A stretch of 64,000 nucleotides of DNA from Micractinium sp. NFX-FRZ. Its lineage: Eukaryota > Chlorophyta > Trebouxiophyceae > Chlorellales > Chlorellaceae. The notes beneath the pieces were generated by a model that saw only the letters and a list, made by a program, of their open reading frames with translations, searched no databases and was not told where the DNA came from. Shown in pieces: positions 1 through 64,000 of this stretch. Position 1 is the stretch's first letter; every line of letters begins with the position of its first letter. The position numbers and the translations under genes are program-made. The stretch is from assembly GCA_029339195.1 (NCBI GenBank), contig JAPTJF010000272.1, positions 1-64,000 on the forward strand, in the 5' to 3' direction.

Positions 1-399
1 ATTCTCTCCGTGTGGCCAAGGGTCGAATAACCTCGGGCGTGGGCAGGCCAAATTTGGGGGTGAGTGCTACCCCTCTGCGGCGCGCCTCCAGGCGGCAGCG
101 GCGGCAGCGGCGGTGGCAGCGGGGTGCTGACGGGCAAGCGCACCGCAAGTGCAAGTGCGTTTCTCGAGATCAACCCACCTGTAGCGAGCTCCAGGGGGCC
201 TGCCAAGCCCGCCAGGTCTGCCGTCGTCCGGAGACCCGCGCATTGCAGCTTGTGGCGCAGGCCGGGGCTCAGCGGTAGCGCCACAATGTCTAGTCGTGGC
301 TGCATGGTGCCGTGGGCGGCCCTGGAGGGCCGCCGGTGCGTCCTGAAACCCCGGCGATCACTTTGGAGCGGTCGCTTTCGACGTTGCCACAGTAACTAG
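1..399 (+). CDS. Possible 3' end of an unidentified plus-strand gene (partial)
   Basis: An open frame runs to a stop at 397-399 and has a Gly/Ser-rich start (from about 91, just after a CCTCCAG acceptor-like site) followed by a basic, Ser/Ala/Pro-rich tail. A TGTAA, the usual green-algal poly(A) signal, lies at 538-542, a plausible distance downstream. Nothing in the peptide is recognisable and the upstream exons are outside the window, so this is only a candidate. It would be convergent with MNS1, whose own TGTAA is on the other strand at 581-585. Confidence 0.25.
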
Positions 400-580
400 A
401 GCAGTTGATACTGTGCAATAAAATTGGAAGGAAACATAGACAGCCTGCTGAGCACAATGCAGTTGCACTCCCTCATGCAGCCACCGCCGGTGGCAGGCAA
501 AGGTTTCCCAAGCCAGTCACGACATGCCAATCGCGCAGTGTAAAGCAGGCTCTTTGTTCACGCCCCACATGGCAGTGTTC

Positions 581-585
581 TTACA
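581..585 (-). terminator. Candidate poly(A) signal TGTAA of MNS1
   Basis: TTACA on the plus strand reads TGTAA on the minus strand 44 bases past the MNS1 stop codon. TGTAA is the standard poly(A) signal in chlorophyte algae. It lies only about 40 bases from the plus-strand TGTAA at 538-542, so transcripts from both sides may end in overlapping positions. Confidence 0.45.
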
Positions 586-628
586 CCCTATACCTCACAC
601 ATAACCACTCATACATTTTTCACTTTGA

Positions 629-3600
629 TCACCACTGCCTGCCATAGGCACCTGCCTGGCTCCCGCCATAGCCGGGGCCCTGCGCCTGCCGGCCGTAACC
701 ACCAGTGCCGCCGTGCTCCTGCCGGCCGTACCCAGCGCCCCCTCCCGCGGGATGCTGCCAGGGAGCGCCTGCTGGCGGCCCAGGAAGCATCCCGTACTGG
801 CCCGTTGCCTGCATCATGCCCTGGCCCTGGTCCGGCGCCGGCGAGCGGTACTGCGGGGCCGCCTGCTGCCCATGGCCCCCCTGGCCCATCAGGCTGAGCT
901 CCTCCATGCTCTGCAGAGATGTGGGGAGGGAAGTCATCACGGAAATTCGAAAGACCTTCCAGGACCTTGCCTGAGCTGGCTGTGGGCAGAGGCAGAGTTG
1001 AGCCGCTGCCCCTGGGCACTCTTTGGCGGCTGCTGTACCTCCCAGCCTGGGCAGCGTCCAGGCCCCTGGCCCCACCCGATCCCACCCTGAGCACCCCATG
1101 ATCATACCTGAATGACTCCCTTGGGCAGGTAGTCCTTCAGGTGCCCCGCCTCGCGCAGCATGCGCTCCCGCTCCCCAGCCACGATCGCCGCCTTCTGCGC
1201 CTCCTCCTCTGCCTGCCGCTTCTCCGCCGCCTCCTCCTCCTCCTGCACGTCACAGGAAGACGCATACATTGGAGCACACGCTGCAAGGGCCGCATGTGGC
1301 AGCTGGAGCGGTCTGCCACAAGCCAGGCATGTCCGCACCGCACGCGTACCCAGCAGCAGCAGCAGCAGGGTCAAGCTGAGCAAAGCTGCAGTACCCACCC
1401 GCATCGCTTGGTACAGCTGCCTGCGGTACGCCAGCACACGCTCCACCTCCCGCATGTGCTCCGCCTGCTTGGCACGCCGCCTCTGCGGGGATGAGAATGG
1501 GGCAAACAAGGGACTGGGTGGGGTGCATTCTTAACATGTGGTGCAGCCAAGCGCTGCCCCAGCCTTCACATGCACCCTTCCATTCCTGCGCTAAGAGTGC
1601 AGTGCACCAGCCGCCTATCAACCCTGTCTGCGGCTGGCTCTGAAGGTCCCAAAATAACCCGCTTGCTGCCTTCTCTCACATACTCAATTACACACCCACT
1701 TTACCAAGACAGAGTGGAAGCAATCATGCCCCCCGCGCCAGTGCACCCCGCACCTGTCACCACCTGTCCGGCACACCCTTCGCCCCCACCCACCTGCATG
1801 TTCATCTGCTCCAGCCGGTCCTCCTCCGCAAGCCGCTCCAGCATGCACCTCCTGAACTCCTCCTCGTTGGCGCGCTCAGCAGCGCGGCGCTCCACCTGCG
1901 TTGAGAGGGGCAGTGCCAGCGGTGATCAGTGCATCATATGCAGCAGCAGAGAAAGCAGCGTGTCTCACCGCTACCATGCCGCTGACACGCTGGTAACATC
2001 ACCTCTCCCCTCAAAACATCGCCCTTCTGCACATGTCCAGTTCCAGCACCCAACCCAACAGTGTGTGCCCCCCTAACCCCTCACAACTCACACCCCCTCA
2101 CCTTGAGCCGCTTCTGGACATCGTTGGCCTGGATCATCTCCGCCTTCATCTCCTCCTGCCGCCGCTTGCGCTCCTCGGTCTGGCGGCGTGCGCGCTCTGC
2201 CTCCAGCTCAGCACGCAGCAGGTCCAGCAGCGCCTCCTCCTCCTCACGAGCACGGGCCGCCTCCTCCTGCTGCTGCTTCAGCAGCTCGTAAGCCCTGGGC
2301 GCGGGAAGGTGGTGGGTGGGCGCTGCTCAGAGCATGCCGGCACGTTTCATCTTTGCCAGGGACACCCTGCCTGGGACACACTGCCAAAGGAAGACAAGGA
2401 GGCACGCTGGCCAGCATGGCGAAGCTCCCCGCTTTGATCTTGCCCCGCGCTCGCTGCCTCTGCTGATGTATGCACACCTTTGCACCATGCACGTCCATCC
2501 CAAACCTCACAGCCTCAACCAACCATTTCCCTCCCCACCTGTCCTGAATCTCTCGCTTGTTGGCCTGGCGCGAGGCCTCCTGCGCCTCCCGCTCCCGGCG
2601 CCGCCGCAGGTACTCCTGGATGCTGCGCTCCTCAGCGGCCTCTGCATCGCGCTGCCTGCAGGGACGGGGCAAGTGCAGGCAGGCAAGGAGGCAGGGCCAG
2701 AGATGAGCTGGCACAAGGCACCCCAGCGCACACAATCAATGCATGTACGTCAGCGCTGCATTGTGATGGAGTAAACCTGGAGCAGCAGCCAGCAGAGCAC
2801 AGCTGGGTGCCGCAATCAGAGGCACAGCATCAGCACAGTGCAACACGGCAGAGAGCGGCATGCAGCCCCGCCACTTCACTCCGCCTCATCGCAGGGCCCT
2901 ACCTCAGCCTCAGCTCCTGCTGCTGCAGCAGGAAGCGCTGGATGTCGGCCTGTGTGTTCTGCTGGCGTTGGTGCGCCGCCTCTGCAGCCGCCGCATCTTC
3001 CTCCTCGATGCGCGCCACCACAGCGTCCACCATTGCCCGCTCCCGCTCAAACTCCTCCTGCACAGGCAGGCGCAGCAAGAGCAGGCATGGCAAAGGTGAG
3101 GGGCGGTGGTTAGCACAAGTGACGGCAGTGGGCGGGGACTGCTCAGGTGCAGAGCAGGCAGGCAGCAAGCGTGGGGGTAGCACCCAACTGCAACAGCAGC
3201 ATGCACCGGCTTGCATCCATGGACCCTGCCAGATTGCGAGCAGCACCCAACTGCAGCAAGCAACCACACAAGTGTCCTTGCCCTGCCCCAGCACCCAACA
3301 AGCTCACCCTGGCTACGCGCTGCAGCTCGGTGCGCTCCTGCAGCTGGCGGTCGAGCGCCTGGCGTGCCTCGGCACCAGCGCGCTTCCGCGCCGCCGCCTC
3401 CTCCGCCTCGCGCGCCGCCGCAGCCTGCTGCTGCGTCGCCATGGCAGCCTCAAGGGCGGCTGCGTACTCCCGCTCCCGCGCCTCAAGTGCTGCCCGCTGC
3501 TCCTTCTGCTGCACCCGCTCAAAGTTCACCTCTGCAGCCCGCAGCTTCTCCTTGAGCGCTCGCAGCTCAGAGCTGCGCTCCAGCAGCGCCTGCACCTCAC

Positions 3601-4373
3601 GCTGGTGCCGCGTTGCTTCCCAGTTGGCCGCCTCGGCGGCAGCGGCAGCCGCTGCCTCCTCCTCCAGCCGCTGGCGCGCCGCCTCCTGCAGCTGCTGCGC
3701 CTGCGGGGCGGAACAGGGAACGGCGGCGGCAGCGGTTTCAGCGGCTTGAGGTGGGTGGGGTCACTTGTTGGCCATCACAGGGTGGGTGGATGCTATACAG
3801 TCCTGCACCTTGCACCTGAACGGCATGAAAGACAGCGGTGACAGGCCCCAACAACAGGCGGCAGCAGCACCCACCCGGTGCCAGGCCGCAATCTGCTCCT
3901 CCTCGGCCTCTCGCTCCGCCCGCTCCCGCTCCGCAGCCACTGCTGTCTGCCTATCCTGATGCTTGCATGCCGCTTCCATGGTGCGCTGCTGTGCCACGTA
4001 GCTCCGAATCTCGTGAGAGCGGGCCTCCTGCTGCCGCGCCCGTTCGTGGCGCTGCTCCATGGCTGCAAGGGCGGGGAGTTGGGCAGGCGGCGGCGGCGGC
4101 AGGTGGCCGACTGCGGCGCGGCGGCGGTTGCCCGCGGCAGCATGCCGCGCGAGACTCGACCGCCCAGATGGCGCAAGAACGGCCACCGGCACTGCCAACA
4201 GGCGCCGCACCTCTTCCTCTCATTGCGGCGAAACGCCAGCGCAGGCGGTGGTCAAAGCGAGGCAGCCGCTGCAATTCAAAGATTGCCAACCAGCCACTGT
4301 CGGCGGCAACTCACTTTGACCGCTTCTCGACAGCCAGGCTGGCACCAGCTGGCGCAGCGGCTGCCTGCGACAT
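629..4373 (-). CDS. MNS1: MNS1 / FAP127-like ciliary doublet microtubule inner protein
   Basis: A long charged coiled coil of the trichohyalin-plectin-homology type, in about nine coding exons: 3875-4062, 3308-3700, 2903-3057, 2539-2655, 2102-2294, 1794-1895, 1399-1482, 1108-1242 and 629-910, about 545 residues. Blocks matching the MNS1 family in order are ELRALKEKLRAAEVNFER, MVDAVVARIEEED, FRRCMLERLAEEDRLEQMN and the terminal YLPKGVIQ. In animals and Chlamydomonas this protein sits inside ciliary doublet microtubules and is needed for assembly of motile cilia. After YLPKGVIQ a Gly/Gln/Tyr-rich tail of about 90 residues (repeated GYGRQ) replaces the family's short charged end. The N-terminus is uncertain: the ATG at 4058-4060 follows a CAG acceptor, and an upstream ATG at 4371-4373 (MSQAAAAP) ends in a good donor but is not in phase with it, so a small exon may be missing. 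Confidence 0.88.
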
Positions 4374-4589
4374 ATGGGGTTTGTTGTTCCTGTCTCAGGC
4401 GGGATGCCCTGAACTGTAATACCATACTAGAGCATTGTTTCAATTCGCTGGAAATCACTACGTTGCAGATGAGCCTGGCCCACTGCGGTCGCCATGCCGT
4501 TGCAACACAGGTGTGCGCCTGACGTGGAGGGGGGTGAAGCGCGGTGGCTTGACTAGGTGCTGGGTATTGAACGCTACCATCTTATTCTA

Positions 4590-6960
4590 CCTCCTGCAGC
4601 ATAGCGTATCGTGCACTTGTAGCATCATTCCAGGGCACCGTCAAATGCTGGGGTGCCATGGGCCAGTGCCATGACGACAGCACGCCTGCTCTGGCAGCGG
4701 GGTGCCCTGTTGGGCATAGCCAGGCCAGCTTTGCAGCTGTTTGCAGCAGCCCGCTCGTATTAACGACCTCGAATGGACCTCATGAGGCAGTCTGGAGACC
4801 CGCTGCGGTGTGCCTTGATATATCAGCTGGGCGCGGCAGGGTGACAAGGCATGGTGCCGTCCTGCGCGGCAGCCCGCGGTGGTGCAGCATGCCGTTGCCG
4901 CTGAGCCATCTCTGCAGCTGTTTGCAGCAGACCGCCCACCCCAAACGGCCGATATGTATCACTAGATGACGATCAAACACCCACGGCTGTGTGCCACGAG
5001 GTATCAGCTGGGCATTTGGGGGCCGCCATTGGCAGGCTTCGCGGCTGCAGCAGTACGGCCTGCAGGTACAGGCAGTTTGGCCAGGGCGCGCACTGGGTAG
5101 CGATCATAAGTGTTGCCTCCCAATCGCCCTGACGCCAGATGGAGGATGAAGTCAAACCTTTCAAGAACACTGTGACTGTTCAGCGGGCGGCACGGCTCAC
5201 AGCCTTGGGCTGCAGAAAGCCTCACCACAATGGCGCGTTGTAAAACCGTTTCCAGCCGGGAGTGCGGTGTATGCTGCAGCGCCTGCCTGGGCGTCGGGCG
5301 CCGCCTGCTGCTCCCGCCCGCCCGCGCCCCTGGTGCGCGTGCCCGCCAGCTGAGCTGCTCGAGAGCTGAAGGCTGTGGCTCTTGTGGTCCGGATGCGGAA
5401 ATTCAGGTCCCTGGCTGCTGCCCACCTGTTACATGGTCTAATTCACTGCTGGTGCAACGGTGCTGCCCCGCCAGCCAGGCTGACACCAGCTGGCGGGCTG
5501 CACAGGTCTGCCGCTCGGCGGGGTGAAGAGGAGCGGTGCCTCTGGTGTGGTACTGGCTCACACACGTGCACGCTGCCCTGAATTCCCTGATTGCTACAGT
5601 GTCATCGTGATTCTGCTGGCAGGGGTGCTTGAGATGACCAAGCGTGCTTCAGATGACACAGCATCATGGCGTGATAATGCTGGCCCCGCTTGACCGCTTT
5701 TTGTGTGCCTGATATGGACAGGGATGTAGGGTGGCAGAGTTCCCAGCTGGGTTCTAGTGGCATATTAGCTGACTTCCTGCTGCAGCACTCTCCTTGCAAC
5801 TTTAACCTTGTTCCTGGGCGCGCTGGAGTGCTGGGGTGGCTTCGGCCGGTGCCGGCACTAGCTCTGCCAGCTGGTTGACTGGGGCTGCTCAGGGTGTAAC
5901 CAGGCTAGCTTTACATCTGTTTGCAGCAGCCCGCCCACACTAACGCGATCGAATGGACCTCATGAGGCAGTCTGAAAACCCGCGGCATTGTGCCTTGAGG
6001 TATCGGCAGGGTGTTGAGGCAGGTTGTGGCAGGGTGACATGGCATGGTGCCGTCTGCTCGCTGGCGGTGCAGCATGCAGGTTGCTGCCCAGTCAGCTCTG
6101 CAGCTATTTGCAGCAGCCCGCCCACACGAACGCGATCGTATGGACCTCACGATGCATTCTTGCGACCCGCTGCTGTGTGCCTTGAGGTATCAGCAGGGCG
6201 TGGCGGGGTGACGTTGGCATGGTGCCGTTCTGGCGTAAGCCCGCTGGCGGTGCAGCATGCCGGTTGCTGTGGAGTCAGTTCTGCAACTGTTTGCAGCAGA
6301 CCTCCCACCCCAGAAGGCTCGTATGTATCACTAGATGGCAGCCAAACATCCACGGCAGTGTGCCACGAGGTATCACCAGGGCATTTGAGGGGTGCAGGCA
6401 GGGGGCAGGCGCTCCCGCTGCAGCAGTACGGCCTGCAGGTACAGGCCGCCTTCGGCAGTTTGAGATTGATTAGCTCGACCAGGGCGGTCACATAGGTGCT
6501 GCAGGTTGTCTTCCTGACACCCCGCCGCCAGGCCGGTCATCTCACAGCTCTCGAATTCATGGATGACACTGCCGGCTCAGAGCGACGGGATGCCACTTAC
6601 GTCGTCGTATGCATCGCATGCTGGCCACCCGGCGACCGCCAGGGAGTGCGGCGTATGCTGCTGCGCCACCCTGGGCGGCAGGCCCCGCCCGCTGCTCCCT
6701 CCCGCTGGGCCTGCCCGCCCACCCGTGCCCCTGGTGTATGTGCCAGCCAGCTGGAGAGCTGGAGGCTGTGTCACTGTTCTATTGGGTCTATGTAACTGGA
6801 CCTTGGCTGCTGCCGCATCTGCTGACAGCCCAGCTCACAGCTGCCGCCACGGGGGTGCCTCATGATGGATGGTGGGTGGCTGCTGCGGGCGCCCGTGCAC
6901 TGGGATCCAGGTGCTGCCCCGCTGCCGCTGCCGCTGCACACGGGAGTTCAGGCTGGTATG
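4590..6960. repeat. Degenerate direct duplication, blocks A (4590-5560) and B (5775-6960)
   Basis: No gene is supported between 4374 and 7691. Two diverged copies of one segment lie head to tail. Shared landmarks in the same order are TTTGCAGCAG followed by a CCCGC tract (4740, 5922), TCGAATGGACCTCATGAGGC (4770, 5950), ATGTATCACTAGATG (4955, 6323), GTGTGCCACGAGGTATCA (4990, 6359), CAGCAGTACGGCCTGCAGG (5048, 6421) and the GCCAGC-AGCTG-GAGAGCTG block (5343, 6732). Block B has an extra internal repeat of the first landmark unit (about 6105-6290). A third partial copy, only of the last part, is at 31850-32060. The blocks look like remnants of a dispersed element; no transposase or reverse transcriptase frame was recognised. 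Confidence 0.7.
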
Positions 6961-7564
6961 CAGTTCAGCTGCAGGGATGTCTGGTGCTCCGAAGTACAGC
7001 ACTGGCGTGTGGGCCTCAGAATGTGTGGCTGTCTCCAGCCTGATGCGTGTGCCTCTTCCCTTTCAGGGGTGCCGTGACGGCTGTTCAGGAATCATGTTGT
7101 CATGCGCCCGCACTTACAAGCCTGACTGTTCAAGAGCATGTAAGCCCAAAGAAGCCTTTTCAGGGTCAGCAAAGAACAGTAATTGGATCGCCACAGAGCA
7201 GAAATCATGCATACCAGGAAGAAGAGGCTTGGTTGGGGTCGCACCTGTGCGTGGCAAGTGGCTGCCGCAAACTTGGCGCCGGCCTCATGTGCAGAGCAAG
7301 GAAACAATGCACGCCTCAAGTCGCATTGTGCAACACGCTAGATGTGTGGGGTTCAAAGAAAGGGATCCGCAAGTCGATGGAGTTTAATGACTGCTAGCAC
7401 AGAGGTGCGTGCGCGCGGATGCCGACTTGGCAAAATGTGTGCGTATGCACACTTGCAAGAGGGCGGAATCTGCAGGGGGAGCTCTTCACGAGACAGGCAT
7501 GGCATGCTTTGTCTGCAGCGTGTTTCTGCAGCGAGTCCTTCTCTTGCAGCAGCACCTTCGGTTG

Positions 7565-7635
7565 ACTGGGAAGAAGAAGAAGAAGAAGAATACGCCCTTG
7601 GGCGTGGGTTGAGGAAACCAGCAGAGGTGTGGGCC
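7565..7635 (+). repeat. Dispersed short element (GAA)n-GGGCGTGGGTTGAGGAA, copy 1
   Basis: A GAAGAA run is followed by TACGCCCTTGGGCGTGG, then GTTGAGGAAACCAGCAGAGG. Related copies on the minus strand occur at 31655-31716, 27376-27425 and 59148-59198. Here it lies 3' of the receptor kinase gene. Confidence 0.6.
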
Positions 7636-7691
7636 CGGTTGACTGGGAAATATTCTGAAGTGCCTGACTCAATCGGATTCCACACTCCCGG

Positions 7692-10600
7692 TCAGGCCAG
7701 CGCCACCGCTAGGCCAGCCAGGCGGCCCACGATGTCGGCGAAAGCCGGCCGGATGCTGGCGTCCTGGTCCCAGCACTCCCTGCATGCGGGTGCAACAGGC
7801 CACATGCTGTACCCATAAGGGGGATGTGCAGCTGGGCTCCTGCTGAATCGCAATATGTCACCCCAGATGTGTTTGTTACTGCTTTAGATGTCGCGTAAGG
7901 CGGTTGGGAGCACACTGTCCATGCATAGGCAGCATCTTACCTCATGAGCTCGCAGTACGCGGCATATGACTCCTCGCTGGGCCTGTCCGGGCCCACCAGC
8001 GTATCAAGAGCCGGCACCTGGGGGCGCTCGCCGTTGACAACGGCCCGGGCCAGCTGCAGCAGCCGGCAGGGGAGGCAGCATACAACGTGGTCTGGAACGT
8101 GCATATATGCTATTCCATCAGCATCCTCCCGGCGTGTAGTCGGCTTGATGCCGCACACATCCTGCTGCCATGCATGCGCCTGCCAGACTGTGCCCACGCC
8201 ATGCACCTGCAATCGTGCTGCAATCCGATTGGCTGCCGCCCAATGCCACTGGCAAACGGGTGCTCTGCAGTGCCTACCCGGAAGTGGTTGCCGATGCCCG
8301 TCCAGGGCAGCTCCCAGGTGAGAAGCTGCACGGCAGGTTGGTAGCGGGACATGGTCAGATGGGGCACGGGTTTTGTCAGTTCAAAGCACATGCGGCTGCT
8401 GGCCCGCCCAAAGTCTCCCTCCCCCGTGCTGCAATGCTAAGCATGGCAAATGAAGGAAGACATTGGCCGTGCATTGCAGGGTGTGTCAGCTACGCCCAAA
8501 GCCAATCATGTCCTCACCTCCAGCAGGACCATGCCGAAGGAGTAGACATCCGAGGCGGTGGACTCCCTGCCGCCTTCCAGCACCTCGGGGGCCTGCCTGC
8601 AGGTGAGAGATCATGCAAAGGATGAGCAGGGCTGAAAGATACGACGTGCAGCTTCGCACACCATGCACGCAGTTTCAACGTCGCGATGATGCATTGCACA
8701 GCAAGACCCGACACCGCCGCCTTGGTCCCTACCAGGTGGGGTTGTTGGCACCACCAGCAGACGTGTTTCCAGTGGCCACTGGGGACATGAGCTTGGAGAG
8801 GTTGAAGTCTGCAGGAGACAGATGGGTGGGGGACTTGGTGTCACGGCGTAAGGCCAGCTAGGTGTGCTGGCTGTAGCAGCGCAGCGGCAGCATTTGTGGC
8901 GCAATCATGGCCGCAGCCCACTGCTCAAATGCGCTAAAGCATAGCTGAGTGGCTCGCGCCGCAGGCAGAGCGACCGCCTGCAGACCGCCTTTGTTTATGT
9001 TTCACTTACCCGAGACCTTCACGGTGTATGACCTGTCCACCAGCTGCGGGTGGGGTGAGCAGCAGCGGGGGGCGGAGGAGGTGATACGAACAGCTTAATG
9101 CAGCTTAGAGCGCAGCAGCTCATGGGAAGTGAGGCGTGGTACAGTTATGATCAACCTTTGGGCGCAGCTGTGCAGGCGATGGTCGATGGTAGATAGCTCA
9201 CCAGGTTGGGCGACTTGATGTCACGGTGGATGATCGGGGGAGACATGCTGTGCAGGTACAGCAGGCCGCGCGCCGCGTCCAGAGCCTGCGTGGGGCGAGG
9301 GCAGAAGTGTGCATTTGCTGCCGAAATTGCAAGCAAGATGAATGCCAGCATGCATTGTTCGCACAGCAACCGACGCATTGCCGTGCATTGCCACGTATTG
9401 CCACACATTGCCACCTCACCATATGGATGCGCAGCTTCCATGTGAGCTCAGCTGCCATGCTGGGGTTCTTGGCAGCGCCTGCCAGCAGTCCATACAGGCT
9501 GCCCCTGTGGCAGTACTCTGGGCAGGACGGGATGGGAAGACGAGGGATGCAAGGGGGGAGGTAAGTTGCAAACACCCGTTTTGAAGGGTGCAGATGGAGG
9601 CACGACTCACCCTCGACTGAGCTTCCGGTGTCCACGAATGCTAGAGCTATGTATTGGCTAAGCACGACTCAAGAAGCGCGAGCTCATGATTGCTATGTGA
9701 CCAGCCCTGTTTTCGAGCAGGCCCGCATTGGCCCATGTTGCCCAATCACCTGTCAGAATGCATGCCGGCACGGTGCAGAGCCCGACAAAGTTGACAACGT
9801 TGGGGTGGCGCATCTTGGCCATGACGGATGCCTCCTGCGCAGCGGTGGGACGCATGGTAGGGGCCAGACACGATCTCCGCGCTCAGTGTGTGCACTGCAG
9901 CTACGGCCGCCAGTGTGTGCACTGCAGCCCCTGCCATTCACACGTGCATGCATGCAGTCATGTACAGCCTCTGTCCACCCATCCCCACCTGCAGCAGCTC
10001 CGCCAGCACGGTCTCAGGCAGCTCCAGGCTGCTCAGCTCCAGGTTCTCTGCAGCGTGTGATTTCTTAATTGAGGTTGGGGGTCGAGGCACTCGAACCAGC
10101 GCCGCCTCCATGGTACAGCCAGCTTGTTTGCTACTGCATGCAGTTGTTCTGGCCGGAAAATTCCCCACTTGCCTGAGCTGATCAACACTTTGCACGCGAC
10201 AGGTGTGAGCCTCCACTCCGCCGCATAAACCCAGCCATACGAGCCCTTGCCAATGGGCTGGTCAAGTACGATGTCAGCCCAATCGACCACCCATTGTTGC
10301 ATGTCCACATCAACAGAGTCCAAGGGCTGCAGGATGCGTGATGAGTTGCTGGCGGCTGCATGGCGCTGGCGCAGGGTGGCCAGATTGCTGGAAATGAACG
10401 AAAGCACGGGGTCTGTGCCAGAGGACAGAAGGCTGCACAGCAACAAGGGTGCAACTGGTTAGTGCACCAGTGGGCTGTAGTCCACGGCAGCTTATACATG
10501 TGAAGGCAGGTGAGCAGCACAACAGCAGTCCATGTGACGCAGCCTGTGGCGCAGACTGTACGCCTGGGCACCTTCGCTTGCCCATGTGCCATGACTCACC

Positions 10601-13600
10601 TGTGGGTGCGGCTGCTGGCAGATGGCGTGCTCATCCAGGGCATGCCAGCAGCGCCTGACTTGCCAGCAGTGACCGGGGCACTGCCCTTGTCGATACCCTT
10701 GTGGGTTCGATCCTCCTTGAAGCCTTTCTCAGAGTCATATACAAGGCTGTCGATAGCTGCTGGAGGTAGCTCTGGCTTGGCGTCTGGCTTGGCCGGCTTC
10801 TTGCGAAGCCAGCCCTTCTTGGGGCGCAGAGCGAAGAAAGCAAGGGAGGCCAACACTGCTGCAATGCGCATGTGGGCAGTCATGCAAGTTTGAGGGGACA
10901 ATTCTGTGCCAGACGCACGTAGCTCACTGCTATTGTGGTGGCAGGTCAGAATCATAGCCCAACAACACATGCCACTCACCCAAGCCGCCCAGCACGCTGC
11001 CCACAACAGGCCCCACAATGTTGGAGGAGGCAGCTGTGTTGGCAGCAGGTGGCAGGGGTGTGGTCGTTGCATTGGGGGAGCTACAAAACAAATGAGACGG
11101 TTTGAATGACACTATTTATACTGGGTGTGAATGGCTGTGCCTTTCTTAGTTGCATGCTCGCATGCTGCGAGAATAAGCACTATGTTACTTGCTGGTTGTG
11201 CTTCCATCATGCTCTTTTGCAAATCAGGTCATACCGGCTAGTTGGCTGCTTACCCAATCGGCTGGGATGGGGGGCAGGCAGGGAGGGCAGGCGCTCGGAT
11301 CTGCAACAGATAGATGTATAGTCACGACACTCTTAAAGTGGGCACCTGGCACTTACCAACCCTTTTCCATGCGCAGCGAAGTGACACTCACCTTTTCCTG
11401 CAACAACGGAGGCGTGGTGCCACACAGAGCGGCGTTTCCCTCCGCGGAACTGCATTGCAATGGAACAGGGATGTTGGCAACACCGGCTGTGGCTGCGTTG
11501 AGCAGACAGCCCCCACACCTCTGCTAGTCAAACCATGCCCACAACACACTGCTCTTGTTCTTCATGTGGTTGTGGTGACCCCCCTGCAGCTGCTGGGTGC
11601 TCACAATTGTTCCAACTCCGGAAAAGCGGCTTCGCTGCCCCAGGTAGCTGGCACGCCTCCTGCAAGAGCCACACGCTTGGGTGGCAGAATGAGCGGGTGG
11701 AGGTGCAGGAGCTAGCATAGGCTACACATGTCGTCAATTTGCCCAACCCGTCTTTCTGCCACAGCAGGTGCAGGGTGGCCAACCTGTGAGTGAATTTCCA
11801 TCAAGAATCCTGCAAAAACACAAGGGTGCAGGCATAGGTGCAGCATTAGTCCATGTGAAAGTGTGAAAGTAGTGAAAGTGGTCATGCAACATGCACCTGC
11901 TTGTTGCTAATCCGCTGCCACATCAGATTACCCCCCCACCCCCCCACCCACACACAACTAAACGACTCACAGTGTCGTCAAGTTTTGAAAAGATTCCGTG
12001 CCCCAACTTTGCGGCAGCGTGCCTGCATCAAAGTTGCATGTGGAAGCTCACAAGTTGCATGGCGTAGGCAGCTGCGCACAATCCCTCTCTTAGCCTGCGA
12101 GGTGCACTTACCGCTCAAGTTGCAGCTGGACAAATCCCTGTGTCACAGGTGAGAGTGTGGAATGTAAGTGACAACATGGCAAGGACTTTATCACGTTCAC
12201 ATTCAAGCGCCGGACTGGCACATGTGTCAGTCAAACAATCATATGTTGCTGTTGAGGGGACCACGCAGTAAAGACTTACGCCGGGAGAGGCGCCCGGGAG
12301 TCACTCCAAACAAAGTGGCGCAATATCAGTGCCATAGTGTTAGTCTCGGGAACTCACATGTGTTCTAGTGATGGAAAGGCATCTGGTACGCCACCCCAGC
12401 TTTCAGGTAGGCCGCCTGCAGTTGGGTGGTGAGTGATTTTTTTCAATCCATCAAATTAGGAGAGGTACCACCGGTGATCGTACCAATCTAAGTACTTAAC
12501 GAGCAGTCTCACCTTCAAATCCGTTGCTCCGGAGCTCCCTGTAAGCAACAAACAAGCTGGGCTCTCAGACCCTGGGCAGTGCTCTTCATGCACGTTCTGT
12601 TTCAGAGCTTCAATAATCAACGCATATTATCTGCAACACCGATGCTTACAATCTTTTCAAAATTGGAAAGGATCCAGGGGTTCCCCAAGCGGAAGGAAGC
12701 GGCCCTGCAACAGCTAGACGTTTTAGAAACATAGTTGCTAGCAAGGGGGGCATCACAGAAGGTGTGGATTCCCTTCCCCAGTTCAGAACAGAGTGGGATA
12801 CAAGCAGTCGTTTCTAACCTCACCGCTCAGTTTGGTCACGGCCAAGACCCTGACACGAGCAAGGGGCACCGGGGGGTGGGACGTGAGGGGGAGGGGGAAA
12901 GACACCACGGAAACAAGGTGCATAGCATCGCATACGTCAATGGACCATGTTGCATGACCCTTTCTGTAACCAGCTGCCTGTGGAACACCACCAAAACGCC
13001 CCACGTATGCACGCCCCTCCTCACAATTCAATAAGGTTTGGGAAGGCGCCATCATTGCTCCCCCAACTGTCCGGCAGGCTGCCTGCACGACATGCGAGCA
13101 AAGCTGCGTGTTTTTGTATGTGCAACCAGTGCACTTCAGGATGGGCCCTATGGCTGCTTTTTGTGTAGTGGAGATCGATGAGTGGTGTGGGGACATTCCC
13201 CATTTCAATATGGGAGCTCCTGAATGAAGATTCTTGCCTGAAATGTCAGTTTTCTCCAGTTGTCTGCAGGTCAGATGAAAAAACAAAGTGGTTTGGTGTG
13301 AATCGGCATTCTTGCCAAGTGGCGGTCAGGAAGGGGCTTCATGGCACAAAAAAACAAAACTCACAAGACGTTTAGGTACTGAAAAGCACTGGGACCCGCC
13401 CAGCTTGAGGGCAACGACCCTGCAAGGCAAGGGGGCATAAATCAAGGAGCTGCGGTGCCAACGTCTGTTTATTTGCCCTGCCATGTCGCCATTGCAGGCG
13501 CAACGCTGCAGTTCTAAATAAGCTTGCACATGAGCAGCAGCTGCAGCAAGAGCGCACCGTTTATCGGGTTGGAGGGCAGCCACCTGTAGCGCAAGCAAAA

Positions 13601-16600
13601 TTGGGGCTCATCAGTGGCGAGCCACTCAACATGCAACGCAGTCTTAAGCTAGCTTAAGTTCCCAAGCGGAGGCACCACCACGGAATGCCTCAGACAAGCA
13701 GGACGAGCTTCTCTCACAGCTCAAGCAGAGATGGAAATGCACCACTTCCTCCCCAAACTTCAGGGAGGGAGCCTGCAAGTCAGGAAGTGTGGCAGTTTTG
13801 TGAAACGGTGGGGCTGGCATACAAGCATGCATGGGTTTGAAACCTGGAATGGTCACATGTGTGCAACCATGCACCTGTGATCGAATTGTCGTCAAGCTCT
13901 CTGCAGTCAAGATTGCACGGGGCACTGTAAGGACACACGGCTGCAGATGGAGCACTGCCTTCCACTGAAAGCCTTGTATCAATTTACTTACATGCGGTTG
14001 AGGTTGGGAAAGGCTCCTGATGTGGCCCACTGCGCAGGTAAGCTCCCTGCATGCGGTCACATGACGTATGATGTGATGACACAAGGCAACACGAATCGAC
14101 TGTTACATTGCTTAGGACCCCAGCTACACGTGCGGGCTTCGGCTGATGCGGCTCAGGAGATACCGCTGATGCACCAAGCAATGAGCATAGAGGGCGTGGG
14201 TTATGTCAGAAGGCGCGGAATGTTAAGGATGTTGATGATGTTATTAAGGCATGGCAAGGAGGCTGAGGTATCAACAGCCGCATGGTGACGATGGTGCTAA
14301 GGCTGGCCCGCAAGGACGGCTGTCTTCCTGGTCTGCCTGCGCACAATCACCTGACAGCTCGTTTCTGTACAGTTGCCTGCACACATAACAGGATCACACA
14401 GAATTAACCGACTATGCAGGTTCTGAGCCGTAAACCCCGCTACAACAAAGCACACAAGCAGCAGGCCAGCGACACCTACATGTACATGAGGGAGGGAAAG
14501 GAGCCTTCAGTTGCCCAACTTGCGGGGAGGGTGCCTGCAAATCCAAGCGCATTCGGCACACGGTTCTGAGCAAGGGTTCTCGCAATAGTGCGCACATACA
14601 TTTTCCGACCATGGATGAACATGCAAACACGCCCTACCAGAGAGCTTGTTGTCAAAGAGGGTCCTGCATGGAAGAAACAGTTGGGGCTAGGTAGTCAGAT
14701 TCGTGCTTTAGACACAACAAGCATGTACACTTGCACAAGCAAACCCCATTTGCTTACAAGGCCTCCAGTTTGGGGAATGCCCCTTTGCTTCCCCACGTTG
14801 TCGGCAGCGCCCCTGCATCATGTGGCAAAATAGAAAGATCCACGCATCAATTTGTTATGCCTGTCAACAGCAAACATGGCACGGACAAGAGAAACGCCAA
14901 TGCACTTGACTTTTGGTACGTCCTCCGACGTGAGTGAGCAAGAACTCACCGTTGAATGAACATTCGCGCAGTGAGCTGAAGCGTGCCACATCCAAGCAAT
15001 ACAATGGGTTTGGTGGAGGGAACAATATTGACTGTTAGCAAAAATCCAAGAAGCCATCAGCTGTCTGTGGACGGATGCACCATTTGGTTATGCGTACTCA
15101 CATGATTTGAAGAGACCGAAATTTGTCAATTGAACCCCAAGCATCTGGCAAGCCCCCTGCAACAAAAGGAACGTCGAGTTGTCACATCACACACTGCACA
15201 AACAATAAACACGCACATAAGGCATGTTTCCGCCATGTATGCATGCGTGCGTTCATGTGCGCGTGCATGCGTGTGTCCGTGCTAGTTTGCGTGGTGGTGG
15301 CGGCGGCGGTTGGTGGGCTCAACCCCGCACTAGTTCAAGCACGTGTGTACTACCTGTGAACTGGTTACAGCCCAGAGACCTGCAGGCAAGCGGCCGAGAA
15401 GCTCAACGACTTATGACGGCGAGATTGATCCATGTCGGGGTTGAATCCATGGGACCTCACTATACAGTGCTGCAAGCCACTCACATCGCCTTAAGTCTTG
15501 GGAGAACAACACTGGATCCCCAGCTAGATGGCAGAGGCCCTGCAAACAGTTTGGCAGGCTGTTTGACAGGACTTGAGAATACCATGGGGCCTCGCCACCT
15601 AGCAACAATCAGCTGCAGAGTTGCCACTGTGCCACAAATCGGACCGCCATTACTCTTAGCCCCGCCCTCGCCTGTTAACTTGTTGTCCTCCAGCCACCTG
15701 CAGAAACACAAGGGTTGTGTTGTGGTCAGATCCCAGCATCAAAGTCCAGCCAATGCTTGCATGGGCATCGCCTCAAGCAACTCACAGGTCTATAAGAGAG
15801 GGGAAGGCGCCAGCGCTGGTCCAACTCGTTGGCAAGCTACCTGCTTACAAGAAACGATGGCAAGGAGGCAGGTTGCAAGCGATTCGAAAGTGGCGCAGGC
15901 TCAACACAGTGCCCAGTGCACTCAGGTGCGTAACACCGCATTTTTGGAAGGAAAGAGGATGCCGAACCTGAGAAGGCGTGGCCGTTCAACTTCAGCCTCA
16001 TCAGCGTGCTGCACACCAAGATAGGCTTATAAGTGAGCGGGGGAGTGCAAAACGTGATGTAGAATCACGTATGTGCATGCGTGCTCGCGAGGAAGCATTG
16101 ACAATCGAAGTGGTAGCCAAGACATGCACCCAAGACATGCACGCAGGCCTACCTGATGCTGGCTAGCTCCGGTGCCAGCTTGCCCTCGGCCTTCAAGGAG
16201 CACAGCCCTTTACCAACCTTATCAGATCGAGGATACTCCTTAAAGCATTGGAGGTCACTGCAGCAGTGCCAGGTCAAATTCGCCTTTCGATGAGGTGGCA
16301 TTGGGGTTCAGGCATTGGGCATTAGGCAACCATTCAGCCACCCCACGCGTGTAGCGGTGCATTCCGTGTCCCACGCCGCGTATTGAGTGCAAGGCGGGCG
16401 CACGGGCGTCACATGTTTCAGGCCTGTGCAGTTGCACAGCATGGGCAGCTGTCATGTGCCGTTCTTGAGCAAGTCCACCGATCACTCACAGTATGATGCT
16501 CGTCACATTTCCGCTTTGCGGTGTCTTCACAGTGCACCTAACCCCGGTCCATGTGCACGCCGGCGATGATGCGTTCCATCCCTCGATGCCGTTGGCAGCG

Positions 16601-16767
16601 CTGAAGTCGGCCCAGTTGGTGATGGCGTTGCGTTGGGCCAGCAGAGCCGCCATAGTGGCGGCATCCAGCTCAGGGACCAAGGATGCCTGGCCGGAGGCGC
16701 TGCGCGGCGCCAATGCCAGCAGTGTCGCCGCTAATAGCAGCAGTGCCCATGCCTGGCACAGCCCCAT
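7692..16767 (-). CDS. LRR receptor-like kinase (signal peptide, LRRs, TM, TKL-type kinase)
   Basis: The first exon (16490-16767) encodes a signal peptide from the ATG at 16767 (MGLCQAWALLLLAATLLALA...) and a plant-type LRR N-cap ending CTWTGVRC. At least 13 short exons between about 16220 and 11960 each carry one repeat of the form G-x-LP-x-x-W-x-x-x-x-AFP-x-L; some alternate with exons such as DLSSCNLSG and LEDNKLTG. One membrane span (GPVVGSVLGGLAVLASLAFFAL) is made by joining exons 10980-11080 and 10600-10858, and RPKKGWLRKK marks the inside. The kinase occupies 10173-10432, 9989-10048, 9750-9834, 9420-9517, 9202-9285, 9010-9043, 8733-8808, 8518-8596, 8278-8325, 7941-8053 and 7692-7779. 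It has GKGSYGWVY, VACK, HRDIKSPN, DFN instead of DFG, QAPE and SDVYSFG. It probably senses an extracellular ligand; the ligand is unknown. The 3' UTR probably contains the GAA-rich element at 7565. Confidence 0.85.
11960..16220 (-). other. LRR exon array of the receptor kinase ectodomain
   Basis: Repeats of the G-x-LP-x-x-W type are readable at about 16150 (KLAPEL, diverged), 15815 (SLPTSWTSAGAFPSL), 15530 (PLPSSWGSSVVLPRL), 15140 (GLPDAWGSIDKFRSL), 14790 (ALPTTWGSKGAFPKL), 14510 (TLPASWATEGSFPSL), 14015 (SLPAQWATSGAFPNL), 13745 (SLPEVWGGSGAFPSL), 13395 (SLPSSWAGPSAFQYL), 13045 (SLPDSWGSNDGAFPNL), 12680 (PLPSAWGTPGSFPIL), 12395 (GLPESWGGVPDAFPSL) and 11990 (TLPQSWGTESFQNL). Nearly every repeat starts directly after TGCAG and all appear to be in a similar phase, so the array probably grew by exon duplication. 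Introns between them are 150-400 bases and otherwise unremarkable. Confidence 0.85.
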
Positions 16768-17666
16768 GCCACGGTCGGGTACTTGGATCTGCAAGACGAG
16801 TTTCGGAAATTGGGTTTTGGAAGTAAGACATACGAGGATTGTAGTACCACGGCCAAGGAAGCGGGCAAACTTGCACTATGCGTAGGCGGGCCCCCGGCGG
16901 CGGCGACGGCGCAGCGGCGGCGACTCGGACGAGTAGGTGTTGGTGCAGGCGGCTAGCCCAGCACCACTGCGCATTGTCAATTTTGCCTCCCCGCACTCCC
17001 CCCTGGGCTCCATCAACCAAGTGCCGCTTCAGCGCTCGCACCCGCTCAACTGGTGTGCCGCTTGCTCCTACCGCCTTTGCCTCAGCCACGTTTCCCGGTT
17101 GCAGCCAGCACACTTTTCGAGGCGAGAAAGTGGCCTGCAACCCGCAGCTCTCGCCCTACCATATCTGGCGAGCCCTGTCCAGGGGCAGTACGGCAGAGGG
17201 CCAGCAAACTCGACTCGGCCACCAATCCGAATGTCCAACACCGCCAAGTGCATCGGCACGGCCAATTGTGAGCCTGGCATCGCCCTGTAGCCGCGGTGAC
17301 CAGAAGAGCGCCCGTTCGTCGGCGTGGCTTGCGGGCTCGGTCTGGAGCTCAATTTGCTGCATAGATCGCTTGAGGCGTTGAGCAAGGGCGCCGGCTCGGC
17401 CGAGGCCGCCGCCAGGGCTAGCACCTGGAGGTGAGTCTTTAGCCGCCTAGGTACCAAGTTCACGGTTGAGCAGAGAAACTGACCACTGGCTCCATGGTTG
17501 TGATGTTATCGTTCCCGACTAGAAGGTGCTGCGGCCGCTGCTGCTGGCCCTGTGCAGAGCCACCAGCCGCCGCTGCGTGGGCAACTCGTCACACCTGTGG
17601 GGAGTACAGGCCGGTTGTCGAACCACTTCTAGCAGCGCTGCACTCGCGTTTCCTTTGGCCTGCATT
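16768..17666. promoter_or_regulatory. Divergent intergenic region between receptor kinase and mosaic protease-lectin gene
   Basis: About 0.9 kb separates the minus-strand kinase ATG (16767) from the plus-strand mosaic gene ATG (17667), so both promoters must lie here. A CTTGCAG just upstream of the kinase ATG could be the acceptor of a 5' UTR intron. Open frames in the interval (for example 16878-17381 plus and 17068-17463 minus) have no recognisable content. Confidence 0.4.
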
Positions 17667-20600
17667 ATGTTGCTTCCGCGAGGCAGCCACATGGGCATGC
17701 TCATGATGGCCGCAGCAGTGACAGTCCTGCTGATGGCATGCGGCGCACGCAGTCAGAAATCCGCACCCCCACGGCAGTCTACTCGGCCACCACCAGCCCG
17801 AACACCACCTCTCAAGACCTCCAAGCCTCCACCTCCAAAGCCACCACCTCCAAAGCCACCACCNNNNNNNNNNNNNNNNNNNNNNNNNNNNNNNNNNNNN
17901 NNNNNNNNNNNNNNNNNNNNNNNNNNNNNNNNNNNNNNNNNNNNNNNNNNNNNNNNNNNNNNNNNNNNNNNNNNNNNNNNNNNNNNNNNNNNNNNNNNNN
18001 NNNNNNNNNNNNNNNNNNNNNNNNNNNNNNNNNNNNNNNNNNNNNNNNNNNNNNNNNNNNNNNNNNNNNNNNNNNNNNNNNNNNNNNNNNNNNNNNNNNN
18101 NNNNNNNNNNNNNNNNNNNNNNNNNNNNNNNNNNNNNNNNNNNNNNNNNNNNNNNNNNNNNNNNNNNNNNNNNNNNNNNNNNNNNNNNNNNNNNNNNNNN
18201 NNNNNNNNNNNNNNNNNNNNNNNNNNNNNNNNNNNNNNNNNNNNNNNNNNNNNNNNNNNNNNNNNNNNNNNNNNNNNNNNNNNNNNNNNNNNNNNNNNNN
18301 NNNNNNNNNNNNNNNNNNNNNNNNNNNNNNNNNNNNNNNNNNNNNNNNNNNNNNNNNCCTCCCTCCCCCTCTCCCTCACCACCCCCGCGACCACCTCCGC
18401 CCCGCCCCCCAAGCCCATCTCCTCCACCACCGCCACCCAGCCCCTCCTCGCCCCCGCCACTGCCGCCGCCCAGCCCATCCCCTTTGCCCCCGCCAAGCCC
18501 ATCCCCACCTCCGCCCCCGCCTCCCTCCCCCTCTCCCTCACCACCCCCGCGACCACCTCCGCCCCGCCCCCCAAGTCCATCGCCCTCACCACTCCCACCC
18601 AGCCCCTCGCCCCCGCCGTTACCGCCGCCCAGCCCCACCCCGCTTTCACCATCGACACTGCCCTTGGCATCCTTCACAATGCCAAAGTTATCAAATTACA
18701 CTAGTTCCAAAGAGGCATCCCAGGCAGCGGAAGAACTTTCCCAAGCTGTAGGTATCTTTATCAAATGTGTCTTGAGAGAAGGCTCTACACGATTACCCTC
18801 TCCAATGCTTGACACCCTTCTTTTGTTCGCCATGCAGCCCCTGGCGGCCATATATCAGCATATTAATACCTCAAGGGTGCGCCCACATGTAGCAGTCAGC
18901 AATGTTTACGGCTTGCTTTATGAACCAGGCTGATTAGTTTGTGCATGCATTCTTGCAGTCGTTGGGTGCCTGCCTGCTCTTGCTGACTGCTTCCCTGCTC
19001 AAATACACATGCACAGAGAAGATCAAGAGAGGAGCCACTCACATCCCTAGACGAGTTGCTCAAGGACAGGGAGTTCCAGGCCTTAAATGCAAGCCTCCAC
19101 CTGATGATTGAACATGTAACGACCTCATTCTTGCCTTCTTGATAACAGCTGCTGTGTGTGTATCACACCTTGTTTGGCATGCCCCGTGGTTTTCATGCAT
19201 GGCTGCCATGAAATGGCCCTACATCCCCTGCATGCATGCTCCTCACAAGCCGCATGTTTGCCTTCCCACCTGCTGCGTTGTTGATGTACCCGTGTCGTAG
19301 AACCGCAACCCCAACAACACATACTGGCTCACCATGAACGAGTTCAGGTGAGTCGCTGCTTGGTCAAAGGACCAAGCTGGGCTTGCCGGCAGATGTGCAT
19401 GTCTGTGTATTCGGCCCGACACAAACTGGCACGCGGACAACTCTGGAGTGTTGGATTATCATACCCGGCGCACCAAGCACGGTCGAATCCCTGCCTCCAC
19501 CTGTTCTCCCTCCACAGCAACCGCTCATTTGAGGAGCTGGAAGCAACGTATTTGATGCCGACTGTTTATGTTGGCAGCCCACCCCCACCACTCTCGCCAC
19601 CGCCGCCAACACCGCCAGCACCACCTCCGCCACCACACGATCGTGACAGGTTCGACTGGAGGTGGAGGCCTGTAGTTGTAGGTCGGTTTTCTGAGTTCGT
19701 ACTTCCGCCAGTGATTCACCAAGGCCCATGCGGCAGCTGCTGGGCGGTTGCCGCCGTGGCTACCATTGAAAGCAAGGCGGCGATTGATACGACCAGCATT
19801 GGGGTAGGCAGGAGCGTGCAACAACTCTTGGATTGCGTGAGAGGAGATGACTACGACTCAAAGGGCTGTGATGGTGGCCACATAGGTGAGCACGAGGTGG
19901 GATGTTGGCAACATTTCAACCACATCGCTTCATGCTGTCAGCCAAGACACATTGTGCAGGGAGCCAATTATTCAACATCCTGATTGGCACCGATGCACAA
20001 CGCAACTCGTTATGCCTCAATGCCCCCTGCAGAGGAGGCACTTGATTATGTCAGCCGCGTGTTCTCTGCAAAGGAGACATCATATTTCTACACAGCTACT
20101 GACAACGGCACTTGCAAGTCTCCCAGTTCCACTGGTGCTCTGACCCTTGAAGCTCCTGGCTTCAAGCACATTCCTGAAACCACGGAGGCCCTCCTTCATG
20201 CCGTGGATGAGGCTCCTGTGGCCATCTACTTCAATGTAGAGCCCAACTTTTTCCAATACACCTCAGGTAGCAGGAGCGACGCCTGCCCCATGACATGGTA
20301 TACAAGCTGCCTGAATTGCTATGCATGTTGGTCATGCTACAATAATTTGTGTGTGGAACTGCTGCTGTTCTGGTCCCCACACGAGGGTATGGTGCATTTC
20401 AGAGCGTCTGATTGGACCGCGATATGCAGCATCTCCAGTATTATTCAATCCATATATTATTCATACCATGCTCGTTCTGGCATGCAGGCGTCTATCCAGC
20501 CACAGCATGCAGCGACAACACTACTAATCATGCAATGGTGAGGTTGGAGGAACTGGCAGTAGCTTCCTTCACGATGCATACTATAGTAGTGTAGTACTAT

Positions 20601-23600
20601 AGTAGTGTAACTAATAATAATGCCTGTAACATGTGCCATGTGCCTCGCAGGTCGTTGTAGGGTACGACAAAGCGAACAGACCCCCTTTCTGGATCATTCG
20701 AAATTCTTGGTGCGATCATGTTGCGCAATCTCGCTTAGCATTAAACTATTCACTGTGGGTTGCTTTGCCGCACTTTCATCAAGCACTGCACACATTGCAC
20801 TCAAATGCGGCCTCGCACTTTTTTCTGTAGGGGAGACGAGTGGGGAGATAAAGGCTACGCCAAAGTCGAGATGACTGGTGGGAATGGGACATGTGGCATG
20901 CTAAGGTTTCCTGCGGTGGCTCCCTTGACGACCTACACATACCCCCGCCCTAGCCCACCACCGCCTCCACCTCCTTCACCCTCCCCACCCCCACCGCTTC
21001 CCCCTCCTCCGCCGTTCCCACCGTTGCCACCATCGCCGCGCCCATCGCCGCCACCAAGGCCGCCTCCCGTGTCGTTTTCATCTATTCAACCGTCAGCCAA
21101 CAGCCTCCAGCGGCTGGATGACGGCACCTGCTGGGCTTTAATCTGTTCCTACCTGGTAGGATGACGAACCGTGTTTGTCAAAGCATACTTTGCAGGAAGA
21201 GTTCTGGCAACGGTTGCCGCAGAAAGCTTGGGGCTCACCAGCAACCTACAAGCACCGCCTTGGCTGATATTCATTACCTTGTCTGTTTTGCAGCGAGCGG
21301 TTGACACAACGCGTACGCTAGCGCTGCGGGACCAGTACCTCACCATGAGCAGCATGCCCATTGGGACCGACGGATCCCTATCTTCCGCAAGCTGGGGGCA
21401 CGTCCGGCCCAGGGCAAGTGGCCAGCTGCATCAGATGCTGCCTTGATGTCCCTGATGGCCCAGCTACGCAAGTGCGTGTTTGAAGTTTCGTATTGTTGAT
21501 TTGAAGCCTCCCTAAAGTGTGTGCAGGCGCTACGCGAACTAGGCCAGCCACGGGCTCTCAGGTAAGGCTGCTGATGCTTGAAAAGGATCAGAGCGATATA
21601 CACCGTTCAAAATCACACCCCACGGAAAGAACGCTACATGTCTTGTGCTCTCGCAGGTTTTGGTCAAAGTCGAGCTGCCATGGCCGGACAATTCATTTCA
21701 TGTGAGGGGCAGGGTGCTTGTCTGCCTATGCTTATGACGCACGTGCAGCTATGGCAAGCTCAACGAACACCCCGGGACTCAACGTGCACTGCTGCAGGTC
21801 CAACTATACCCAGCTTTGGTACTATGTGACGGGCAGCACCCAGTTTCAAGCACCTGCGGTCTATCCCGCTAATTGGTACACTACATTGGAGAACCACACT
21901 GGTGAGCTGCTCACCAGTCACCAGGAGCAAAGCTCACGCTGCCATCGGTACGGAGGGATTTCTGGGCCTGTGTACAGTCGGATACCATCAGCATGCGAGT
22001 AATGCCGCTGCCCCTGCAGCCGAGAGTATTCCACAACGCGTCACCTCTTTCCCAGACAACTCGGAACGTACTGTGCCTCGAGACAACGCTTTGACGGGCA
22101 CGTTGTTCTCGTGAGCACTCCTTGTGTGCAAGCTGTGTTTGCTCTCTTTGGTGTGTCAGTACTGTGCACTTACATCACATGACTCTAGCCCCCATCTACT
22201 AGTACCCTGCTGACTGCTGATCTGGCTCTACTTAGCGCAGTGCCTACTCCCCTGAATTCGGCTCGGCATACTGGAGTATACCAGAGGACGGAGGCGAACG
22301 CTGGGAAGTGGACGACGACATCAGCCGCCACACTCGGAGCTGCAGGCACGCGCAGGTTGCTGCTGACAGCATTCTTGCTGTCTGTTGTAGGGCGCATGAC
22401 TAAAGCTGGTGTTGGCAAGAGCCGCATAGCGATACATGACCTCAAATGTGAAACCTCTACACTGTGTCATGTGCAGCACTCATCACCGTATATGGATTGG
22501 GTCCGATGCTTGCCCACCAGCGCCACCCCCGCCTAGCCCTTTGCCTCCACCGAGGCCACCACCGCCGAGCCCCCCAAGCCCCTCTCCGCCACCGCCACCC
22601 AGTCCAACCCCGCCGCTGCCTCCAAGCCCGTCCCCAACCCCTCCACCCAAGCCATCCCCGCCACCGCCACCCAGTCCATCCCCGCCGAGCCCACCCTCTC
22701 CTTCCCCTCCCCGCCCCTCGCCACCGCCACCCCCCGGCCCTTCTCCACCACCTCCACCAAGTCCGTCGCCGCTCTATCCCCCTAGCCCACCACCTTCCCC
22801 TCCACCACCCCCACCGCTTCCGTTTATTGAAGTGACAGAGGGGCAGACCGCCACTGCATCTTGTGGTACCTGCAGCCCTGAGTGGCGCTGTGCTGATATG
22901 ATCCCCCGTGATGTTAGTGGAGGGAGTTACTGCGAAGCCAACGGCAACGTATTCACACAAGGCAGCAATGCCAAATACCCCGGCTGCAGCACTTGTTGGT
23001 GCTGCCAGCGCGTCCGCTGCTCGGGCCCAAGTGTCATATCGCGCATCATTGATGCCTACTACGGGGCAGGGAATGCGAGATCCACCATTGCTCACACGTG
23101 CGTGTTAACCGTGTTTGTGTTGCGTTTTGTGTTGCTTGATGCGCTGCACTATGCAACTGTATCAGCAATGGTGCTAACCCACTGTTTCCACTCCCTGCCT
23201 TGTTTTATGTGCAGTGAGGTGTCCTCACGCTGTGTTGGTTTTGCAACCTGCGATGTGCGTGCCACTAATGACGTTTTTGGAGACCCGGCGGTTGGGGCTG
23301 CCAAGCGGCTCAGGTTCTCTTACGCTTGCGGCTCGCCAACTCAGACACCTTTGCCGTGGACGTCCATGGCGTCTGTGGTGCCCTCAAGCGGCAGCCTGGA
23401 ACGTACAGCCGACGGCTCCTGCTGGGCTTTGGCCTTGTCTTACCTCGTGAGTCACCAAATGTCTGCATGTGGGTTGCAATGTACCTTGTAGCGTGCCTTG
23501 TGACACAAGTGGGCTTAGGGGTGCCTGCTTGCGCCTGGATTTGCAGTGAGGCAAGCCCAGCAGCCTGGTTGCAAAACACCTTCCATGACAGTTGACACCA

Positions 23601-26600
23601 CAAGTGCCTTTCCCCTTCCGGCAGCACAAAGCCGGCACTTCCCCTGAGCTCCGGCTGCGGGGCGCAGCTGATGGGTACCCAACAGTTGACATGCGACCGC
23701 TAGGCACTGACGGCAAGCTGAACTCCTCTTCCTGGGGGCACCTGTGGCCGGAAGTAAGTAAAGAAGCGTTCTGTTTGTGATGTGCCTTGTGAGTATAAAG
23801 CAGCTAGCTGCTTGCTGCAACAGCCCTGGCGCCCGGGCTTTGTGAGGGCCCAATTGTTCGGACGGTCACATTCCCTGAGAGCTCGTGCAGTCGCTGCTGT
23901 CCGTGACGCCTTACCTTGAACGTTATGTGCTCCTTGCAGGCGCTCTACGACCTCGGAGGTCCCCGCGCTCTCAGGCAAGGCAGGAGGAAGACGTTGTCCA
24001 TGCTGCACTGCTGGTGCCACAGTTGGATGTCTTTCAACCCAGAAAGTACTGACGCTCCCACCACGTCACTAAGCTTGGCGTTACCTGGCCATGTTTGCAG
24101 GTTCTGGGCTGAGTCTGGGTGCCATAGTCGACGCATCCACTTCACGTGAGTCCAATCTGGCTGCCAATCTTGTTGAATGAGAACCCACCAAAAGTTACCA
24201 CATGCCTGGTTATGTGATATGAATGAGAGCAAGTTGACTGCCAAACTGCCCCACATGGCGATGCGACAGATCTGGAACAGGAAGCGTGCTTTGTTTAACC
24301 ATATGCCTGCAGGACTGGCTATGACGAGCTTTGGTACTACACTTCCGGAGACGCACGCTTCTCCGGCAGCCTCGACTACAACCCTCCGTCCTGGTACTCG
24401 CTCGCCCCAGACCACACGGGTGAGTGCTCCGATGCAAACAGAGTGCACACCGCAGTGCATGCCAGCACTTAGAAGCAGTTCAAAAGGGTGCTCCGAATAG
24501 AGAGGTGCTTGCGCCCCGCACTGCACACCGGCACATGGGATGTGCTTCACTGCACTACTCTGCATGTGTTGGCTTTGCCCTCTCGACACGCATGCCGCCG
24601 TTTTCACCCCCCACAGCTGCAGCCACAATTCCCGTGGCCTCTTATGATTCCCTCATTTGGGCCGACCGGACGACCGCCCTCACCGACCATCCTTTCTAGT
24701 ACGCAACGATGTTGCTTTCGAAATCTGCCATCTGCTAGCATGCCATGATTCGATTGACGGAAGCTGGCCCTGTTAACGTTTCATTCTCTGCGCTGGATGT
24801 ACCGCCTTGCAAATGCCAGTTCTTCACGCCATCTTCAAGGGGCTGTTTGTGCCGAAAATTCCACTGCTTTGATTGCTCTGCCGTGGAAGCTTGCTTTTGC
24901 GAGTGGTTTGACAAGCTGGCCAGGCCTCGCCATGCAGACGCTGACATGGCAATGCTTCTTGTTGCTATGGCAAACAGGGAACTTGCTATGCTTGCCTTGT
25001 CATCGTCACTGCCACCAGACATGGATGCTTCCTCCACCGAAACATTCTTGCAGCAAGGGTGGCACAGCCCACTGGAATATTCGTTTCACAGATCGAGCAA
25101 ACAACCAGCGCTGGGAGGTGGACGACTACCACGCCGCACCCGGCACAGGCTCTACTTGTGACACCCACCACAGGTAGTGCACGTGGGGCAGGCTACCCGC
25201 AGGTGCTGAACACGCCATCATCAGTGATTATGAACTAAGGTTTTTTTAATGCACCCTCACTACCTCCTCCACACAGGGTGTGGATCAGCTCCACCTCCTG
25301 TTCGCCACCCAACTCAGTGGTGAGCCGAATCGGCCCACTGCCAGGATTGCCTGCCCACCTCGCTGCCTGCCCTTGAATAAAATCAAGCCTCGCCGCTCAC
25401 TGCGGTACCTGCTGCAGGTCACCACGGTTGCAGGGGGCGGCACCGGCGGTGATGGCTCCGCTGTTCTGTCTGCAGAGCTACAACCTCCCAGCGGCCTGGC
25501 ATACGACCAATCAGGAAACCTGCTCATTGCCACGCCCGAGTCGAACAGCATTCGCCTCCTAGAGGCTGTCAGCGGACTCCTCTTCACCCTGTCTGTGGGC
25601 GACTTCAAGCTCAACTACCCACTGAACGTGGTGGTCAATTATAACAATGACGTCTTCATAATGGATACCAACAACCACCGTATCCTCCGAAGGACCTCGT
25701 TTGGCAGTGTGTCCGTTGTAGCCGGCGCTGCACCAGGGTTTGCCGACGGGTTGGGCACTGATGCCAGGCTGCGCTACCCCGGCGACGCGGTGGCAGTGGG
25801 CGATGGCCTGTTGGTGGCAGATATTGTAAACCACGCGATTCGCAGGCTGGACTTTGTTTCTCCCTGGGATGATGCCACGGTGAGTCGAGTCTGGGCACCT
25901 GGTGTGCTTGGCTAACAGCTACGATGTTGGGAAATTCCTTTGCGAAGGGGGCGAGCAGCACAGGGTCAGCCTGCCAGCCTGTCAGCCGGCTGGTGGCACT
26001 TCACAACAATGGATGACAGCTTGCATGATTTGATTGGGCTATACGTTCTGGCCTCCCTCCGTCTCAACTGCGCAGGTGACCACCTTGGCCGGGAATGGAG
26101 TGTTGGGCTTTGCTGATGGTGCCTTCAATGTCGCACGCTTCAATGCACCTCGTGGCATTGCAAGGGACCCTGTCACCGGCGCTGTGTATGTGGCAGGTGA
26201 GGGTGAAGCCCAATCCCACACAGCCATCATGTGAAGGGAGGGGCAACTGCCCAATGATGGACACTGTTTGCCTCCCTGGACCCCCAGTGGCTTGCACCGT
26301 AACTGCATTTCAATTGCTATCGTGCTCCCACAGACTGCAATAACCACCGCATCCGCCGACTGGACCTAACCAATCAGGTGGTCACCACAGTGGCAGGCAC
26401 CGGCACTGAAGGCTACAGCGGTGACGGCGGACTTGCACGTTACGCAACCCTGCGCTTCCCCAACCGCGTGGCGGTGGACTGCCTAGGCAACCTGTGGATT
26501 TCTGATGCCAAGTAAGGACGGGGCCTGTTGTTTGCAGTCGTGCTCGGGCTTGAGTTGCAGCCTGGCATCATTATTATGCACACTTGAGGCAAAGCTTCTG

Positions 26601-29600
26601 ACTCGAAGTAGGGCGCTGTGTTTGTGCGGAGGGTGCGGCAACTCGGGCCAGGCGTCATGAGAGTTGGCTGGCACGTTGTCACACGTCCCGAACCGTGCCC
26701 GCCGTGTGATGCAGCAACCACGCCATCAGGAGGGTGGACTATAGGACACAAGTCATCACCACCTACGTTGGCACTGGCACTGCTGGCAACGCCAGCGACG
26801 GTGGTTTGGCAGCGAGTACAACTGTCAACTTTGTTGCGTTTGAGACCGGGTTACTTCTCCGTGGGAGCAGCCTTCTATTTTCTGACAGCTCCAGTGGGCG
26901 GGTTCGAACGGTCACAAATGCAGTCCCAACCGCATGCCCAGCTGCTTGCTCCAGTAGGACAGAATACGATGTTGATATTGTATTCGGAGACCTGCCAGGG
27001 CAGCCCATCATGGCATTCAGCGCTGGTGAATGCTGCGCCCTTTGCACCGCCAATACAGACTGCAAAGCCTGGTGAGGACCACTGTGGGTGGGCTTAGTTT
27101 GGTCGGATCCACAATGCCAGGCTTTTGCCGAGTGCCCTCGATGTTGCACCACGCATGCACGCCGCAACTGAAACCCAAGCCCTGCACGTGTCGTGGGCTG
27201 GTTCTTATGCATTGTGCTTATGATTGACCTGTCGCTGCGTGACAGGATACAGTGTGTTCTTGCTGGTACATCCATGAGGTGCCCACATACCCAATTGCAC
27301 AGTGGTGGCCAGGCCTCTAAATGACGCTCCCTGGTAGCTAATTGTAGCTGACTAATACCGTTTGCTCGATTTCCGGTTGGCTTCCTCAACCCACGCCCTC
27401 AGGCTGCGCCCATCTTCTTCTTCAGCTCTCCACTTACCTGTTCCACAAGACGCCCCGCACATTTTCGTGCCCCACACGCTCTTGTTCCTTAGCCTGCATC
27501 CTGATGTTTGCTTGAATTGTGCTTGTTGCTTGCAGGGTGCACAAGCCTAGCAACTTGTGCTTCCTCAAGAAAGGTAATGGTTGGATCAGGACAGTCGTGC
27601 TCGGCCACGGCACAGTATCGGGGTACATGAACCCCTGCCCGTACTCAGACGGAAGCGTCATCAGGTGCTCCAACAGCGGCACCATCTGGAAAATTGAGGG
27701 CGGGCGCAAGCGATGGTACGGTGGGCAAGCATACGCGTCATCTGGCCGGCCATCACCAGACGACGATTCGGTTGAGGTGTGCACCAAAGCAGAGTTGTGC
27801 CCCTCGGGGGCCCATATGCCCGCTCAATGGTGAGTGCAGGGACAACGGGCTTGGGAGGCCAAGGCAAATTGATCGACTTGCGAAATTATTTCGCCCCGCG
27901 ACGTCTGGCCTGTGCTTACAGGCTGCATGCCACCCCACAGGCACCTGGCTCACGCAACCCAACATAACTATTGGCCGCTGCAGGGTGTCGCAGCAGTTCA
28001 TCCGGACAGCCACCACTGGCACCATTTCTTGCTCAGATGGAGGAACCATCGTTGGTTTTGGCGACATAAGTGAGGCTGGCCATGACCTGGCTTTGACGTG
28101 CTTGGGTTGTAGATGCGTGCAGCCACTAGCAGGGACGCGAGGCGCACAACTTTTACAGTATCCACCAGTGCATGATCCGGTCAGCTCCCTCCTCTCAACT
28201 CCACCCGCATCTCTGTGCAGATTTGGACCAGCTGGGCTGGGGCTGGTTACCAGAAGGTGGTGGTTTTTGGCCCTTCCAGCACTGCATCGGCAAGCGGTCA
28301 TGCCAGGTGTACGTGAACCCCGATTGGTGGTGGTCCGACAGCTACTGCAGGTCCTGCACAGCCTCAAACTGCTGGGATGAATGCAGGGTCGCCTCCGCCG
28401 TCAGGTGACGTTTGCATGGGTGCCGGTGCGCTTGGTTGCAGCAGCCTTGGTGGAACTGATGGTCCATGGGGTCATTTGCTCCGTCAGCAGTCACTAGCTG
28501 TGACTGTTACTCAGCTGCTGCTTCAAGGTGTTGGAGTTCATTTAATGCCGCAACTCCGGTAGATGCATTCTGGTGCAACCGCTTGAGATGCAAGCACCCC
28601 ATGCACGCCATATTCTCTGCAGATGTGAGTGGCGCGTGCCTGTGCCCGCGGTGGTGCACACCCCGCCTTCTTGCACCACCGCCTCCATCTACTTTGGGAT
28701 AGATTTTGCGGGCGGGGACATTATTGCTGTCAGCTCAGCAAACTATAATGACTGCTGTGCGCGCTGCGCTGAGCACCCAGAGTGTGCCCGCTGGTGAGTG
28801 TGGGTTGTGAACAAATCTGCTAGTAGGTACGGCCCTGCAGGTTGATGCTTTCTCCTTTTGGCATCACTCCCCGAGGGGCCATGCACGCATTATTTGTGAC
28901 TTGTGTTACGAACAGTGTATGCTGACCCTAATGTTGCTGTCGTCCACACCACGTCGCAGGACTTTTGGCCTCTTCAACAATTGCAACTTGAAACGTGCCA
29001 CTGGGTGGACAGAGACGGTGGTCTATGGTGCTGTGTCTGGCCACTATGGCTCAGCCCCCTCAGTCGTGGCAGCGGAGGGTTCAACGGCAGTTGCAGCCTG
29101 TTCAAGTGGCCAGGTCATCACATCTATATCTGCTAGTGTCAGCGCCAACAGGTGCGCACGTTGTTGCATGTGTGCTACCCGTCGCATGGTAGCATAGCTG
29201 CTCTGCCACTGTGGTGAAAGTGTTCTTTGCATGGCATACTTGCTGGTGGTTGCATCTGCCGTGGCTGCGCGGACACTAGAAAATACCATCTAGCTGTTGC
29301 GGCTACAGCCGCATCAATCAAGTCTGACTGCCCCCATAACATGTGGCAAGTTTGCACACCCTCCAAGCATGTCTCTTAATCACTCGAGCTATCCATCAAA
29401 TGTGCACCCTCCCCCCGCCCTCCCTTGACAGTATTGTCACCAACGCCTGCCTCAGCAAGCCCAATTGCTCAGTGGTGGCTGTCAACACCGTGTTTGGAGA
29501 CCCAGATCTGGGAGCAGCAAAGCGGCTGATGTTCAGCTACACGTGCACCCCCCTTTGCGGCGGTCAGGCGTGTACCGAGCTGGCCTATGTAAGCATGCAT

Positions 29601-31527
29601 ACCTGCGAAGGCACACAGTGCAGGGGCGCTGTTGTGTTGGCGGCGAGGATGTCGTCTTTTGGTAGACTTTGTTGTGTTGAAATATTGAGGGACGGGCACA
29701 GCAGGCAGCTATGCCGCCCCTCGTGCAGCATAACTGACCAGGGTGCACAGGCTTGTGCACAAGCCAACCCGGCCCTCCTCTGCAGCCACTCACGATTGGG
29801 CTGGTGCTGCCATGATGCTGCAGGGCAAGGACGCCAGGCTGTCAACCACTGCCCATGGGGGCATTGCGAGCCTTGCTGTGGACGGTAACATGACACGCAG
29901 CTGGGCAGCTGGAACTTGCGCCCAGGCGGCTGATGACGACAACAATCCCTGGTGAGCAAAAATGACTCTACGACATCCCAAATGCATTTATGCATCTGTT
30001 TTCAAGGAGAATGCTCGAACCCAAAGGTACCATAGGCCTCGAGGCTTCTGATACCTGGCAGCTCCCAGAAACCTTGCTCAGTTGCACCTGCCTTGCACTG
30101 CATCTGTGCTGCAGGTGGTATGTGGACCTCGGTGAGGCCTATGAGGTCAACGAGCTTACCATCATCAGCAGATGCGACTGCTGCTCAGGCACGTGTCAAG
30201 GGTGGGGGCAGGGCTCACAATGTGTGGGGATGGGGGGAAGCGGTGGATCCTTAGCCTGCTTGCCTGCCTGCCCGCATGCCTGTCCCCTTGTGTTGTATGC
30301 GCCCTCACGCTGCCTTGTCGCCATTGCAAGCCAGATCACTCCCCTGCATTCCTGCTGGCTTCCTCAACCCAGGACATTGTGCTGTATTGCCCTACTTCCT
30401 GCAGAGCGCCTCAGAAATATCGACATCCACGTCTCCTCCTCCCAACCTTTCTCTGACGGTGCCCTCTCTACAGACACCCGGTGCACCGCCTGGCAAGGCG
30501 CCTCCACTGTGAGCGCTGTGCCCATGCTGGGGGGCACCACATTCTCAGCTCGTGTTATGAAGCACCTGGAATGCGAAGTGGTCCTCCCACACCCGATGCC
30601 ACTTCAGCTGCTGCCCAACTCTGGCTCTCTCACCTTGCAGGACACATGCGCTCGTGACGGTGGCCGGTTGACGTTCAAGTGTGCTGCCTCGCTGGTTGGG
30701 CGCTACGTGTCGGTGCAGGTGGGAGGCAGGGGTGCTCTCTTGAGGGCTGGTAGGTGGGGTGCATCAGCGCACGGGAGACAGGGTCAGTTGTTTTGCTTGC
30801 GATCTTGCTTACGATGGGCGTTCTGCGCAGCTGAAGGGTGCTGAGTGTTATGCTTTGCTGCAGTGGTGGACACAGCTGCCTCTGGCACTGCTGGCCCCTC
30901 CTTTGTGCAGGCCAACCAAGCCGCGCTCACCCTGTGCGAGGTGCAAGTGTGGGGCAGGTGAGCGGCACAGATGATCCAGCCCCTCCTCCCGCTGTGCCTA
31001 TATGTGTGCATGGCACTGGCGCCAACGCCTATCAATCAATCTGTATGGTCGTACCTCTCAGCTCAGCACGCACTCTCTCACACCCCATGGATGTGTGGCC
31101 CCTCTGTAGGTCTTTTCCGCCGAAGTTCTATCTGCAAATGCCGTCCTTTAGTGGGAGGTGCATGCACCCCTTGGGTGGCACTGGGGATTCCAACGGAGTT
31201 GAACTGGTCATCCACGACAACTGCGTCCACCCTTTCTCACTGCGCCCCGATGGCGCGCTGCAATATGTGCCCACCGGCCTTTGTGTCCAGACGTTTCTTG
31301 GCATTGCGCCGAACGAGAACGAGGTTGCAGTGCTCTGGGACGAATGCAATGCAGTTGACAACCCTCAACTCATGTTCAGGCTACTGCCTGGCGGCCAGAT
31401 CCAGCACGTGAAGTCTGGCTGGTGCCTGCACACCCTGGGCGCAGGCAGTGGCAATAACACACCTATCGTGTTTTTTCCCTCCTGCTATGTGGCGTCGCAG
31501 ACAACCTTTGCAGTCATCCCAGCTTGA
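17667..31527 (+). CDS. Secreted mosaic protein: papain protease, PPSP linkers, SUEL/F-type/beta-trefoil lectin, NHL and PAN domains
   Basis: About 40 exons. ATG 17667 or in-frame ATG 17691 starts a signal peptide (MGMLMMAAAVTVLLMACGARS). Then follow a PPPKPP/PPSP tract broken by N's, an I29-like propeptide and a C1A protease (19518-20880). Next are a PPSP linker (20940-21080) and a first Trp/Cys-rich module (21080-22345), then a linker (22510-22820), SUEL lectin and a second module (22830-25173). NHL repeats (25418-26810), PAN/Apple (26965-27590), a GGTIW-IEGG-type domain (27600-27830), further SUEL-like and PAN segments (27983-29586), an F-type lectin (29785-30956) and a C-terminal beta-trefoil domain (31111-31527) complete it. 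It is predicted to be secreted to the cell wall or matrix; the lectin domains suggest glycan binding near a protease. Several introns use GC donors (21414, 22346, 23975, 30189). The minus-strand gene at 51871-64000 is a paralogue. Function as a whole is unknown. Confidence 0.82.
17864..18357. other. Assembly gap (494 N) inside the first PPSP tract
   Basis: The N run sits inside proline-rich coding repeats. The frame of the start codon before the gap and the PPSPSP frame after it differ by one position, so the true gap length cannot be 494 if the gene is intact. Tandem PPSP codons probably prevented assembly. Confidence 0.95.
18838..20885 (+). other. I29-like propeptide and papain-family (C1A) catalytic domain
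   Basis: Exons 18838-18876, 19017-19115, 19301-19347, 19518-19885, 20033-20265, 20488-20537, 20651-20709 and the start of 20831-21155. The propeptide reads DELLKDREFQALNAS, then NNTYWLTMNEF and NRSFEELEATYL, resembling the ERFNIN/GNFD region of cathepsin propeptides. A short PPSP spacer precedes FDWR. The oxyanion Gln and nucleophile are in HQGPCGSCWA, the conserved GCDGGH follows, the catalytic His is in TTNHAM and the Asn in IIRNSW. All four catalytic positions are present, so an active cysteine endopeptidase is predicted, activated by propeptide removal. Confidence 0.9.
20577..20615. repeat. Short tandem ACTATAGTAGTGTA repeat in an intron
   Basis: ACTATAGTAGTGTA occurs twice in tandem within the intron between the exons carrying the catalytic His and Asn of the protease. 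No function is inferred. Confidence 0.6.
21080..22345 (+). other. Trp/Cys-rich module, copy 1 of the plus-strand gene
   Basis: Exons 20831-21155 (end), 21294-21413, 21527-21561, 21657-21701, 21797-21901, 22020-22110 and 22242-22345 encode in order SLQRLDDGTCWAL, MPIGTDGSLSSASWGHVRPR, ALRELGQPRALR, FWSKSSCHGRTIHF, YTQLWYYVTGSTQF, VPRDNALTG and AYWSIPEDGGERWEVDDD. THHRIW at 22477 opens the next linker exon. The seven-exon layout is the same in each copy. I recognise no known family. Confidence 0.75.
22477..23446 (+). other. PPSP linker followed by SUEL-type galactose-binding lectin domain
   Basis: After THHRIW and ACPPAPPPP, a PPSP linker of about 100 residues leads to VTEGQTATASCGTC, a Cys-rich insert (TCWCCQRVRC), then CSGPSVISRIIDAYYG. 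After an intron (23098-23214) come RCVGFATCDVRATNDVFGDP and KRLRFSYAC. The C-x-G-x-x-x-C-x-V-x-A-x-N-x-x-FGDP end and the VI-x-x-I-x-x-A-x-YG start are the hallmark of SUEL/Gal_Lectin domains, so galactose or rhamnose binding is plausible. The same exon continues into the DGSCWAL start of the next module. Confidence 0.75.
23350..25173 (+). other. Trp/Cys-rich module, copy 2 of the plus-strand gene
   Basis: Exons 23215-23446 (end), 23625-23753, 23940-23974, 24101-24145, 24313-24419, 24617-24698 and 25054-25173 encode SLERTADGSCWALALSYLV, RPLGTDGKLNSSSWGHLWPE, ALYDLGGPRALR, FWAESGCHSRRIHFT, YDELWYYTSGDARFSGSL, IPVASYDSLIWADRT, then AHWNIRFTDRANNQRWEVDD and TCDTHHR. It leads directly into the NHL exons, as does the equivalent copy of the minus-strand paralogue. 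Confidence 0.8.
25277..26860 (+). other. NHL-repeat (beta-propeller) region
   Basis: Exons 25277-25320, 25418-25879, 26075-26196, 26334-26513 and the start of 26714-27073. Repeats read VTTVAGGGTGGDG...PPSGLAYDQSGNLLIA, DTNNHRILRR, VTTLAGNG...FNAPRGIARDP, NNHRIRRLDLTNQVVTTVAG, GYSGDGGLA...FPNRVAVDCLGNLW and NHAIRRVDYRTQVITTYVG. Such repeats fold as a beta propeller and usually bind proteins or polysaccharides. Confidence 0.9.
26960..27600 (+). other. PAN/Apple-like domain, first copy
   Basis: PIMAFSAGECCALCTANTDC and KAW end exon 26714-27073, and SNLCFLKKGNGW opens exon 27537-27830. The spaced CC-x-x-C-x5-C-x-AW and C-x-LK cysteines are typical of PAN/Apple adhesion domains. A GAA-type dispersed element sits in the intron between the halves. 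Confidence 0.7.
27376..27425 (-). repeat. Dispersed short element, copy in a mosaic-gene intron
   Basis: On the minus strand this reads GAAGAAGAAGATGGGCG, then GCCTGAGGGCGTGGGTTGA, then GGAAGCCAACCGG. It matches the element at 59148-59198 and the core of those at 7565 and 31655. Confidence 0.6.
27600..27830 (+). other. Unrecognised IW-IEGG domain
   Basis: GTVSGYMNPCPYSDGSVIRC, GTIWKIEGGRKRWY, QAYASSGRP and CTKAELCPSGAHMP form a compact Cys-containing segment after the PAN domain. The paralogue has the same segment at 51890-52180. It does not match a family I can name. Confidence 0.5.
27983..29586 (+). other. Diverged SUEL-like, second PAN/Apple and third SUEL lectin segments
   Basis: Exon 27983-28069 (TGTISCSDGGTIVGFGDI) and exon 28221-28405 (HCIGKRSCQVYVNPDWWW) look like a diverged SUEL domain. 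Exon 28622-28795 (YNDCCARCAEHPECARW) plus the start of 28960-29150 (FNNCNLKRATGW) is a second PAN domain. The rest of that exon (STAVAACSSGQVITSISA) and exon 29430-29586 (SKPNCSVVAVNTVFGDP, KRLMFSYTC) form another SUEL domain, which keeps the FGDP signature. Confidence 0.65.
29785..30956 (+). other. F-type lectin (fucolectin) domain
   Basis: Exons 29785-29950, 30113-30188, 30405-30509, 30642-30719 and about 30864-30956. GGIASLAVDGN, DDDNNPWWYVDLGEAYEV and TIISRCDCCSERLRNIDIHV are followed by GRYVSVQ and LTLCEVQVWG. R-C-D-C-C-S-E-R fits the F-type R-x-D-x4-R fucose motif with its vicinal cysteines. The His normally 27 residues before the first Arg appears to be Ala. The motif is split by an intron with a GC donor at 30189. 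Confidence 0.8.
31111..31527 (+). other. C-terminal beta-trefoil (ricin-B-like fold) lectin domain
   Basis: The last exon has repeated units: SGRCMHPLGGTGDSNG with HDNC, TGLCVQTF with LWDECNAVDNPQLMFRLLPG, and SGWCLHTLGAGSGNNTPIVF with FPSC. The C-x-x-P/T-L-G...N-x-x-x-V-x-x-C spacing is that of beta-trefoil carbohydrate-binding domains. It is only a binding domain; no toxin catalytic chain accompanies it. The stop is TGA at 31525-31527. Confidence 0.7.
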
Positions 31528-31654
31528 CACTGGCGCTTGAACTGAGGGTCTTAAAGTTAGGCAGTTCATCGCCACTCTGCCTTCTCTGGCTGTAGCATGC
31601 AATTGCGGTACTTGGTCCGTGAGGTAGCCAGCGCAGGGGGCCCGCCATGGGGGT

Positions 31655-31716
31655 CCACACCTCTGTTGGCTATTGTTAACCCACGCCCAAGGGCGTATGC
31701 TTTTGCTTCAAGTGTT
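31655..31716 (-). repeat. Dispersed short element, copy 3' of the mosaic gene
   Basis: On the minus strand it reads GCATACGCCCTTGGGCGTGG, then GTTAACAATAGCCAACAGAGGTGTGG, closely matching 7585-7633 including the CGCCC-TT-GGGCG inverted repeat. Confidence 0.65.
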
Positions 31717-31849
31717 TCCTCTCATCCCACGCACCATGCACCATCCCTGTTCAAATCAAAATAACATCCCTGACATTCGCATGCTCGTCTGCTGTTTCTA
31801 ACAACTTTGACAGACCGAAGGAGCTGGGATATCTGCCCTTCCCTTCCGC

Positions 31850-32060
31850 CAAGGTGCACGTGCCAGCCAGCTGGAGAGCTACAGGCTGTGCCACTGTTCT
31901 CTGTGGGCATGGAGATTTCGTGACTTGGCTGCTGCCGCATCCGCTGATCAGTCAAGCTCACAGGTGGCGGCGCAGGGGTGCAGCCTGTATGGATGGTCTG
32001 TGCATGCTGCGGGAGAGTGTGCATGCTGCGGGAGAGTGTGTACCGGGATCTCTGGATGTT
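31850..32060 (+). repeat. Partial third copy of the 4.6-7.0 kb repeat family
   Basis: GTGCCAGCCAGCTGGAGAGC, then AGGCTGTG-CACTGTTCT, CTTGGCTGCTGCCGCATC-GCTGA and AGCTCACAG-TG-CG follow the same order as in 6733-6870, with scattered differences. Confidence 0.65.
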
Positions 32061-32834
32061 GGCCACGCCGCTGCGGTGCTTGCGACGGCGACATACCTAC
32101 TTTTGTGTGCCTGAGGATGCACTGACACGGGTTCATTTCAGCAGCAACAAGGAGGTACTGTTGTTGCTGCCATTCATGCTTGGGTCTTACAGTGGTCAAA
32201 GGCCAACCGGCACAAGCAGAGGGGCGGGTGACGCCATTTTCATCGCATACGGGCGGAAAGAGGCTAGCGCTGGTGGCTCGCTAGAGACAGGAGCAGAGAT
32301 GCACCAGGAGAGGGGCAGTGTGTGCTGGTGAAGCACACGGTGCTGATTTAGAGCACGAGGGACAGGGGTGGAAGAAGACACACAACCAAGAAAACAAAGA
32401 AAGTGAAGTGCACGCACTCCCAGTGTGTCCAGCCACACAGGTGAAAATGGCGGCTGGAGCAGGCAGCGGGAAGTGGCAAGCGTGCCCGTCGAAGGGGACC
32501 ATGGTTAAAGGGGACCATGGACATCTGGCCTGTGTGGCTTCAAAGGGTTCAGGGGTGCAGGGAAGCGCTGCTAAAATACGCGCATCTGTGGTGCACTCGT
32601 ACTGCGGATGTGTGAGGGTTTATGGGGTGGGGACCAGTGCCGGCTGGCTTCCGGCTCGGCTGAGGCGCACAGCACGGGCAGGCAGCCCACGCTGTCTGCT
32701 CGATGTGATGTGAACAGCGACTGTGATGTGAACAGCGAGCTGGCTGGTGAGCACGTGCGTGACTACCGCCTCGGCTGTGCTGTGGCTGAGATGTTGGGGG
32801 GTTGACACACTTGGGAGTGCAGGCGGGACGCCGC

Positions 32835-35800
32835 TCACTGCTTGCCAAAGTTCAGGCCCTGGCTGCCGCCCTGCTGGCCGTAGTACTGGCCGTAGCCGCC
32901 GTACCCAGTCTGGCCGTAGGCCTGCAGCAGGGGGTGGGGCGAGGTGGGGTGGAGAGTTGGTGAACAGAAGCATGAAGCCGGTGAGGTCAGGGGCAGAGAT
33001 GCAGGACAAGAGCACGCGGGGCAGCACAAGAGGCAGGGTGGTAGCGCAGGGAGTCGAGAGTGCATTCACAGCCTGCGGAACGGATGGCAGAGATGCTCTA
33101 CAACAGGCCCAGCCCAGCCCTCACGCTGCCCGCCCCACCTGCTGGCCGTAGCCCTGCTGGCCGTACGCCTGCTGACCATACGCCTGCTGAGCGCCCGCCT
33201 GCGCGCCGTACAGGCCCTCGCCCTTGTCGCCCTTGCTGCCGGCGCCGTAACCAGCGCCCGCGGCCGCGCTGGCGCCCGCATCCTCATACAGGCCGTAGCC
33301 AGCCTGGCCGTAGCCGGCCTGCTGGGGGTACTTGGGGGCGCCGTAGGACTGGCCGCCCTGTGGGTCATACATCGGAGGGCAGCAGAGGGACAGAGGCAGT
33401 GAGAAGAGAGATGAGAGAAGAGCAGCAACGGGCCGATACGACATAAGCGAGCCAGGCACGCAGAATGCCATGCTCTTCTGCAGCAACACACACTGTGCCA
33501 CCTGCCTGCATGCCTACCCCGTTTCGACTTCCCTCTCCCCACAACACCTCCCCGTCCCCTGCCCAGTCCCAGAAGGCTTCGCACCTGGGGCGGGTAGGCG
33601 CCCGCAGGCTGGCCGTAGCCGGGGTACGAGTAGCCGGGGTAGCCGTAAGGGTTGGGCATGTAGGGGTACTGCAGGGGGCAAGCAGAGGCAGGGGCAGGGG
33701 ACAAGGAGAGGATGTCAGCAGCTTGCGGGATCAAGGCACGGCATGCGGGGTGCGCCTGCCAGTGACTTTGAGCTGCCTTTGCTCATAGCATCTGCAGGCT
33801 CCAGTCCCCGCACTCCTGCTCCTCACACACAGCAGACAGCAAACACACCGGTCGAACACATCCACCCACGTGCTTGAATGAGGGACCGCCTGGCGAAGCC
33901 CCCACGCACACGCCTGCCCGCCCACTATGCACTGGCCTGCTGCAAACCACAGCGCAAAGCACTCACCCCGCCGGGCATGCCGTAGCCCATGCCGTAGCCG
34001 CCATAGGGCATCTGGGGGATCTGAGGGGCACCCGCGCCCTGCACAGCCGCAGCAGCGGCGCCCTGGTCCTGCGCCTTGCCGGCGCCGGCACCGGCGCCGC
34101 CGTAGCCGCCCTGCTTGCGGTCCTGACGGCCGCCCTGCTGGCCGTACCCCTGCTGCTGCTGCTGCTGCCCCTGCTGCTGAGCCTGCTGCTGAGCAGCGGC
34201 AGCGGCAGCGGCGGCCTGCTGGGCCTGCTGCTGGGCCTGCTGCTGGGCCTGCTGCTGGGCATAGTAGCCAGCGGCGTCGTAGGCCTGCTGAGCCTGCTGC
34301 GCCGCCTGCTGTGCCTGCTGCTGCGCGGGCTGCTGAGCCTGCTGGGGCTTGGCGGCCGCAGCGGCGGCAGCGGGCTGAGCATAGGGGTTGTAAGCGCCGT
34401 AGGCAGCTGCCTGCTGCTGGGCGGCAGCATAGCCGGCATACTGCTGCGCGGCCGCCTGGGCAGCAGCGTCCGGCTGCGGCTTGGCGGCACCAGCCTGCGC
34501 GGCGGCACCGGCAGCGGCCTGAGCCTGGTAGCCCTGGAATGCGGCCTCGGCGGCCTTCTGCTGGGCAGAGGCAGGTGCGGCAGCCTGCTCGGCGGGCTTT
34601 GCAGCTGCAGGAGGGAGCGCAGGGGGGGTGAGGGCATTGGAGTGAGAGAGGGTTCCGTTTCGCTGAACAGGGCCCTTGGTGCTTACCTGCACACCAACAT
34701 TGTGATGTACGAGCACGCGCAGCTGGGCCAGGGTTAAGCTGTGCAGGCTTGGCTGCAAAGCAGCTTTGACACGCCGTGCCTCAACACTCGTGCTCGCAGC
34801 TGCCCCCTCTTGCACCCTCAGACCCACCGCTTCTAGTTCCTTCCCCACCCCAGGACTGCAGGCCACGCTCACCGGCGGCGGCGTCAAAACCAAAGCCGGT
34901 GCTGTAGTCGCCGCCGGCAGCGGCGCCAAAGTTGAGCTGGCCAAACTGCAGAACAGCAGAGTCCACAGGGCTGGGGGCGGCGCCAGCGGCAGCAGCGGCG
35001 GGCTGCGGGGCCGCGGCAGCGGGGGGCATCAGCACGCTGGCAGCTGAGGCGGCGGGGGCCTCCTCGGGGGCGGGGGACGGCGCAGCGGCGGGGGCCTGCA
35101 GCAGGCAGCATGGGGGGCAGGCACCGGTGACCAGGCATTCGAGGCGGTGCAGCAGAGGGCAGGTGACTGCTTGCTGAGCCGTTCCTTCAGCTGCGCGACA
35201 GCAGATGCATGCCGTCCTCTGGCTGTGCAGCCCAGTGCTGTCTCTGTACCCTGCTGCTGCCAGAGGCACGTGCTGCCAGCGCTGTGCTGCGCACCTGGGG
35301 AGCGGCCGCGGGGTTGAGAGCAGACATGAGGTTCAGTCCGGCGGAGGCAGCAGCCGGTGCGGGGGCGGCGGCGGCAGCGGCGGGCTTGCCCCACGCAGAG
35401 GGAGCGGCCACGGGGGCAGGTGCCTCGGCGGCGGCGGCAGCTGCGGGCTGGTAGGGCTGTCCCACTGCGCCCAGGCCCAGGCCGCTGCTGATCTGGCCGG
35501 CGGTGTCTTGGGCGGGTGCGGGGGCTGCACCGGCCGCGGCCGCCAGCGTGCTGGCAGGCTGCTGCTGCTGCTGCTGCTGCTGCTCCGCGGGCGCCGGCGT
35601 GGGGCTGGGGGCTGCGGGCGCAGGCGCCACGGGCGCTGCTGCTGCGGGGCCCGGTGCGGCGGGCGCGGGGGCGGCTGCTGCGGGGGCCGGGGCCGGCGCA
35701 GGAGGAGGCGCCGCCTTGGCCCGAAGCACGTCCGCCATGGTGCGGCCAGCAGGGGCAGCGGGAGATGCTGCGGGGGCGGGGGCCACGTCGCCCGGTGCCT

Positions 35801-37141
35801 TGGAGTAGGTGGGTGCTGGGGCCGCCGCTGCCGCGGCAGGAGCCGGCGCCGGCTCTGCTGCTGCGGGCGCGGAGCTGAACGGCACCTCCTCCTCGCCAGC
35901 CGCAGGCGCTGGCTCTGCGTATTCTGCTGCTGCCGGGCGCGGCGCGCCGTAGGCGCCGCGGCCTGCAGAGGCAGGCAGGGGTGGCAGGGCAGGTGGGTGG
36001 GTGGAGGGGCACAACAGGGGCGGGCAGGCGAGCGGGCAAACAGGGCCACTGTGCTTGCCCCAGCACGCATTCAGCTTTGGGTTGCAGTTCGCCAACATGC
36101 ATACCGTCCCTCAACTTTCAACACTTAACCCCAGCCCTGCTCTGTTCCCATGCATGACTTTGACCCAAACCGTGAGGGTTCCCGGCTCACCACGGCCGCC
36201 GGCAAAGCCCCGCCCGCCTGCGCCCCGCCCGCCACGGCCGCTGTAGCCGCTCGACTGCGCACGCTGCCGCGAGTCCGACACACGGTCCCGCTGCTCCTTC
36301 ACCTCACGCTGTGGGGGCAGGAGCAGGGCATGGGGCGGCTGGTTGAGGCAACATCGGGTGGCGGCTGTTGCGTTTGCGGCTGCCAGTGGGGGTTATGGCT
36401 GGAACGCTATGCACGGCACACAGGCTCACAGGCGCAGGGAGAGTGTCCTCCCTTTGGGCACATATCGTTTGCCAGCGGGGTTGCAGCAGCATGCGAGGCG
36501 CACGCGCGCTGCAAGGCTCTCCCGCTGCTGCCGAGCGCAGCACGCTCCTGCTCCCTGCCCTCACCTCCTTCCGCTTCTGCTCCCTGGTCTTCACTTGCTG
36601 GAAGGGGTCTGCGGAGGGTCGGGGACGCACATGATGTGTTTAGTGTGCAGTTGAGACGAGTGTGCTGCGGCAAGAGCAGCAAAGCAAAGTGCGGCACAAG
36701 CAGGGTCCCGCCAGCTGCCGCCCGCCGCCCTCCCAGCCCCACGCACTGTCAATCAGTCTGCTGGTGGCCTCGTTCACGTCGTAGTTGCACTCGGCCAGCC
36801 TGCATGCGTCGGGGCAGCACAGGTTGTCAGGGGGGTGCTGACCAGAGGAGGAGGAGAAACGCTGATCAGCCGGGCCGGTTTTGCATAAGCCACTGCTCCC
36901 GCACCCCCGCCCGCCTCACATCGCGGAAATGTCATCCTCGCTGGCGCCGGTGGCCTCCTTTATGCTGTCGATGATCTGCAGGGGGCGCAGGGCAGAGGGA
37001 CATGGAAGCGTCTGGCATGTGCGCTGCAGGGCACTGATGGCCGGGCACCGACGCCCAGGCGAGCGGCCCCACCTTCTTGGGCGCCACCGGTGGCTTCTTT
37101 GCTGCCGAGGCCAGCGGGATGGCCTTCACTGTGGGAGCCAT
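32835..37141 (-). CDS. GIP1-N/UBA-like domain protein with RGG box and prion-like Gln/Tyr-rich tail
   Basis: Eleven exons: 37073-37141, 36920-36975, 36747-36799, 36565-36608, 36191-36307, 35295-35962, 34873-35096, 33967-34604, 33585-33668, 33139-33357 and 32835-32921. Residues 24-75 read IIDSIKEATGASEDDISAM, LAECNYDVNEATSRLID and NPFQQVKTREQKRKE. This is the UBA-like N-terminal fold of plant GBF-interacting protein 1 and of the animal Lingerer/UBAP2 family. A Gly/Arg box (SGRGGRGAGGRGFAGGRG) follows, then about 220 residues of Ala/Pro-rich sequence containing TMADVLRAKAA, then polyglutamine/Ala stretches and a YGQQ/GYGQ-rich C-terminus ending NFGKQ. Proteins of this make-up bind RNA and enter stress granules. 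Here that is inference from composition plus the N-domain. Upstream is the 3' end of CDC5L, 0.6 kb away on the same strand. Confidence 0.78.
34140..34350 (-). repeat. CAG-type polyglutamine/Ala coding repeat
   Basis: The plus strand shows CTG-rich runs; on the coding strand they give long runs of Gln broken by Ala in the tail of the GIP1-like protein. The codons are mostly CAG, so the tract may vary in length between strains. Confidence 0.8.
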
Positions 37142-37733
37142 GGCTGCTGGCGTGTGTGCAGGCGGCTTGGGAGTGTTGGGGAGCGAGTGCAGCAAGCTGT
37201 AGACAACACCAGGGCCGGCGGGGCGGCGGCGACAGAGCTGCCTGTCCCGGTGACCTGGCGGCCATGCAAGTGAGGTGGTTCGGCCCGATTCGGTCGATCA
37301 GCATGCATGGATCACAGACACCAACGTATGATGCGTTTGCGACCGCGGCAGACCTGTCGGGGGGCGCCGCCTTGCAATCGCCGCGCCTCCAGGACTTTGC
37401 AAACCCCAGCCTCTCCTGTTGCTACTCACACTTCAAAGCACGCACCGGCAATTGAGTTACAATGGCATGGCCGACGGTGCAGAACCCCAGGGCAGCCTGA
37501 GGCACATGGCTTGAGTTGAGCGGCGGGCCAGCCGGCAGCCGGGCGCCCTTGTGCCGGCGGGAAGGCGGCGGCAACAGGAAGGTGGGAGAGTGGGCAGGCA
37601 ACGCTGTCAGCAGGGTGAGCAGAACAAAAAGATAACTGTAGAGCAAGACGAGGGGTTACCCAAGCGAGATGGACACAGTGCTAGCGCCATGGAGGGGTTC
37701 ACCACGAGACCAGGGCGCCCGGTGATGGCGGGC
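37142..37733. other. Tandem intergenic region between CDC5L 3' end and GIP1-like 5' end
   Basis: No gene is seen. TTACA at 37457-37461 (TGTAA on the minus strand) lies 273 bases past the CDC5L stop and may be its poly(A) signal. The GIP1-like promoter must share this 0.6 kb. Confidence 0.4.
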
Positions 37734-44830
<7,097 letters not shown>

Positions 44831-45506
44831 GACTCCCGGCCTTCGCGAGCCCAAGGCTCGCCCCCCGCCTTCCGGCTAGCACCACCCGCGATCGACCGCT
44901 CCCGCTAGCACACCGGGATGTTGGAGTGGTAAGTGTGATGGTGTGGGACAAGCGCCGGGAAAGAGCGAGCGGACGCCGCTTGGGGAGGCTTTCTTTTGCG
45001 GCCGTGGCGGCGGTGGCCCGCTTTATTCGTGGGCAGAGCACCACGCCTGGGGATCAAGAAAACTTGTGTTTTGTGTGATTAACTCAAACTGACCTTGCAG
45101 CCGATCCTAGAGTGGGTGTTCTCTTGACGCTCAGGGCGCACTGAGGACGTCGCCGTGAGGCCTTCGCTCTTAAGGCGGGCGGCCGGTGACCTGCACTGCC
45201 GCCACAGGTGACGTGCTGGCACCAGCACAACTCGTCCTGGCTGCCGGGCTGGCATGAGTTCTAAGCAGATTATTACACAAAGGCAAGCCCGTCCTGCACA
45301 GCATACAGGGTGGTGCCAGCACATGCCCTTTGGTACTGCTGCAGCTGCTCGCCGCTCTGCTGGCGCGGGAGGGTAAGGGTGACATACTGACTGTTGCCCT
45401 GCACCGTGTCGGCTGTTAGCCGACTTTTCGAGGAATGCACTGGGCCTCCTGAGCCTGTGCTCTTAGCTGCTGGGCGTCCGGACGGGAACCTCACCATTCC
45501 CGCACC
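44831..45506. promoter_or_regulatory. Divergent promoter region between CDC5L and FHA-RING gene
   Basis: The two start codons are 676 bases apart on opposite strands, so both promoters and 5' UTRs lie here. No TATA box or known operator is evident. Confidence 0.45.
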
Positions 45507-48500
45507 ATGTCCGACACTGTCAAGTCAGCGAGAGAGGAGGCGCCGGGCGTTGCCGATGACCCTGAAACGCGATCGCCCGCTGCTGGCAGAGCGCAGGCAG
45601 CAGCGGCACCAGGGTTCCAAGGCGACAGCGCACGCCTGGAGGCCCACAAACCGGTCAGCGATGGCCCAGCATCAGCAGGGGCATCATCCAGGGCGGTGCC
45701 AGCAGGTCCCTTTGCCGCAGCAGCAGACAGCCTGGAGGCCGGCCTGGCCTCCGCCGCCACTTGGGGTCCCGCATATGGCGCAGCTGCGGCAGCAGCCACA
45801 GAAGCAGCCTCCAGCCTCAACGGCGTGGGCAGTGAGCAACCGGCAGCAGCAGCTGATGCAGCAGGCATGCAGGGCGGCGGGACCCTGCCGGCACTGCAGC
45901 CGCGGCACCTGCAGCAGCACCCGTCGTCGGCGCCACCACCCACACCCGAGCACCTCACCCTCCCGCGCATCTCCCTCTCCCTACGCTCCCTCTCTTCGGG
46001 CCGCCGCCGCGCAGAGGTGTGGGGCTGGCTGCGGCCGGCAGCGGGCACCAAGCTGCCCTTTGTGCTGCTGCAGGGCAGGGGGGTGGCCATCGGGCGGGGG
46101 CGAGACACGTACTTTGAGCGCCTGCCCCAGCTGGTGCTCTCTCGTGCCTCCTCCTCCCCTCGGTCCACCGGGGCGGCCGCTGGCAGCGGCAATGTCGCTA
46201 GCAGCGGCCAGGCCGACAGTAGCACACTGGGGTCTGCAGCTGGCAGCGGCGCCGGCACTGGCAGCCCAGCTGCTGCCGCCGGCACCCACCCTGGCAGCAG
46301 CAGCGGCAGCCCGAACGGCGCCAGCACGGGCAGTGCAGACAGCGCGTTTGTGGAGATTGCAGACGGGCGCGTCAGCCGGCTGCACGCCTGGGTGAAGTGG
46401 GACAGCAGCCGGCAGCAGGCGGTGCTCGAGGTGCGGGGTGCGGCGGTGGGCACAGCCTGTGTGTTTTGTTGACAAGCAACCTCGTCACTTGAATAACTGT
46501 GCTGATCACTTTCCCTGCCCCCACATGTGCCCACCCACTCATTCATGCCTTGTCCAATATGCCATCAATCACATGGACTCCTCCTTGCAACCCACCCCAA
46601 CTCTTGCATATGCCGTGCCTCCCGCTGCCTATCCTTCTCCCACCAGGACCTGAGCTCCAACGGCAGCTTCCTCAACGGAGAGCGCCTGGGGCGGGGGCGC
46701 TGTGCGCCGCTGGCAGACGGGGACCGCATCAGCCTGGTGCTCTCTGTGGCGCCGCTGGCAGAGCAGGCGTTCATCTACCGGAGAGGTGGGCAACGCGTGC
46801 GGCTGGGGCAGGGTGAATGGACAGACGCAAAGCAGGCGTACGCGGATGCTGCACGAGGCAGGGGCGCAAGGGCGGGCTTGGCCCGACTGCGGCAGCAGAG
46901 TCTGCCTGCCTGCATGTCTGTCTTGGCACCCACCTATCTGTGTGTGCCTGCCTGCATGCCTGCCACCACGCCCAGCCATGTGCCTGCTTGACCGCCTGCC
47001 TACCTCACAGGTGACCCCCGGGGCCAGGATGGCGAGGCGGCGGCTGAGTGGCTCAAGGAGGCGGGCCACGCGTTGCAGCACAACACCCCCATGGGGTCGC
47101 CCACAGCCACTGGAAGCAGCTCTGGCGGCTTTGCTGAGCGCGTGGGCTCTAGCCTAAGGTGTGTGTGCGCTGCTGAGCTGGCATGCAAGCAGGGCCTCGC
47201 TTGCATGGTTCTTGGCAGCTTGTGATGGGACAACACACATCAATGCTGCGTCCTCACATGTGTCGAACCACCCTCCTGGATTGTGTTTGCAGGCAACTCA
47301 GCGGCAGTTTCGGGCGCAGCGGCAGTGGTGGCAGCGCCCAGTCGGCAGGCATGGCAGCTGCGGCCGCGGCGGCGGCTGCCTCGCGCCGCCTGGCACGCTG
47401 CCAGACCAGCCAGTACTCGACCCTGCATGCCACCACACTGGAGGACCTTCAGTGCCAGATCTGCCTGTCCGTGCTGAGGGACTGCGTGGCGCTCGACCCC
47501 TGTGGGCACAACTACTGCGCAGCTTGCCTCAGCCACCACCTAGCGGCGCTGCTGACCAGCGGGCAACCCCTAGCCTGCCCACTCCGGTGCGCACGCTGGG
47601 TGTGGCAGGAGCCTGCTAGCCAGATCTTCACTCCCTGTTGCTATGCCTGCTGCTGCTACTGCTGCTGCGCTGCTGCTGCTGCGCTGCTGCTGCTGTGTTG
47701 CTGCAGCTCCTGCTGCTGCTGCTGCAGCTGCTGCTGCTGCTGCTGCTAATCTGCTGCTGCTGCTGCTGCGGCGGCGGCTGCTGGACTTATGCGCCTGCTA
47801 GCTGCACCCCGTATGCCCTGATTTGCCGTGAACCCTCTGATCGCCCGACTGTGCACCCTGCTGCAGCTGCGCCCCGCCCGAGCGCGTTGTGATCAACACC
47901 GCTGTGCGCCAGCTGTTGTCAGATGGCGGCCTCCCGCTGCGGCAGCAGCTGCGGCAACAGCACTCGCAGCAGCAGCCATCTGCGCTGCCCAGCGGTCTTG
48001 AACCGCTGCCGGAAGGGCTGCCCAGTGGCAGCAGCGGCGCGCATTCCGGATCGCGCCTGCCAAGCCGGCCATCAACAGAGGTGTCTAGCCAGGGACCTCT
48101 GCGGCCGCCTGGGCAGCTGAGCGGCAGCGATGCAGCGCCCTCCAGTCCCGCAGCAGCAGGAGCGGCACAGCCCAGCGCCGGTAGCCATTGGCAGAGTGAG
48201 GCCAGCTTGGAGGCAGCATCCCCGCGGTACCGCCATGTCACGCTGAGTGCGCGCACCCCCAGCGGCAGCAGCCGCTCCTCCCCGCCGGTCTCACCTTTTG
48301 AAAGCATGTCCATCCGCAGCCGGTTCAGCAGCTTTAGGAGCGGGGAGCTGGCAGCTGCCGCAGCAGAAGGCGCGGTGACCCTGGCAGGTGCTCCCACAAT
48401 GCCCGCCTCCTCCCAATCGCCTTCTGATGGCAGCTCGGTGGCGGCGCAGGCAGCAGCAGCAGCAGCAGAATGCGGCTCGGCAGGGACCACCTCGTTGCCT

Positions 48501-51423
48501 GGATCCCCCACCATGCCAGCTACGCTGCCGCAGGCTGGCTCCAGCAATGCCGCTGCCGCAGCAGAGGAGATGGCTGGGCCGCCCACCCTGCCTACTGCAC
48601 CCACGCTGCCTGCTGCTGGGGCGCTGACGGCCGGCAGCGGCAGGCCCAGCGAAAACAGCTTGGCCGGGGCCAGCCCAAGCTTGGAGGCTGGTGCCGGCTC
48701 TGCAGCGGCGACGGCGGAAGCGGTTGCATCAGCGGATGTGGCGGCTGGGGAGGACGATAAGGAGGGGCCTCCCGTGCCGATGCACCCGCTGTGCCCGCTG
48801 CATGACGATGTGCTCCCTCTGGACACATCCAGCCTGAAGAGCAAGCAGCTGGTCCACAGCCTGGATCAGCTGGAGCTGGCAGAGGATGAAGGTGCGCCTG
48901 CTGCGTATGCTGGGGTGGGTGGGGAGCGGAAACATGGAGGGTGTAGAAGCGCTGCTCAGGAGCTGAGATGCCCACATGGTCTAAGCTCCAGCTGCGCCAC
49001 AGGTTGCACACTCACTCACATTCTGTGTCGTGACCTGCAATGCACGATGAGGAAGGGCATGCATTCGTATTGTCGTGCTACACTTGTGCCCACTCACGCG
49101 CGCCTGCCTTGCACCGCCTGCCCCGCCCTCAGAGGCCGCCACGGCGCACCTGGAGGCGCTGGCCCGCCTGGCCTGGAGTGACGAGGTGGCCCGGCAGGAG
49201 CTGGGGGAGCTGCAGGGGGTGGAGAAGGTGGTGGGCAGCATGCGGCAGGTGCGTGGGTAGCTAGTTGTGCGTGTTGTTTGGCAGTGATTGAGCGGCAGCT
49301 GGGGTTTGGGAGCTTCAGGCAGTGGAGTCATTGCGCGAGGGGCAGGTGAGTGAATCTGTGCATGTGTGCATGCTTGAACGTTCATGATCTGCTGGCGTTG
49401 TGGGGGAGGATGGTGGTGTTTGGGAGCCTAATCTGTATGCTAGCAGGGAACGCTGGATTTTTGCCTTACGCCCATGTCCTATCCATCCATCAATCCATAT
49501 GCAGCACATGTCCAGCGACGGCGTGCAGTGCAACGGCTGCCTGGCCCTCATGGCGCTGGTGCGGGGGGAGGGCGCGGCGTCAGACACCAACCGGCTGTGC
49601 GTGGCGGGCTGCGGCGGGGTGCAGGTCATTGCAGAGGGTGAGGATGGGCAGAGGGTGGTGCTATTGGGGCAATGAGGGTGCAAAGCAATTCAGAACGTGA
49701 CTGTGGGGCTCGGGCGGAGGGCAGGTGATCGTGGCAGTTGAGCTGTGTGAGTGTGTGGGTGGTGGGCCATCGACCCATCACTGAGCACGCCAGGCGGTGT
49801 GCTGTGGGCACTGTGTGTACTGTCAGTGTTGTCAGTGCATGCTCGCCGTCCTGGACTGTGTGCAGTGACACGCCTGCTGCACTGCTTGACACATCCGCGT
49901 GTTGCATTCCGTGTAGCATCCATCACACGGCACACCGCCGCCCAAAGCCCATGTCTTGCCCCGCCCCTCAACGCCGTGCTGCTCCTGTGCTGCCACCGCA
50001 GGCATGCACCGCCACCTGGATGCCCCCATGGTGCAGCTGTCGGCGCTGCTGTGCCTGGTCCCCCTGGCTCTGGAGAACACGCACCTGCAGGTGGGGATCT
50101 GCTGCTAGGTTGCCTGAATCTGCTGCCCGGAGCACCTAGGCAGTTGCGTCTGTCGTCGTCATCACGTGTGTGCATTAGCAACAGGCCATGCGCTACCATT
50201 CCAGTTCAGCTAACAAAGTGCTACACCCCGGCTCACTCTGCAATCCAGCCAGTATTTTGCGAAGGTTGGTGGTCCCCACATCCCGTTTTGGTTGTTAAAC
50301 ATTGTGCAGGTGGCTGTGGCTCGTGCCTGCCTTCCGACGATCCTAGCAGCATTGCAGGCACATGAAGGGGAGGCGGAGGTGGTGGGGAAGGCGCTCATCA
50401 TGCTTGGAGTGCTTGGCCAGGTGAGCGCGTGCATGGGGTGCCCTGTGCAGGTTTGAGACGTGGTTGTTATAAGCAGAAGAACCCGGCTGGCAGCTACACG
50501 CATGCCGCCCGCATTGCTGTATGTCCATTCCCCTGCTGTGTGTGGTTGTCTGCAGTACCGCTGTGGTTGAGGCCACAATGTTGTGTTGCGTGCAGGGAGA
50601 GGAAGAGGCACACGAGCTGATCCGACAGGCCATCATGGAGCGCACCCGCTTTCCCCGCATCACCGCCAGAGTGCTGCGCAACCTGGGCACGAACAAGTAA
50701 GAAGCAGCGCCGCCAGGCTGAGGTGCAGGACAAGGCATGTTGGGTTGGGAACTTGATATGGTGGGTGAGCTCATCACGCTGGGTAGTACAGCCTGTCTTT
50801 TCGACAGCCCTGTAGAATGCCTCCTGTCCCGTGCTCTTATCCCGTCTGCCCTTAGGACTTTGCACTGCCCTTCCTGTTGCATCCCTGTGGTATGTAGCGA
50901 GGACGTATTGTGGTCGTCCCTCTTTGCCCTGGCCGTGATTGCGCGGGACACCAGTCAGCACTACAAGTCGCACTTGCTGGCCCTTGCCTCTGCTGGCGTG
51001 CTACCTGCCTTGGATACGGCAATGGCAAAGTATCGCGCAACAGTGCAGGCACAGGTACATGCAAATTTCTGTTTGGGGTGGATTTGTTGAATGGTTGCGC
51101 ATATATATATCTAGTGCGCATATATATAACTAGTGCCAGCCTGGCAATGCACTGTGGTTGCATGGTTTTCGGTTTGACCGGAGAGGCGGCGCCGTGCCAT
51201 CCAACGCCTTTGACCCATGCAGGGCAGTGAGCCAGATGAGATGATCCTGCGAGCAGGCGAATACCTGGTATCCGTGCTACACACTGCGCACAAGCTGTTG
51301 TGGATTCAGCGTACACGCCGCCTGGTAAAGCTTGCAATCTGGGGCATGGCGGCAGTGACAGCGCTGCGTTGGGTGCGTCGCTGCACCATGCTGCCACGGC
51401 GAGGCAACAGTGCGAACAAGTGA
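45507..51423 (+). CDS. FHA-RING-Armadillo protein, candidate E3 ubiquitin ligase
   Basis: Twelve exons: 45507-46430, 46647-46785, 47011-47158, 47293-47585, 47867-48891, 49133-49248, 49505-49637, 50002-50090, 50310-50420, 50596-50696, 50898-51054 and 51223-51423. After a low-complexity Ala-rich N-terminus, the FHA domain has GVAIGRGRD, GRVSRLHAWVKWD and SSNGSFLNG with LADGDRISLVL, the phosphothreonine-binding fold. The RING finger starts LQCQICLSVLRDCVALDPCGHNYC and ends ACPLRCAPPERVVIN, resembling the FHA-RING checkpoint ligase CHFR. A Ser/Ala-rich spacer of about 300 residues precedes helical ARM-like repeats (HLEALARLAWSDEVARQEL, CNGCLALMALVRGEG, LSALLCLVPLALENTHLQ, LWSSLFALAVIA). The C-terminus has a hydrophobic stretch (LVKLAIWGMAAVTALRWV) that may be an anchor. 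Predicted role: ubiquitination of phosphorylated partners; substrates unknown. A TGTAA at 51712-51716 could end the transcript. Confidence 0.85.
47640..47775 (+). repeat. Interrupted (CTG)n repeat in the intron splitting the RING finger
   Basis: Runs of CTG with CGC, TGT and CAG interruptions cover about 130 bases of the 47586-47866 intron. On the opposite strand it is CAG. If the intron were retained it would encode Cys/Leu-rich sequence. Confidence 0.9.
51096..51137. repeat. Tandem GCGCATATATATA-CTAGTGC duplication in an intron
   Basis: Two near-identical 20-base AT-rich units lie in the last intron (51055-51222) of the FHA-RING gene. Confidence 0.8.
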
Positions 51424-51870
51424 TGGCAATCATACTGCAGGCTCGCGGCTGGCAAATGCTTCATCATTGCATTGTGGTGGCGTGCCCCATGTGCATCCAT
51501 AGTTTGATGGTTGCGGGTTGTGTGTGCATTGTCGCTTCCTTTCATATGTTTTACTATTGCACTGCCCCGAAGTGCACTTCCGTTATGACAAAAGAAATGA
51601 AAGAGAGAAAAGAAAGAAAAGCAAAAAACAGAAAAGAAAAGAAGGAGAAGAAATCGTGCAAGGAAAAACACAAGAACATCGCGTGGAAAAGAAGTGAAAG
51701 AAAGAAAAGCATGTAAGCAGACTGGAACGCCTTGGGAATTCGAATTCGTCACATTGTTTGCAGTGGCACTCAAGAATGTGGCGAGCGGCAATTCAGCACC
51801 ACATGCACAGCTAATGCAAGCGGACCAACAGCGGTTATGAGTGCGGCATGATGCACGCTGTTTAGCCATT
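51424..51870. other. Convergent 3' interval with a purine-only tract
   Basis: No gene is supported. From about 51585 to 51710 the plus strand is almost entirely A and G (repeated GAAAGAAAAG units). TGTAA at 51712-51716 follows immediately and may be the poly(A) signal of the FHA-RING gene. The minus-strand mosaic paralogue ends at 51871. Confidence 0.55.
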
Positions 51871-54800
51871 TTACCATGAAGGCATGTATCCAAAGGGATC
51901 ATATGGCGCTGGAGGCGGCCCAACAACGATGGGCATATCAGGCCCTGGACGGCACAGGTCCTTTTGGGTGCACACGTCTTCTGAAGCTTCATCAACGGTT
52001 GGATAACCAACAGATGCATATGCCTCCCATGTGAACATCCGCCGGCTGCCCCCTTCGATGCTCCAGATGCCACCAGCGCTCGGATCTAAGCTTGAACTGG
52101 AGCATTGGATAATTTGGCCGTCGTAGTAAGGGCATGTCCGCTTTACACCCGAAACCGTGCCGGTGCCAATCCTGACCATCCTGCTCCACACGTTTTCCAT
52201 TAGCCAACAGAGCGAGCCGGAGTTGTAGGTCCTGCAAGACTTGGAAAGCATATAGCGACGTGTCACAAGATATCGTGGTGCGGCAAAATGTGGGGGAGAT
52301 GAAGAGGAAAGACACGCGGGGAAATCGTCGGGATTCAACTTCACTGCCGTCTCACCAGGCGTTGCACGAGTCGAAGCCAGAGCAGAGCGAACAACACTCG
52401 GCGGCGCTGGAAACCTTGGCAGGCATAGTCGGTTCTCCCTCGAACTGAACATCATACTCTAAGGCGGACGTGCATGTGGGTGGGCAAGTGCCCGCTACGA
52501 CGTTGCTGGTATGTAGCACGCGCCCGTTACCACTGTCAGAAAACAGTAAGTTGCTATCATTGGCAAGCACGCCAGTCTCAAAATCAAAGTTCAGAGCAGT
52601 GTTTGCTGCCCATCCGCCGTCACTGCTTTTACCAGCAGCACCGCTGCCTGCCCACGTGGTGATGACTTGTGTCCTAATGTCAAGCTTTCTGATGGCGTGG
52701 TTACTGCACGGGGCAAAGGGCATGCAAGGGGTCGAATTCACGGCCATCGCCAGGAGCTGCACGGGTGCTCACAAAACAAATCAATGCATGACTCGCAACA
52801 ACGTCGCCAGTCGAGATGTGGGTGAATCTGCCATTTTGGTGCCAAAGCTGGCAGTGTGGCATTGGCCAAGGTGGCCGACATGACTTGCTGCCCCTCAACC
52901 TTGGGTCGCCTGTGAACCGGTCCGACATGCTCTTACCCAGTGTCCGCAATCCACAAGTTGCCAAGGCAGTCTACCGCCACTCGGTTGGGGGAGCGTAACG
53001 TGGCAAACTGGGCAAGCCCACCGTCGCCGCTGTAGCCCACAGTGCCAGTGCCTGCCACAGTAGTGACCACCTGATTGGTCAGATCCAACCGGCGGATGCG
53101 GTGGTTGTTGGTGTCTGCATGGCAGTTGGGCAGAGGCGGTGTTTCGCAGTGTTCTTGCATGGAAGAAGTCTTTTCATTTTGCTTTTGCGCTATTGTTGGT
53201 GGTTTAAAGAGCAGCTTGTTTGGGGCCGCATGCATGTCGGTGCCTGCCAGTTGTCGTATGCGCCCGATGCCTCGCCGGCTATTGCCGGCGTGCGGTGCCA
53301 GCCTCGCCGTATGTCTCGTCTCTAACAAGAGTGCCCTGCTCTGCCCGTTGCTATCCAAGTTTCGGGGTTTTGGAAATATTGCGAGCAAGCAAAACACTGC
53401 TGGCCGCTAAATGCAGACTCTTTATGCATATGCATGTTGTGTAGCACCTTGCTCCATATTCAATCCCACACACCTGCAACATATACAGCTCCGCTGGAAG
53501 CGTCCCTGGCAATGCCTCGTGGGGCATTAAAACGCACTGCACTAAACGCGCCGTCAACAAACCCAGCATCGCCGTTGCCAACCAAGGTCGTCACCTGTGG
53601 GCGCAGGAACATGTCAACAAGAGGAAGAATACTGTACGAGGGTGCCGGGCTGAGGAAGTCAACGAGTAGTTAGTTCAAGGCGCCAGTCAGCTGCCACGTG
53701 CAAAAGAACAACCTTTGCGTCATTGTGACCTCCCAATCTGTTGCACATCTCTAACATGCCTCGATTTTTCGAGAATGCATCAGGACGCGGCATGCAAGCC
53801 TGTTGCAGGGACGCCTGCAAGCTCCCCTCACCTCGGGGGCAGTCCAAGGTGAGGTCTTGAAGGCCAAGTGCCTGATCGCATGATTTTCTATATCAACGAC
53901 CAAAAGGCCACCCATTGCATCTGCCACCAGGTCGCCAGGGTAGCGCAGCCTGGCATCAGTGCCAATGCCATCGGCAAAGCCGGCCTCCTGCGAGGCTGCC
54001 CCTGCGACCACCTCGACGTTACCCTGCGTGGTCCTGCGCAGCACGCGGTGGTTGTTGGTGTCCACAATGAACACTTCGTTGTTGAAGTTCACCACCAGGT
54101 TGAGTGGATAATTCAGTGTCTGCCCGCCCATGTCGAGCGTGAAAAGGTTGCCACTGGCAGTGTCCAGATAACGGATGCTGTTGGTCAGGGGTGAGGCAAT
54201 GAGCAGCCCGCCAAACTGGTCGAACGCCAGACCACTTGGCCGGCTGAGCTCCGCAGACAGTGCACTAGCGCCATCCCCTTCTGTGCCGCCGCCCGCAACA
54301 GTGGTCACCTGCAGCAACAGTTTCGGCATCAAGTCTATAAGGATTTGGCCTGAGCGGGCAGCGCCGGGCAAGCTGGTTTACTCGGCTAGAACACGATGGG
54401 CACGCGCGGGATTGGCAATGCAGGCAAAATACAGAGGCCGCAGCAGAGATACTGAGCCAATCCAGTGTGACATGAGCACCCACCAAGGAATCTACGGGGG
54501 CGCATGCCTTGGAACTGATCCACACCCTGTGTACATGAAGTGGGGGAGAGACTATGCAGGTCGCACCAAGTTATAAATCGAGGGACCAACTATGTCTGTT
54601 GGGCTGCTAGTAGCTGGAGCATGTCACCTGTGGTGTGTGTCACACATGTGCCCAGTCCCGGGTCCATAGAGTACATCATCCACTTCCCAACGCTGGTCTC
54701 CGGCATCATCCGGAAAACGCACGTTCCAGTAAGCCTCGCCATCCTTGCTGCAATGCACAAGATTCGGCGTAGTCAATGAAACATACGCTGGCTGAAGAAG

Positions 54801-57800
54801 GGGGTTGTGACAGGGAGGATGCGCAAGACAAAACAAATGTGTTTCGGTATAGTCACGTGCCCAACATCAATGATTGTCACAAACATACAAGGCAAGCTTG
54901 GTGGGTCGACCAGGGTCAAATTGAAGCTGAAGGCATGTCAGTCCGCAATGGAGCGGGCAACAGGTTTGCTGCCAAGCACAATGCAAACTAGATCAACAGA
55001 GGCCACTTGCAAGCAAGTACGTAAGTGAAATGGGGCAACGCATGTGGGTGCATAGCAGCATGCAGGCTTGGCGGCAGCTTCGTCAACAAGCAAGCACCAT
55101 AGGTACATACTAGAAGGGGTGGCTGGTAAGCGCGATTGTCCGGTCCTCCCAAACTATGGAATCCGGGGAGCTCTGCGGGACGTGGGTGGCTGCAGGCACA
55201 ACAGCAGGGTTGGGGGATGCAAACTGCGGGCTGCTAGACCGTGCACTGCATGAAAGTGGTGATCCCCACGTGGGCAGTGGACACCCGAGGAGCAAAACGC
55301 AAATATTGGATCACGTTAGCGTTGTTAGGTGTTGCAGCAAGCGTTGGCACACCCACCAGTGTGACCTGGCTGAAGCGAGTACCAGGTGGTCGAATTGTAG
55401 TTCAACCCAGTGAAGCGTGCGTCCGCTGCTGCATAGAACCACAGCTGGTCGTATGCAGTCCTGCAGAGGTGTCGGCAATCTCAGTCAGAACGCAGCTTGT
55501 GTGGCTGGCCACCACCGTCGTCACCCAGAAGTAGCCATCGAGACATTTGAATGGAAGGGTATGAAGCCGTGCAGAGCTTCTGGGGGCATCCCAGTCGACC
55601 TGGTGCTTTTCTAGCGCCCGCACTATGCATCATCTTGGTGGTTATCAGCCGTCACACTCACGTGAAATCAATGCGACTAGCAGTACAGCTGGACTCAGCC
55701 CAAAACCTGCATACGTGGCACAGTCGTGGTAAAGAACAGCATGGCAGCGTGGCCTGTGAGTGGTCCATCATAATCAGGCTAAGATGTTTCGATTTAGCCC
55801 CAGGTGTGGTATAGCAGCAGTGCGACGTGCATGGCCTCCTGTCTTGCCTTAGTGCGCGAGGGCCGAGCTCTCGGAGTGCCTGCAGCAAGGAGGGTAGCCT
55901 TAAATGAACTTGCAGGGCTCCCCAATCACAAGAGGATATCCAAAACACGCAGGGGCTCCCGTATCACAAGCGGATATCCAAAACACGCATTCATGGAAGC
56001 TTGTGTTTACCTCAGGCCACAAGTGCCCCCACCCCCGGCTGTTGAGCTTGCCATCCGTGCCCAGGGGGCTTTCGTCCGCAACTGGGTAGCCTTCAGCCGC
56101 GCTGCGCAGCCGCAATTCAGGGCTCGTGCCGCCTTTGTGCTGCATGGAGGGGCGGTTGCACATGGTAAGGGCAGCCTTAAGGTGCCTGCAGACCTGCATT
56201 AACCTGCCATTCGCAGTGTCGCTCCCAGCAAAGGGAGGAGCAAGCATGTTTCGCTGGCTCCCAGGCTCAGCTCACAAGGTATGACAGGGCAAGTGCCCAG
56301 CACGAGCCGTCAGGACTGCGTTGAAGGCTGCCTGTTGAGGGCACCACAGAGGACATGCCAGTCCAAGGGAGCGGAGCCTCTGTAGGAGGGCCGCACTCGT
56401 AGGAGAACCTCAACCTCTTGCTGGTTTCAATCTCCGGGTCACCAAACACGTCATTGGTGGCAGGCACGTCGCAGGTCACAAACCCTATACAGCGTGCCGA
56501 CACCTCTCTGCATGTGGTAGGTGGTGGCAGGGGTTGAGCAGACAACAAAGCGCATTGCATTGCAGAACTGCGCATTGGCACAATGGCAGCGTTCGTACTC
56601 CAGCACTTCTGGCTCGCACAAATGCCCTTGCATGCTTTCGCAACCGAGGGTGCAGGCGGTGCAGAGGCCAGCTGGCAGCGGCGGCTAAGCCAGCCCATTG
56701 GTGCGCACATGTAAGAAATTGTGGAATTGCTGGTGTCAGTCCCGTAGAACGGATCGAAAATCCGGGTGATGACACTAGGGCCTGAGCATCGCACGCGATG
56801 GCAGCACCAGCAGGTGCCGCATCCAGGGTAGTTCTCATTGATGCCGTCGGTGTAAACGTTGCCGTTCGCCTCGCAGTGGGCCCGTCCAAGCACGCTGACT
56901 ACGCCATCGGCACACTGCCATTCGGGGCTGCAGGTTCCACACGATGCCGTTGCTTTGCCTCCCTCCGCAACGTCCACAGAAGGCAGTGGAGGTGGAGGCG
57001 GCGGTGAGGGCGGTGGTGGAGAGGGAGGTGGCGGGCTGGGTGGGGGCGGGGAGGGCGGTGGCGGAGAGGGAGGTGGCAGGCTGGGTGGGGGCGGGGAGGG
57101 CGGTGGTGGAGAGGGAAGTGGCGGGCTGGGTGGGGGCGGGGAGGGAGGTGGCGGGGAGGGCGGTGGTGGAGAGGGAAGTGGCAGAAAGGGAGGTGGCGGG
57201 GAGGGAGGTGGCGGAGAGGGCGGTGGCGGAGAGGGAGGTGGCGGGCTGGGTGGGGGCGGGGAAGGAGGTGGCGGAGAGGGAGGTGGCGGGCTGGGTGGGG
57301 GCGGGGAGGGCGGTGGTGGAGAGGGAAGTTGCGGGCTGGGTGGGGGCGGGGAGGGAGGTGGCGGGGAGGGCGGTGGTGGAGAGGGAAGTGGCGGGCTGGG
57401 TGGGGGCGGAGAGGGCGGTGGTGGAGAGGGAAGTGGCGGGCTGGGTGGTGGCGGGGAGGGAGGTGGCGGAGAGGGAGGTGGCAGAAAGGGAGGTGGCGGG
57501 GAGGGAGGTGGCGGAGAGGGAGGTGGCGGAGAGGGAGGTGGCGGAGAGGGAGGTGGCGGGCTGGGTGGGGGCGGGGAGGGCGGTGGTGGAGAGGGAAGTG
57601 GCGGGCTGGGTGGTGGCGGGGAGGGAGGTGGCGGAGAGGGAGGTGGCGGGCTGGGTGGGGGCGGAGAGGGCGGTGGTGGAGAGGGAAGTGGCGGGCTGGG
57701 TGGGGGCGGGGAGGGTTCGTTGGGAGATGAAGGGGAGGGAGGTGGCGGAGGACGTGAGGGGCTGGGGGGAGGTGGAGGAGGCGAGGGGTTCGGAGGTGGT

Positions 57801-60800
57801 TGAGGTGAAGGTGAGGGGGGAGGTGGAGGTGGCGAGGGGTTCGGAGGTGGCTGAGGTGAAGGGGAGGGGGGTGGCAGAGGTGGCATGGGGCTGGGAGGCG
57901 GAAGTGGCGAGGGGCTAGGGGGTGGCAGCGGTGAAGGTGAAGGGGGAGGTGGAGGTGGCATGGGGCTGGGAGGTCGAGGTGGCGAGGGGCTGGGTGGTGG
58001 AGGTGGCGAGGGGCTGGGAGGAGGTGGAGGTGGCGAAGGTCTGGGTGGTGGCGGAGGAGATGGCGAGGGGGGAGGTGGAGGTGGCGAGGGGCTGGGAGGA
58101 GGAGGGGGTGAGGGCTTGGGTGGTGGTGGTGGCGGGGCTGGGGGGCATGCCGATGTGTCATACTCAATCCACATGCGGTGATGCGTGCTGCACATGGCGC
58201 ATGTGAAGATTATAGTGAATTCGTCATTCTGCAAACGGCATACAACGTGGCATTGCGCTCTTTCTCCCACGCACCTGCACGCTGAGTCCTCCAGTAAGTA
58301 GTCAGAAACAGAGTCGTCCACCTCCCAGCGATGCTTGTCCTCAGTATACCCAGCACGAATGCTCCAGTACGCCACGCCCGGCTTGCTGCAAAAGAGGCAG
58401 GCTTGCTGTGGCTGTTAGGATATGGACGAAAACAACGATCGGTGACACACATATATATTGGGCAACACGTGCAATTTCAGACTTGACAGACAGCCGGCAT
58501 GAATAAAACACAGTTCAGGCGTCATAATGACAAACACCTGCACGTCCCATTGCCATGCACACATGCTAGGAACGAGCAAGTCCTCACAAGAAAGGGTTGT
58601 CTAGCACGACGTTGTCCTGCTGAATGCCAGGCAACCCTGCTGAAGTCGCGTTGACCTCCTGTGGGATGTGCACAGCTGCATGGCAGGCACCGGCAAAAGT
58701 ACAGAGCATGTCGCCTTGATGCAGCCCGGCTCAGGTGAGATTGCGTGATGGAACAGCTGCATGAGAGTTCTGGCATGGCGGGGCAGCTGAGTGGGGCACT
58801 TACCTGTGTGGTCCGGCATGAGCGTGTACCATGCAGTGGAGAAATTCAGCGAGCCCTGGAAAGAGGGGCTGCCAGACACATAGTGCCACAGCTGGTCATA
58901 TCTGGACCTGCACACACTTGGCAGAAGCAGAGTGAGATTCTACTCAACGCCACTGCCAGCAGCAGCAGCGGCAGCAGCAATGATGACAGTGGCATCGGTG
59001 GTGGCGGCAACACTAGCTGCTGCCGTCATGGGCATCAACAGCAGGCCAGTGGGGCCTGCTGTGACTCACGTGAAGTGGACCCTCCTGCTATGGCAGCTGC
59101 TCTCCGCCCAGAACCTGCACATACGGGCACACCGTGATGCTTCCTGTTGGCTTCCCTAACTCCACGCCCTCAGGCTGTAATCTTCTTCTCACACCATGAT
59201 GAGCGTAGGGCGTGGTCCACGACATGGCGGTGCCTCCTGCATGCCCACCCTAAGCTCAAAGACTGGCCCAAAAGCAACCATCACCTGAGAGCAAGTGTCC
59301 CATTCAACTCGCGCAATGCCTGCAGGCACCAAGGGAAGGCTGTTGAGGCAACAAAGCACAGACTATTGCATTCCTGCCTGCGCGGGCTGCGCAAGTTGTG
59401 CAGGCTGTGGTGAGCAATGGGGGGTCTGATGGCGGATGGCAAGGGTGCTGCCAGCAGGCAAGCTCTCGCGCATTGCGTTGTGTTGCAGCAGCGGATCACT
59501 GTCCAGGGATGTGGGGTGCAGACAGCCGAACTGAACTAAGTCCAAGGCAACACCAGTTCTCTCGTAAACACAGATGCATGTCACAAACACCCACCCTGGG
59601 TCTGACATGTCCCCAGCTGCCAGGTGTGAGTGAGCCGTCTGTGCCCAGCGGGCGGTTGCTCTTGATTGGGTAGCCCTGGGCAATATCTCGCAGCCTCAGC
59701 TCGGGGTTGGTGTCCCTCTTGCGCTGCAGCAGAAACCATGTTACAGTGTCAAGGATTTGCTGTTGTCCCCCCATCTTTGCATTGCGGCATACAGTGAGAC
59801 GCCGCACTGCATGTGTTGAGGCCACCACACTGCCGCACCTGATATGACAATACCAGTGCCCAGCACGTGCCATCAGGCAGCCTCTCCAGGCTGTTCACAG
59901 AAGGCACCACCCACGCAAATGTGGCTTTGGGCGGGGACGGAGGGGGTAGGGGTGGCGAGGGAGACGGAGGGGATGGAGGTGGTGGAGGCAATGGGGGTGA
60001 GGGGCTTGGCGGTGGTGGGGATGGGCTGGGGGGCGGCAGGGGGGAAGGGCTGGGGGGCGGTGGAGGAGAGGGCCGAGGTGGGGGCGGTGGCGGGGCTGGG
60101 GGGCATGCCGATGTGTCATACTCCATCCACACGCGATGGTGCGTGCTGCACAGGTGCAATGCACGAGTGCTTTCAAATGTTGCCTTGCGTTAAACTTGTT
60201 GTTTTGCAAACAACATGCAGCGGGGAAACGAGCTCCAGTTCAACGCACCTGCAAGCTGTGTCCTCCAAGAAGTAGTCGGAAACAGAGTCGTCCACCTCCC
60301 AGCAATACCTGTCCTCACTGTACTCAGCACGAATGCTCCAGTACGCCACACCGGGCTTGCTGCAAAACACAAGCATGCTTCCTGTGTGTGTCAGTGATGG
60401 AAAACTAGACGCAGCGGGATCTCAACACCCACATCACGGTTGCACTAAGTGCACATCCAGATTGCACATCCAGACAGTCATGGCCCTCTGCCTGTGCCCC
60501 CTGTGCCTCACAAGAATGGTTTGTCTAACATGACGTTGTCCTGCTGAATGCCGGGTAACCCTGCCAAAGTCGCGTTGACATCCCGTGGGATGTGCACAGC
60601 TGCATTGCGGGCAAGGCACGGTCATCTTGGAGTAGATCGGCGTATGTGGCAGGTCTGCGTGGAACAGCTGCTTGAGAGTTCCAGCGTGGCGGGGCAGCTG
60701 AGTGGGGCACTCACCTGTATGGTCTGCCATGAGCGTGTACCATGATGTGGAGAAATTTAGCGAACCCTGGAAAGAGGGGCTGCCAGACACAAAGTGCCAG

Positions 60801-63800
60801 AGCTGGTCATAGTTGGACCTGCAGGATGTTTGTAGAAGCAGGGTGTCAGACTCATCACTAGCACCGGCGGCTGCAAGGCAGAGGCACTGGCAATACCAGG
60901 ACCAGCTGCAGCAGAAGCATGGCATGCAGCAATGTGTGCACCAAAAACAGCGGCAAGGCAACCGCAGCAGTGGGGCATGTCCGGCAGAGGCAGCAGCCAA
61001 TCAGCCCTTGACAGATTTCCCAGCAGAGCATTCGTGGCTTGGGGGCTGTGACGTACGTGAAGTGAACTCTTCGGTTATGGCAGCTGCTCTCCGCCCAGAA
61101 CCTGCAGATGTGGGCTTGGTGATTGGTCAAGGATCGGACACCATAAACCGCATGCACACCTAGACCAGGGCTCAATACAGCTGTCCAAACTCGAAACAGG
61201 TCACCTGAGTGCACGTGTCCCATTCAGGGTGCGCAATGCCTGCAGTAACAATGGAGGCATTAAGAGCTGAGTTAAGTCCCGAAGGCAGTCGCAAGCTGCT
61301 TGTGAGCATGGCGTGGGTGGGTGGGTGGGCGGTGGTGTGTGTCAGGGGGATGTCGAGGCTGCCACTAATTGGTATGCTCTGGTGCGGCATGCTGAAGCCA
61401 CTCACCCGGGGGCGCACATGGCCCCAACTGCCAGGTGTGAGCGAGCCGTCTGTGCCAAGCGGGCGGGTGCTCTTGACTGGGTAGCCCTGAGCGGTGTCTC
61501 GCAGCCTCAGCTGGGGGTTTGTGTCCCTCTTGCGCTGCAGCGCAATTCATGACAAGCTTGATTGAATTCTGCAATTCACCCGTTAGAAATCTGTATGCAT
61601 GTGCTAAGACTTCACACATTCGCACCTGATAAGACAAGACCAATGCCCAGCACGTGCCATCAGGCAGCCTCTCCAGGCTGTTCACAGAGGGCACCACCCA
61701 CGCAAAGTTGGCTTGAGGAGGCATTGGAGGAGGGAGGGACGGCGAGGGGGATGGGGGGGAGGGTGGTGGGGGCGGAAGTGGGGGAGAGGGGCTTGGTGGA
61801 GGCGGAGGTGGCGCTGAGGGGCATGCCCCTGTGTCGTACTCAATCCAAACTCGGTGGTGAGTACTGCATGTGGTTAGCGGGTTAGTGGTTAGCGGTATAC
61901 TGGGTTAAGAGCACGGCAACACGTCGTCTGTGCACACGCACCTGCAAGCCTTGTCCTCCAGTGGATACCCAAATGCATAATCGTCCACCTCCCAGCGATG
62001 CCTTGCTTCACTCTGGTTTACACGGATGGACCAGTGTGCCGTGCCGAGGTTACTGCAGCGGTAACCGGGAGTTTAAGGTTTTTAGCAAGGGAGCTCCTGG
62101 GAAAAGAGGCTGTTGCGGTGAGAGTCAAAGCACATGATTGCCACGTACGTGCATCAACAATGCACATGATTACACATGTCATCTCACATGAACGGCATAT
62201 TTGTCAAGAAGCTGTCTTGCTGGGTGGTGTTGGGCAGGTTAGCGGAAATACCAGTGCCTTGCTGCGGTACGTAGATGGCTGCAGGATGCAATTGAAGTTG
62301 GTGCATGCGAAGGTCAGAGGGCAGCAGAAGTGATAGCACTAGGCAGCCTTCTGCTATTCCGGTGTTTTGAGATGCTCACCAGTGTGGTCTGGCAATAGTG
62401 TGTACCATGGTTTCGAGTAGTCTATTGGCCCCTCAAACGCAGGGCTCTCAGACACATAGTACCACAACTGGTCGTAGCTGGATCTACAGTGACATACAAC
62501 GACAGTTGACTAAGGTTAAAAGGGAGTCACGATTTAGGTTGGGGTGTTTGATGCAACACGGACACCGAGTACGTCAGATTTGCACCCAGTTGTTCCACAG
62601 TGTGAAAACGTGGCGAATGTGCATTGCATACCTAAAGTGAATTCTGCGGCTGTGGCAGCTGCTCTCAGCCCAGAACCTGCATAGGTGGGTTGAATGAAAA
62701 CGCGTGCTGTGTGCCCCAGATGGACAAGGTGATCATTGCGCCGCTGAAGTCAAAAGCGCGCAACCTTACCGGAGTGCGCGTGGCCCGCTCAGCTCGGCCA
62801 ATGCCTGCAGAATCCAACAGAGGCACAGTCGTTACAATATCAGCCACAACAGCACATCAACTGAAACACATAAACCTTTTTGGGAGTGGGTAGGTAACTG
62901 TCGCAGTAGTGGCAAAACCTGCCTTACACACTGCTTGGCAGAACCGTCTGTCATTTTGCATTTATACGACCAATGCTTACCCGGGGGCGCACGTGCCCCC
63001 AGCTCCCAGGCGTGAGCGAGCCGTCTGTGCCAAGGGGGAGGGTGCTCTTGACTGGGTAGCCCTGGGCGATGTCTCGCAGCCTCAAGTCCGGGCTAATGTC
63101 CCTCTTACGCTGTAGTGCATGTAGCGTGGCAGTGCACGTGGCAACACCACGTATTTGGAAGGGCTGGACTTTCCCGGTCGATGCTAACTTTAGAGGCGAC
63201 TACACGCTCTCTCTGCCAAAGACAAGGGCCCCTACATGGAGAATACACAAAGCTCACCTGGTACGACAATACCAGTGCCCAACAGGTGCCATCGGGCATC
63301 CGCTCAAGGCTGTCGACAGAGGGCATGACATCCGAAAATTTGGTTCGAGGTGGTAGTGGCGGGCGGGGAGGAGGTGCGGGAGAGGGTGGAGTTGGGCTTG
63401 GCGGAGGGCGCGGAGATGGGCTGGGGGGCGGTGGTGGGAAAGGGCGCGGTGGAGGCGATGGCGGTGCTGGGGGGCAACCCGAATTGTCAAATTCCATCCA
63501 AACTCGATGATGCGTGCTGCACGAGATGTTGGGGTCACACACGGGAATTTCAGTGGCCTCGCATCTGAGGTATGTGTGGGCCCAGCATGAGCATCAAAGC
63601 AAGTTACTAGGCAGTCAAGTCATGTACCTGCAAGCCTTGTCCTGGGAAGCGTAGGCGTAGATGGTGTCGTCCACTTCCCAACGATAAATCCCTTCGCTTT
63701 GTTTTACGCGAATAGACCAGTGGCCAAGACCACGCTTGCTGCGGAAATGTCAACGAGGTGGGATACATGAGTCAGAAGGATATGCTCTAACAAAATATAA

Positions 63801-64000
63801 GCGAATACCACTCAAACATGCACAGTGCCTCCCATGCATGTAAGCAACCTGCGTGGTCAATGCAAATGCAGCGACTTAGGCGCGCTCACAAGAAGGGCAT
63901 GTCCGTCAGGAAGTTGTCTGGTTCGACCTTGTAGGAGAGATCATACGCGCTTGCATTGGCTTGTTGCGGAACGAAGACAGCTGCATAGGGCACCGGGTGA
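51871..64000 (-). CDS. Inverted paralogue of the mosaic protein (5' end outside window): Trp/Cys modules, PPSP linkers, SUEL, NHL, PAN
   Basis: Partial: the gene continues beyond base 64000. In coding order it has the end of one Trp/Cys-rich module (VFVPQQ at 63950, HWSIRV...YRWEVDD at 63690, STHHRVW at 63510) and three further complete modules with short PPSP linkers at 63480-63360, 61830-61720 and 60110-59940. A very long PPSP linker (58145-56985), a SUEL lectin (56985-56390), a final module (56390-54630), NHL repeats (54312-52600), a PAN domain (52480-52200) and the IW-IEGG domain (52180-51890) follow. It stops with TAA at 51871 after PPPAPYDPFGYMPSW. Domain order from the SUEL lectin onward matches the plus-strand gene, but it has extra modules upstream and lacks the later SUEL, F-type and beta-trefoil domains. 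Whether it starts with a protease cannot be seen. It is presumably extracellular by analogy. Confidence 0.82.
51890..52480 (-). other. PAN/Apple plus IW-IEGG domain of the minus-strand paralogue
   Basis: KVSSAAECCSLCSGFDSCNAW then, after an intron, TYNSGSLCWLMENVW make a PAN-like domain. RIGTGTVSGVKRTCPYYDGQ, GGIWSIEGGSRRMF, EAYASVGYP and CTQKDLCRPGPDMP repeat the unrecognised domain of the plus-strand gene. Confidence 0.65.
52590..54312 (-). other. NHL-repeat region of the minus-strand paralogue
   Basis: Exons at about 53840-54311, 53470-53595, 52937-53117 and 52352-52704 read VTTVAGGGTEGDG...RPSGLAFDQFGGLLIA, DTNNHRVLRR, FNAPRGIARDASSGAVYVA, NNHRIRRLDLTNQVVTTVAG, SPNRVAVDCLGNLWIADTG and NHAIRKLDIRTQVITTWAG, with exon boundaries equivalent to those in the plus-strand gene. 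Confidence 0.9.
54630..56390 (-). other. Trp/Cys-rich module next to the NHL region (minus gene)
   Basis: In coding order: SLQRSPDGSCWALALSYLV (about 56330-56270), SPLGTDGKLNSRGWGHLWPEV (56020-56085), ALRELGPRALR (55835-55880), FWAESSCTASRIDF (55670-55710), YDQLWFY (about 55450), SSPDSIVWEDRTIALTSHPF (55110-55180), AYWNVRFPDDAGDQRWEVDD and CDTHHR (54628-54750). It corresponds to copy 2 of the plus-strand gene. Confidence 0.78.
56390..56990 (-). other. SUEL-type lectin domain of the minus-strand paralogue
   Basis: VAEGGKATASCGTCSPEWQC, GCGTCWCCHRVRCSGPSVIT and FDPFYG come first; RCIGFVTCDVPATNDVFGDP and KRLRFSYEC follow after an intron (about 56514-56707). It keeps the same Cys-rich insert and FGDP signature as the plus-strand copy. 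Confidence 0.75.
56985..58150 (-). repeat. Expanded PPSPPPP-coding linker, about 390 codons
   Basis: On the coding strand this is an uninterrupted run of PPPPSP units (18-bp and 30-bp near-repeats). The equivalent linker in the plus-strand gene is about 100 codons, and the other linkers in this gene are 35-60 codons. Such Ser/Hyp repeats form rod-like glycosylated spacers in algal wall proteins. The extreme G/C strand skew makes it prone to slippage. Confidence 0.9.
58150..60110 (-). other. Trp/Cys-rich module with its PPSP linker (minus gene, third complete copy)
   Basis: SLERLPDGTCWALVLSYQV (about 59850-59900), NPELRLRDIAQGYPIKSNRP and LGTDGSLTPGSW (59610-59720), ALRELNGTLALR (59287-59320), FWAESSCHSRRVHFT-like (59075-59115), YDQLWHYVSGSPSFQGSLNF (58840-58910), QQDNVVLDNPF (58590-58630), AYWSIRAGYTEDKHRWEVDD (58290-58375), STHHRMW (about 58180). 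The element at 59148-59198 lies in one of its introns. Confidence 0.78.
59148..59198 (-). repeat. Dispersed short element, copy in the minus-strand paralogue
   Basis: On the minus strand it reads GAGAAGAAGATTACAGCCTG, then AGGGCGTGGAGTTAGGGAAG, then CCAACAGGAAGC, matching 27376-27425. Confidence 0.6.
60130..61830 (-). other. Trp/Cys-rich module with its PPSP linker (minus gene, second complete copy)
   Basis: SLERLPDGTCWALVLSYQV (about 61640), NPQLRLRDTAQGYPVKSTRP and LGTDGSLTPGSWGHVRPR (61405-61530), ALRTLNGTRALR (61205-61240), FWAESSCHNRRVHFT (61060-61105), YDQLWHFVSGSPSFQGSLNF (60760-60815), QQDNVMLDKPFL (60508-60550), AYWSIRAEYSEDRYCWEVDD (60290-60350), STHHRVWMEYD (about 60130). Confidence 0.8.
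61830..63512 (-). other. Trp/Cys-rich module with its PPSP linker (minus gene, first complete copy)
   Basis: SLERMPDGTCWALVLSYQV (63260-63320), SPDLRLRDIAQGYPVKSTLP and LGTDGSLTPGSWGHVRPR (62985-63110), ALAELSGPRALR-like (62770-62805), FWAESSCHSRRIHF (62640-62680), YDQLWYYVSESPAFEGPIDY (62410-62485), QQDSFLTNMPF (62190-62225), AHWSIRVNQSEARHRWEVDD (61985-62050), STHHRVWIEYD (about 61850). Confidence 0.78.

Follow-up and report, generated by a model that had tools for sequence, protein, structure and literature searches.

Two genes of the green alga Micractinium sp. NFX-FRZ carry repeated copies of a module of just over 200 residues, raising the question of what kind of domain this is and what it contributes to the proteins that bear it. 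From the window analysed here (a 64,000-nt stretch of contig C272), we spliced seven copies, five on the minus strand (c1–c5, in a gene at 54-66 kb) and two on the plus strand (p1 and p2, in a gene at 20-26 kb), bearing out the first-pass annotation, which had proposed at least six repeats over two genes, two of them at 21080-25173 (Table 1). Four complete copies and a partial one had been placed at 54630-64000; this stretch holds c2–c4 in full and the end of c1, but falls short of 2 nt of exon 7 and the 34-nt exon 8 of c5. Each copy encodes 210-219 amino acids in eight exon pieces, and not in seven exons as proposed, with seven introns whose phases (0,0,2,2,1,2,2) are common to all seven copies. 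All 49 introns end in an AG acceptor, with GT (44) or GC (5) as the donor. The other window copies are 51-88% identical to c4. Of 21 copy pairs, three are saturated; the remaining 18, for which dS could be measured, give dN/dS values of 0.12-0.30, so that the spliced module frames are genuine coding sequence subject to purifying selection.

Table 1 Module copies and accompanying features of the two carrier genes. Positions refer to the window unless stated otherwise.
Feature	Position	Strand	Basis
Papain-family (Peptidase_C1) domain, p gene, upstream of p1	19729-20942	plus	domain search
Module copy p1, paralogous gene	21072-22522; exons 21072-21155, 21294-21413, 21527-21561, 21657-21701, 21798-21901, 22020-22110, 22241-22345, 22477-22522	plus	spliced from DNA
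SUEL-like domain, p gene	22826-23338	plus	47% identity to c-gene SUEL-like domain
Module copy p2, directly after SUEL-like domain	23357-25310; exons 23357-23446, 23625-23753, 23940-23974, 24101-24145, 24313-24419, 24623-24698, 25054-25173, 25277-25310	plus	spliced from DNA
First NHL stretch, p gene	25403-25867	plus	69% identity to c-gene NHL stretch
Module copy c1	65574-63465 on contig C272; in the window last three exons only: 63980-63890, 63738-63628, 63516-63465	minus	spliced from DNA
First five exons of c1	65574-64519 on contig C272, beyond the window	minus	spliced from DNA
Pro-Ser (PPSP) linker c1-c2	63464-63345	minus	read from sequence
Module copy c2	63344-61812; exons 63344-63258, 63109-62981, 62804-62770, 62676-62632, 62483-62380, 62278-62188, 62052-61942, 61863-61812	minus	spliced from DNA
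PPSP linker c2-c3	61811-61716	minus	read from sequence
Module copy c3	61715-60094; exons 61715-61626, 61534-61406, 61239-61205, 61101-61057, 60818-60715, 60599-60512, 60359-60249, 60145-60094	minus	spliced from DNA
PPSP linker c3-c4	60093-59929	minus	read from sequence
Module copy c4	59928-58136; exons 59928-59839, 59723-59595, 59319-59285, 59114-59070, 58907-58804, 58675-58588, 58385-58275, 58187-58136	minus	spliced from DNA
Long PPSP linker, c4 to SUEL-like domain	58135-56987	minus	read in open frame 58414-56267
SUEL-like lectin domain, c gene	56986-56384	minus	PF02140, E 5e-4, 20.8 bits, below curated cut-off 31.4
Module copy c5, directly after SUEL-like domain	56365-54493; exons 56365-56276, 56139-56011, 55879-55848, 55706-55662, 55460-55357, 55189-55111, 54747-54628, 54526-54493	minus	spliced from DNA
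First NHL stretch, c gene	54323-53844	minus	PF01436, E 1.4e-11

In the DNA, the minus-strand gene reads papain-type domain (E 3.8e-27, in one frame), c1–c4 on Pro-Ser linkers, SUEL-like domain, c5 and NHL repeats, and its plus-strand paralogue reads papain, p1, SUEL-like domain, p2 and NHL; the downstream parts of the two genes also match each other. In the tree, c5 groups with p2 (support 100/99) and c1–c4 form one group (99/97); therefore, the module preceding the SUEL domain has been amplified in tandem in one of the genes. A PPSP linker had been described between most copies: a Pro-rich linker of the CP(P/S)AP type does follow c1–c4 and p1, but none follows c5 or p2. The carriers are large and probably secreted proteins of the alga. 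Upstream of the active-looking papain domain lies a second papain-like domain (L009, ~6367-5082, minus strand; ~69.9-68.6 kb on contig C272, beyond the window), which reads CASSW in place of the active motif CGSCW, its catalytic Cys apparently replaced by Ser (a pseudo-peptidase). An additional SUEL-like stretch lies downstream of the p-gene NHL region (29409-29552, plus strand; 48% identity over 48 amino acids), and the NHL repeats of both paralogues are followed by a Cys-rich stretch (ECCxLC; 26710-27072, plus strand, and 52708-52355, minus strand) that we take to be PAN/apple-like.

Spliced-profile recovery from the 66-Mb genome added seven copies on other contigs (one on C71, three on C151, two on C799 and one on C800), bringing the total to at least 14, these counts being lower bounds. 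Introns 1-4 are in the conserved phase in all seven, as is intron 5 in the six that reach it. The C71 copy, near a contig end, was recovered in its first part only; the C799a model is incomplete, its last exons being visible in the DNA; the C800 copy has a different predicted 3′ end, and the 3′ end of C151b is uncertain. The module was said always to sit beside lectin, NHL or protease domains, which is the case within the window but not on all other contigs: a PA14 domain (E 5.9e-10) precedes one copy, and the C799 tandem pair follows a region that is propeller-like by eye and has no Pfam match. The C71 copy follows SUEL-like stretches.

The sequence anchors recur among the copies, but with variants (p1 has YTQLW and FWSKSSCHGRTIHF, p2 has YDELW and c5 has FWAESSCTASRIDF). 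The description of the module as Trp-rich is apt, with nine Trp counted by hand in c4, but with four Cys in 218 amino acids it is not Cys-rich. C22, in DGxCW, is invariant in all 14 algal copies. C92 is lost in two, C151b and C151c; C151c also loses the cysteine near THHR, a joint loss that would fit a C92–C200 disulfide. The RWEVDD stretch is altered in C800 and C151c.

The algal module has no real match in Pfam or NCBIfam. Pfam has no match for any of the seven window copies and, over all 14, a single chance-level one (E 0.046); NCBIfam likewise gives one chance-level match among the 14 (E 0.044), and PHROGs none for the single algal copy tried. Of two PDB searches with algal profiles, one was empty and the other returned four rows, the best of which resembles pterin carbinolamine dehydratase at the level of a motif (E 0.078) and was disregarded. 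Algal alignments run against viral and genome contigs found no relative, from which, the peptide patterns being alga-specific, absence from bacteria does not follow. A tblastn search of the INPHARED phage and PLSDB plasmid sets gave nothing better than E 3, whether the query was one algal copy, viral copies or a GGGW pattern, and the titles and abstracts searched in the literature included no paper about the module.

Relatives are, however, present in viral proteins, so that the module, contrary to what had been proposed, is not restricted to green algae. A first IMG/VR query with a pattern of fibrinogen-like GGGW domains, representing no specific protein, yielded four viral contigs, and two alignment-based rescans raised this to ten contigs with eight distinct aligned domain sequences; a final scan added none. 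Carriers include IMGVR_UViG_3300044216_000019, 3300021376_000092 and 3300007631_000005. BLASTP of three algal–viral sequence pairs gave E values of 8e-15, 2e-10 and 2e-12. With hhalign, the 14 algal rows match four viral rows at 99.5% (E 1.9e-22) and eight viral rows at 99.88% (E 3.5e-32, 189 columns), and the real score of 205.6 compares with a top score of 20.2 in 99 shuffles of the viral columns. This direct comparison, which is independent of the GGGW query, argues decisively for homology over nearly the full length.

Most members share the marks DG or GGGW, GTNPxL, WGH, SxHxRxIHF, HxA, RWEVDD and TxHR, and 26 columns, including WGH, SxHxR, RWExDD and TxHR, are invariant in eight chosen rows (four viral, four algal). 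As in the algal module, the viral C-terminal domains have RWEVDD and TxHR in all eight aligned rows, and WGH and SxHxR in most; unlike most other members, L070 and L071 lack WGH. The two sets differ in that the viral genes are intronless, whereas the algal copies have seven introns; the viral domains lack both Cys22 and Cys92, and eight of the ten viral contigs have, at the N terminus, a strand region with SG(V/P)Y(W/F) that is missing from the algal copies. L070 (IMGVR_UViG_3300019926_000277) and L071 (IMGVR_UViG_3300007631_000005) are the most divergent viral relatives and look acidic by eye, as in haloviruses. In nine of the ten viral contigs the domain forms the C terminus of the protein; in L070, ~415 residues follow it. 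Neighbouring genes on L061 and L064 match PHROGs tail-fibre families, and L064 also carries a terminase gene; in the L073 protein, a part outside the module matches a ‘tail fiber assembly’ family. PHROGs gives nothing for L070 and, for L071, only families without a given function, so a tail-fibre context is supported for some of the viral contigs and not for others. The module itself has no PHROGs match in L061 or L064, but the L069 protein matches families without a given function that extend into the first half of its domain, such as phrog_1325 (residues 26-205, E 5.8e-26). The tree separates the algal rows completely from the viral rows (100/100) but, being unrooted and small, shows no direction of transfer.

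The viral relatives also bear on the fold. Fibrinogen_C (PF00147) has no Pfam match in the 14 algal copies and appears below threshold in three of nine viral proteins scanned (at most 17.6 bits, against a cut-off of 22); none was found in the alga’s own genome, in a search whose controls likewise gave no match. L069, L072 and L073 have the N-terminal GGGW strand, a signature reminiscent of Fibrinogen_C/FReD domains (fibrinogen chains, ficolins, angiopoietins, FGL1); the algal copies have DG(T/S/A)CW, and both GGG and W are missing from the L061 group. FReDs are also the best structural neighbours of a modelled viral member; their C-terminal half differs from that of the module (RWEVDD...TxHR). 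All 50 VIA rows among the matches listed are of FReD/intelectin type and cover nearly all of the model. The best predicted-structure match of the model is a LamG-like protein of Pyramimonas orientalis virus, A0A7M3UP39 (two BFVD rows, E 7e-7 and 3.2e-5, 24-26% identity; known from structure-search rows alone); this virus has a green alga as its host. PDB searches by sequence gave only six antibody chains with L061 and one unrelated chain with the eight-row viral profile. Intelectins and X-type lectins (4wmq, 6usc, XEEL, lamprey serum lectin) are longer, at ~270-280 amino acids; their match is limited to ~40 residues, and by sequence no alignment is seen between the C-terminal halves. The absence of a nameable family stands as regards Pfam and NCBIfam, which give no real match, but some of the viral relatives, though not others by sequence, point to the fibrinogen-related/intelectin superfamily. 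A FReD-like fold is likely for the module, the modelled member being a viral one.

The reading that we favour, with a probability of about 0.62, takes the module for a recognition domain, a divergent one of the fibrinogen-related/intelectin-like (FReD or X-type-lectin-like) type, from a family outside Pfam and NCBIfam that also forms the end of certain viral proteins; probably, then, it serves recognition and was not invented by the alga alone. For each module the ligand would lie on a surface and would most likely be a glycan, whether of walls, matrix or microbes; four tandem modules on Pro-rich linkers would raise avidity, and this may place or hold the papain-type protease at its target. 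A FReD-like fold could, however, serve protein–protein contact or act as a structural bead, as in fibrinogen knobs and angiopoietin FReDs. Many of the structural neighbours listed are fibrinogen, angiopoietins and ANGPTLs, which bind proteins, and the tandem arrangement on Pro-rich linkers would suit such a role, which nevertheless seems unlikely to us given the nearby SUEL and PA14 domains, often sugar-binding, and the phage tail-fibre context of some viral relatives, as the usual targets of tail-fibre tips are surface glycans or receptors. We think it improbable that the family shared with viruses, although real, has a distinct fold of its own and resembles FReDs only through a convergent GGGW strand, a proposal at odds with structural neighbours that are uniformly of the FReD/intelectin kind across almost the whole model.

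We also considered an OTU-like cysteine (pseudo)peptidase with C22 at the catalytic site, since the OTU motif order (PF02338) resembles DG(T/S/A)C, WGH, AL..LRFW and C22 is kept throughout the algal copies. Profile comparison with six and nine OTU rows was non-significant (hhalign 0.67-0.9%, E 0.06-0.09; 17 of 300 shuffles scored as high), Pfam finds OTU in none of the 14 copies, the residue before the YDQLW aromatic, compared with the catalytic His of the HYD/HYN-like motif, is never His in these copies, and C22 is missing from the viral rows; we dropped this candidate once the viral relatives appeared and give it very little credence. Elsewhere, in L012 (contig C241, 88574-91657), an OTU domain is part of a long open frame (826 amino acids) that runs off the contig end and resembles a non-LTR retroelement. 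That the motifs repeat by chance or that exons were joined wrongly, conceivable where splicing is read from DNA alone, is hardly credible given the consistent phases and ends of 49 introns, the low dN/dS and the match, over almost the whole module, to viral genes without introns.

Taking the recognition-domain reading further, we offer as a speculative extension, for which the odds are low, that virus and host have exchanged a single mobile family, to which both the viral domain (in phage fibre proteins and in a green-algal giant virus) and the algal surface modules belong. The alga would have multiplied it on secreted proteins linked to a protease, either after capturing a viral adhesin or for use as a decoy or recognition system against viruses or microbes with the same ligand. 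The structural match to Pyramimonas orientalis virus makes a host–virus link directly checkable. An anonymous repeat becomes a testable recognition domain, common to an alga and viruses and missed by Pfam and NCBIfam; a catalogued family would let annotators spot the module elsewhere, and phage work would gain a candidate receptor-binding tip. For green algae themselves, such a family would prompt the question by what means they sense or hold targets on cell surfaces.
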